A stretch of 47,446 nucleotides of DNA, taken from Klebsiella sp. BIGb0407 (GTDB lineage Bacteria > Pseudomonadota > Gammaproteobacteria > Enterobacterales > Enterobacteriaceae). Numbering within the stretch: position 1 is the first letter of the stretch; each line of letters starts with the position of its first letter. The stretch is from assembly GCF_024807845.1 (NCBI RefSeq), contig NZ_JANUEQ010000014.1, forward strand, positions 1-47,446, written 5' to 3'. A program made the translations under genes and the position numbers. Under the pieces are notes generated by a model. That model was not told where the DNA came from. It saw only the letters and a list, made by a program, of their open reading frames with translations, and ran no database searches. Shown here piece by piece: positions 1 through 47,446 of this stretch.

Positions 1-101
1 GGAAGGCGGCAAGAGAACGAATCCCGATGAGCTTACACAAGTAAGTGATTCGGGTGAGTGAGCGCAGCCAACGCACCTGTAGCTTGAAGTATGACAAGTT
101 A
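1..101. repeat. ERIC element, partial copy (cut by window edge)
   Basis: Bases 1-95 repeat bases 127-221 almost exactly, so this is a tandem neighbour of the complete copy that follows. The central block contains the conserved ERIC core, GAATCCCGATGAGCTTACA followed by AAGTAAGTGATTCGGGTGAG, which matches the sequence family targeted by standard ERIC primers. The right end reads GACAAGTTATA instead of the usual GACGGGTATA, so it has degenerated where it meets the next copy. The left end lies outside the window. Confidence 0.9.
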
Positions 102-228
102 TATACCCAAAATAATTCAAGTTACAGGAAGGCGGCAAGAGAACGAATCCCGATGAGCTTACACAAGTAAGTGATTCGGGTGAGTGAGCGCAGCCAACGC
201 ACCTGTAGCTTGAAGTATGACGGGTATA
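102..228. repeat. ERIC element, complete 127-bp copy
   Basis: It begins TATACCC and ends GGGTATA, is an imperfect palindrome throughout, and is exactly 127 bp, the canonical ERIC length. It lies immediately after the lptM stop codon (229-231, minus strand). In the conserved gene order this is the lptM-dapF intergenic space, with dapF expected beyond the left edge, so the repeat should be transcribed and fold as RNA. ERIC units placed after stop codons can affect transcript stability; that role here is inference. Confidence 0.93.
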
Positions 229-435
229 TTAGTAAACAACCTGCGTTGGGCCATCCCCCGTCCCACGATCGTTACGTGAAGGCGCCGATTGAACTGCATC
301 CTCTTTTGTTACGCTCTTAGTCGTTGGTGTTTGTTCTTTATCCGCGGGTGGAAAATACAGAGGCCCTTTCAGGCCACAACCCGTAAGGCCAGCCAGCGTC
401 GTTACGACAACCAGCGTGCAGAAAATCTTCTTCAT
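229..435 (-). CDS. lptM: LPS assembly lipoprotein LptM (YifL)
   Basis: A 68-residue small lipoprotein. Residues 1-19 form a signal peptide and LTGC (17-20) is the lipobox, so Cys20 should be lipidated after signal peptidase II cleavage. It is followed by GLKGPLYFPP, the conserved start of mature LptM/YifL. In E. coli LptM associates with the outer-membrane LPS translocon LptDE and helps it mature. The rest is a polar, Thr/Ser/Asp-rich tail without recognisable structure. The position next to cyaY/cyaA matches E. coli, where dapF follows on the same strand; here the downstream side is filled by two ERIC units. Confidence 0.9.
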   Translation of the reverse strand: MKKIFCTLVVVTTLAGLTGCGLKGPLYFPPADKEQTPTTKSVTKEDAVQSAPSRNDRGTGDGPTQVVY

Positions 436-606
436 TATAGTGTTGCCTGTGATTCAAGGATCTTGTGTCTATCATCGCAGGTGAAGTCTGAAAAGCAATA
501 CTCTTCGTTGTCCGTTACTGCCAAAAAATCGCCCCTTTTATCTGAATAATGAAAATTATCTCTCTTAAAATAAGCGGGAATTAGCGGATACTGTACGCTC
601 TGAGGG

Positions 607-664
607 CAAAATAATTCGTCCTCACAGCAGTAACAATCAAGCAACAAGAAGTATGACGAGTATA
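607..664. repeat. Internally deleted ERIC remnant
   Basis: The left part (CAAAATAATTC) matches the left end of the ERIC at 102-228, and the right part (GAAGTATGACGAGTATA) matches its right end (GAAGTATGACGGGTATA). The central palindrome of about 70 bp is missing. It lies upstream of both lptM (minus) and cyaY (plus), in their shared promoter interval. The call rests on by-eye similarity of both ends. Confidence 0.6.
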
Positions 665-695
665 TACTGCCTTAAAAACTAAACAGGAAGCAGAT

Positions 696-1016
696 ATGAA
701 CGACAGTGAATTTCATCAACTGGCTGATGGTCTTTGGCTGACCATAGAAGAACGCCTTGATAACTGGGACGGCGATAGTGATATTGACTGTGAAATAAAC
801 GGCGGTGTATTGACGCTCAGTTTTGAAAATGGCAGCAAAATCATCATTAATCGCCAGGAGCCCTTCCATCAGGTATGGCTGGCGACGAAAACCGGCGGCT
901 ATCATTTTGATTTGAAAGACGGGACATGGATTTGCGATCGTAGCGGCGCAGAGTTCTGGCAGCTGCTGGAACAAGCCAGCTCAGAACAAGCGGGTGAGGC
1001 CGTCAGCTTTCGCTAA
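696..1016 (+). CDS. cyaY: Iron-sulfur cluster assembly protein CyaY (frataxin)
   Basis: A 106-residue bacterial frataxin of typical length. The acidic N-terminal helix ([16 protein letters not shown]) and the sheet motif [16 protein letters not shown] are characteristic. CyaY is a cytosolic iron-binding protein that modulates the IscS-IscU desulfurase/scaffold complex. The start has an AGGAAG ribosome-binding site about 8 bases upstream. It is convergent with cyaA, and the two stop codons are directly adjacent (1014-1016 and 1017-1019) with no terminator between them. The gene order matches E. coli. Confidence 0.95.
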
Positions 1017-3578
1017 TTACGACTCATACTGCTGTTGAAGCTGAGGCTGCGCTGTATTGCCATTTTGAGCATTCAGCGCAGCAGATGTGAAAGTGATGGC
1101 CTGCGGACGAAAGGGAACTACCTGAACACGCCCGTCAACTTTCACAATCTGATAGAACTGCGGTAAATTGAAGTTGATAAAACTCGAACCGTAGGTAAAA
1201 CGATCGTGGGAAGAAGAGTAGAAGCGGCTCACATCGCGAATGAGTTCCTCTTTGCTCCCCTCACAATGGTGATAAACCTCAGCCCGGTTACTTTCATCAA
1301 GGATGTAGATATTAAAGCCCTGTTCTTCGTGGGTATCTTCAAAGAAAAACTGAATAATCCCCTCACTGGCGTAACCATCAACCACTGGCGGCAATGTCAC
1401 CTGGTTAGTTTCTACTTGCACCGATAAACCATGCAGTTTGTTATGCGAAATAGCGCCATAAAAATCAACCGCATTCTCGAGTTTCTGTACTGATACGTTC
1501 ACACGCTCAAAGAACAGTCCCCAAGTCTGCCCGGCGACACGCAGAGCTTTAAAACGGCCCGGTTCCAGCCTGGTGCTGGAAAGACGGAATTCGATACACT
1601 CTGAGACCAGTTGCTGAACCCGGGTACGAATCAGTCCGCGCAAATGCTGGCTGTAGCAGAACACCTCAACGCTGTCTGGCGGAGAAGCATCCTGATGCAT
1701 TTTTCCAAGAATAGTCTTGAGGGCTTCGATCATCGCCTGCTCACCGTTAAAATGCAGGGTTCTGACTTCATTCCATGAATTACGGTACAGCAAATCAATA
1801 CTGCCAATCAGGCACTGTTGTTCTTCGCCAAAACTGAAAACGTCCAGCTTACGGAAATCGATATGTACTACCTGATCGCGGAATGCTGCCGTCGGGTCAT
1901 ATTCCAGGTTAACAATGATAGCCAGATGGCGAATTTCACATGGGCTGTAGAGTGCTTTTGGCGTCGGAGCGGGTAGTCTTAGCGGGAAGCTATTGGATAC
2001 GTCAGAAACCATTTCTTGTAGCTTCGGTAAGTCTGCGACTTTATTTCCCTTAATAAACAACTGGGTGCGTGAAGTCAGCAGGCCATTAAAATAGGCCCAG
2101 GCAATCAGTTTATTAAGATAACGGTTATATTCCAGCGGCTGATGGCTCACGATGGAGTCCATATTCGGCGCCCGGTTGTAAAGATACCAGCCGGAGCGGT
2201 TGGTGCGGCCAGGTGGAACATAGATAAACGTCAGATTCGGTTCACTCAAGTCAGGTGAAATTTGTGGATTCACCAGAGTGACTTTACCCGGTAGTGCTTC
2301 AAAGGCAGCATAGAGTTTACGCGTCAGAACCCCGATATCCTGCGGACTGGCAGAGACACTCAGATTATTACGACGCGCAAAACGAATCAGATTGCGGTAA
2401 CTTTGCATCATCGCATCAAGCAGTTCATTGTGTGCTTCACGTACTTGATCGATTTTCCAGTTAGCCCGGTTGTCCAGCATCACCAGACGCTCGTTATCCC
2501 AGCCCCAGCCTTTTACCAGCTGGCCGAGAATTTCACGACGCCAGCCGACACAAGCCCGCTCACGCGATAATTTCTCGCATACTTTCAGATAAAAACAGCG
2601 ACGAACTAAGTCAAGACGCGTCATATCGTTAAGCTGGATAAGATATTCCGTGACCCGATCCAGCATCATGCAATAAGGATCGAGACCAAAAGAGACGATT
2701 TCGCCATCATGCAGGCGCTGCTTAATGTCTTTGGCTAACAGCCTGGTATTCGGATATTCCCAGGAATAGGCTTCCAGCAGCAGAGTTTTCATCACTGCTT
2801 TATAAGGGGAATCGATACTTTTGTAGAGCTGCCACAAACTCGCACCAAAGTACTCCTCGGCCGACAGCGAGCTAAGGCCGCCTAAGTCCAGCCATTCGTT
2901 TGGCGTCAGTACACCCTGCGCATAGAGCGTCATGACATACTCGTCGTAATGCTCTTCTTCATTGCAAGGCACCATATTCCAAAGAATACGTTTCCCTGCC
3001 ATGCGTACTGCGGTGCGGTAGAACTCATCCAGCAGCAAAATATGCTGGGTCGAACCACAGTCTTCGCCACCCAGACTACCGCTGGCATTATGACGAAAAC
3101 GGTTTTCATCAATCAGGAAGAAACTGACCTCAACCCCAAGCGATGCAGCCCAGGTCTCGAGTAATCGGCATTTTCTTTGTAGCAACTGGCGCTCTTCATT
3201 GTCCAGCCATGACTGGTGACAGACCCAGATATCGAGATCTGAAGAACAGCTCTGACCGACAGAAGAAGTACTGCCCATGGAGTACAGCCCGGTCAGTGGC
3301 AGTTCGCCTGATGGCGTATCCGGCAGCTGAAGACCGTACTGTAGTTCAAGGCCGCTGAGGTAGTGGCGCTGGGTTTCATCAGGCGTGTACAGGCAAACGC
3401 CGCGGGGAACATTACCTTCGAGGTAACCCGGCATCAGTGGGTGGTTATAATGTAACAATATTGGCAGTAAACTGTATACCTGCTGGAAAGCAGGGCCCAT
3501 AGCAGCAAGAGCACGATCTACGCGCAATTGGTTTATGGCATCCAGTCTCTGCTTTAGAGTTTCAATATAGAGGTACAA
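1017..3578 (-). CDS. cyaA: Class I adenylate cyclase CyaA
   Basis: 853 residues, against about 848 in E. coli. It makes cAMP from ATP and so sets CRP activity. The N-terminal catalytic domain carries the nucleotidyltransferase signature [15 protein letters not shown] at residues 102-116. The C-terminal half is the regulatory region that responds to the PTS. The start codon is TTG (3578-3576), as in E. coli, where the weak start limits synthesis; the protein begins [20 protein letters not shown] as in the family. A CRP-type site lies about 90 bases upstream, and the divergent hemC operon shares the intergenic region. The C-terminal tail is divergent and Gln-rich. Confidence 0.97.
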
Positions 3579-3669
3579 GACGCATCGCCTGATAGTTTCA
3601 GTATCACGAAAAAATCCGATTTCCGGTAATTTTTTTCTGGGCTATAAGTTGCCTGAAAAAAATTGCTGG

Positions 3670-3691
3670 AAACGTGATCAATTTAACACCT
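3670..3691 (-). promoter_or_regulatory. CRP-cAMP binding site upstream of cyaA
   Basis: The core CGTGATCAATTTAACA (3673-3688) fits the CRP consensus TGTGA-N6-TCACA with two mismatches. Read on the cyaA strand it is GGTGTTAAATTGATCACG, which from memory matches the E. coli cyaA promoter site where CRP represses its own cyclase. The position between cyaA and hemC also agrees. Confidence 0.75.
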
Positions 3692-3864
3692 TGCCCGTTG
3701 ACCGTAAAGCCAGATGCGCGATTAGTGGGGTTATATTCCCATACATCCGCTTTTGTTTTCCTGATTCCAGGTATAAACCTTCCCTGGTTACCAAACCACC
3801 AACACTGACAGCCTTCCGTTAACAGTGGTAGGATGGTCAGTAGATGATAAATACGGTAACAAGC

Positions 3865-4806
3865 ATGCTAGACAATATACTAAGAATCGCGACTCGCCAA
3901 AGCCCTCTTGCACTCTGGCAAGCACATTTTGTTAAGAAACAGCTGGAATTCTTTCATCCACAGCTCACTGTGGAGTTAGTCCCGATGGTCACTCGCGGTG
4001 ATATTCTGCTGGATACCCCACTGGCTAAAGTCGGTGGAAAAGGCTTATTCGTCAAAGAGCTGGAACTTGCACTCCTTGATGGTCGTGCCGATATCGCAGT
4101 GCATTCCCTGAAAGATGTTCCGGTTGCTTTTCCTGAAGGTCTGGGCCTGGTCACTATTTGTGAACGTGATGATCCCAGAGATGCTTTTGTCTCTAATAAT
4201 TATGAAAATCTGGAGGCGCTGCCCGTTGGGAGTATTGTCGGCACCTCCAGTTTACGTCGGCAATGTCAGCTCGCTGAGCTGCGTCCGGACCTGATTATCC
4301 GTTCACTTCGGGGTAATTTAGGTACGCGGCTGGGTAAACTGGATAACGGTGAATATGATGCCATTATTCTTGCCGTTGCAGGACTGAATCGCCTTGAGAT
4401 GCAGGCACGCATTCGTTATGCGCTACCGCCAGAGGTATCATTGCCTGCTGTCGGCCAGGGTGCAGTGGGTATCGAATGTCGACTGGATGATGCTCATACT
4501 CAAGCCTTACTTGCGCCACTGAACCACCATGAAACCGCTATTCGGGTTAGCGCTGAACGTGCGATGAATATTCGCCTTGAAGGAGGATGTCAGGTTCCGA
4601 TTGGCAGCTATGCTGAATTCAATGGCGATGAGCTTTGGTTACGGGCGTTGGTCGGTGCACCTGACGGTCAAGTGATGATCCGCGGCGAACGACGCGGCAA
4701 ATCCGAAGATGCAATAGCCATGGGAATCTCTCTGGCGGAAGAGTTACTGGCGAACGGAGCCAGAGATATCCTCGCCGAAGTATATAATGGAGAAGCACCT
4801 GCGTGA
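3865..4806 (+). CDS. hemC: Hydroxymethylbilane synthase (porphobilinogen deaminase)
   Basis: Polymerises four porphobilinogen units to hydroxymethylbilane in haem and sirohaem synthesis. From this ATG ([20 protein letters not shown]) the protein is 313 residues, the E. coli length. An in-frame ATG at 3844 would add seven residues and has its own AGGATGG ribosome-binding site, so the upstream start remains possible. Visible motifs are VTRGD, HSLKDVP (catalytic Asp region), [11 protein letters not shown] and [10 protein letters not shown], whose Cys (about 242) carries the dipyrromethane cofactor. It is the first gene of hemCDXY and overlaps hemD by 4 bases. Confidence 0.96.
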
Positions 4807-5549
4807 CCATTCTTGTCACTCGCCCTTCCCCTGCTGGAGAAGAGTTAGTCGGCCGTCTGCTTACACTTGGGAAAATGGCGTATAGTTTTCCCTTAATAGA
4901 GTTTTCACCAGGCCGACAATTAGCGCAGTTGCCCAGTCAGTTAGCGGCATTACCGGCAGAGTCTCTGGTTTTTGTCCTGTCGCAAAACGTTATACATTTT
5001 GCCGGTCCACTGTTACGTCAGAGCGGTATTGACTGGCCAAAGGAACATACCTGGTTTGCTATCGGACGCACAACAGCACTGACTTTACATGCTGCCAGTC
5101 ATTTAACGATTCACTACCCTCAAGACAGGGAAACCAGTGAGGTCTTGCTACAATTACCAGAGTTACAGCATATTCAGGGTAAACAAGCACTGATTTTGCG
5201 TGGTAATGGTGGTCGAGAGTTATTAGGCGAAACACTGCAAGAACGCGGTGCAAAAGTCACTTTTTGTGAATGTTATCAACGTAATGAAGTAAATTACAAT
5301 TCACTGGAAGAGGCCTGGCGGTGGTATGAACGCCAGATATCAATCATTGTTGTCACCAGCGGAGAGATGCTGCAACAACTCTATACACTGATCCCAGTCT
5401 GGTATCGTGAAAACTGGCTACTTCAATGCCAGCTACTGGTGGTAAGTGAGCGACTGGCAAGCCTTGCCAGACATCTGGGCTGGCATAATATTCTGGTCGC
5501 TGATAATGCGGATAATGACGCGCTATTGCGTGCGTTACAATTAACCTAA
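4803..5549 (+). CDS. hemD: Uroporphyrinogen-III synthase
   Basis: 248 residues. Cyclises hydroxymethylbilane with inversion of ring D, the step after HemC. It starts with GTG at 4803, overlapping the hemC stop, so translation is probably coupled. The N-terminal [19 protein letters not shown] and the central [17 protein letters not shown] and [10 protein letters not shown] segments fit the two-lobed HemD fold. HemD is poorly conserved in general and this copy is no exception. Identification rests on these motifs and the operon position between hemC and hemX. Confidence 0.94.
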
Positions 5550-5566
5550 AAATACGGGACGCCACA

Positions 5567-6826
5567 ATGACGGAACAACAGAACAACTCCGACACTGCTG
5601 CCGAAGAAATCAAGTCAGCGGTAGAGACCACACCATCGTCTGAATCCTTGGTTAAGAACAACCGGGCAGCCAGGGTTGGAATTGCTCTCGGGGCTATCGC
5701 TATTGCCATTGCCTTAGCAGTGGCTGGCGGGGTTTATCACTACAGCGGCTCTCAGTTTTCTTCACAAACTGCAGCTAATACAGCGCTGGCTAATCAACTA
5801 CAGGCCCTGCAACAACAGCAAACTGCACAGCAGCATGAATTTAGTGCACAGTTAGCGCAACAAACCACGGCCTTGCAGGACTCATTGAAGCAACAAGCCA
5901 TTCTGACTCAGCAACTCGAGACGGTTCAGGAGAAAGTCGCCAGTTTTTCGGGTAGCGATGCCAAAGCCTGGCTGCTTGCTCAAGCCGATTTTCTGGTAAA
6001 ACTTGCGGGGCGTAAGCTCTGGAGCGATCAGGATGTCACTACTGCGGCTGCATTACTGAAAACCGCAGATGCCAGCCTGAGCGATATGAACGATCCGAGT
6101 ATCATCCCGGTTCGCCGCGCGCTGACTGATGATATTACTCGGCTTGCAAAAATCTCTCAGGTCGATTACGACGGAATTATTCTCAAGCTGAATCAGCTGT
6201 CTAATAATATCGATAACCTGCGACTGTCGGATAACTATAGTGATGGTTCTCCGATGGATTCAGACGGTACTGAACTCTCTGGCACTCTGACAGAGTGGCG
6301 TCAGAATCTGGCTAAGAGCTGGAACAGCTTTATGGACAGCTTTATCACCATCCGTCGTCGTGATGAAACGGCGATTCCGCTGCTGGCACCTAATCAGGAT
6401 ATCTATTTGCGGGAAAATATCCGCTCTCAGCTTCTGGTTGCTGCCCAGGCGGTGCCTCGTCACCAACAAGAGATCTATAAGCAGGCGCTGGAAACGGTTT
6501 CAACCTGGGTTCGTGCTTATTACGATACCGATGATGCTTCTACCAAGACATTCCTGGATGAGCTGGATACGTTAATCGACCAGAATATCAATATGGATGT
6601 TCCTGAAGCGCTGCAAAGCCAGGCATTGTTAGAAAAGCTGGTTCAAACCCGGGTACGTAGCTTATTTGCGCAATCCACCACAACAACAGATGACATGCCT
6701 CAGTCTGATGTCGCAGCGACAGTATCAGAGCCTGATGTTAAACCAGCCGCAGAGTCTGAGGCTAAACCTGAAACAGCAGCAGAGGCGAAACCAGAATCTG
6801 CGCCAGCAACAAGTAAGGGAGAATAA
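5567..6826 (+). CDS. hemX: HemX, membrane-anchored protein of the haem operon
   Basis: 419 residues. A short cytosolic segment precedes one membrane helix (about 36-57, rich in Ala/Ile), then a Gln-rich coiled coil (about 75-130) and a folded periplasmic or membrane-associated domain. The C-terminal tail is a low-complexity Ala/Glu/Lys/Pro repeat (from about 380). It is often annotated as uroporphyrinogen-III C-methyltransferase, but I see no SAM-methylase motif. The biochemical role is unsettled. It lies 17 bases after hemD and 2 bases before hemY. Confidence 0.92.
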
Positions 6827-6828
6827 TA

Positions 6829-8028
6829 ATGATTAAAGTCTTGTTATTGTTCCTGGTACTGATTGCCGGTGTTGTTCTTGGCCCTATGCTTGCTGGTCAT
6901 CAAGGCTATGTTCTGATCCGGACAGATAACTATGATATCAACACCAGTGTTACCGGACTGGTAATTATCTATATTCTGTCGGTTATCGTGCTATTTGTGA
7001 TTGCGTCGATACTACGACGTATCTTCCGTACCGGGGCGCATACCCGCGGTTGGTTTCTGGGACGTAAGCGTCGCCGGGCCAGTCAGCAGACCAAAGCAGC
7101 ACTGCTTAAACTGGCCGAAGGCGATCACGGTCAGGTTGAAAAATTGATGAGCCGTCATGCTGATCACGCTGAACAACCGATGGTCAATTACCTGATAGCA
7201 GCCGAAGCCGCACAACAGCGCGGTGATGAAATACGCGCTAATCAGCATCTGGAACGTGCCGCAGAGCTCGCGGAAAGCGACGATCAGCTACCCGTTGAAA
7301 TCACTCGCGTTCGTTTGCAGCTGGCACGTAACGAAAATCATGCTGCGCGTCATGGTATCGACAAACTGCTTGAAATCGCACCACGCCATCCTGAAGTATT
7401 GCGTCTGGCAGAACAGGCCTACCTGCGCACCAGTGCCTGGAGCTCTTTGCTGGAAATTCTGCCAGCGATGGAGAAAACCAGAATCGCAGATGAAGCCCAT
7501 ATCACTGCACTCCAGCAGCAGGCCTGGATTGGATTGATGGGCCAGGCGATGGCAGACCAGGGTAACGATGGTTTGAAAGCCTGGTGGCGTAGCCAGAGCC
7601 GTAAAACTCGCCAGCAAAGGGTACTGCAAGTGGCCATGGCTGAACATCTGATTGAATGTGATGATAATGATGCTGCGCAGGATATCGTTCTGGAAGGGCT
7701 TAAGCGCCAGTATGACGATAGTCTGGTGATGCTGATGCCACGCCTTAAATCAGGCGAGCCAGAAAAACTGGAGAAAACATTACGCCAGTTGCTGAAAGCA
7801 AACGGCAATAAAGCGCTTATTCATAGTACCCTGGGTCAGTTACTGATGCAGCGCGGTGAATGGCAGCAGGCAGCTGATGCATTCCGTGAGGCTCTGAAGC
7901 TACGTCCTGACGCCTTTGATTATGCCTGGCTTGCTGACTCGCTGGACAGATTACATCAGCCTGAAGAAGCAGCGCTGATGCGCCGTGAAGGATTATTGCT
8001 TACGCTAAAAAATAATCCCGGAGCCTGA
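6829..8028 (+). CDS. hemY: HemY, TPR protein of the haem operon
   Basis: 399 residues with two N-terminal membrane helices (about 1-21 and 42-62) followed by a basic linker and a helical TPR-like domain (clearest at about 320-390, with GQLLMQRGEWQQAADAFREA). In E. coli HemY is an inner-membrane protein linked to late porphyrin synthesis. It is unrelated to the Bacillus protoporphyrinogen oxidase that shares the name. It is last in hemCDXY and a strong terminator follows directly. Confidence 0.94.
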   Translation: MIKVLLLFLVLIAGVVLGPMLAGHQGYVLIRTDNYDINTSVTGLVIIYILSVIVLFVIASILRRIFRTGAHTRGWFLGRKRRRASQQTKAALLKLAEGDHGQVEKLMSRHADHAEQPMVNYLIAAEAAQQRGDEIRANQHLERAAELAESDDQLPVEITRVRLQLARNENHAARHGIDKLLEIAPRHPEVLRLAEQAYLRTSAWSSLLEILPAMEKTRIADEAHITALQQQAWIGLMGQAMADQGNDGLKAWWRSQSRKTRQQRVLQVAMAEHLIECDDNDAAQDIVLEGLKRQYDDSLVMLMPRLKSGEPEKLEKTLRQLLKANGNKALIHSTLGQLLMQRGEWQQAADAFREALKLRPDAFDYAWLADSLDRLHQPEEAALMRREGLLLTLKNNPGA

Positions 8029-8042
8029 TTCAGGTACTCTCT

Positions 8043-8069
8043 AAAAGGCGACAATTTGTCGCCTTTTTT
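8043..8069 (+). terminator. Rho-independent terminator of hemCDXY
   Basis: Stem AAAGGCGAC (8044-8052), 5-base loop, GTCGCCTTT (8058-8066), then a T run to 8069. It lies 15 bases after the hemY stop. Confidence 0.9.
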
Positions 8070-8228
8070 CTACCTGCTCACTGGATTTAACGGCTTCAGT
8101 ATTAAAGCCTGTCGCAACACCACTCTTTTTTTGGCAATACGTTTCTGACTTTCGGGGTTCTGTTTTGCCAGTAATTCTTGATAAGTAGACACTCCCTCAC
8201 AACCCTGACCACAATTCTTTTCCGACAT
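8070..8228 (-). pseudogene. Short ORF resembling the N-terminus of an XRE/HigA-type antitoxin
   Basis: A 52-codon frame from ATG 8228 to TAG 8070. The segment TYQELLAKQNPESQKRIAKK resembles the leading helices of many HTH antitoxins (pattern ELL-x3-SPE-x2-xRI). No helix-turn-helix follows: the frame ends after about 50 residues and runs into the hemY terminator. There is no good ribosome-binding site and no toxin partner. I read it as a decayed fragment; a chance frame is possible. Confidence 0.3.
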
Positions 8229-8276
8229 CTGTTGGTTCTATTTTCTATAGTCGAAAGACTGGAATTTGCTCGGCAC

Positions 8277-8307
8277 AAAAAAAAACACCTGCCCAAAAGG
8301 GCAGGTG
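8277..8307 (-). terminator. Terminator of glmZ
   Basis: Read on the minus strand: stem CACCTGCCC, TTTT loop, GGGCAGGTG, then nine Ts (complement of 8277-8285). It forms the 3' end of GlmZ. Confidence 0.93.
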
Positions 8308-8486
8308 CTAAAACAGGTCGATTTGACAACTGATTGATGCTTCACTCAACGTTGTGCCCATGGTGTTGGATGAGACCCTTGGGAGGCGACATCTACGGGT
8401 GGACAATAAGCATCATAATTTTGGCTCTGCATCATTCCTGGATTTATGAGGCCGAAGCGAACATAAGGAGTGGAATGAGCATCTAC
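8278..8486 (-). ncRNA. glmZ: GlmZ small RNA
   Basis: On the minus strand the sequence begins GTAGATGCTCATTCCA, the known 5' end of E. coli GlmZ. It continues with recognisable GlmZ blocks (CTTATGTTCGC, CCTCATAAA, GGAATGA-GCAGAGCC, GTAGATGTCGC, ACACCATGG, ACAACGTTGAGTGAAGCA, TTGTCA, ACCTGTTTTA) and ends in a GC hairpin with a T run. The length, about 209 nt, matches E. coli (about 207). GlmZ pairs with glmS mRNA with Hfq and activates synthesis of glucosamine-6-phosphate synthase; RapZ delivers it to RNase E when GlcN6P is plentiful. In E. coli it also lies beside hemY, next to aslA, which is missing here. Confidence 0.95.
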
Positions 8487-8497
8487 ACCCATATTAT

Positions 8498-8513
8498 TGC
8501 ACAATACGTGCCA
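8498..8513 (-). promoter_or_regulatory. Sigma-54 promoter of glmZ
   Basis: The minus strand reads TGGCACGTATTGTGCA. The invariant GG (-24) and GC (-12) are separated by exactly 10 bases, as sigma-54 holoenzyme requires. The GC lies 13 bases upstream of the GlmZ 5' end at 8486. One mismatch to the TTGCA half is present (GTGCA). Sigma-54 control of glmZ is established in enterobacteria. Confidence 0.88.
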
Positions 8514-8553
8514 GGATTTCATCTTGCTGGTTATTCATCGATAACTAAGTATT

Positions 8554-8566
8554 GATCAATACGTTA
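8554..8566. promoter_or_regulatory. Probable IHF site between the glmZ promoter and GlrR sites
   Basis: GATCAATACGTTA matches the IHF consensus WATCAA-N4-TTR at all but the first base. It lies between the sigma-54 promoter and the upstream operators, where DNA bending would bring the bound activator to the polymerase. IHF involvement at glmZ/glmY is known in E. coli; this particular site is inferred. Confidence 0.5.
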
Positions 8567-8619
8567 AATGAGATCTGAGCCTCAAATTTTTCCCTCTCAC
8601 CTTCTGAACAACCAACGCC

Positions 8620-8734
8620 TGTCTCCTTATAGAGACACCAATTCGACAAAAACATAAAATAATATAATTATCATATAGTTATAAGTCTCCATCTGGCGAC
8701 AAGCTACCCTGTCGTTTGTCTCATTCTGGCAACA
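8620..8734 (-). promoter_or_regulatory. Three GlrR-type operator sites upstream of glmZ
   Basis: The GlrR (QseF) consensus TGTC-N10-GACA occurs perfectly at 8620-8637. Single-mismatch versions are at 8684-8701 (AGTC-N10-GACA) and 8717-8734 (TGTC-N10-AACA). Three upstream sites of this form are the known arrangement for the GlrK/GlrR two-component system at glmY and glmZ. Together with the sigma-54 promoter and IHF-like site they form a complete enhancer-type control region of about 250 bp that accounts for most of 8490-8740. Confidence 0.75.
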
Positions 8735-8855
8735 GGGACGACAACAAATAGGGGTAACTCTTTCTATATCAGCGGGATAAGTCAGACCGACTATAAAATA
8801 GTCGTAAAATACAGGCAGAGTATTGATAAGAGGATTTTTCAGAAAGATAAAATGC

Positions 8856-8880
8856 AAAAACCCCGCCGAAGCGGGGTTTT
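8856..8880 (-). terminator. Terminator of the tRNA operon
   Basis: Stem AAAACCCCGC (8857-8866), loop CGAA, GCGGGGTTTT (8871-8880). It is symmetric, so it can also act on plus-strand transcription, but it follows the last tRNA of the minus-strand operon by 7 bases. Confidence 0.9.
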
Positions 8881-8887
8881 CTAAATG

Positions 8888-8964
8888 TGGTCGGCGAGAG
8901 AGGATTCGAACCTCCGACCCACTGGTCCCAAACCAGTTGCGCTACCAAGCTGCGCTACTCGCCG
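8888..8964 (-). tRNA. proM: tRNA-Pro (anticodon TGG), copy 1
   Basis: 77 nt from CGGCGAGTAGCGCAGC to an encoded CCA. The anticodon loop TTTGGGA gives TGG. The T loop is GGTTCGAATCC. Its sequence is identical to the copy at 9033-9109. It is last in the argX-hisR-leuT-proM type operon. Confidence 0.97.
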
Positions 8965-9032
8965 ATGTACTGCTTTACTGCAAATGCTTTACTTCAAAAG
9001 CGAAGTCTCGCCTGAGCGAGAATTTCTGAATG

Positions 9033-9109
9033 TGGTCGGCGAGAGAGGATTCGAACCTCCGACCCACTGGTCCCAAACCAGTTGCGCTACCAAGCTGCGC
9101 TACTCGCCG
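9033..9109 (-). tRNA. proM: tRNA-Pro (anticodon TGG), copy 2
   Basis: 77 nt, base for base the same as the tRNA at 8888-8964. The bases just outside are also shared (CTGAATG versus CTAAATG on one side, ATACTGCTTT versus GTACTGCTTT on the other), which indicates a local tandem duplication. E. coli has one proM here. Confidence 0.97.
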
Positions 9110-9143
9110 AAATACTGCTTTCCCAACTATCTTAATTTAGGAG

Positions 9144-9230
9144 TGGTGCGAAGGGAGGGACTTGAACCCTCACGTCCGTAAGAACACTAACACCTGAAGC
9201 TAGCGCGTCTACCAATTCCGCCACCATCGC
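9144..9230 (-). tRNA. leuT: tRNA-Leu (anticodon CAG)
   Basis: 87 nt with a long variable arm, GCGATGGTGGCGGAATTGG at the 5' end and encoded CCA. The loop TTCAGGT gives anticodon CAG. Position matches E. coli leuT. Confidence 0.97.
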
Positions 9231-9251
9231 AATGCTACACTTCTAAATTAA

Positions 9252-9327
9252 TGGGGTGGCTAATGGGACTCGAACCCACGACAACTGGAATCACAATCCA
9301 GGGCTCTACCAACTGAGCTATAGCCAC
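9252..9327 (-). tRNA. hisR: tRNA-His (anticodon GTG)
   Basis: 76 nt, GTGGCTATAGCTCAGTTGG at the 5' end, anticodon GTG within GGATTGTGATTCC, T loop GGTTCGAATCC, encoded CCA. Position matches E. coli hisR. Confidence 0.97.
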
Positions 9328-9383
9328 CACTGTAAAACTTTCACGCGGTATAAATACCACCGCAGCTCTAGCACCCATATTAA

Positions 9384-9460
<77 letters not shown>

Positions 9461-9481
9461 ATAGCGCCGTTGCGGGGTCGG

Positions 9482-9510
9482 ATATTACGGCCTTCGCGCC
9501 CAGCTGTCTA
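9482..9510 (-). promoter_or_regulatory. Promoter of the tRNA operon
   Basis: On the minus strand: -35 TAGACA (9510-9505), 17-base spacer, -10 TAATAT (9487-9482), then a GC-rich discriminator (CCGACCCCGC). This layout is typical of stringently controlled tRNA promoters. Read-through from yifK, which ends at 9564 on the same strand, is also possible. Confidence 0.7.
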
Positions 9511-9563
9511 GTGATAATTTAAAAGAAAATGCTCATTTGGTTATGCTTTGCGCATCCAACAGC

Positions 9564-10949
9564 TTATCCGTCTATTTTTTCAGCGAGATGACGTGTTCTG
9601 CCAGTAATTAATCGATAGATAACACTCACTACAACTAAAAACACCGCTCCCACCACCAGTGATAAACGCGTAGCTTCATTCAACCCCATACCGACCAGGA
9701 CGCATACCAGAAACGCCATCGTCAGGTAGTTAACCCAGGGGAACAAGATCGAACGGAAAGGATGGGTCTTCAGAGCTTCGCTGTGTTCACGTCGAAAACG
9801 GAGCTGGCTTATCAAAATAACAAACCACGGCACCATACCTGGTAACACGCTCGCGCTATAGACATAAACAAAGACCCGCTGCGGATTAGGAATCAAGTAA
9901 TTCAGGCATGAACCGACTAACAGAACCACAATCGATATCAGAATGCCGGTAACAGGAACGCCGTTACGTGACACTTTCGCCATTGCCAAAGGTAGCTGAC
10001 GATTTCTTGCCAGGGCATATAACATACGACCACAGCTATACATCCCGCTGTTACAGCCCGATAGCGCCGCGGTTAATACCACAAAGTTGATAATCCCGGC
10101 CGCTGCAGTAATACCAATTTTCGCAAAAGTGAGCACAAAGGGGCTACCACTGCTGTCCATTTGGTTCCAGGGGAAAATAGTGACGATAACAAAAATGGCT
10201 CCGACATAAAAAATCAGGATACGCCACAATACTTTGCCTACCGCGCTGCGAAGCGTCACCTGAGGATTTTTGGCTTCGCCCGCCGTCATGCCTATCAGCT
10301 CAACGCCTTGATAGGACGCCACGACAATACAGAGCGCCATCAAGAAACCTTTCCAGCCCCCGGCAAAAAATCCGCCATGCTCTGTCAGATTACCAAAACC
10401 TGTCGGTTGACCATGATGACCAAATCCGAAGAAGATAATGCCCAGCCCTATGACTATCATGACAATAATCGTCGTCACTTTAATCATTGCAAACCAGAAC
10501 TCTATCTCACCATACAGACGTACCGCAGCGAGGTTAGCCAGAGCCACCAGCCCGACGGCTATCAGGGCAGGTATCCATTGTGGCAGCTCCGGGAACCAGA
10601 ACTGCACATACACACCAATGGCGGTTATCTCTGAAATACCGACAGCCATCCACATAAACCAGTATGACCAGGCCGTGAGATAACCAAAGAAGGGATTCAT
10701 GTAACGATGCGCATAGACGGCAAATGAACCGGTTACTGGCTCAAGAAACAGCATCTCCCCCATCGATCGCATAATGAAAAAGACAAACAGGCCGGCGATA
10801 ATATAAGCCAGTAATACCGAAGGGCCTGCCCACTGCAATGTACTGGCTGACCCCATAAACAGCCCGACTCCGATAGTGCCACCTAATGCAATCAGCTCGA
10901 TATGTCTGGCTTCGAGCCCTCTTTGCAATTCGGCTTTTTTTTCTGCCAT
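9564..10949 (-). CDS. yifK: Amino-acid permease YifK (ThrP), APC superfamily
   Basis: 461 residues, the E. coli length, with about 12 membrane helices. The N-terminal [21 protein letters not shown] is the diagnostic first helix of the amino-acid/proton symporter (AAT) family, and [13 protein letters not shown] is also conserved. YifK is an inner-membrane neutral amino-acid transporter reported to take threonine and serine. It precedes the tRNA operon on the same strand, as in E. coli, where it is under Lrp and small-RNA control. No specific operator could be assigned in the AT-rich upstream region (10950-11145). Confidence 0.94.
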
Positions 10950-11145
10950 AAATTTTCTGTCCTGGTGTTGTATCCCGGTTGCTACCGAGTGTTGTTATAT
11001 TTTAAAACGTTGACCCGATAGCCGAAAAAATCACCACCAGGCTCAAAATTAGGGGGCAATAGTTTCGTATTTTTATGTAAATTACAAATAATGGCTGTAC
11101 CAGTAGTGAAAAATGAAAATTAGCGTTCAGCTGGAGCCCATACGC

Positions 11146-11170
11146 AAAAACGCGCCAAAAGGCGCGTTTT
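11146..11170 (-). terminator. Terminator of the ECA operon
   Basis: Stem AAAACGCGCC (11147-11156), AAAA loop, GGCGCGTTTT (11161-11170). On the minus strand it ends in TTTTT. It lies 20 bases after the wecG stop. Confidence 0.9.
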
Positions 11171-11189
11171 ATAGTCATCCAGGGGGATA

Positions 11190-11930
11190 TCAGAGCTTAC
11201 CGCTGTAATGCCATCCCAAATAGCGTAATAGCTTAAGCTGACGTTTAATCCTGCTTGGCTGAGACAACAGACGATACAGCCACTCCAGCCCGAGATTCTG
11301 CCAGACCTTAGGTGCACGTTTAACATGTCCGGTGAATACGTCATAGGTACCGCCAACCCCCATATACAGAGCATCAGGTTGTACTTCCCGACAATCACGC
11401 ATAAACACTTCCTGACGTGGTGAACCCATGGCAACCGTTACTATCACCGCCCCACTGTCACGAATGCGTTCAAACAGCGCTGGGCGTTGCTCTTCACTGA
11501 AGTAACCGTCCTGGCTACCGACAATATTCACCTGCCAGAGCCGACGCAGCTTCTCTTCGGTTTGGGCGAGAATTTCTGCTTTGCCTCCTATCAGGAATAC
11601 CGGAGTCCCTTCAGCGCCAGCCCGTTGCATCAACGCTTCCCAGAGATCGGCGCCCGCGACGCGGCTGACTTCAGCTCCGGGATATTTTTTGCGAATAGAG
11701 CGAACGACGCTTATCCCGTCCGCATATTTATATTCAGCAGCAGCAATCAGCGCCCCCATCTCAGGCGTACTCTCTGCGGTGAGAATTTTTTCCGCATTGA
11801 TCGCCACAAGCGTGCCAGACCTCAGCTGGTTATCAGCATAGAGATAGTCCAGAGCATGTTGCATATTGCGCCAGCCTAACAAGTTAAGCCCACGGATACT
11901 GTATTTTGGCGCATCAGTCAGGTTGTTCAT
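11190..11930 (-). CDS. wecG: UDP-ManNAcA transferase WecG (lipid II(ECA) synthesis)
   Basis: GT26-family (WecG/TagA/CpsF) glycosyltransferase that adds ManNAcA to lipid I of enterobacterial common antigen. The ATG at 11930 is preferred: it has AAGGA five bases upstream and gives 246 residues, the E. coli length. The longer frame from GTG 11945 overlaps the wzyE stop. Motifs: [43 protein letters not shown] and [18 protein letters not shown]. Last gene of the operon. A basic C-terminal tail probably contacts the membrane. Confidence 0.95.
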
Positions 11931-11941
11931 ATTTATCCTTA

Positions 11942-13297
11942 TCACGCGTTTTGATTATCACGAACCGTACCCGCCGTCCGACGATGATAAATAAGCCCTG
12001 CCACACTGAATAGCCAGTAAAGTAGTTTTGCCATCAGCAAGCAAAGACCAAATATCACACTGAAAAACACCACACGCGAAACAAATGAATCCAGCCCCTC
12101 ACGAGCCAGTACTATCATATTAAAAATAGCACCAAAGCAAAATGCATAGGTCACCGCCGCTTGATAGCGATTGGTATCCTGATTTGCTCTCTCATACAGC
12201 CAGTCAAACCACTTGATAATCAAACCAACCACAATCGCGCCTAACGGAATAAACGCAATTCCGCCCATCACAACCAGGGAGCCTATCAGGGTCGGTGAAA
12301 TCGCAAGGCCGGAATGGTTATTCAAAACTTCCCAGGTAAAATAGTTGGCCGAATTTAATACCGCATTCGGTCGGTCAGGCCACATCCAGCCGGGAATAAA
12401 GACATAGAAGTCACGTATAATCGGGGCCAGACCCTGGAAGGATATTTTGTCGTAGTTTTGCAGCAGCAATGCTAAGTTTTCCCACGGAGAGAAGGTATCA
12501 CGCGTCAGGTATAAGAAAGTATAGAACGCCTCATCACCACTGACATTCAGACCGTAGCGTTTCAACGCCAGCCAGAACATACCAACTATGGCAAACACCC
12601 CCGCCGCGACCAGCATCCACAGCGAAATCCAGCCGCGAATAATGCCGATAAATAAGAAAATAGCGAAAGCGATAATAATATTGGCGCGCGTGCCACCGAC
12701 AATCATATAGGTCAGTAAGCCAAAGGCTACAGTACTGACCAAGAAGAATAGCCAGGCACGTCCATCCTGCTTGAGGAAATAAACCACCAGCATGGCGGGA
12801 ATAAAGAAGTAGAAGAAACGCTTAAGGGCAACGCCTGAGACCTGACTTGAGAATATCTGGCTGTATGAGTTGAGCTTAAACAACAGGAAACCATTATTCA
12901 TAAAAAAGATTGAAACACTGGCCAAAGCTACTGCTGCCAGCAAGATCCACAGTAAATGGGTTTCAACCCGGCTCATGGTAAATAGCGGTCGCTGGGTTGA
13001 GGTCGTCTGTTTACGGGCCAGCCTGGTTTTATAGGCTACATAGTAGATACCATAGAAACAGCTCGCTGCTAATTGCGCCTGTAATAGTACCTCAGCCGGT
13101 ACCACCTCGACGCCAAAACGAAAAGCCAGTACACAGGTAAATGGGAAACCGAAGAAAAAAGTCAGCAGATAAAGAAACGAGAAAAAGACGTTGAAGTTGA
13201 ACCGCACCCGGCGGAACTCCTGGTAGGTCAGCAGACCAATAAATACCACGCTTATCAACCAGACGATAAACAAACCACCGAACTGCAGTAAACTCAT
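11942..13297 (-). CDS. wzyE: ECA polymerase WzyE
   Basis: 451 residues, multi-pass inner-membrane protein with about 11 helices. It polymerises the trisaccharide repeat of ECA on the periplasmic face with WzzE. The conserved segment [18 protein letters not shown] and the later [14 protein letters not shown] are typical of WzyE. It overlaps wecF by 4 bases (ATGA), so translation is coupled. Confidence 0.94.
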
Positions 13298-14373
13298 ACA
13301 CCCTCTCCTGCTGCAAGAGCGAGCGCTTTACGCCAGCCATCCACATAACCTGGATTGAAAAAAGCGATATGCTGCTTGTCTACTGCGCTTAATGCCTGCC
13401 GGGCAGCACGTATTATCGGCTCATTCAGAGGGTCATCGGTAAATAAGAACGGAATCATCTGTTCCTGCAAATCCTGCCAGAACGGGTTTTTACGGCTCAG
13501 AACGCAAGGAATACCCGCCTGAATCAACAGGCAAAGCGTACCTATCCCCTGCTGGCGTTCAAAAATAAAATAGCCCAAATCACATTGCTGCAATAGCGCC
13601 AGATAAGCAGAGAACTCCATATTCTCCGTTAACAGCTGGATATGCTCCGGGCTGAACAACTGCTCTGCAGTTTTGCGAACCTCAGCAATATAAGCGTCAT
13701 TATTATTCGGATAGCCCATCGGAATAACGACCCGCACGGTATCGCCAAATTTGGTCGCAATGGCGCGTAAAGCGGCAATATGCTGATTACTTCGGTCACC
13801 GGAGTTACCCACCAATATCGTCAGCTTGTCATCGGGTGTATGGTCCGCTGCCAGGCTATTGAGCGTAGGATCCATTCGGGTCGGAAAATAGAGCAACTCA
13901 CCAGGTACTTTGGGGTTATGTTTATGAAAGTAACTCAAGTCTCCCCGGGTTGCGAACACCTGCCCGACCTTCTTCTGTGCTCTTCTGCGCAGTAAATAAA
14001 ACAGCCGAAACTTCCATGCCCGTGAGGCCTCATATAAATCTGCACCCCAGATATGCCAGCTAACCTGTTTGCGCTTCAGCCCTCCGGTAAGCAACGCCAG
14101 CCATAACCGCGCATTAAACTGACCATGGAAGAAAAAGTGCTGGGCCCGCCGGGCTCGTGCTTTCGCCAGCACCGCAGCTGTCATTGCCTGTTTTGTAGGA
14201 TACAGCGTGATAGTGAGCTCAGGAAAAGCAGAGGGTAATGCAGGGTCCTGAGAGACCACCCAAAATTCACGGGTGTGCGGGCTGATAGTGACGAGAACGT
14301 CATTAAAAAAACGCAGTACCGTCTGATTATGATGCGGGAGATCGGCTCCCAAAACGTGAATCAGTGTTGTCAT
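13294..14373 (-). CDS. wecF: TDP-Fuc4NAc:lipid II transferase WecF
   Basis: 359 residues, GT56 family (also RffT), same length as E. coli. Transfers Fuc4NAc to lipid II to finish the ECA repeat unit. It begins [23 protein letters not shown], and the N-terminal HVLG-DxPHHN signature with the later [19 protein letters not shown] and [15 protein letters not shown] are family hallmarks. It overlaps wzxE and wzyE by 4 bases each. Confidence 0.95.
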
Positions 14374-15620
14374 TCTCGCCTACGATAAACAAAGAAAACG
14401 CTACAACAGAGCGTAAAATAGACAATATAGGTTGCCATATATGCCTGAGCAGCGCCGGCGGCGCCATGAGCTGGGATCAACCAATGAGAAAAACCGGTTA
14501 ACAAAATAAACTGGCTGACTTCCGCCAGAATATAAAAACGCAGTGCCGCTTTAGCAATAATCAAATAGCCAAAAACATAGGAGCCAACTTTCAGGACATC
14601 GCCCACCAGTTGCCAGGCAAATAAGTCGCGCATCGCAATAAATTGGCTGGAGAATAGCAACCAGATAGCAAAATCACGTAGCAGCCATACCAGCAGGCTG
14701 GCACATGCCACCGCAGGCAGAACAAACTTCAGAGCCTTTGTCACTTCACTGATGAGCTGTTGTTTTTCATTCAGACGCGCCAGAGTCGGTAAGAGCCAGA
14801 CACTGAATGAAGCGGTGATAAACTGGAGATAAGCATCAGAAATACTGCTGACACCCTGCCAGAGTCCGACTTCGTCCCAGCTGTAATATTTTGCCAGCAG
14901 GTTTCGCATCATCACATAAGCAACGGGTAAGGTAACGGATGTTATCAAAGCCATTAAGGTAAACTTACCTAAATGGCTGGCCAGTACGCTATCCCAGCTG
15001 GGTCGCAGATAATGCAGGGGGAAATAACCCCGTTTAATCAGTACCACTACTGCTGGTATCATTATCAGTGCGGGTACTAGCGCAAGTCCGAATAAGGCCC
15101 CTGAATAGCCCCCCAGGCGATAGCACAGATAATAAGCTACGACCCCAATCGCGCTACCCGCAATCAGTGCCAGCGCATTTCCAGCCGCATCGCGGAAGCC
15201 TTTGAGAATAGCCAGCGAGAGATTTGCCCAGGCAATGCCCATTTGGACCAGCGCAACTAAACGCACCAGCCCCTGGTAATCGGCGCTGTCAAATAACACT
15301 TCACTGACAGGCCGGGCTGCCACCACAAAAATAATCGCCAGTAACGATGAAAAGCCAAGCACCATTGCAGATGAGGTACCCACGACACGTTCAAGCTGTT
15401 TTGGGTCATCGTGATGCTGAGCAATGTACTTGGTGACACCGTTAAAAATACCGGCTCCCGCCAGTACGCCGAGAACCGTAACCAGTTGACGAAAGTTTCC
15501 TGCAAGCCCGACACCCGCGGGGCCGAAAGAAACCGCCAGCATCTTAATAATAATCAACCCCGCACCAATCTTTACCAGTGTCGAGGCAGCGGTCCATACT
15601 GACGCTTTAGCCAGAGACAT
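14370..15620 (-). CDS. wzxE: ECA lipid III flippase WzxE
   Basis: 416 residues, MOP-superfamily flippase with about 12 membrane helices, same length as E. coli. Moves undecaprenyl-pyrophosphate-linked ECA trisaccharide to the periplasmic leaflet. N-terminal [21 protein letters not shown] and [14 protein letters not shown] are conserved. One base separates it from wecE. Confidence 0.95.
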
Positions 15621-15621
15621 A

Positions 15622-16752
15622 TCAGGCGAAGTAACTAAGTAAGGTATTGATAACAGTGCGCTGATTTACCAGCGATAGGTTATAAAACAGCGGTAACCGA
15701 AGCAGGCGTTCACTTTCTCTGGTGGTGAAGCGGTCTTCACCATGGAAAGTGGTAAATTTCTCGCCTGCCGGTGAACTATGCAGTGGAATATAATGGAAAA
15801 CAGCCATAATTTCGGCTTCGCGCAGCCAGGCAATCAACGCACTACGATCGTCAATATCGCGTAGTTTGAGATAGAACATATGCGCATTCTGTACGCAGCC
15901 TTCAGGAATAACAGGCAGCTCAATACGCCCCGTTTTTGCCAGCGGAGCCAGTGCCTGGTAGTAGTTATTCCACAAAGCCAGACGCTGTTCATTAATCGTG
16001 GTTGCAGCTTCCAGTTGTGCCCAAAGGAAAGCGGCCTGAAGGTCTGCCATCAGATAGCTTGAACCAATATCCCGCCAGGTGTATTTATCCACCAGACCAC
16101 GGAAAAACTGACTACGGTTGGTACCCTTCTCGCGGATAACCTCTGCTCTTTCCACCAGTGCGGGGTCATTAATCAGCGTCGCGCCACCTTCACCACCCGC
16201 GGTGTAATTCTTGGTTTCATGGAAGCTAAAGCAGCCAATATGGCCGATCGTCCCCAGAGCCTGACCTTTATAGGTCGACATCACGCCCTGGGCGGCATCC
16301 TCGACAACAAACAGGTTATGCTGCTTAGCTATCGCCATGATTGTGTCCATTTCACAGGCCACACCGGCGTAATGCACAGGGACAATCGCACGGGTTTTAT
16401 CGGTAATCGCTGCGGCGATTTTAGTTTCATCGATATTCATGGTGTCCGGGCGAATATCGACAAAAACAATATGTGCACCACGTAATACAAAGGCATTGGC
16501 AGTGGACACAAAGGTGTAGCTTGGCATGATAACTTCATCGCCAGGCTGGATATCCAGCAAAATAGCGGCCATTTCCAGCGAGGCAGTACAAGAGGGCGTC
16601 AGCAGTACTTTTTTACTATGAAACCGCTGCTCCATCCATTGCTGACAGCGACGCGTAAATCCGCCGTCACCGCAGAGTTTGCCGCTGCTCATCGCCGACT
16701 GCATATATTCGCTTTCAGTACCAACAACCGGAGGAGCATTAAATGGGATCAT
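15622..16752 (-). CDS. wecE: dTDP-4-amino-4,6-dideoxygalactose transaminase WecE
   Basis: 376 residues, same length as E. coli RffA. PLP-dependent DegT/DnrJ/EryC1 aminotransferase that uses glutamate to make TDP-Fuc4N from dTDP-4-keto-6-deoxyglucose. The PLP-lysine motif is CFSFHETKNYTAGGEGG; VVEDAAQGVMSTYKG and PSYTFVSTANAFVLRGA are also clear. The dTDP-keto sugar must come from an RmlB/RffG enzyme, whose gene is absent from this operon. Confidence 0.96.
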   Translation of the reverse strand: MIPFNAPPVVGTESEYMQSAMSSGKLCGDGGFTRRCQQWMEQRFHSKKVLLTPSCTASLEMAAILLDIQPGDEVIMPSYTFVSTANAFVLRGAHIVFVDIRPDTMNIDETKIAAAITDKTRAIVPVHYAGVACEMDTIMAIAKQHNLFVVEDAAQGVMSTYKGQALGTIGHIGCFSFHETKNYTAGGEGGATLINDPALVERAEVIREKGTNRSQFFRGLVDKYTWRDIGSSYLMADLQAAFLWAQLEAATTINEQRLALWNNYYQALAPLAKTGRIELPVIPEGCVQNAHMFYLKLRDIDDRSALIAWLREAEIMAVFHYIPLHSSPAGEKFTTFHGEDRFTTRESERLLRLPLFYNLSLVNQRTVINTLLSYFA

Positions 16753-16756
16753 GTTT

Positions 16757-17434
16757 TCACCTGTATAGCCAAAAAGAAGTACTGTCTATCGTGGCACCAC
16801 GTTGAATGTAGAGCCGCAAAGCCGCCCGATTACTGACCTGTGTAGCAATACGTAAGGTATTCAAGCCACGCTGCTGGCACCAGCTCTGAGCGGCTGACAT
16901 AAGCGCACTTCCCATACCCCGCCCGGCGAGTAAACCGACTCGCGCTTCTTGCGCGTTAAGCTGTCGGAGTGTCACAAACCCTTGAATAACATCCTGTTGA
17001 GTGAGTAATAAACATTGGTTATCAAAGGTACCATGGACCGCATTTTCCACCCACTGAGCATAGAAGCGTCCACTGTCACCAGGCTGATACCAGGGAGTGC
17101 GAAACCGGCTTTGCTGAAAAGCGAGAGCGGCTTGTTCTCTGAGAACATCAATATGCTCAGCCCGGGCAACCTCAAAATTAGCAGCCGTCGGGTGCTGCTC
17201 CACAGGCAGACAGAGATCGACCTCCCCTTCCACGAACTGGAAACCTAATATCTGCAAGCTATCCAGCAAATCCGTGCGATGCGCAGGAATTTTAGCCTGT
17301 ACGCGTGACCAGCTATCCAGCTGACCTTGCGTTAAGGGTTTGGCATCATCACTGATACGCACCAGGCTGCTGTTAACGCCAAAAAACTGATTTTCCCAGT
17401 TGAGTGGCTCAAGCGTTGCGTGAATAGCCTGCAT
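16757..17434 (-). CDS. wecD: dTDP-fucosamine acetyltransferase WecD
   Basis: 225 residues, GNAT fold (RffC). Acetylates TDP-Fuc4N to TDP-Fuc4NAc with acetyl-CoA. N-terminal LNWENQFFGVNSSLVRI, central FRTPWYQPGDSGRFYAQWVENAV and the acetyl-CoA loop region LLAGRGMGSALM identify it. The ATG overlaps the wecC stop by one base (TAATG). In E. coli rffG and rffH lie between these two genes; here there is no room or remnant. Confidence 0.95.
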   Translation of the reverse strand: MQAIHATLEPLNWENQFFGVNSSLVRISDDAKPLTQGQLDSWSRVQAKIPAHRTDLLDSLQILGFQFVEGEVDLCLPVEQHPTAANFEVARAEHIDVLREQAALAFQQSRFRTPWYQPGDSGRFYAQWVENAVHGTFDNQCLLLTQQDVIQGFVTLRQLNAQEARVGLLAGRGMGSALMSAAQSWCQQRGLNTLRIATQVSNRAALRLYIQRGATIDSTSFWLYR

Positions 17435-18696
17435 TATCGCCAGACGCCTTTAGTATCAACAATCCAGGATTGTGTGACCTGCTCGCCCTTGATGGCTTTA
17501 AATTCGTTATGGTCAACCAGCAACACTAAGACGTCCGCTTGCTGTAATGCTTGCTCCAGCGATACCAGCTCACTGGTAGCGGCAAGCTTTTCAGGGAGTG
17601 TATGAATATTCGGTTCGACGATCAGTGTTTTGCCGCTATGCCAGGTAGCCAGAGTGGCAGCAATATTCATTGCCGGACTTTCACGTAAATCATCAATATT
17701 CGGTTTAAATGACAAACCAAAGCAGGCCAGAGTGACTTCACTGGCACGACGCCCGGTCTCAGACAGGCAATCAGCTATCGCCGCTTTTGCACGATCGATA
17801 ACCCACAGCGGTTTACTGTCATTAACTTCACGAGCCGTACGAATCAGACGCGCATGTTCCGGACTTTGCGCCACGATAAACCACGGATCGACCGCAATAC
17901 AGTGCCCGCCAACGCCTGGACCTGGCTGTAAAATATTAACCCGTGGATGACGATTAGCGAGGCTAATCAGTTCCCAGACATTAATACCGTTGTTCGCACA
18001 GATAAGCGAAAGCTCATTGGCGAAGGCAATGTTCACATCACGGAAGCTATTTTCCGTCAGCTTACACATTTCTGCAGTGCGTGAATGGGTGACGACACAC
18101 TCACCTTCAAGGAAAATATTGTATAGGTCACAGGCTCTGGCAGAGCAGGCTGCCGTCATACCGCCAATAACACGATCGTTTTTAATCAGCTCAACCATCA
18201 CCTGGCCGGGGAGCACGCGCTCCGGGCAGTAGGCAATATTGATATCAGCCTGTTCCCCAGCGTGCTGTGGGAAGCTGAGGTCCGGGCGCAATGCCGCCAG
18301 CCAGTCAGCCATCTGCTCGGTGGTACCGACCGGCGAGGTTGACTCCAGAACCACCAGAGCGCCTTTTTTTAACACCGGCGCAATAGACTCGGCAGCCGCT
18401 TTAACGTAGACCAGGTCTGGCTCATGGGAGCCTTTAAAGGGTGTCGGAACGGCAATCAGATAGGCATCAGCAGCGAGCGGACTTGTGACCGCACGTAAAA
18501 AACCGTTCTCAACGGCTGTTTTCACGACGATATCTAAATCAGGTTCGACAATATGTATTTCACCACGATTAATGGTGTCTACAGCATGCTGATTAACATC
18601 AACCCCGATAACCTGACACTGACGAGAAGCAAAGGCTGCCGCGGTAGGTAAACCGATATAGCCCAGGCCAACAACGGATATAGTTGTAAAACTCAT
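17434..18696 (-). CDS. wecC: UDP-N-acetyl-D-mannosaminuronate dehydrogenase WecC
   Basis: 420 residues, UDP-glucose/GDP-mannose dehydrogenase family. Oxidises UDP-ManNAc to UDP-ManNAcA with NAD. The N-terminal Rossmann fold ([17 protein letters not shown]) binds NAD. The catalytic Cys lies in [15 protein letters not shown], and the C-terminal UDP-binding domain contains [18 protein letters not shown]. It overlaps wecB by 4 bases and wecD by one. Confidence 0.97.
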
Positions 18697-19823
18697 GATG
18701 CTACCTGACTCTGTTTCAATGCATTCAAAATGCGGTGACAGGCCTGACCGTCACCATAAGGGTTGTACGCCCGACTCATAGTTTGATAACTCTGGTCATC
18801 GCGTAGCAGTTCATTCACAGCGGTAATAATAGCCTCTTCATTAGTACCGACTAAGCGTACCGTTCCTGCCTCAACGGCTTCTGGCCGTTCAGTGGTTTCT
18901 CGCATCACCAGTACTGGCTTACCTAAAGATGGCGCTTCTTCCTGAATACCCCCTGAGTCCGTCAGAATCAGCCAGGCTTTATCCATCAGATAAACAAAGG
19001 GGAGATACTCTTGTGGCTCAATCAGAATCACGTTATCAACATGACCCAGAATTCGCCCTACGGGCTCTCTGACATTAGGGTTCAGATGAACCGGATAGAC
19101 TATCTGCACATCACTATTTTGTGTGGCAATCGTCGCGAGAGCATGACAGATATGTTCAAACCCACTGCCAAAACTTTCCCTGCGGTGTCCGGTAACCAGA
19201 ATCATTTTTTTGCTGCTATCAAGAAACCCTAGCTGCTGTTCAAGACTCTGACGTAAAGGACCTGCTGATAACATGCTGTCACGCACAGTCATCAGGGCAT
19301 CAATCACCGTATTTCCGGTAACATGAATTTGCGTATCAGCCACATTTTCTCGTAACAGATTTTGCCGTGAATTTTCTGTCGGCGCAAAGTGCCAGGTCGC
19401 GAGATGTCCTGCAAGGATGCGATTAGCCTCTTCAGGCCAGGGGGAGTAAATATCGCCCGTACGCAGCCCGGCCTCAACATGTCCGACATGAATACGCTGA
19501 TAAAATGCGGCAAGACTGGCAGCAAAGGTCGTGGTGGTATCACCGTGAACCAGGACAATATCAGGCTTAAATGACTCAAGGATAGGCTTCAGCCCCTCAA
19601 GGATCCGACAGGTTATCTCGGTCAGCCCTTGCCCTGGTTTCATGATATCTAAATCGTAATCTGGTTTAATGGAGAACAGGTTTAACACCTGATCCAGCAT
19701 TTCCCGATGCTGTGCAGTCACACAGACTCTCGCATCAAAAAATGCGTCACGCGCCAATGCATCAACCAAAGGCGCCATTTTTATGGCCTCAGGTCGTGTG
19801 CCAAAAACAGTTAACACTTTCAC
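18693..19823 (-). CDS. wecB: UDP-N-acetylglucosamine 2-epimerase WecB
   Basis: 376 residues, non-hydrolysing epimerase, same length as E. coli. Converts UDP-GlcNAc to UDP-ManNAc. Begins [57 protein letters not shown] and [22 protein letters not shown] are the family motifs. It is separated from wzzE by a diverged ERIC unit (19884-20010), which makes this the longest gap inside the operon. Confidence 0.97.
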
Positions 19824-19883
19824 AGCGATTCTCTTCTATTAAAAGATGGGAGTCATCCGTCATTTCCCACCTGGGAAGGCATC

Positions 19884-20010
19884 TATACCCGTAATAGATC
19901 AAGTGACCTGGACGCTACTTTAGTTTAGACAGCCGAATCATATAGTACCCTATACTCATCGGCTTTCTTTACGTGAAGCCACCAGCACAACTCACATTAT
20001 TTTGGGTCTA
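19884..20010. repeat. Diverged full-length ERIC element inside the ECA operon
   Basis: It begins TATACCC and ends TTATTTTGGGTCTA, and is exactly 127 bp, like the copy at 102-228 but in reverse orientation. Aligned to the reverse complement of that copy it keeps TATACCCGT-AT, ATCAAGT, CCGAATCA, CTCATCGG and ATTATTTTGGGT without net gaps. The centre has drifted. Its last three bases (20008-20010, CTA) are the TAG stop codon of wzzE. It is transcribed between wzzE and wecB. Confidence 0.82.
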
Positions 20011-21054
20011 CAGCGCTTTTTTACGGCGGGCTAATGCTACGCCGGCGCCAATAAGTGCCCCTACTGCCCCCCACATAATCATCAAGAATGCACGACGAGG
20101 ACTATCACGTTTAACCGGTTCTTCTGGCGTGCGTAAATAGCGGTAAGTTTGAAACTTATTATCGATGGCAGGACCAGCATTTAATGTACTTAACAGTGCG
20201 ATATTCTGGTCATAATCAAGGCTGGAGGCAGGTCCCATTGCCTGGAGGCTTTCCAGGCGGGCCTGTAACATAGGACGTCCCAGCATGAACATCTCTGAGT
20301 CAGGTATTTCATCAGCAGGAATGCCCGTCATACTGCGAGTGATATTCTGCTGTTGTGCAATTTTCAAAGCCTCTTCAACGCTTTTCAGTTTGCGATCATA
20401 GATAGCTTTAGCGACGGCTTCTTCTCGCTTAACCTGGGCATTCAGCTGTGTGGTTTTTGCCGCCCAGCGACCTGAAAGTTCACCATTAAGATGTCCTGCG
20501 GCACGCTGGCTTGCGAAAGCAACATACTGACGCAATAGATTATTAGCTTCAGGTGCCGTTTCCGCCACTAATCTGACACTGTCGTTGATGCTCTTGAGAG
20601 AATCACCGGGAGTAAACTGAATATCATTAATCAGCTCGTCCAGCAATGCAGCATCAGGGCGGCTATCGCCAACCTGACGTTGCTTGTAATAATCGCTCTG
20701 CAGCCAAAATTCACGCCGGGTATCATAGGCAGCAAGTTGTCGGACAAACTCTTTATACGCACCTTCCAGCACCGATGGCTGATCAACCGGAATTAAACTC
20801 GGCTGCATATCCTGATTACGCAGAAACTGCTGTTGAGTATAGTAGGGTCCCAGCATCGTTACCGTAGGATTGTCGGTAATGGCAGTTGCACTCCACTCTT
20901 GCCGGGCAAAAAAGGTATACAGCAGCGCTATTAATGAAAAAGTAATAGCGATACCTGCTATCCAGAGTTTTCCTTGCCACAGTGAGCGAAACAGACCTCG
21001 AATATCCAGTTCGTTGTCTATTATCGCCTGCCTGCCTGGTCTGTGCTCTTGCAT
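20008..21054 (-). CDS. wzzE: ECA chain-length regulator WzzE
   Basis: 348 residues, same length as E. coli. Polysaccharide co-polymerase with two membrane helices (about 31-51 and 322-342) around a periplasmic domain that sets ECA chain length together with WzyE. The signature before TM2 is RTPEEPVKRDSPRRAFLMIMWG. NELDIRGLFRSLWQGKLWI precedes TM1. The stop codon is formed by the terminal bases of the adjoining ERIC element. Confidence 0.95.
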   Translation of the reverse strand: MQEHRPGRQAIIDNELDIRGLFRSLWQGKLWIAGIAITFSLIALLYTFFARQEWSATAITDNPTVTMLGPYYTQQQFLRNQDMQPSLIPVDQPSVLEGAYKEFVRQLAAYDTRREFWLQSDYYKQRQVGDSRPDAALLDELINDIQFTPGDSLKSINDSVRLVAETAPEANNLLRQYVAFASQRAAGHLNGELSGRWAAKTTQLNAQVKREEAVAKAIYDRKLKSVEEALKIAQQQNITRSMTGIPADEIPDSEMFMLGRPMLQARLESLQAMGPASSLDYDQNIALLSTLNAGPAIDNKFQTYRYLRTPEEPVKRDSPRRAFLMIMWGAVGALIGAGVALARRKKAL

Positions 21055-21073
21055 TACGTCCCCTGTTGTCAGG

Positions 21074-22171
21074 TTAAACTTTTACGCCATTAGGTCCACT
21101 TTTACGAACTCGACGTTTATGTCTTCTAATAAACCGTGCCACTTTCCAGGCATGTTTAATGCAGTAGTCGTACAGTACAAATGCAAGCAAGAATAATGCC
21201 AACATTACCCACTCAGGAATAAATTTCAGCTGTTCGCCGATCACGCCAATAGCCGCCAGTACTATCGCCGCAAGAGTAATCAATACAAAGGCCTGACGAG
21301 AAGTAAAACCGGAACGCATAATTAAATGGTGGATATGCTGACGGTCTGGAGAAAAAGGACTCATCCCTTTTCTTAGACGACGATACATAATCGCCACCAT
21401 ATCCATCAGCGGGATAGCAATAATCCACAGGGCGGTAACAGGACTGATCGCGTGCGTATCACCCTGGGTGGCTTCGAGTAAAATCCAGATAACGGTAAAG
21501 CCAATCAAGGTGCTTCCTGCATCCCCCATAAAGACTTTAAAACGTCGCCCCAGAACACCTAAATTTAATAGAATATAAGGAAGAATTGCAGCAATCATCG
21601 CAAAACATAACATTGCCAGACTATGTTGCCCTGACATTAATAAGATTATTCCCATTGCAGCGAAGGATACTGAGGATAATCCCCCCAGCAAACCGTCAAT
21701 ACCATCGACCATATTAAAGGCATTGATTGCTGCCCATACGGCAAATAACGTCAGGAAATAACCAAACGGCCCAAGCGCCATATCAAAGTTGCCAAAAATA
21801 TAACCGAGGCTCGCAAGATGTAAATCTGCAAAGACCATCATAATAATGCCGACAACAGCCTGAATAGACGCGCGAATTTTCACACTAATATCAAAGCGAT
21901 CGTCCAGAGCACCGATAAATACGAGCACACCAGCACAAAGGATATAAAGGGAGGAGTGCGGAATATAATACTGTGCAATGAGGAGTGCAAAGCATATTCC
22001 AGCGTAAACAGAAATACCTCCGACCAATGGAATCAATCCCTGATGCCGTTTACGGAAATTAGGTTTATCAACCAGACCGATTCTTTTAGCCACTCTTCTT
22101 GCGAAGAATATAAATACGCTAGTGAATAAAAAAATCAGGGTTAAATCAGTTGCGGCATTAATTAGATTCAC
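21074..22171 (-). CDS. wecA: UDP-GlcNAc:undecaprenyl-phosphate GlcNAc-1-phosphate transferase WecA
   Basis: 365 residues, about 11 membrane helices, WecA/MraY superfamily. Starts ECA (and often O-antigen) assembly by making undecaprenyl-PP-GlcNAc. Motifs: FIGALDDRFDIS (acidic Mg-binding loop), NAFNMVDGIDGLLGG, VFMGDAGSTLIGF and DRQHIHHLIMRSG. First gene of the operon; 19 bases separate it from wzzE. Confidence 0.97.
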   Translation of the reverse strand: MNLINAATDLTLIFLFTSVFIFFARRVAKRIGLVDKPNFRKRHQGLIPLVGGISVYAGICFALLIAQYYIPHSSLYILCAGVLVFIGALDDRFDISVKIRASIQAVVGIIMMVFADLHLASLGYIFGNFDMALGPFGYFLTLFAVWAAINAFNMVDGIDGLLGGLSSVSFAAMGIILLMSGQHSLAMLCFAMIAAILPYILLNLGVLGRRFKVFMGDAGSTLIGFTVIWILLEATQGDTHAISPVTALWIIAIPLMDMVAIMYRRLRKGMSPFSPDRQHIHHLIMRSGFTSRQAFVLITLAAIVLAAIGVIGEQLKFIPEWVMLALFLLAFVLYDYCIKHAWKVARFIRRHKRRVRKSGPNGVKV

Positions 22172-22526
22172 AATGCAGACTCTCTGAAAAATACGTTGTC
22201 ATGGGTTAACACAGTCGAAAATCATTCTTCCCTAAGGGAGTATAAGCTTACTCTCGTTGGGCAAGATATTTGATTACTCTCAATCAAATGATGTAATTTG
22301 TGTTTACAGTAGCTTCATCCGTTGAACAGAGCCATCTGCTTATCGTATCGGGGAAGCAACAAAAACGCCACGACTAAGCGTGGCGTTTTTTGCATATTTA
22401 TACATAACCTAAATTATTTTGTTACAAAAGGGTAAAAATCCACCAATCCTGGAGAGCGTGTAGCAACCAGCAACCAGGATCAGTGAATAAAACACACATT
22501 CCGCAACTCAAAATATGACAGGTGTA
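22172..22526. other. Intergenic region between rho and wecA
   Basis: About 350 bases without a gene. It holds the rho terminator (22361-22390), and the left part (22172-22360) must carry the ECA operon promoter on the minus strand. I could not assign -35/-10 boxes with confidence. The stretch 22391-22526 shows nothing further. Confidence 0.5.
22361..22390 (-). terminator. Intrinsic terminator downstream of rho
   Basis: Stem AAAAACGCCACG (22361-22372), 6-base loop, CGTGGCGTTTTT (22379-22390). Symmetric, but the only convergent gene end is rho on the minus strand, 135 bases upstream. It separates rho from the ECA operon. Confidence 0.88.
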
Positions 22527-23786
22527 TTACGAACGCTTCATCATATCGAAGAAATCATCGTTCGTTTTGGTCATTGCCAGCTTGTTGATCAGGAACTCCA
22601 TCGCATCAATCTCACCCATTGGATGAATAATTCTGCGTAGAATCCACATTTTCTGTAGCTCTTCTTGTGAAGTCAGCAACTCTTCTTTACGGGTACCGGA
22701 GCGGTTGTAGTCAATCGCCGGGAAGACGCGTTTTTCAGCAATCTTACGTGAGAGATGCAGTTCCATGTTGCCGGTACCTTTAAACTCTTCATAGATAACT
22801 TCATCCATTTTAGAGCCAGTATCAACAAGCGCGGTAGCAATGATAGTCAGACTACCACCCTCTTCGACATTACGTGCAGCACCAAAGAAACGCTTAGGGC
22901 GATGCAGGGCGTTAGCATCAACACCACCGGTCAGGACTTTACCTGAAGCAGGTACTACGGTGTTATAGGCACGTGCCAGACGGGTAATAGAATCAAGCAG
23001 GATGATAACGTCTTTTTTATGCTCAACTAGACGTTTCGCTTTCTCGATAACCATTTCAGCAACCTGAACGTGGCGAGAGGCCGGCTCATCAAAGGTGGAA
23101 GCAATAACTTCACCTTTTACCAGACGTTGCATCTCGGTAACTTCTTCCGGACGCTCATCGATAAGCAGAACCATCAGCACACAGTCTGGATGGTTGTAAG
23201 CGATGCTCTGGGCAATATTCTGCAGCAGCATGGTTTTACCGGCTTTCGGCGGTGCAACAATCAAACCACGCTGACCACGACCAATCGGTGATGCCAAGTC
23301 AAGAACACGCGCGGTTAAATCTTCTGTTGAACCGTTACCACGCTCCATACGCAAACGTGAATTTGCATGCAGTGGGGTTAAGTTTTCAAACAGGATTTTA
23401 TTACGGGCGTTTTCAGGTTTATCGTAGTTAACTTCATTGACCTTCAACAGCGCGAAATAACGCTCACCTTCTTTTGGTGGACGAATCTTACCAGAAATGG
23501 TGTCTCCGGTGCGGAGGTTGAAACGACGGATTTGACTGGGAGAAACGTAGATATCATCGGGGCCGGCAAGGTAGGAACTGTCTCCAGAGCGGAGGAATCC
23601 AAATCCATCCTGCAATATTTCCAGCACACCATCACCAAAGATGTCTTCACCACTCTTAGCATGTTGCTTCAGGATGGCAAAAATAATGTCCTGCTTACGC
23701 ATACGGGCCAGGTTTTCCAGCCCCATATTTTCGCCGAGAGTAATCAGCTCAGAAACCGGCGTATTCTTTAATTCGGTAAGATTCAT
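22527..23786 (-). CDS. rho: Transcription termination factor Rho
   Basis: 419 residues, identical in length to E. coli Rho. The N-terminal helical/OB-fold region binds C-rich RNA ([22 protein letters not shown]). The Walker A motif APPKAGKT (about 178-185), Walker [18 protein letters not shown] and the Q-loop region ([24 protein letters not shown]) form the hexameric ATPase. It ends [10 protein letters not shown] as expected. A short leader ORF lies upstream. Confidence 0.98.
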
Positions 23787-23861
23787 AATGGTGGGTTCTT
23801 AAACTCGGGGGAAATCTCAAACTTAGTTTCGTGTAAGGAATGGTTGAATTATCCATGCCTG

Positions 23862-23960
23862 TTAAGTGGTCACCACGCATGTCTGATCTCCGCCTGGTCG
23901 TATGAAAAACACAGAACTGAAACGACGGAATGAGTGATAAACCCGGAATCGGTTATGCAT
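23862..23960 (-). CDS. rhoL: Putative rho leader peptide RhoL
   Basis: A 32-codon frame ending 76 bases before rho. The nucleotide block CGTTTCAGTTCTG followed by ACCAGGC matches the E. coli rhoL region in the same frame (Arg-Phe-Ser-Ser), but the rest of the peptide differs. Its ATG (23960) lacks a properly spaced ribosome-binding site. The leader RNA is probably conserved for rho autoregulation; whether the peptide is made is uncertain. Confidence 0.4.
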   Translation of the reverse strand: MHNRFRVYHSFRRFSSVFFIRPGGDQTCVVTT

Positions 23961-24146
23961 CCTTTATTATTTGCTGACAAAGAAAATATATTAAACAGCA
24001 TATAGATAGGAGGCATTGGGTATTGCTAAAGATTTAAACTACAAGACAAGTTCAAAACGCAGTAAAGATAACTTAGCATGACTAAAGCCGGGCGTCCAGC
24101 GGCTGACAAAAAAAGTCAACCCTGTACGCGCCGGAACAAAATTTCA

Positions 24147-24476
24147 TTACGCCAGGTTAGCGTCCAGAAACTCTTTTAACTGACCTTTAGATAACGCACC
24201 TACTTTAGTCGCAGCCACTTCGCCGTTTTTAAACAACAGCAACGTAGGGATACCACGAATACCGTATTTAGGCGCAGTACCTGGATTCTGGTCGATATTC
24301 AGCTTAGCCACGGTCAACTGCCCCTGATACTCATCTGCTATTTCATCAAGGATTGGGGCAATCATTTTGCAAGGACCACACCACTCAGCCCAGAAGTCAA
24401 CCAGGGTTACACCATCAGCTTTTAGAACGTCTGTCTCGAAACTGTCATCTGTCAGGTGAATAATTTTATCGCTCAT
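24147..24476 (-). CDS. trxA: Thioredoxin 1 (TrxA)
   Basis: 109 residues, E. coli length. The redox motif WCGPC has Cys33 and Cys36. [21 protein letters not shown] and [13 protein letters not shown] (cis-Pro) are diagnostic. Cytosolic disulfide reductase for ribonucleotide reductase, PAPS reductase and others. Divergent from rhlB across 131 bases. 23961-24146, between trxA and the rho leader, shows no clear gene. Confidence 0.98.
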
Positions 24477-24607
24477 GTTCTACTCCACAGGATTATGTCT
24501 ACCTTGTTGGTGTAGTATTAACCAACACAGGGGCACTTTATTTCACCCCGTTTATTTCAACGGATGTGCTTTCGTAAAGCAATAGTAAACTGATATTCTA
24601 CCACACT

Positions 24608-25879
24608 ATGAGCAAAACACATTTGACCGACAAGAAGTTTTCCGACTTCGCCCTGCACCCTAAAGTAGTTGAAGCCCTTGAATCTAAAGGATTTCATAAC
24701 TGCACTCCTATCCAGGCATTAGCGCTTCCGCTAACGCTTGAGAATCGTGATGTGGCAGGGCAGGCGCAAACCGGTACAGGCAAAACGATGGCGTTTCTGA
24801 CGTCAACGTTCCATTATTTACTTTCTCACCCGGTTCCTGAGAACCGTCAGGTGAATCAACCTCGCGCATTAATCATGGCCCCGACCCGTGAATTAGCGGT
24901 GCAGATTCACTCAGATGCAGAGCCTCTGGCTGAGGCTACGGGTCTAAAATTAGGGCTCGCTTACGGCGGTGATGGCTACGATAAGCAGCTTAAAGTGCTG
25001 GAAAGCGGTGTCGATATTCTGATTGGCACTACCGGTCGTTTAATCGACTATGCCAAACAAAACCATATTAATCTGGGTGCAATCCAGGTCGTGGTTCTCG
25101 ATGAAGCAGATCGTATGTACGATCTTGGCTTTATTAAAGACATTCGCTGGTTATTCCGCCGTATGCCAGCAGCTAATCAACGTCTGAATATGCTGTTCTC
25201 TGCCACTCTCTCTTATCGCGTACGTGAGCTGGCGTTTGAACAAATGAATAACGCGGAATATGTCGAAGTTGAACCGGAACAAAAAACGGGACACCGCATA
25301 AAAGAAGAGTTGTTCTACCCATCCAACGAAGAAAAAATGCGTTTATTACAAACGCTAATTGAAGAAGAGTGGCCAGATCGCGCCATTATTTTTGCTAATA
25401 CTAAACATCGTTGTGAAAGTATCTGGGGTCATCTGGCTGCGGATGGTCATCGTGTAGGTCTCCTGACCGGTGACGTGGCGCAGAAAAAACGCCTGCGAAT
25501 TCTTGAAGCATTCACCCGTGGCGATATAGACATTTTAGTCGCAACCGATGTAGCAGCACGCGGCCTACATATTCCAGCCGTAACTCACGTGTTTAACTAT
25601 GATCTTCCGGATGATTGTGAAGACTATGTGCACCGTATTGGCCGTACTGGTCGTGCCGGAGCCAGTGGTCACTCAATAAGTTTAGCATGTGAAGAATATG
25701 CGCTGAATGTTCCTGCGATTGAAACCTATATTGGTCACTCAATCCCCGTCAGCAAATATAATCCCGATGCGTTGTTAAATGAACTGCCAGCACCAAAACG
25801 TCTGTCTCGTAGCCGTCCAGGCAACACACAGCGTCGTGGTAGCTCTGCACCCCGTAGTCATCGTCGACGCGCAGGTTAA
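24608..25879 (+). CDS. rhlB: ATP-dependent RNA helicase RhlB
   Basis: 423 residues. DEAD-box helicase of the RNA degradosome that feeds structured RNA to RNase E/PNPase. Q motif [12 protein letters not shown], Walker A AQTGTGKT (53-60), DEAD (165-168), SAT (FSATLS) and [10 protein letters not shown] are all present. The C-terminal tail is basic and Arg/Ser-rich (about 395-423), as in RhlB. It lies 6 bases before gppA, so the two are probably co-transcribed. Confidence 0.97.
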
Positions 25880-25885
25880 ATAGTT

Positions 25886-27370
25886 ATGACAGGTTCGGCC
25901 TCACTGTATGCAGCAATCGATTTAGGTTCTAACAGCTTTCATATGCTTGTAGTACGTGAGGTTGCGGGAAGCATACAAACCCTCTCCCGCATAAAAAGGA
26001 AAGTACGTCTTGCCGCGGGTTTGAATCGTGATAACGTCCTTTCTCCCGAGGCGATGGAACGTGGCTGGCAATGTTTGCGGTTATTCGCAGAACGATTGCA
26101 GGATATACCTCAGGGCCAGATTCGGGTTGTGGCAACGGCAACATTACGCCTTGCCGTTAATGCCAATGAGTTTCTGGCCAAAGCAGAAGAGATCCTCTCC
26201 TGCCCGGTACAGGTTATTCGTGGCGAAGAAGAAGCACGTTTAATTTATCAGGGTGTGGCACATACCACTGGCGGAGCCGACCAACGGCTGGTTGTCGATA
26301 TTGGTGGAGCCAGTACTGAGCTGGTAGCTGGAACCGGAGCCCAGGCAACTTCACTGTTTAGTTTATCGATGGGTTGTGTCACCTGGCTTGATCGTTTCTT
26401 TAATGACCGCAATCTGACACAAGAAAACTTTACTGCCGCTGAGGCGGCTGCCAGTAATATCCTGGAACCTGTTCTTGCAGAGCTAAAACACAACAGCTGG
26501 AAAGTTTGCGTGGGTGCATCAGGCACTGTACAGGCACTGCAAGAAATTATGATGGCTCAAGGTATGGATGAGCGGATCACGCTGCCAAAACTACAGCAGC
26601 TCAAGCAACGCGCTATTCAGTGCGGTCGTCTTGAAGAGCTGGAAATTGAAGGTCTGACGCTGGAACGCGCCCTGGTTTTCCCCAGCGGTCTCGCCATTCT
26701 GATTGCAATATTCAAACGTCTGGATATCGAGTGTATGACGCTCGCAGGCGGGGCTTTGCGTGAAGGCCTGGTTTATGGCATGTTACATCTGGCCGTTAAC
26801 CAGGATATCTGCCAGAGAACCGTACAGACCATCCAGCGCCGTTTTATGGTGGATATCCATCAGGCAAAACGAGTTGCCCAGTTGGCAGAGCATTTTGCAG
26901 CCCAGGTCGAAGCATCATGGAAACTGGACGCATTAAGCCAGCAGTTACTTACCAGCAGTGCGTTATTACATGAAATCGGTCTGAGTGTCGATTTCAAACG
27001 AGCCCCGCAACATGCCGCTTATCTGGTCAGTAATCTCGATTTACCTGGCTTTACGCCTTCACAGAAAAAACTGTTGTCTACTCTGTTACTGAACCAGACC
27101 AATGCCATCGATCTTTCCTCCTTGCATCAGCAAAATGCGGTACCACCCCGTATCGCAGAGCGTCTTTGCCGTTTGCTGCGACTGGCTATTATTTTTGCCA
27201 GCCGCCGCCGGGATGACACTCTGCCGAGTATCACGTTAGAAGCAGAGGGTGAAGTATTGCAACTTTCGTTACCGGATGGCTGGCTAACGAGGCACCCTCT
27301 GGGAACAGAATTGCTGGAACAGGAAACCTTGTGGCAGAGCTATGTTCACTGGCCACTGATGGTAAACTGA
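25886..27370 (+). CDS. gppA: Guanosine-5'-triphosphate,3'-diphosphate pyrophosphatase GppA
   Basis: 494 residues, Ppx/GppA family. Converts pppGpp to ppGpp and can hydrolyse polyphosphate. The N-terminal ASKHA-fold phosphate loops are [15 protein letters not shown] and [14 protein letters not shown], with the catalytic Glu segment [13 protein letters not shown]. The C-terminal half is the helical HD-like domain ([11 protein letters not shown]). Convergent with rep; the two stop codons are one base apart with no terminator between. Confidence 0.96.
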
Positions 27371-27371
27371 G

Positions 27372-29393
27372 TTATTTTTTCTTCGCTTTTGCCAGCATTT
27401 CCCGAATGCTGGCAACATTATTCTGCCCTTTTTGCATCCGTTCCTCTGGGGAAACCACTTTACGCTCGGTTTCCCACAACAGGTCATCCTGAGGTAGTTC
27501 CAGTAAAAAACGGCTGGGCTCAGGACGGATCAGTTCTCCATACTGGCGTCGTTCTTTGCATAATGTAAAAGTGAGTTCTTTCTGGGCACGGGTAATACCG
27601 ACATAGGCTAACCGACGTTCTTCATCAACATTATCTTCATCGATACTGCTTTGATGTGGCAGCAGACCTTCTTCCATTCCGACCAGGTAAACATAGGGAA
27701 ACTCCAGACCTTTGGAAGCATGTAAGGTCATCAGCTGGACTTGATCAACCTCTTCATCGCTCTCACCCCGCTCCATCATATCCCGTAAGGTAAACCGCGT
27801 TACTACCTGGGTTAATGTCATCGGCTCATCAAGATCGGTGCCCTCAAGCATCTCTGTCATCCAGCCAAACAGCTGATTGACGTTTTTCATGCGCATTTCT
27901 GCCGCTTTCTGCCCGGGCGATGTTTCATAGAGCCAGCTTTCATAGTCAATGCCATGAATTAAGTCCCGCACAGCGGCTATCGGTTCACGTTCAGAGAGGC
28001 GGGTAATTTCCGCAATCCAGTGGGTAAAACGCTGCAATGACTCTAATCCACGCCCCGTCAGAGTCTGACCCAGTCCCAGATCGAAACTGGCATTGAATAA
28101 ACTTTTATTACGTCCCGTCGCCCAGTCACCCAGTTTTTGTAAAGTTGCCGGGCCAATTTCACGCCGGGGGGTATTCACTATGCGCAAAAAGGCGCTGTCA
28201 TCATCAGGATTAGTCAGTACACGCAGATAGGCAAGCAGGTCTTTAATTTCAGGGCGAGAGAAGAAAGATGTTCCGCCCGAAATACGGTAGGGGATGCGGT
28301 TTTGCATCAGCATCTTTTCAAAGACCCGTGACTGGTGGTTACCACGATATAAAATGGCATAATCACCGTAGCTAGTCTTATTGATAAAATGATGGGCAAT
28401 CAGCTCGCCAACCACTCTTTCCGCTTCATGTTCTTCATGATTCGCACTGACGACCTTCAGTTCACAGCCATAACCTAATTCTGAGAACAGGCGTTTTTCA
28501 AACACATGGGGATTATTGGCAATCAGGATATTTGCCGCTTTTAAAATACGTCCGGAAGAACGGTAATTTTGTTCAAGTTTAATCACTTTGAGTGCAGGAA
28601 AGTCCTGGTTCAGCAGCACCAGGTTTTGCGGTCGAGCCCCACGCCAGGAATAGATAGACTGATCGTCATCCCCAACCACGGTAAAACGCGCCCGGGTGCC
28701 TGCCAGCAGCTTCACCAGCTCATACTGACTGGTATTGGTATCCTGATACTCATCCACCAGCAAATAGCGAATACGATTTTGCCAGCGTTCCCTGACCTCT
28801 TCATTGCGTTGTAACAGAAGTGTTGGCAGCAAGATTAAGTCATCAAAATCCAGCACATTGCAGGATTTGAGATGGCTATCGTATAACCCATAGCAATGAG
28901 CGAAGATACGGTCTCGTTCACCCTGTGCCCGGGCAGCCGCCCCGGCAGGTGTCAGTAAATCATTCTTCCAGTTCGAGATCGTTGAAATAAGCTGTTTTAA
29001 TACGACTTTATCGTCTTCAATTAACCCTTCCGTCAGTTCTTTAAGCAATGCGGTCTGGTCGGTGTCATCAAACAGTGAGAAGTTGGCTTTAATGCCAAGC
29101 GCCGCATGTTCTCGTTTGATGATTTCTAACCCCAGGGTATGAAAGGTGGCAATCATCAGCCCGCGCGCTTCTTTACGCCCCAGGGTTTTCGACACACGCT
29201 CTTTCATTTCACGCGCGGCTTTATTAGTAAAGGTCACCGCTGCAATATGACGAGCCTGATAGCCACACTCATGGATCAGATGCGCTATTTTATTGGTGAT
29301 CACGCGCGTTTTACCTGAGCCAGCACCGGCTAAAACCAGGCATGGCCCGGTGACAAATTCGACCGCTTGTTGTTGTCCGGGGTTTAGACGCAT
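27372..29393 (-). CDS. rep: ATP-dependent DNA helicase Rep
   Basis: Superfamily 1A 3'-5' helicase that travels with the replisome and removes protein blocks. From ATG 29393 ([18 protein letters not shown]) it is 673 residues, the E. coli length. A TTG at 29405 would add four residues and is less likely. Walker A AGAGSGKT (22-29), [14 protein letters not shown] (motif II), [13 protein letters not shown] (III) and [18 protein letters not shown] (V) are clear. Confidence 0.97.
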
Positions 29394-29476
29394 AAAATCA
29401 CTCAATGAAAGTCAGGAGGGAAGAAAGTCAGCATGGTAGTATAGCGAGCGTAATCCACATGACTCAAGGTAACATC

Positions 29477-29758
29477 ATGGCAAAAACTGCTGCAGCACTA
29501 CATATCCTTGTTAAAGAAGAGAAACTTGCTCAAGAGATCCTCGCCCAGCTACAAAATGGCGGCGATTTTGAAAAGCTGGCGAAAAAACACTCTACCTGTC
29601 CTTCAGGGAAAAAAGGCGGCCATTTAGGTGAGTTCCGTCAGGGGCAGATGGTACCGGCATTTGATAAAGTGGTCTTCTCTTGCCCGTTGCTTGAACCTTA
29701 TGGTCCACTGCACACGCAATTTGGTTACCATATTATTAAAGTGTTATACCGTAATTAA
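29477..29758 (+). CDS. ppiC: Peptidyl-prolyl isomerase C (parvulin)
   Basis: 93 residues, single parvulin domain, same length as E. coli PpiC. Starts [18 protein letters not shown] and ends [36 protein letters not shown] is the conserved active-site region. Cytosolic; no signal peptide. The frame stays open 24 codons upstream, but conservation and a GGTAAC ribosome-binding site support the start at 29477. In E. coli ilvC is next to ppiC; here a 5-kb insertion follows. Confidence 0.96.
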
Positions 29759-29791
29759 TAGAACTACTGAAATAGCTCGATTAATTTGACG

Positions 29792-29850
29792 GGCATAGTA
29801 TTTTAAAATCTACTGTTGATACAATAAATCCATTAGATAAATACTATGCC
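29792..29850. repeat. 12-bp perfect inverted repeat at the left edge of the accessory cluster
   Basis: GGCATAGTATTT (29792-29803) and AAATACTATGCC (29839-29850) are perfect inverted repeats 35 bases apart. A second small palindrome, ATGCTATATTTATAGCAT, lies just beyond (29858-29875). They sit between the ppiC stop and the end of the GNAT gene. They could be a weak bidirectional terminator, a regulatory hairpin, or the ends of a tiny mobile element; nothing seen decides. Confidence 0.55.
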
Positions 29851-29919
29851 TGAACATATGCTATATTTATAGCATCAGTCTATTATACTTACTTCAGATA
29901 AAAAAACTTCATACAATAT

Positions 29920-30375
29920 TTACTTACTGAGCCAGGAATTTATTTCCATCGACTGCAGTATTTCATAAGGTAAAATCATACCCGCACCTAACTGAGATGT
30001 CGGTCGTTTAATAAAACCCAAATTAGTATAAAAACCTTCACGATTCTTTGCAGACATACAATAAATATCTGCCTTTTCATTAGCATTATTTTTAATATAG
30101 TTAAGTAATCTATACATTATTTTCTTACCGATACCGAAACGCCCCTGATACTCAGGCAATACCATAACATCCTGAATATAAAAAGCTAATGCAGCATCAC
30201 CAATAACTCGTCCACTACCAATCGCAGAACCATGACAATAAGCAGAGCAAATATATAATGAGTTATCAATGGCCTTATGAGAGGATATCTCATCAGGTAC
30301 CGACCAGCCAACTGACTGTCTTAGGTCATTGTATTCTCTGGGAGATAAATTATTATCATAGTATTCAATTTTCAT
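29920..30375 (-). CDS. GNAT-family N-acetyltransferase of the accessory cluster
   Basis: 151 residues from ATG 30375, two bases after the TAG of the PLP-enzyme gene (30379-30377), so translation is coupled. The acetyl-CoA signature is YQGRFGIGKKIM (about 76-87), preceded by the strand ALAFYIQDVMVLPEY, and YTNLGF (116-121) is the usual motif-B region. The substrate is unknown. Context suggests it acetylates the amine released by the PLP enzyme, or protects the host from the product; both are inference. AT-rich relative to the flanking genes. Confidence 0.85.
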   Translation of the reverse strand: MKIEYYDNNLSPREYNDLRQSVGWSVPDEISSHKAIDNSLYICSAYCHGSAIGSGRVIGDAALAFYIQDVMVLPEYQGRFGIGKKIMYRLLNYIKNNANEKADIYCMSAKNREGFYTNLGFIKRPTSQLGAGMILPYEILQSMEINSWLSK

Positions 30376-30376
30376 A

Positions 30377-31627
30377 CTATGATTTCTCTTCACAAAGTAA
30401 CACATCTCGGTAATCTAAAAATGCCTGGATGACTTTATTAATATGTGATGATTCATGTATTGCAGTCACCGTCATTCGGATACATTCATGCCCTCTTGGC
30501 ATTGTGGGATAGGGACAAGACGTCACATACAGACCATACTTTTTATATAATATCTTTGAGAAATCAACTAACATTTCTGTATTGGGAATGCGAACAGAGA
30601 CAATAGGAAATCCATTATTATTATACGTTTCAAATCCTACGTTCTCCAGTCCAGTAATAAGCTCATTCGTCAGTTTGTGAACATGATTTTTGATAATATC
30701 ACCTTCTTTTTCCAGTATATCCAAACCCGCATTTAAGACACCAAATGCAAATGGGATAGGCTGCTGAGAATAGTCAAGTGGCCTGGAGAAAGCGAGAAGC
30801 GTCCGCTTCATTTCACGCGAAACACCGGCAAAAGCCATGGCGGCACCCATATTTTTTGCTGTGCCAGCAATATAAAAAATGTTCTCATATGAGAGATCAA
30901 GATGTTTAACAATCCCCGCACCATTACCGTATGGGTTATGACTTGATGAACCAACCATGCCGAAACCATGTGCATCATCAATAAAAAGAATCGCATTATA
31001 TTTAACGGCTAAAGACTGGAGTTCCGCAAGACAGAGATAATGCCCGGTAATACTATAAACACCATCGAGACAAATCAACTTATGTCGTGCATTTTGATAT
31101 TTCTTTAGGATATCTTCGAGTTGATTTAAATCATTCTGTTCATAGCTCTGTAGAATGGCTCCTTTATCGCGAGCTAATTGTGCACCATGAAACATAATGG
31201 CATGTGCAGATTTATCCATAATAACAAGATCATTGTGTTCAATCAAAGCAGGAATTATTCCAATACATCCAAGAAATGTATTAGTTGTAATCAGTGCATC
31301 CTCGGCACCAATAACATCAGCCAGTCGTTCTTCGAGTTCACGACAAATTTGATAATGTCCCGTCAACCTTGCTCTACCGGTATGTAAGCCATAATCCATA
31401 GTGGCTTTAATAGCCTGCGGCAAAAGATCTTCCTGGCGTTTATCAAAACCAAGATAGTTTCCTGATGCAAAGTCAATAATTTCATTACCATTAATATCTA
31501 AAAAAACTCTATTTTTTGATTTCGAAATACTGACATCATACTGATCGCTTTCATTAAGCAATCGATATAAGTCCTTACGAATGCCAGACTGAATATTACT
31601 GCCCATTTGATTAAGAACTGAATACAT
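30377..31627 (-). CDS. Alpha-oxoamine synthase family PLP enzyme (AONS/KBL/CqsA-like)
   Basis: 416 residues from ATG 31627, which has GAGGT eight bases upstream; an earlier ATG at 31642 has no ribosome-binding site. Fold-type I PLP enzyme: GRARLTGHYQICRELEERLA (about 84-103), His142 in SAHAI (stacks on PLP), LDGVYSITGHY (187-197), Asp217/Asp218-Ala-His (PLP nitrogen contact) and Lys258 in AGTAKNMG. This family condenses an amino acid with an acyl-CoA or acyl-carrier thioester with loss of CO2. The lysine context (GTAKNMG) differs from BioF (TLGKAxG), so it is not simply biotin synthesis. Third gene of the cluster. Substrates unknown. Confidence 0.85.
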   Translation of the reverse strand: MYSVLNQMGSNIQSGIRKDLYRLLNESDQYDVSISKSKNRVFLDINGNEIIDFASGNYLGFDKRQEDLLPQAIKATMDYGLHTGRARLTGHYQICRELEERLADVIGAEDALITTNTFLGCIGIIPALIEHNDLVIMDKSAHAIMFHGAQLARDKGAILQSYEQNDLNQLEDILKKYQNARHKLICLDGVYSITGHYLCLAELQSLAVKYNAILFIDDAHGFGMVGSSSHNPYGNGAGIVKHLDLSYENIFYIAGTAKNMGAAMAFAGVSREMKRTLLAFSRPLDYSQQPIPFAFGVLNAGLDILEKEGDIIKNHVHKLTNELITGLENVGFETYNNNGFPIVSVRIPNTEMLVDFSKILYKKYGLYVTSCPYPTMPRGHECIRMTVTAIHESSHINKVIQAFLDYRDVLLCEEKS

Positions 31628-31670
31628 ATTTAATGACCTCAATTTTGTGAATCATGATATATAAAAAAAT

Positions 31671-33275
31671 CTATTTAATTTTCTGTAGAAATGTACGATC
31701 GATTTTACCTGAAGATGTTTTTGGTAGTTCTGTATGGAAAATAAATTGATGGGGTATTTTAAATGACTGGAGATGAGTATTAAGTATTTCTTTAGCTTCC
31801 GTTAAGTCAAAATGGGCACCGTCATTTAAAGAGTAGTGACATATAATGATGTTGTGCTCTTGCTCTTTTTTTACCACAATACAGGACTCATGGAGAAAAG
31901 GGATTTTCGCTGTTACCTCTTCGATTTCACCAAGCTCAATACGATAGCCATTAACTTTATAGATATGATCACGTCTGCCTTTATAGTGAAGCACTCCCTG
32001 CGCATCGCGAAAAGCGAAATCACCTGTGCGCCAAAAAAGGGCCGGATAAGGATGAAATGGACTTTTAACAAGACACCTGGCTGTCAATTCAGGTTGATTC
32101 AAATATCCTAATGTTACTGTTCCTCCGCGACACCAAATCTCACCTGTCTGATCGGGTTTACAAATCTCTTGCCCGTTATCCGCAACAACAATAATCTCCG
32201 TATCATCGACGACGTTACCTAAGGGAATACTATTACTCGCTAAATCATTCTGATTTACCCAGTGATAAGTAATAATATTTGTCTCTGTTGGTCCATATAT
32301 ATTGGCAATTTTTATTGTAGGAGCCAAAGTGGTAAGTTTTTTTAATTTTTCTACTGGAAATGGCTCACCTGCATACATAATTGTACGAAGACTATTTTCA
32401 TTAATAAATAAATTACCTTTTGCCATTAATGTCATCAAAGTTGATGGTGTAGTATATATAACAGTCGCTCGTTCACTCTCAAGTAACTTGACATAATCCT
32501 TATGCTTATCATTTTTTAATCTACCCAGGTCCCAGTCAAAACATATCAGTGTGGCACCAGCGCTAAGAGTATTAAATATATCAAAAACCGATAAATCAAA
32601 TTTGAATGGAGCTCTTGAAATAACACGGTCTTGCGTTGTAATTTGAAATTCTTTTTGCATCCAGCGAACAAATGTCAGCGCATTTCTGTGACTGAGCATA
32701 ATACCTTTTGGTCTGCCTGTAGAGCCAGAAGTATGCAGGACATAGGCCAGACTGTCAGATGGCTGATTAATTATTTCCAGACTGTCAGGATCATATGGAA
32801 TGTCCTCCTGGCTACATATAAGATCGCCTCGATCTAATGAATATATTATTGGGGTATTATCATCGCCAAGAGTAATAATATTCTTCAGCTGACTGCCGGT
32901 TAATACATCGAAATAATTTTCCAGTATAAACTTGTCGGTAATCAATACAGTTATATCTGTCTCTTTCAGCATATTCTCTAACTGAAGTTCTGAGTAAAGT
33001 GTATCAATTGGTACGTAAGCCTTACCCGCTTTAAGAATACCAAATAAAGCAGCAATACTGTCAGGATTAACATTCGCTAAAATACCAATTAATGTTTGCT
33101 CATTTTCATTGCCGGATGTGACTTTTTTAATCGCACCGCAAAATGCATTTGCTTTATTATTAAGTTCTCTATAGGTAATAATTCCTCGCCCCTCAAAAAT
33201 AATGGCTGGTGCTGAGGGTTGCTTTAAAACATTTTGATGAAAATTATGGTGCAATAAGTATTCCATTGTATACAT
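31671..33275 (-). CDS. Stand-alone amino-acid adenylating enzyme (NRPS A-domain type)
   Basis: 534 residues, one complete adenylation domain and nothing else. Core motifs: A2 LKAGKAYVPID (81-91), A3 HTSGSTGRPKG (181-191), A4 FDLSVFD (226-232), A5 NIYGPTETN (325-333), A7 WRTGDF (415-420), A8 GRRDHIYKVNGYRIELGEIE (433-452) and the catalytic A10 lysine, Lys524 in SSGKIDR. The Asp of A4 (227) points to an alpha-amino acid. By-eye mapping of the specificity pocket gives roughly D-L-F-Y-M-A-I-I-I-K, close to stand-alone prolyl-AMP ligases; this needs a real alignment. The protein ends just after A10, so no carrier domain is fused. 12 bases follow the methyltransferase-like gene. Confidence 0.88.
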   Translation of the reverse strand: MYTMEYLLHHNFHQNVLKQPSAPAIIFEGRGIITYRELNNKANAFCGAIKKVTSGNENEQTLIGILANVNPDSIAALFGILKAGKAYVPIDTLYSELQLENMLKETDITVLITDKFILENYFDVLTGSQLKNIITLGDDNTPIIYSLDRGDLICSQEDIPYDPDSLEIINQPSDSLAYVLHTSGSTGRPKGIMLSHRNALTFVRWMQKEFQITTQDRVISRAPFKFDLSVFDIFNTLSAGATLICFDWDLGRLKNDKHKDYVKLLESERATVIYTTPSTLMTLMAKGNLFINENSLRTIMYAGEPFPVEKLKKLTTLAPTIKIANIYGPTETNIITYHWVNQNDLASNSIPLGNVVDDTEIIVVADNGQEICKPDQTGEIWCRGGTVTLGYLNQPELTARCLVKSPFHPYPALFWRTGDFAFRDAQGVLHYKGRRDHIYKVNGYRIELGEIEEVTAKIPFLHESCIVVKKEQEHNIIICHYSLNDGAHFDLTEAKEILNTHLQSFKIPHQFIFHTELPKTSSGKIDRTFLQKIK

Positions 33276-33287
33276 TGGCCTTTTATA

Positions 33288-33866
33288 TCAAACATATGCT
33301 ACTTCAAATAGGTTTGGCGAGTGATAGAAATTATTCATTGATTTAAAAGATATACCTATATCATTTAATGAGTGTGATGCTTTAGCAGTCTCTAATACAG
33401 TTTGATACTGAATTGATTTATCATCAAAGGTTGAATAATATTTATTTCTGGCATCAATATCTGATTTTTCTTTACCCCATAAAGAGTTAATTATTATGTC
33501 ACCATCAATAAAACAATGCGTTATTGATTCAATATTAATATGGCTTAATACATTAAACCAGAAGATAAAAATACTCTTATCTTTATTGATTGCATGTCGT
33601 TGTTTGGCATATGACTCAAATGACATCATGAGGATGTTTGGCATGCTCTTATTATTAACATAAGGATCAATCCCTATATAATTAAAACAGTGTTTTTTGA
33701 TACTTTCATAATACATACCATCATAGCACCCTACTACTATGACATTCATAGCCTCTTTAATCTCAGAGAGAGTGCTCTCTATAAATCTCAGTTCATTTTT
33801 CAGAAATAAAGATGCAGCCTTCTTGCTTTTATCTTTAAGCATATTCATATAAATGCTTTTTGTCAT
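33288..33866 (-). CDS. Short methyltransferase-like protein, first gene of the accessory cluster
   Basis: 192 residues, low GC. MNVIVVGCYDGMYYESI resembles SAM-binding motif I, YIGIDPY is the following acidic strand, and IFIFWFNVLSHIN looks like motif II, so a class I Rossmann methyltransferase fold is likely. Motif I is G-x-Y-D-G rather than G-x-G-x-G, so activity is uncertain. The family was not recognised beyond this. It could modify the cluster's product or be a divergent partner protein. It has only a weak ribosome-binding site. Confidence 0.6.
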   Translation of the reverse strand: MTKSIYMNMLKDKSKKAASLFLKNELRFIESTLSEIKEAMNVIVVGCYDGMYYESIKKHCFNYIGIDPYVNNKSMPNILMMSFESYAKQRHAINKDKSIFIFWFNVLSHINIESITHCFIDGDIIINSLWGKEKSDIDARNKYYSTFDDKSIQYQTVLETAKASHSLNDIGISFKSMNNFYHSPNLFEVAYV

Positions 33867-34165
33867 ATTTTAAAACCCATCTGGAATAGTTATAAAGTTA
33901 TGTTTCCAAAACCTCTAAATGCCACTCCTGAATAATGAACGATACATAGAAATATTTCCTGCAAAAAACAATTCAAATAAAAAATTAATATTTTCAGAAT
34001 AATATTAATATCACGATTATTCAGGCCCTCATCAGAGCTCTATATCAATGAGTTTTTGAATAAATGAAAAGTGACTGAGCCACGAAATGGGGCTGCTGTA
34101 GCCGGAGGAAATGAGCCAAGTTCACTGAATTCTCCTCGGTATGAGGATTAAATGTATCAATATGT
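33867..34165. other. AT-rich upstream region of the accessory cluster
   Basis: About 300 bases without a convincing ORF. It must include the cluster promoter on the minus strand. No good -35/-10 pair, operator or carrier-protein gene was found; in particular there is no DSL phosphopantetheine motif on the minus strand. Confidence 0.5.
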
Positions 34166-34810
34166 AGTGGGCAACTAAAACTGGCCACCGTTTTAGAGTT
34201 TTTTCAGTATAGGTTTTCCGATTCGTTTGGTGATAAACAATCGTTATATTCCTGTAGTCCGGGCGTACTGTAATATCCGACGATATAAGTCTTTTATTGC
34301 CAGGATAGCATCACTGAAGCTTGTTTAACCACGTTTACCTGTCCAGATATATATCACGCCGCCGCACCACACCTGATTAGGCTCTGTCATAGCAAGCTGC
34401 GATCAAGATTATTTGGTGTAGTGATGTGTTCATGGGTACCACGCTAGTATCGATGTGTGGGCTGCTAACAACTGACCGGCAAGGTTTTTCCAGTATTTGT
34501 AACTGCTACGATGAACCCTGAACACGTGGCAGAGTGTGGCCACAGGATAATACGCTCTGGGCTTCCAGATTATCGAGAGCTGTTCAAGGAGTCTGACATT
34601 AAAATCGTGGTGGGTTTTTAATATTTATCTATTATTTCAATAAGTTGAAATTTATTCTCAAACTCACGCATTTAAATTTGCTCTGGAGAAATGAGAGAGA
34701 CTTTAGGTGTTTTCCCTGCCGTTGCCGTTCATCACGCAACTGTTTCACCCATCGTGTCATGGTGGAAAGGATGACATCATCGTACTGGCTGCTTCTGCCG
34801 CAGTGTCGTT
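34166..34810 (-). pseudogene. Decayed IS3-family insertion sequence (OrfA and OrfB remnants)
   Basis: Minus strand. OrfA-like pieces: STMTRWVKQLRDERQ (about 34770-34720), then after a scrambled stretch MSDSLNSSR and stop (34600-34571), the usual OrfA C-terminus. OrfB-like pieces: [11 protein letters not shown] and [11 protein letters not shown] (about 34550-34480), EPNQVWCGGVIYIWTGKR (about 34390-34330), SFSDAILAIKD (about 34320-34290) and LSPNESENLY-stop-KNSKTVASFS (about 34230-34170). Several frameshifts, stops and deletions are present. The first DDE aspartate (normally CGDVTYI) is Gly, so it is inactive. The transposase order A then B is kept. Confidence 0.85.
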
Positions 34811-34820
34811 CCGGGAAAAC

Positions 34821-34853
34821 AAGAAGGGGAAACAATGAATGTTTCCCCTTCTT
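34821..34853 (-). terminator. Likely terminator of ilvC
   Basis: A long perfect hairpin, AAGAAGGGGAAAC, 7-base loop, GTTTCCCCTTCTT, lies 46-78 bases past the ilvC stop. Only GTTTTCCC follows on the minus strand, so the U tract is weak. A second AT-rich stem, TTAAAGAGA/TCTCTTTAA (34861-34883), precedes it. Confidence 0.6.
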
Positions 34854-34898
34854 CAATAAATTAAAGAGACGATTTTCTCTTTAAATGACAGCAATAGA

Positions 34899-36374
34899 TT
34901 ACTCTGCTACTGCAATACGTTTCATATCGGTCATGTAGCCACGCAGTTTTTTACCGACTTTTTCGATTTCATGGCTGCGAATCGCTTCGTTCACATCACG
35001 CAGTTGCGCGTTATCAACGGCAGTTTCAGTACCCGCTTTACCTAAGTCACCCGCTTGCAGCGTGGTCATGAACTCTTTCAGCAGTGGTACCGCTGCGTAA
35101 GAGAACAGGTAGTTACCGTATTCAGCAGTATCAGAGATAACTACGTTCATTTCATACAGACGCTTACGCGCGATGGTGTTAGCAATCAGTGGCAGCTCGT
35201 GCAGTGATTCATAGTAAGCAGATTCTTCGATGATACCTGCATCAACCATGGTTTCGAATGCCAGCTCAACGCCTGCTTTAACCATGGCAATCATCACAAC
35301 GCCCTGATCAAAGTAAGCTTGCTCAGCGATTTTACCTTCGAACTGTGGTGCAGTTTCGAACGCGGTTTTACCGGTCTCTTCACGCCAGGTCAGCAGGTTC
35401 TTATCGTCATTTGCCCAGTCAGCCATCATTCCTGAAGAGAATTCACCGGAGATAATGTCATCCATGTGTTTCTGGAACAGTGGAGCCATGATGGTTTTCA
35501 GTTGCTCAGACAGCGCATAAGCACGGATTTTCGCTGGATTAGACAGACGATCCATCATCAGCGTGATACCGCCTTGTTTCAGTGCTTCGGTAATGGTTTC
35601 CCAGCCGAACTGAATCAGTTTTTCTGCATAAGCTGCGTCAGTACCTTCAGAAACTAACTTGTCGAAGCACAGCAGAGAACCCGCCTGCAGCATACCGCAC
35701 AGGATAGTTTGCTCACCCATCAGGTCAGACTTAACTTCGGCAACGAAAGAAGATTCCAGAACACCAGCGCGGTGACCACCGGTTGCAGCAGCCCAGGCTT
35801 TAGCAATCGCCATACCTTCGCCTTTCGGGTCATTTTCCGGGTGAACAGCAATCAGCGTTGGAACACCGAAACCACGTTTGTATTCTTCACGAACTTCAGT
35901 ACCCGGACATTTAGGCGCAACCATCACTACAGTGATGTCTTTACGAATCTGCTCACCCACTTCAATCACGTTAAAGCCATGAGAGTAGCCCAGGGTAGCG
36001 CCCTCTTTCATCAGCGGCTGTACAGCCTGAACAACAACTGAGTGCTGTTTGTCTGGAGTCAGGTTAACAACCAAGTCCGCCTGCGGGATCAGTTCTTCAT
36101 AAGTACCAACGGTGAAACCGTTTTCGGTCGCTTTACGCCATGATGCACGTTTCTCAGCAATCGCTTCAGCACGCAGGGTGTAAGAAACATCCAGGCCAGA
36201 GTCGCGCATATTCAGACCCTGGTTAAGGCCCTGTGCTCCACAGCCGACAATAACTACTTTTTTGCCTTTGAGGTAGTTGGCTTCATCAGCGAATTCGTCA
36301 CGCCCCATAAAGCGACATTTACCCAACTGCGCTAACTGCTGACGCAGGTTCAAAGTGTTGAAATAATTAGCCAT
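34899..36374 (-). CDS. ilvC: Ketol-acid reductoisomerase (NADP), class II
   Basis: 491 residues, the E. coli long (class II) form with a duplicated C-terminal helical domain. Converts acetolactate or acetohydroxybutyrate to the dihydroxy acids in valine/isoleucine synthesis. The NADPH Rossmann motif is [20 protein letters not shown] (from about 34), and [22 protein letters not shown] is conserved. Divergent from its activator ilvY, with an operator between them. E. coli has ppiC directly beyond; here the IS remnant and cluster intervene. Confidence 0.98.
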
Positions 36375-36498
36375 TGTCGAACTCCGTGATTATCGTTTAG
36401 TACTGTTTGTCTCGGTAAGCAGCGTATTTGCGCTGCCTGAATAAGCTTACTATATGACAGGAAAAGCGTTGCTTAAATTGATATATTAACAACGCCAC

Positions 36499-36515
36499 AT
36501 TGCAATTTATGCAAT
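36499..36515. promoter_or_regulatory. Probable IlvY operator
   Basis: ATTGCAATTTATGCAAT is a perfect inverted repeat (ATTGCA/TGCAAT, 5-base spacer), the T-N11-A form bound by LysR-type regulators. It lies in the ilvC-ilvY divergent region, 22 bases before ilvY. A second, looser inverted repeat, GCGTTG/CAACGC, lies next to it toward ilvC (36463-36494) and may be the activation half that responds to acetolactate. Confidence 0.65.
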
Positions 36516-36536
36516 GCCAGATAATGAGGTATGACC

Positions 36537-37430
36537 GTGGACTTACGTGATCTGAAAATGTTTCTGCATTTAGCCGACAGTCGTCATTTTGGGCGTAGTG
36601 CGCGAGCCATGCATGTCAGCCCCTCAACGCTTTCCCGTCAGATACAACGGCTGGAAGAACACCTGAACCAGCCGCTGTTTGTACGCGATAATCGTACCGT
36701 AACCTTAACCGAAGCGGGTGAGCAGTTACGTCAGTTTGCCCAGCAAACCATGCTGCAATATCAGCAAATGCGCCACACCCTCGGCCAGCAAGGGCCTTCT
36801 CTGAGTGGCGAGCTGCATCTCTTTTGTTCAGTGACGGCGGCTTACAGCCATTTACCGCCGATTCTCGATCGCTTCCGGGCAGAACATCCTTCGGTCGAAA
36901 TCAAACTGACCACCGGGGATGCCTCAGATGCAGTCGAAAAAGTAGACTCCAATGAGGCCGATATCGCTATCGCCGGTAAGCCCGAAACCCTACCACCCGG
37001 CGTCGCTTTCTCTATCCTGGAAGATTTAGCCGTTGTCTTAATCGCTCCCGCCTTACCTTGCCCGGTTCGCACTCAAGTACAGCAACCGGTACCTGACTGG
37101 ACTAAAGTTCCCTTTATCTTGCCGGAACAAGGGCCTGTGCGACGACGTATCGAGCTGTGGTTTCGCAGTAAAAAAATCACGAATCCGTTTATCTATGCAA
37201 CCGTTGCCGGGCATGAAGCGATGGTCTCGATGGTCGCTCTGGGCTGTGGTATCGCCCTGATCCCCGAAATCGTTCTGGAAAATAGCCCGGAGCCGGTTCG
37301 TAATCGTGTGCTGATTATGGATCGTAATGATGAAAATACCCCGTTCGAGCTCGGTGTTTGTGCACAAAAAAAGCGACTCAATGAGCCGCTTATCAGTGCG
37401 TTCTGGAAGCTATTACCGGGTAACCATTAA
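36537..37430 (+). CDS. ilvY: LysR-type activator IlvY
   Basis: 297 residues from GTG 36537 (MDLRDLKMFLHLADSRHFGR), the E. coli length. GAGGT (36526-36530) is correctly spaced for this GTG and would abut the alternative ATG at 36531. The N-terminal winged HTH (SARAMHVSPSTLSRQIQRLEE) binds DNA; the C-terminal domain senses acetolactate/acetohydroxybutyrate and activates ilvC. Convergent with ilvA, with stop codons overlapping by 4 bases. Confidence 0.96.
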   Translation: MDLRDLKMFLHLADSRHFGRSARAMHVSPSTLSRQIQRLEEHLNQPLFVRDNRTVTLTEAGEQLRQFAQQTMLQYQQMRHTLGQQGPSLSGELHLFCSVTAAYSHLPPILDRFRAEHPSVEIKLTTGDASDAVEKVDSNEADIAIAGKPETLPPGVAFSILEDLAVVLIAPALPCPVRTQVQQPVPDWTKVPFILPEQGPVRRRIELWFRSKKITNPFIYATVAGHEAMVSMVALGCGIALIPEIVLENSPEPVRNRVLIMDRNDENTPFELGVCAQKKRLNEPLISAFWKLLPGNH

Positions 37431-38971
37431 CCGGCAAGGAAGAATCGGAATGCCGGGTTCTGGGTTTCTTCATGACATTCGTAACCCAGTTCATTAAGAC
37501 GGATTTCAAAGTCAGGCTCGTTCTCACCCAGTTCAAAGGCTGCCAGCACACGACCATAATCAGTGCCATGGCTACGATAATGGAACAGTGAAATATTCCA
37601 GTGGGTTCCTAGGGTTGTTAAGAACTTAAGTAACGCCCCCGGTGACTCTGGAAATTCAAAGCTGTATAACCGCTCATGCAGCGGTTTGGACGGACGTCCT
37701 CCCACCATATAGCGGACGTGTAGCTTTGCCATTTCATCGTCAGACAGATCGACAACGCCATAACCACCGGCATTGAGTAGCTCAATTATCTCATGACGCT
37801 CTTCAAGACCGCGGGTCAGACGCACCCCGACAAAAATGCAGGCATTGTCAGAACTGGCATAGCGATAGTTAAACTCAGTGACCGAGCGCCCACCCAGCAG
37901 ATGACAAAATTGCAGAAAACTGCCTTTTTTCTCCGGGATAGTGACGGCAAGTAAAGCTTCGCGCTGCTCGCCCAGCTCACAACGCTCTGAGACATAACGC
38001 AGACCGTGGAAATTAACATTCGCACCTGACAGAACGTGGGCCAAACGCTCACCGCGGATCTGATGCTGCTGAATGTATTTTTTCATCCCGGCCAGCGCTA
38101 ACGCCCCGGAAGGTTCTGCCACCGCACGAACATCTTCAAACAAGTCTTTCATTGCCGCGCAGATAGCATCGCTGTCGACGGTAATGATGTCATCGAGATA
38201 TTCCTGACACAGACGGAAAGTTTCATCCCCGATACGCTTAACCGCAACGCCTTCGGCAAATAAGCCTACTCGTGCCAGCTCGACCGGTTTACCGGCATCC
38301 AGTGCCGCTTTCAGGCAAGCAGAGTCTTCCGCCTCAACCGCTATCACTTTGATTTGTGGCATCAGTTGCTTGATCAGCACAGCCACACCCGCAGCCAGTC
38401 CGCCGCCACCGACCGGGACAAAAATCCGGTCGATATGCGCATCCTGCTGCAATAATTCCAGTGCCAGCGTGGCTTGCCCGGCAATCACTAATGGGTGATC
38501 AAACGGCGGTACATAGGTAAAGCCCTGGTCCTGTGACAGCTCAATGGCTTTAACTTTTGCCTCGTCAAAATTGGCACCGTGCAGTAAAACTTCACCGCCA
38601 AACGCACGCACCGCATCCACTTTAATATCTGCGGTTGCCACAGGCATCACGATCAGCGATTTAATGCCAAGACGTGATGCCGACAGTGCCACGCCCTGGG
38701 CATGATTACCGGCTGATGCCGTAATCACACCGCAGGCCTTCTGTTCATGCGTCAGCCCAGCCATCATGTTATAAGCGCCGCGCAGCTTAAAACTGTGTAC
38801 TGGATGGCGGTCTTCCCGCTTCACCAGAATCACGTTTTCCAGCCGTGACGAGAGCTTATCCATCTTTTGCAGTGGCGTTATCTGGGTGACTTCATATACC
38901 GGCGCGCGCAAGGCTGCACGCAGATATTCTGCCCCACTTGGGGTATCGGATAGCGGTTGTGCCTCAGCCAT
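37427..38971 (-). CDS. ilvA: Biosynthetic threonine deaminase (threonine ammonia-lyase)
   Basis: 514 residues, the E. coli length. PLP-dependent conversion of threonine to 2-oxobutanoate, the first step of isoleucine synthesis, inhibited by isoleucine. PLP-lysine is Lys62 in HSFKLRGAYNM, and the phosphate-binding loop is VGGGGLAAG. Two C-terminal ACT-like regulatory domains follow (from about 320), so this is the allosteric biosynthetic form. It lies 2 bases after ilvD and is the last gene of ilvLGMEDA. Confidence 0.98.
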   Translation of the reverse strand: MAEAQPLSDTPSGAEYLRAALRAPVYEVTQITPLQKMDKLSSRLENVILVKREDRHPVHSFKLRGAYNMMAGLTHEQKACGVITASAGNHAQGVALSASRLGIKSLIVMPVATADIKVDAVRAFGGEVLLHGANFDEAKVKAIELSQDQGFTYVPPFDHPLVIAGQATLALELLQQDAHIDRIFVPVGGGGLAAGVAVLIKQLMPQIKVIAVEAEDSACLKAALDAGKPVELARVGLFAEGVAVKRIGDETFRLCQEYLDDIITVDSDAICAAMKDLFEDVRAVAEPSGALALAGMKKYIQQHQIRGERLAHVLSGANVNFHGLRYVSERCELGEQREALLAVTIPEKKGSFLQFCHLLGGRSVTEFNYRYASSDNACIFVGVRLTRGLEERHEIIELLNAGGYGVVDLSDDEMAKLHVRYMVGGRPSKPLHERLYSFEFPESPGALLKFLTTLGTHWNISLFHYRSHGTDYGRVLAAFELGENEPDFEIRLNELGYECHEETQNPAFRFFLAG

Positions 38972-38973
38972 GA

Positions 38974-40824
38974 TTAACCCCCAAGTTTACTTTTATCTCT
39001 TACTGCACCTTTATCTGCGCTGGTTGCCAACATAGCGTACGCACGCAGAGCAAAGGAAACTTCGCGCTCACGTGCACGCGGGGTCCAGGCTTCAGAGCCA
39101 CGAGCTTCTTGTGCGGCACGGCGCTCAGCCAGTAACGCATCCGAGGCTTCAAGTTGAATGCTACGTGAAGGGATATCAATGGCAATCATATCGCCATCTT
39201 CAATCAGACCGATATTACCGCCACTGCCCGCTTCTGGTGAGACGTGACCAATCGACAGACCTGAAGTTCCGCCAGAGAAGCGACCATCGGTTATCAGGGC
39301 GCAGGCTTTACCCAAACCCATTGATTTCAGATAGGTTGTTGGGTAGAGCATTTCCTGCATGCCCGGCCCGCCTTTTGGCCCTTCATAACGAATAACCACG
39401 ACATCACCAGCAACCACTTTACCGCCGAGGATGGCAGAAACCGCGTCATCCTGGCTTTCGTACACTTTCGCCGGGCCGCGGAAAATTAAACTGCCATCGT
39501 CAACACCCGCGGTTTTTACGATACAGCCATTTTCTGCGAAGTTACCGTACAGCACCGCAAGGCCGCCGTCCTGGCTATAAGCGTGCTCTTTAGAGCGAAT
39601 ACAGCCTTCTTTACGGTCAACATCCAGAGTGTCCCAGCGGCAGGATTGTGAGAATGCTTTGGTAGTACGAATACCGGCAGGACCGGCAGAGAACATGCTT
39701 TTCACCGAGTCATCGGAGGTGACCATCACGTCATACTGAGCAAGGGTTTCTGGCAGTGTCAGACCCAGAACGTTACTGACATTACGGTTAAGCAGGCCGG
39801 CACGGTCTAATTCCCCGAGAATACCGAGAACGCCACCCGCACGGTGAACATCTTCCATATGGTATTTTGGCGTACTCGGTGCCACTTTACATAGCTGAGG
39901 GACTCTGCGGGATAACTGATCAATGTCAGTCATAGTGAAGTCAATTTCAGCTTCCTGTGCCGCGGCCAGTAAGTGCAATACGGTGTTAGTTGAACCGCCC
40001 ATTGCAACATCCAGAGTCATGGCGTTCTCAAATGCTTCTTTGCAGGCAATATTACGTGGCAGAGCAGATTCATCATCTTTTTCGTAATAACGCTTAGTCA
40101 GCTCAACAATACGTTTACCCGCACTGAGGAACAGCTCTTTACGATCCGAGTGGGTCGCCAGCAGCGAACCATTACCTGGCTGTGACAAACCTAAGGCTTC
40201 GGTCAGACAGTTCATCGAGTTGGCAGTAAACATACCGGAACAAGAACCACAAGTAGGACAAGCGGAGCGTTCAATCTGCTCGCTGTCCTCGTCGCTGACA
40301 TTCGGGTTAGCGCCCTGAATCATGGCATCAACCAAGTCCAGTTTGATAATCTGATCGGACAGTTTGGTTTTACCGGCCTCCATCGGGCCACCGGAGACAA
40401 AAATAACCGGAATATTCAGGCGCAGAGACGCCATTAACATTCCCGGGGTGATCTTGTCACAGTTGGAGATACATACCATCGCATCGGCACAGTGCGCATT
40501 GACCATATACTCAACCGAGTCGGCAATCAGTTCACGTGACGGTAAGGAATAGAGCATACCGCCATGACCCATGGCGATCCCGTCATCCACTGCAATGGTA
40601 TTAAATTCTTTTGCTACGCCACCAGAAGCTTCAATTTGTTCAGCGACCAGCTTACCCAAATCACGTAGATGTACGTGCCCTGGTACAAATTGGGTAAATG
40701 AGTTCACGACCGCAATGATAGGTTTGCCAAAATCGGCATCGGTCATTCCGGTTGCGCGCCACAGCGCACGGGCACCAGCCATATTACGGCCATGAGTTGT
40801 GGTAGCGGAACGATACTTAGGCAT
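38974..40824 (-). CDS. ilvD: Dihydroxy-acid dehydratase
   Basis: 616 residues, the E. coli length. Fe-S enzyme that dehydrates dihydroxy acids to the 2-oxo acids of valine and isoleucine. Cluster and active-site cysteines are seen in [12 protein letters not shown] and [19 protein letters not shown]. The C-terminal [21 protein letters not shown] is diagnostic. It lies 60 bases after ilvE. Confidence 0.98.
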
Positions 40825-40884
40825 TCTTAGTTACTCCAGTCTGTCGAATAGCAGGCGGTCCATGCCGCCCGTCTGGTGTTGTGC

Positions 40885-41817
40885 TTATTTCGCGTTAATA
40901 GGGTCTAACCAGCCCCATTTATCTTCAGTTTCACCGGTAAATAAGCCGAAGAACGCATCTTGAATACGTTTGGTGACCGGGCCACGACGGCCTTCACCGA
41001 CCTGGATACCATCCACGCTGCGTACTGGCGTGATTTCTGCTGCGGTTCCGGACATAAAGACTTCATCAGCAAGATACAGTGATTCACGGGACAACACTTG
41101 CTCACGCACTTCAATACCCAAATCTTTAGCCAGTTTAATGATGGCATCACGGGTAATACCCGGTAAGGCAGAAGAAGTAAACGGCGGAGTAAAGACTACA
41201 CCATCTTTAACTTCAAACAGGTTCTCACCCGCCCCTTCAGAGATATAGCCATGAACATCCAGAGCAATCCCTTCCTGGTAACCATGGCGGCGAGCTTCGC
41301 TACCAACCAGTAATGAGGAGAGATAGTTACCCCCAGCTTTTGCTGCGGTAGGGATAGTATTTGGTGCCGCACGGTTCCAGGAAGAAACCATCGCATCAAT
41401 ACCCTGCTCCAGCGCCTCGGCACCCAGATAAGCGCCCCACGGGAAAGCGGCAATAATAACATCTGTGGTGTAGTCAGCCGGAGGGTTAACCCCCATACCG
41501 ACATCGCCCACAAAGACCAGCGGGCGAATATAAGCGCTGGTCAGGTTGTTTTTACGTAGTACAGCACGACAAGCTTCCATCAACTCGTCGACGCTTTGTG
41601 ATACCGGGAAGCGATAGATTTTGGCTGAGTCGCGCAGGCGCTGCATATGTTCGCGATGACGGAAGACTACCGGTCCTTTGTGAGAGTTGTAGCAACGGAT
41701 ACCTTCAAATACGGATGTTCCGTAATGCAAGGCATGTGACATAACGTGGACTTTTGCGTTTTCCCACGGCGTCATTTCACCGTTGAACCAGATGTAGTCA
41801 GCTTTTTTAGTTGTCAT
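40885..41817 (-). CDS. ilvE: Branched-chain amino-acid aminotransferase
   Basis: 310 residues (309 in E. coli), fold-type IV PLP enzyme. Last step for isoleucine, valine and leucine. ADYIWFNGEM, the catalytic lysine in PTAAKAGGNYLSSLL, and EGAGENLFEV are conserved. It lies 20 bases after ilvM. Confidence 0.98.
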   Translation of the reverse strand: MTTKKADYIWFNGEMTPWENAKVHVMSHALHYGTSVFEGIRCYNSHKGPVVFRHREHMQRLRDSAKIYRFPVSQSVDELMEACRAVLRKNNLTSAYIRPLVFVGDVGMGVNPPADYTTDVIIAAFPWGAYLGAEALEQGIDAMVSSWNRAAPNTIPTAAKAGGNYLSSLLVGSEARRHGYQEGIALDVHGYISEGAGENLFEVKDGVVFTPPFTSSALPGITRDAIIKLAKDLGIEVREQVLSRESLYLADEVFMSGTAAEITPVRSVDGIQVGEGRRGPVTKRIQDAFFGLFTGETEDKWGWLDPINAK

Positions 41818-41837
41818 GCTTCTCTATCCTTTTACGC

Positions 41838-42095
41838 TCAGGCGCGAATTTGTTGTGATGTAAGTTGCTGAACTTCGATACAGGCAACATCAACCAGTTT
41901 GCTTAACTGGCTGAACAGCAGTTCTATCGAACGCGGGCTGGCAACAGTGAGCTCAATATTGATATTTTCAGGATTGGTGTCGGTCACCATATTCATGGAA
42001 CAGATCTGAAAACCGCGGTGACGTACTACACGTAATATGCGTTCTAACGTTTCCGGACGGAAGCGAGCCTGCAAGGCAAGTTGATGTTGCATCAT
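41838..42095 (-). CDS. ilvM: Acetolactate synthase II small subunit
   Basis: 85 residues (87 in E. coli), a single ACT-like domain ([24 protein letters not shown]). Needed for activity of IlvG. The ATG overlaps the ilvG stop by 4 bases, so subunit synthesis is coupled. Confidence 0.95.
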
Positions 42096-43738
42096 GATTC
42101 TTTCTCCATCATTTGTGCGTTACTGGCACCTGGCGGTACCAACGGCCAGACATTCTCATACTCATCAATTGAGACATGAAGTAAGTACGGGCCGTCACTA
42201 TTGAGCAGAGTATCAAGCGCGGCTTCTACCTGGTCTTTACGAGTAATACGCTGGCCTGGAATATCAAAAGCGCTGGCCAGCGTAAGGAAATCAGGGTTAT
42301 CAGAAAGATTAGTTTCGCTATAGCGTTCAGCAAAAAACAGCTGTTGCCACTGTCGAACCATACCTAAACGCTGGTTATCCAGTAACAAAATTTTCACAGG
42401 CAGCTTTTTACGCTTTACGGTTCCCAGCTCCTGAATATTCATCATGAATGAACCATCTCCGGAGACACAAATCACCGTATCCTCAGGCCTGGCAACTTGA
42501 GCCCCGACTGCCGCAGGTAAACCAAAACCCATCGTGCCCAGACCACTTGAAGTGATAAAGTTTTCCGGACGGGTAAAGGTCATATGCTGCGCGGTCCACA
42601 TTTGATGCTGGCCGACATCGGTGGTGATAACACATTCCTGAGGTTTACGTTCAGAAAGTTGTTTGAGCAATAAAGGGGCATAGATAGGTTCACCGGGGTG
42701 ATCATAACGCCATTCATTTTCTGCTTTCAGGGTGGCCACTTGTTGCTGCCAGTCAGCAATCTGTAACGGCTGTTGCAGTGCAGGTAATAACTGATTCAGC
42801 GGACCTTGTAGCGCCACGTGAGCCTGACGTAACTTACTCAGTTCAGCAGGGTCGATATCCATATGGATAACTTTCGCGTGGGGAGCAAAAGTATTCAGTT
42901 TGCCGGTAACACGATCGTCAAAACGCGCGCCAACCGCTATCAGTAAATCGCACTCCTGTACCGCCAGGTTTGCAGCTTTAGTACCGTGCATGCCTAACAT
43001 ACCGGTATAGAAAGGGTGCTCAGGCGGAACCGCCCCCAGCCCTTTAAGGGTCACCGTGGAAGGTATATTGGTCACAGCAATAAATTCACGCAGGGCCGGA
43101 ACCGCTTGAGCCATACCGACGCCACCGCCGATATACAGCATCGGTTTTTGTGCGCTCGCTAATAGGCCTCGCGCTTGCTCAATCTCTGCTTCAGGCAAAA
43201 ACTCATCATCAGCGACAGTGGATAACCAGGCTTCAAAATCACCGTTAGCAAGTTGGATATCTTTAGGAATATCAATCAGAACAGGACCAGGACGACCGCT
43301 ACTGGCAATTTCAAAAGCTTCTGCGATAACCCGCGGTAGCTCTTCAATCGACTCAACCAGGAAGCTGTGTTTAGTACAGGCTAAAGAGAGGCCTAAAACA
43401 TCCACCTCCTGAAAAGCATCGGTGCCCATCAGTGGCGCGGCTACCTGGCCTGTCAGTGCGACGACCGGAACGGAATCTAACATTGCATCAGCCAGGCCGG
43501 TTATCAGGTTGGTGGCACCAGGCCCGGATGTCGCAATACATACTCCTGTTTTACCGGTGGCACGCGCATAACCTATCGCTGCGATAACGGCGCCTTGCTC
43601 ATGGCGACACAGTAGATGTTCCACACCACCGTCATACAATGCATCGTATACCGGCATGATTGCGCCGCCTGGATAACCGAAAACTGTTTCAACACCCTGC
43701 GCTCGCAACGCATGTACCACCCATTGCGCACCATTCAT
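42092..43738 (-). CDS. ilvG: Acetolactate synthase II large subunit, intact
   Basis: 548 residues, full length and uninterrupted, unlike E. coli K-12, where a frameshift kills this gene. ThDP enzyme that makes acetolactate and acetohydroxybutyrate; the isozyme II form is not valine-sensitive. Motifs: [18 protein letters not shown], the ThDP glutamate region [23 protein letters not shown]-binding [19 protein letters not shown], and the Mg/ThDP motif [20 protein letters not shown]. Confidence 0.97.
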
Positions 43739-43817
43739 AGTTAGTTCCCCGTCTCATTACCAGAGAAACAGAATTTTATGCTACTGAACATAATCTGCCC
43801 TCATATTAAATTCTTTG

Positions 43818-43858
43818 TCCAAAAAAAAAACCCCGGACCTTTCGGTGCGGGGTTCTTT
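43818..43858 (-). terminator. Attenuator of the ilvLGMEDA operon
   Basis: On the minus strand AACCCCGCACC, GAAA loop, GGTCCGGGGTT (one C-C mismatch) is followed by a run of ten Ts (complement of 43821-43830). It lies about 20 bases after the ilvL stop and 80 before ilvG. Ribosome stalling on ilvL would favour the alternative antiterminator. Confidence 0.9.
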
Positions 43859-43876
43859 TCGATTAAGACTTGATTT

Positions 43877-43975
43877 TTAAGCCTTTCTTTCTCCAAGTGC
43901 AGCCCCGCACGGTGGGATAATAATCACCACAATGCTAATCACGACTAGGCTAATCACTCGTAGTAGGGCTGTCAT
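43877..43975 (-). CDS. ilvL: ilvLGMEDA leader peptide
   Basis: 32 residues beginning MTALLRVISLVVISIVVIII, then PPCGAALGERKA. Fourteen of the first 20 residues are Leu, Ile or Val, the three amino acids that control the operon. The Leu codons at 4, 5 and 10 are all the rare CTA, which sharpens sensitivity to leucyl-tRNA. Matches E. coli IlvL (32 residues) almost throughout. Confidence 0.95.
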   Translation of the reverse strand: MTALLRVISLVVISIVVIIIPPCGAALGERKA

Positions 43976-44017
43976 TTTTTGTACTTTCTATCATCTTGCT
44001 CGAAGTAATACCTACAG

Positions 44018-44046
44018 AGTTATCACAGAATCAGATATGAACACAA
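44018..44046 (-). promoter_or_regulatory. Candidate promoter of ilvLGMEDA
   Basis: Minus strand: TTGTGT (44046-44041), 17-base spacer, ATAACT (44023-44018), located 43 bases before ilvL. Box matches are modest, but the spacing and surrounding sequence parallel the E. coli promoter. The rest of 44047-44327 is very AT-rich with A/T tracts; such upstream DNA binds IHF and Lrp in E. coli, though no site could be fixed here. Confidence 0.5.
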
Positions 44047-44327
44047 GATTTTTTTATAAAAAAACTGAGCGAAAGAAAGCAAATTTACGAAAAACACGTT
44101 GAATTTAAAAACAAAAAATGACGATGCAGAAAATTTATCAAATCAATCAATAAACGAATTTTTACTCAGCATCAGATAAAAAAATTATTACCTCTGAACA
44201 TCGCTCTCAAAAAAAAGATAACAAAAGATCAGGCTGTAAAATTTATTAGCACTCTGTTCAGTTATATAAAATGTATGATTTTTAATCGCCCTGGAATACG
44301 CCATGATAAATTTTTCATGGAGGAGAT

Positions 44328-45848
44328 ATGTCTCTGTCAGTTATTCATACCCGGGCAGCATTAGGTGTCAGTGCCCCCTTAGTTACAGTAGAAGTCCATA
44401 TCAGCCGCGGATTACCCGGCCTGACCCTGGTGGGACTGCCAGAAACAACGGTCAGAGAAGCCCGTGACCGGGTACGTAGTGCCATTATAAACAGTGGCTA
44501 TACCTTTCCTGCCCGTAAGATAACCATTAACCTGGCACCGGCAGATCTCCCGAAAGAAGGGGGGCGTTACGATCTCCCTATTGCGATTGCGCTCCTCGCA
44601 GCTTCTGAGCAGCTCAGCACAACGATGCTGGCACAATATGAGTTCGTGGGTGAGCTAGCGTTAACAGGCGCGTTACGTGGCGTATCAGGAGCAATATCAG
44701 CAGCCCTTGAAGCCCTGAAGGCGGGTCGAAGTATTGTCACAGCCACAGATAATGCCGCCGAGTTAGGTTTGATAGAACAACCCGGCTGTTTAGTAGCGCA
44801 ACATTTGACGGAAGTCTGTAGCTGGCTTGAAGGCAAAAGTCAGTTAACCCGCCCGATAGCGCCGCTCTATTCTCACCCTCCTTCAGAAAGTGACCTGAAC
44901 GAAATCATTGGCCAGAGTCAGGGAAAGCGTGCACTAGAGATAACGGCCAGTGGAGGGCACAATTTACTGCTGATAGGCCCCCCCGGAACCGGGAAAACAA
45001 TGCTAGCCAGCCGGCTTAATACTCTTCTTCCACCGTTAAGCAACACGGAAGCGTTACAGAGCGCGGCGATTCTTAGCCTGGTACAACCTTCACTTTCCTG
45101 GCGTCAGTGGCGTCAGCGTCCATTCAGAGCCCCTCACCACAGTGCTTCATTAAACTCCATGGTAGGGGGTGGCAGTATTCCCCAGCCAGGTGAAATTTCT
45201 TTAGCGCACAACGGTGTACTGTTCCTCGATGAACTTCCAGAATTTGAACGCAGAGTTCTGGACTCATTACGCGAGCCCATAGAGTCGGGAGAGATCCATA
45301 TCTCCCGAACGCGTGCAAAGATAACTTACCCCGCCAGCTTTCAGCTAATTGCAGCTATGAACCCAGGACCCACCGGTCACTATGAAGGGCTTCATAATAG
45401 GGCAACGCCGCAACAGACCCTGCGTTATCTGGGCCGCCTGTCAGGGCCCTTCCTTGATCGTTTTGATTTATCTGTTGAGGTTCCATTGCTGTCGGTCGGT
45501 ACACTGAGTCAGTCTCAGCACCGCAGTGAATCCAGCCATGAAGTAAGAGACAGGGTCATTGCCTGCAGAAACCATCAGCTAGCAAGGCAGCATAAGCTTA
45601 ATGCGTTACTCAGTAATCATGAGGTTCGTGAATTCTGTCAGCTTGAGCAGAATGATGCGCTCTGGCTAGAGGAGACTCTGGCAACACTGGGCTTGTCAGT
45701 GAGAGCCTGGCAGCGGTTGTTGAAAGTGGCACGAACGATTGCGGATATGCAGCAGGAAAAAGATATTCTCAGGGTGCATTTACAAGAGGCGCTTGGGTAT
45801 CGGGCAATAGACCGGTTGCTTTTGCACTTGCAGCGTCTGGCAGGATAA
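44328..45848 (+). CDS. comM: ComM, Mg-chelatase-like AAA+ helicase (YifB)
   Basis: 506 residues, the E. coli length. N-terminal ChlI-like domain (VEVHISRGLPGLTLVGLPETTVREA), Walker A GPPGTGKT (217-224), Walker B GVLFLDELPEF, and a C-terminal helical domain. In naturally transformable bacteria ComM is a hexameric helicase that promotes branch migration during integration of foreign DNA. AGGAG lies at the right distance before the ATG. Divergent from the ilv operon. Confidence 0.96.
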   Translation: MSLSVIHTRAALGVSAPLVTVEVHISRGLPGLTLVGLPETTVREARDRVRSAIINSGYTFPARKITINLAPADLPKEGGRYDLPIAIALLAASEQLSTTMLAQYEFVGELALTGALRGVSGAISAALEALKAGRSIVTATDNAAELGLIEQPGCLVAQHLTEVCSWLEGKSQLTRPIAPLYSHPPSESDLNEIIGQSQGKRALEITASGGHNLLLIGPPGTGKTMLASRLNTLLPPLSNTEALQSAAILSLVQPSLSWRQWRQRPFRAPHHSASLNSMVGGGSIPQPGEISLAHNGVLFLDELPEFERRVLDSLREPIESGEIHISRTRAKITYPASFQLIAAMNPGPTGHYEGLHNRATPQQTLRYLGRLSGPFLDRFDLSVEVPLLSVGTLSQSQHRSESSHEVRDRVIACRNHQLARQHKLNALLSNHEVREFCQLEQNDALWLEETLATLGLSVRAWQRLLKVARTIADMQQEKDILRVHLQEALGYRAIDRLLLHLQRLAG

Positions 45849-45877
45849 AGCAATGATGTGACTTGTCGATGAATACG

Positions 45878-45903
45878 ATAAAGGGGGCTATCGCCCCCTT
45901 TAT
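45878..45903. terminator. Bidirectional terminator between comM and maoP
   Basis: Stem ATAAAGGGGGC (45878-45888), TATC loop, GCCCCCTTTAT (45893-45903). It abuts the maoP stop codon (45904-45906) and lies 29 bases after comM, serving both convergent genes. Confidence 0.88.
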
Positions 45904-46242
45904 TTAGTCGTCGCTGTCGGTATAGTCTTCAACAGCATCCATCTGCGGCTTGCCGCCAGAAAGAGTGTGAAAACGCTTTGGACGTTTGATACGCGACATA
46001 TATTTGCTCCAGACGCGCTCTGCTTCTGTCACAGGTTCACGCTGACCACGACACACTGCAACAAACAGAGTTTCCTCTTCTGTTCCAGGTTCGCGTTTGC
46101 CAAGATCCAGCTCATTAAACGCAACACCATGACGCTCTAATAACTGAGCTTCTTTGATGGTGAAATCGCCATGTCGGGAGAATCCACGCGGATAATGTTT
46201 ATTATCGAAAAACCGATTAGTTGTCGTAAAGCTCTCCGCCAT
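45904..46242 (-). CDS. maoP: Macrodomain Ori protein MaoP
   Basis: 112 residues, nearly identical to E. coli MaoP/YifE ([20 protein letters not shown] at the start, GGKPQ and EDYTDSDD at the end). DUF413 family. In E. coli MaoP with the cis site maoS organises the Ori chromosomal macrodomain. Divergent from hdfR, as in E. coli. I did not locate maoS with confidence. Confidence 0.95.
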
Positions 46243-46360
46243 CCTGCACGCTCCTAATTCTTTTGGTCTGGCTGTTTATGGCGCGGAGTATTAGTTACGC
46301 TTGACAGAGTGTAAAACAAAATATTTAAATCATAACGACAAATTTTTTTTGGAGAGGGTC

Positions 46361-47185
46361 ATGGATAGCGAGCTACTGAAAACATTCCTTGAAGTGAGCA
46401 GAACACGACATTTTGGTCGTGCGGCTGAAACACTGTATTTGACGCAGTCTGCCGTTAGTTTTCGTATTCGACAGCTCGAAAATCAGCTCGGTGTAAATCT
46501 GTTTACGCGCCATCGTAATAATATACGACTGACCACTGCTGGGGAGAGGTTATTACCTTACGCCGAAAATTTAATGAATACCTGGCTTGCTGCTAAGAGG
46601 GAAGTCTCTCTGACCTCACAGCATAATCAGCTCAGCATCGGAGCCAGTTCCGCGCTGTGGGAATGTATGCTAACGCCCTGGATTTCTGTTCTTTATCAAC
46701 AACATAAAGACTTTCAATTTGAAGCCCGCATTGCATCACGTCAGTCGTTAGTTAAGCAGCTTCATGACCGCAGACTTGACTTATTATTGACCACTGAAGC
46801 GCCGAAAATGGATGAATTTACCAGCCAGTTATTGGGGAATTTTAATCTTGCTCTTTATGCTGGCAGCCCAAAATGTGACCGGGATCAGCTGGCCTATGTA
46901 CGCATAGAGTGGGGGGCTGACTTCCAACAATATGAGTCTGAATTTATTCAGAACGATGAAATCCCCATCTTAACGACCAGTTCTGCAACTCAGGCATGCC
47001 AGTTGATTCCGGCGTTAAACGGCTATGCTTTCCTGCCTGTTGAGTGGGCACAGCTGCAAGAAACTGTTTATCCGCTGGCTAATTCTGGCCTGCTTTCCAG
47101 GCCTCTGTACGCTATCTGGCTGCAAAATACCGATAAGCAAAGCATCATTAAATCGTTACTGAAGACACCATTATTAGCGCAGTAA
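46361..47185 (+). CDS. hdfR: LysR-type regulator HdfR
   Basis: 274 residues from ATG 46361 ([20 protein letters not shown]), which has GGAGAGGG just upstream. The frame is open from TTG 46301 but that extension is not conserved. The HTH ([20 protein letters not shown]) and LysR effector domain are clear. In E. coli HdfR represses flhDC and activates gltBD. The effector domain is more divergent than the HTH, especially residues 190-260. Confidence 0.94.
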
Positions 47186-47234
47186 TGCGCTTTTTTTCAG
47201 CAAATAATCGGCAGGAGGTGGTTTATGACAGACG

Positions 47235-47266
47235 AAAAAAAACCTTTGCTTTCGCAAAGGTTTTTT
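47235..47266 (-). terminator. Terminator after tRNA-Trp
   Basis: Stem AAAAAACCTTTGC (47237-47249), TTTC loop, GCAAAGGTTTTTT (47254-47266), with A/T runs on both sides. It lies 4 bases after the tRNA and also closes hdfR from the other side. If the tRNAs end an rRNA operon, this is the operon terminator. Confidence 0.9.
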
Positions 47267-47270
47267 AATC

Positions 47271-47346
47271 TGGCAGGGGCGGAGAGACTCGAACTCCCAA
47301 CACCCGGTTTTGGAGACCGGTGCTCTACCAATTGAACTACGCCCCT
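47271..47346 (-). tRNA. trpT: tRNA-Trp (anticodon CCA)
   Basis: 76 nt, AGGGGCGTAGTTCAATTGG at the 5' end, loop CTCCAAA giving anticodon CCA, encoded CCA tail. The aspT-trpT pair next to hdfR matches the distal end of rrnC in E. coli. Confidence 0.97.
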
Positions 47347-47353
47347 AAAAGGG

Positions 47354-47430
47354 TGGCGGAACGGACGGGACTCGAACCCGCGACCCCCTGCGTGACAGGC
47401 AGGTATTCTAACCGACTGAACTACCGCTCC
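47354..47430 (-). tRNA. aspT: tRNA-Asp (anticodon GTC)
   Basis: 77 nt, GGAGCGGTAGTTCAGTCGG at the 5' end, anticodon GTC within CCTGTCACG, encoded CCA tail. It is 7 bases upstream of tRNA-Trp. No promoter can be seen in the 16 bases left before the window edge, in keeping with transcription from further upstream. Confidence 0.97.
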
Positions 47431-47446
47431 ACCGAATTACTTTACA

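Follow-up and report, generated by a model that had tools for sequence, protein, structure and literature searches.

An accessory four-gene set between ppiC and ilvC of Klebsiella sp. BIGb0407: a predicted SAM-cyclising enzyme beside an oxoamine-synthase-family protein

Genes of the inserted segment

The window, i.e., the whole stretch of 47,446 nucleotides of Klebsiella sp. BIGb0407 that was analysed, holds four open, intact minus-strand ORFs between ppiC and ilvC (Table 1). They had been described as tightly packed and AT-rich, and indeed the GC content of the four genes is 29-38% versus 45-49% for ppiC, rep, and ilvC, while the gaps of 12, 43, and 1 bases given by the first-pass annotation are exact; its starting position, 29759, is the first base past ppiC, and the genes start at 29920. 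Orthologues place the likely start of gene 2 at 33266 (531 aa). The listed ORF of gene 3 starts at an upstream TTG. The IS3 remnants lie upstream of the four genes, and the 12-bp inverted repeat is absent from the predicted terminator-like sites. Promoter-like sites in the region show no excess (24 versus a chance mean of 23.5), and Rfam returned 0 matches.

Table 1. Coordinates of the four genes, their flanks, and accompanying elements in the window
Feature	Position	Strand	Description
ppiC, left flank of insertion	29405..29758	+	named by the first-pass annotation and by position; orthologue aligned
Perfect 12-bp inverted repeat	29792..29850		immediately downstream of gene 4; arms 29792-29803 and 29839-29850, arms checked
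Gene 4	29920..30375	-	151 aa; GNAT-family acetyltransferase
Gene 3	30377..31627	-	416 aa; alpha-oxoamine-synthase-family PLP enzyme (AOS)
Gene 2	31671..33275	-	534 aa; stand-alone amino-acid adenylating enzyme (A)
Gene 1	33288..33866	-	192 aa; predicted S-adenosylmethionine (SAM)-cyclising enzyme, divergent homologue of azetidine-2-carboxylate (AZE) synthases, first read as a methyltransferase
IS3-family transposase fragment	34162..34287		remnant within the inserted segment; 88% identical to an annotated gene
Second IS3-family transposase fragment	34348..34477		81% identical
ilvC, right flank	34899..36374	-	named by the first-pass annotation; orthologues found and aligned

Gene 1 and the AZE synthases

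Gene 1 had been taken for a methyltransferase, and the Pfam family Methyltransf_23 reaches 26.4 bits on it, just below the cut-off of 27. Conversely, a 7-member AzeJ/VioH-family profile retrieves gene 1 with hmmsearch at E 3.8e-6, above every unrelated ORF, and hhalign pairs the two at 97.4% (P 1.4e-11). With this profile, gene 1 and three orthologues span E 2.6e-6 to 5.6e-6 (22.4-23.5 bits), as compared with E 0.14 for the best unrelated ORF and 8.7 bits for the best of 2000 shuffles; moreover, gene 1 outranks 8 ordinary methyltransferase-like decoys in its affinity for the AZE synthases. In the reverse search with a window-type profile, the AzeJ relatives score weakly (E 0.01-0.9), yet rank next behind the profile's own members. 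Single AZE-synthase sequences are aligned to gene 1 by hhalign at 14-47%, and no AZE synthase was found among PDB sequences with either the gene 1 sequence or a 4-row profile.

Three motifs have been proposed as the signature of AZE synthases (passages of PMC11794875), and gene 1 reads GCYDG, WFNVLSH, and RNKYYSTF. Specifically, the 17FY18 motif is absent, with a lone Tyr6 near the start; PFNxxGN is replaced by WFNVLSH, in which the Phe and the first Asn are retained; and RxxYYxxC is replaced by RNKYYSTF, in which the Arg and both Tyr are retained and the Cys is gone. The equivalents of the catalytic Phe134 and of Tyr175 and Tyr176 are present in 4/4 window-type gene-1 proteins, whereas the Arg172 equivalent occurs in just two of the four orthologues, as does the GxxxG motif. 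The predicted structure of gene 1 has a mean pLDDT of 72.9. Profiles and motifs together place gene 1 as a divergent homologue of AzeJ and VioH in the AZE-synthase family, and it is most likely not a methyltransferase; the methylation step proposed by the first-pass annotation is left unsupported, because gene 1 appears to belong to the AZE-synthase, SAM-cyclising branch.

A sister set, located behind glmS in another genus and with two core enzymes 37-47% identical to those of the window, gives a clearer picture. Its gene-1 counterpart (350 aa) matches 8ryg at E 1.7e-26 and 8ryd at E 5.9e-16, which correspond to the AZE synthases VioH and AzeJ, respectively (passages of PMC11794875). The two sister proteins (L099 and L100) contain all three signature motifs, namely FY15, PFNCFGN138, and RMAYYAKC177 or RIAYYARC177, respectively; the sister protein carries a Glu at the position of AzeJ Asp85. 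The predicted structure of the sister protein was poor (pLDDT 40.9) and was not used, and a plasmid search with sister gene 1 gave no match.

The adenylating enzyme, the oxoamine synthase, and the acetyltransferase

Gene 2 carries AMP-binding and AMP-binding_C domains above the Pfam cut-off and the Asp and Lys of the binding-pocket code, and scores 308.6 bits with TIGR01733, narrowly below the cut-off of 317.4. Its code, DLFYMAIIIK, is shared as LFYMAIII by all five window-type enzymes examined, including that of Embleya, while the sister type, 37% identical to the window type overall, reads LFYLAIIV in 3/3. Against the stand-alone proline code L(L/F)YLALVC (passages of PMC3874040), the window type agrees at 4/8 positions, the sister type at 5/8, and an S. 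clavuligerus enzyme used as a positive control at 8/8; DLFNLSLIWK, given in PMC11253843 as a predicted code for cysteine, likewise shares 4/8 positions with the window code. By these positions, the window code appears to resemble the stand-alone proline code without matching it. The alanine code DLFNNALTYK was weighed as well and set aside in favour of the published proline code, and a literature search with one A-code string gave no match. In the plasmid search with the sister A, the top records after Embleya were three of S. clavuligerus, one of which was read and has the exact proline code. On the Embleya plasmid, an A 43% identical to the window A accompanies a gene-1 homologue (E 3.3e-7), with no AOS in the stretch examined. 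Moreover, no carrier protein is found among the window ORFs of at least 60 aa, and the three PP-binding matches of the genome are all on other contigs.

Gene 3 contains an Aminotran_1_2 domain above the Pfam cut-off and falls short of the curated subfamily models: it scores 218.6 of 426.45 with bioF, 194.3 of 460 with the Kbl type, and 111.6 of 428 with the CqsA type, and 201.7 bits, below cut-off, with gly_Cac_T_rel. The putative PLP Lys (K258), the DxxH motif (D217/H220), and the carboxylate-binding Arg (R384) are invariant in 7/7 aligned sequences and line up with the ThAOS and Kbl chains; on the PLP Lys, the DxxH motif, and the C-terminal Arg, gene 3 is assigned to the alpha-oxoamine synthase family. 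The pairing of an adenylating enzyme with a PLP enzyme of this family, as first proposed, is borne out by Pfam domains and catalytic residues. The suggested likeness to CqsA is weak: the CqsA-type model scores below bioF, gly_Cac_T_rel, and Kbl. Ala86 of gene 3 aligns with Val79 of ThAOS, in which the V79A substitution broadens the range of amino acids used. In the tree, gene 3 does not fall within the clade formed by the remaining sampled sequences, and the AOS of Paractinoplanes (L006) and of Patescibacteria (L007) group with those of the sets on branches flagged as long; tblastn detected neither an A enzyme nor a gene-1 relative in these two stretches, which were therefore left out of the set count.

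Lastly, gene 4 matches Acetyltransf_10, _7, and _1 above the Pfam cut-off, with 1y7r as the nearest solved chain (E 2.5e-20). The GNATs of the window and sister sets differ in their best Pfam families.

Distribution, selection, and decay

A same-genus genome that lacks the insertion has a ppiC-ilvC spacer of just 135 bp, in agreement with the initial view of the genes as accessory cargo. Related sets are present in another same-genus genome, in two Sodalis-like genomes, and in Vibrio pectenicida, the Sodalis and V. pectenicida sets occupying different sites with different gene orders; a Cedecea genome has the set at the same ppiC-ilvC site, with an in-frame stop in A. The AOS and the A, intact or broken, occur together in 8/8 sets. 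The comparison of the locus across related genomes that had been recommended returned an accessory insertion with scattered recurrence of the set and, judged by sequence, the four genes are accessory cargo that has probably moved horizontally. In the E. coli search, 2 of 5426 genomes matched, both through IS3 fragments. Two further AZE-synthase-like genes, from the family draw, have no AOS in the stretches examined; because this is also the case for the Embleya pair, only the window-type sets and the sister sets show the link to the AOS.

All four reading frames of the window copy are uninterrupted and under purifying selection: compared with their counterparts in the same-genus genome, the genes have dN/dS values of 0.065-0.14 at dS >1. 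Together with the related sets, this goes beyond chance, and the four genes are supported as one conserved unit. The AOS is the most conserved of the four. Relaxed selection, named by the first-pass annotation as evidence to the contrary, is seen in some of the relatives but not in the window copy: A is broken in 3/8 sets (G002, G117, and G363), the GNAT is damaged or lost in 3/8 (G363, G117, and G1121), and in G363 the AOS alone is intact.

Other kinds of cargo were considered and rejected. For phages, viral contigs contain no relative of the window AOS, and a 7-row AOS profile gives just 3 distant matches (26-27% identity); for plasmids, AOS matches do not exceed 31% identity among the best 20 of 670; for defence systems, PADLOC matches 0/4 window proteins at E 0.01 and 1 of 4 sister proteins weakly (0.0044).

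A candidate route to azetidinyl aminoketones

Judged by its homology and its retained catalytic residues, gene 1 would cyclise SAM to azetidine-2-carboxylic acid (AZE), an unusual amino acid with a four-membered ring, or to a close relative, releasing methylthioadenosine. The stand-alone A, by its binding-pocket code, would then adenylate the carboxylate of a proline-like secondary amino acid, and the AOS, by its family and intact catalytic residues, would join the activated acyl group to the PLP aldimine of an ordinary alpha-amino acid with loss of CO2, giving an azetidin-2-yl aminoketone. With alanine as the partner of AZE, the predicted ketone would be C6H12N2O and its acetylated form C8H14N2O2. 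Being a secondary amine, AZE is unlikely as the usual aldimine partner and would therefore serve as the acyl donor, which would account for the adenylating enzyme in the set. CoA, ordinary AcpP, or the adenylate itself are left as candidate acyl carriers, because no carrier protein was found in the set. The GNAT may acetylate either the final compound or AZE itself, in a tailoring or self-protective step. A signalling or toxic role for the product, as first suggested, is conjectural.

A four-gene pathway of this kind, spread by horizontal transfer, in which SAM-derived AZE or its kin is adenylated, converted to an azetidinyl aminoketone, and acetylated, is put forward with evenly balanced confidence. 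The narrower proposal, that a divergent SAM cyclase feeds the AOS through an adenylate or CoA ester, by a carrier-free route, to yield azetidin-2-yl aminoketones as a new class of small molecules, encoded by a four-gene unit that has spread as a mobile element across Enterobacterales and Vibrio, is tentative and somewhat doubtful. If the proposed pathway is right, AZE chemistry would be tied to an oxoamine synthase with no assembly line involved, and four genes would suffice as a compact source of azetidine ketones. The set would also be a clear test case for how an adenylating enzyme can supply an oxoamine synthase when no carrier protein is dedicated to the transfer, and the SAM cyclases would include an extra branch that the published three-motif signature misses.

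The first reading, in which gene 1 acts as a regular SAM methyltransferase and tailors an amino ketone that the A and the AOS make from a common amino acid and that is then acetylated, is rather unlikely. The near-threshold Methyltransf_23 score, the incomplete AZE signature, and an A code that fits no substrate cleanly would agree with it, but in the profile searches gene 1 sides with the AZE-synthase branch and outscores the eight decoys tested, and the corresponding role in the sister set is filled by an AZE synthase that has the complete signature. Also improbable is a division of labour in which genes 1 and 2 make and activate AZE for one product, a Kbl/BioF-like AOS uses a primary-metabolism acyl-CoA and an amino acid for a separate or joined moiety, and the GNAT detoxifies AZE: the AOS is nearest to the BioF/Kbl-type models and Embleya has gene 1 and A with no AOS in its examined stretch, yet the constant company of AOS and A in the eight sets and the conservation of the AOS, the highest of the four genes, argue against it. 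A decaying island with no present function is very unlikely; the broken A and GNAT genes of relatives, the solitary AOS of G363, and the upstream IS3 remnants speak for it, and the four open window genes and their dN/dS against it.

Comparison with known systems

Judged by the papers listed, the literature search found no pathway with this combination, consistent with the first-pass annotation, nor one joining an AOS to a free-standing A domain or AZE to an oxoamine synthase. The AZE-synthase clusters of AzeJ (azetidomonamides) and VioH (vioprolides) share the SAM-cyclising class I fold; azeJ-like genes stand beside stand-alone A domains in clusters II and IV, clusters II-IV often include N-acetyltransferases, and horizontal spread has been proposed (passages of PMC11794875). 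In the passages considered, no oxoamine synthase is named, and the terms oxononanoate, aminotransferase, and PLP occur 0 times each in the main text of that source. Unlike the AzeJ and VioH systems, window gene 1 lacks the full signature and the window set contains no NRPS. The L-proline enzymes PltF, RedM, CloN4, and CcbC are, like gene 2, free-standing, with the Asp and Lys and a code starting L-F-Y, but the last three code positions read Leu, Val, and Cys in the proline enzymes and Ile, Ile, and Ile or Val in the present ones, and the window set lacks a carrier protein (compared with passages of PMC3874040). In the passages of PMC2679770 on saxitoxin, the methyltransferase, GNAT, and oxoamine-synthase-type domains of SxtA jointly make an aminoketone, a likeness by description; SxtA differs in being a single protein with its own carrier domain, and no adenylating enzyme is mentioned in those passages.

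With BioF, Kbl, CqsA, and SPT, gene 3 shares the family and the catalytic residues, but it stays below every curated subfamily cut-off and, in the tree, apart from the clade of the remaining sampled sequences. Prodigiosin-type pathways combine a proline-type A (PigI/RedM) and the AOS part of PigH/RedN in one pathway and, unlike the window set, rely on polyketide extension together with a carrier protein and a dehydrogenase. A pair of a proline-type A and an oxoamine synthase is also present in the S. clavuligerus plasmid stretch.

The four-gene set between ppiC and ilvC

The ppiC-ilvC interval of the window contains four open genes, whose intergenic gaps of 12, 43 and 1 bases and AT-richness (29-38% GC, versus 45-49% in ppiC, rep and ilvC) were reproduced as stated in the first-pass annotation. 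Two fragments resembling IS3-family transposase genes lie within 1 kb adjoining the set, on the ilvC side. No carrier protein is readable in the four genes; across the entire genome that carries the window there are three PP-binding matches, by eye one AcpP-like, one amid ketosynthase- and reductase-like genes and one adjoining type III secretion-like genes, and a single other A-like match at E 1e-15, in a 579-aa frame.

Location of the genes of the set and of further features
Feature	Location	Strand	Description
Gene 1	window, 33288..33866	minus	192 aa
A, adenylating enzyme	window, 31671..33275	minus	534 aa (as listed)
AOS, oxoamine synthase	window, 30377..31627	minus	416 aa
GNAT	window, 29920..30375	minus	151 aa
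Inverted repeat	window, 29792-29850		perfect, 12 bp, 35-base loop, just downstream of the GNAT gene
Vibrio pectenicida ORF	L004:135-7193		2352 codons, ends ~0.8 kb upstream of the set
Streptomyces clavuligerus plasmid group	L115:3000-12000		oxoamine synthase, acyl-CoA-dehydrogenase-like gene and proline-type stand-alone A
AZE-synthase-like gene	L112:8887-13580		family draw
AZE-synthase-like gene	L113:8656-9411		family draw

Relationship of gene 1 to azetidine-2-carboxylate synthases

Gene 1 had been described as methyltransferase-like, but profile evidence places the window protein with the AzeJ family of SAM-cyclising azetidine-2-carboxylate (AZE) synthases, ahead of the ordinary methyltransferase-like decoys tested. 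Specifically, in hhalign the profile of the window-type proteins (window and close relatives) reached 96% against an AzeJ-family profile of five members and 97.4% (P 1.4e-11) against one of seven, versus 61% against the alignment of the sister set (a related set behind glmS) alone, just 14-47% against single AZE-synthase sequences and 1.4% for the best ordinary methyltransferase-like decoy. When the seven-member profile was run with hmmsearch over 1722 ORFs of the gathered loci, to which the named sequences had been added, all four window-type proteins, along with copies of them in other loci, ranked immediately below the profile's own members, and the next ORF followed at E 0.14. Three of 11 motif-picked class I methyltransferase-like ORFs were sister proteins, and the other eight scored E 0.8 or worse, one being absent altogether from the output.

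The sister gene-1 protein (350 aa, different from that of the window) matches the solved structures 8ryg (E 1.7e-26) and 8ryd (E 5.9e-16), named VioH and AzeJ, respectively, in PMC11794875. The window protein alone and its four-row profile matched nothing relevant among PDB sequences. In the window protein, GCYDG is intact, as are the residues that correspond to Phe134, Arg172, Tyr175 and Tyr176; AzeJ function is lost in F134L, Y175A, R172A and R172K (PMC11794875). The equivalents of AzeJ Pro133, Gly138, Asn139 and Cys179 are substituted and, therefore, by the published signature the window protein falls outside the AZE synthases, but its function may well be the same. A sister-profile search of the family draw, which does not reach window-type gene-1 proteins, found 3/392 genomes, with AOS adjacent in one. 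Of the two further AZE-synthase-like genes in this draw, by eye, one adjoins radical-SAM-like, ATP-grasp-like and transporter-like genes, and the other is near adenylation-domain sequence.

The oxoamine synthase and the adenylating enzyme

The PLP lysine, DxxH and the C-terminal arginine are invariant in the seven aligned AOS proteins and line up with solved oxoamine synthases, including ThAOS, whose Arg366 binds the substrate carboxylate (PMC11906848). AOS Ala86 aligns with ThAOS Val79 (chains 7poa, wild-type, and 8s1y, V79A), and the V79A variant shows wider amino-acid use. AOS attained no cut-off of the subfamily models. In a tree of 84 sequences with flagged long branches, both set types and the relatives from Paractinoplanes (L006) and Patescibacteria (L007) form a nine-row group with full support, apart from the other 75, while window-type and sister sets by themselves join at just 93/45.

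The code of A was mapped via motifs, using the GrsA positions, and its inner eight residues are LFYMAIII in the five window-type enzymes examined and LFYLAIIV in three sister ones. Proline codes are given as L(L/F)YLALVC for stand-alone enzymes and VQ(Y/F)IAHVV for modular ones in PMC3874040; the mapping control, the S. clavuligerus plasmid enzyme (LFYLALVC), matches the former at 8/8 positions, window A at 4/8 and sister A at 5/8. The resemblance to the proline code is suggestive only, because a predicted cysteine code quoted in PMC11253843 also shares 4/8 positions. AZE is accepted by a proline-specific A domain, according to PMC11794875. An Embleya plasmid carries a gene-1 homologue and, directly after it, a gene for an A enzyme that shares 43% identity with window A; this A has the code of the window enzyme but contains one in-frame stop, and the 21.6 kb examined yielded no AOS. 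The S. clavuligerus stretch, which also has genes resembling ornithine cyclodeaminase (by eye), is possibly a pyrrolyl aminoketone cluster.

Proposed pathway and possible roles of GNAT

In the proposed pathway, SAM would be converted to AZE, which would be adenylated and, thus activated, would undergo decarboxylative condensation with an amino acid, and acetylation would follow. AZE is a secondary amine and should not act as the PLP-bound partner; the oxoamine synthase would, therefore, need its carboxylate activated. Yeast Mpr1 is an AZE-detoxifying N-acetyltransferase. N-acetyltransferases are proposed as AZE detoxifiers in AZE-synthase clusters (PMC11794875), and detoxification of AZE would thus be a possible second role for GNAT. 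Of its nearest solved relatives, one is entered as hypothetical and one merely as GNAT-family.

Distribution, gene order and decay

The set had been considered accessory cargo, in line with the same-genus genome G003, which is without AOS and has a ppiC-ilvC spacer of 135 bp. AOS is found at E 1e-60 or better in two of the four same-genus genomes examined, counting the window's own. G001 has no AOS and carries 1134 bp of other sequence in the interval (L094), a different small cargo, which by eye encodes a regulator resembling Rrf2 together with a small membrane protein; the junction may, therefore, be a minor insertion hot spot. At limits of E 1e-80 or 1e-60, AOS is rare, occurring in 5/392 genomes of the family draw (the window, Cedecea G002, two Sodalis-like and one sister type), in 1/394 of the order draw and 1/369 of the class draw (both times the window's own), in 1/227 Vibrio genomes and in 2/6 of the Sodalis-like genus. 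A pattern scan of genome contigs gave 121 confirmed relatives and 79 retained loci, three of which (Cedecea, Sodalis dw_96 and Vibrio pectenicida) have at least 69% identity, the next having 30%.

All four genes are present again in these three. Cedecea shares the site and the order gene 1-A-AOS-GNAT, with a stop inside A; the order is AOS-GNAT-gene 1-A in Sodalis dw_96 and AOS-gene 1-A-GNAT in V. pectenicida. The second Sodalis-like genome, G363, has a whole AOS and damaged gene 1, A and GNAT. The sister set is flanked by glmS and a pstS-like gene in 3/6 genomes of another genus (G117, G1120 and G1121); it lies directly behind glmS (L090, L099, L100), the region of the Tn7 attachment site. 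Compared with the window set, its AOS is 47% and its A 37% identical, and its GNAT is of a different Pfam family; A has a stop and GNAT is frame-shifted in G117, and only a GNAT remnant is left in G1121.

AOS was observed linked with an AZE-type enzyme in these eight sets only, with AOS open in 8/8, A open in 5/8 and GNAT whole in 5/8. The interrupted A genes are those of G002 (L005), G117 (L090) and G363 (L091), besides that of the Embleya plasmid (L114), and a single in-frame stop is the cause in three of these four. Between the window and G002, dN/dS is 0.065 for gene 1, 0.125 for A, 0.067 for AOS and 0.141 for GNAT, at a dS of 1.1-1.3 for the last three and of 3.5, near saturation, for gene 1.
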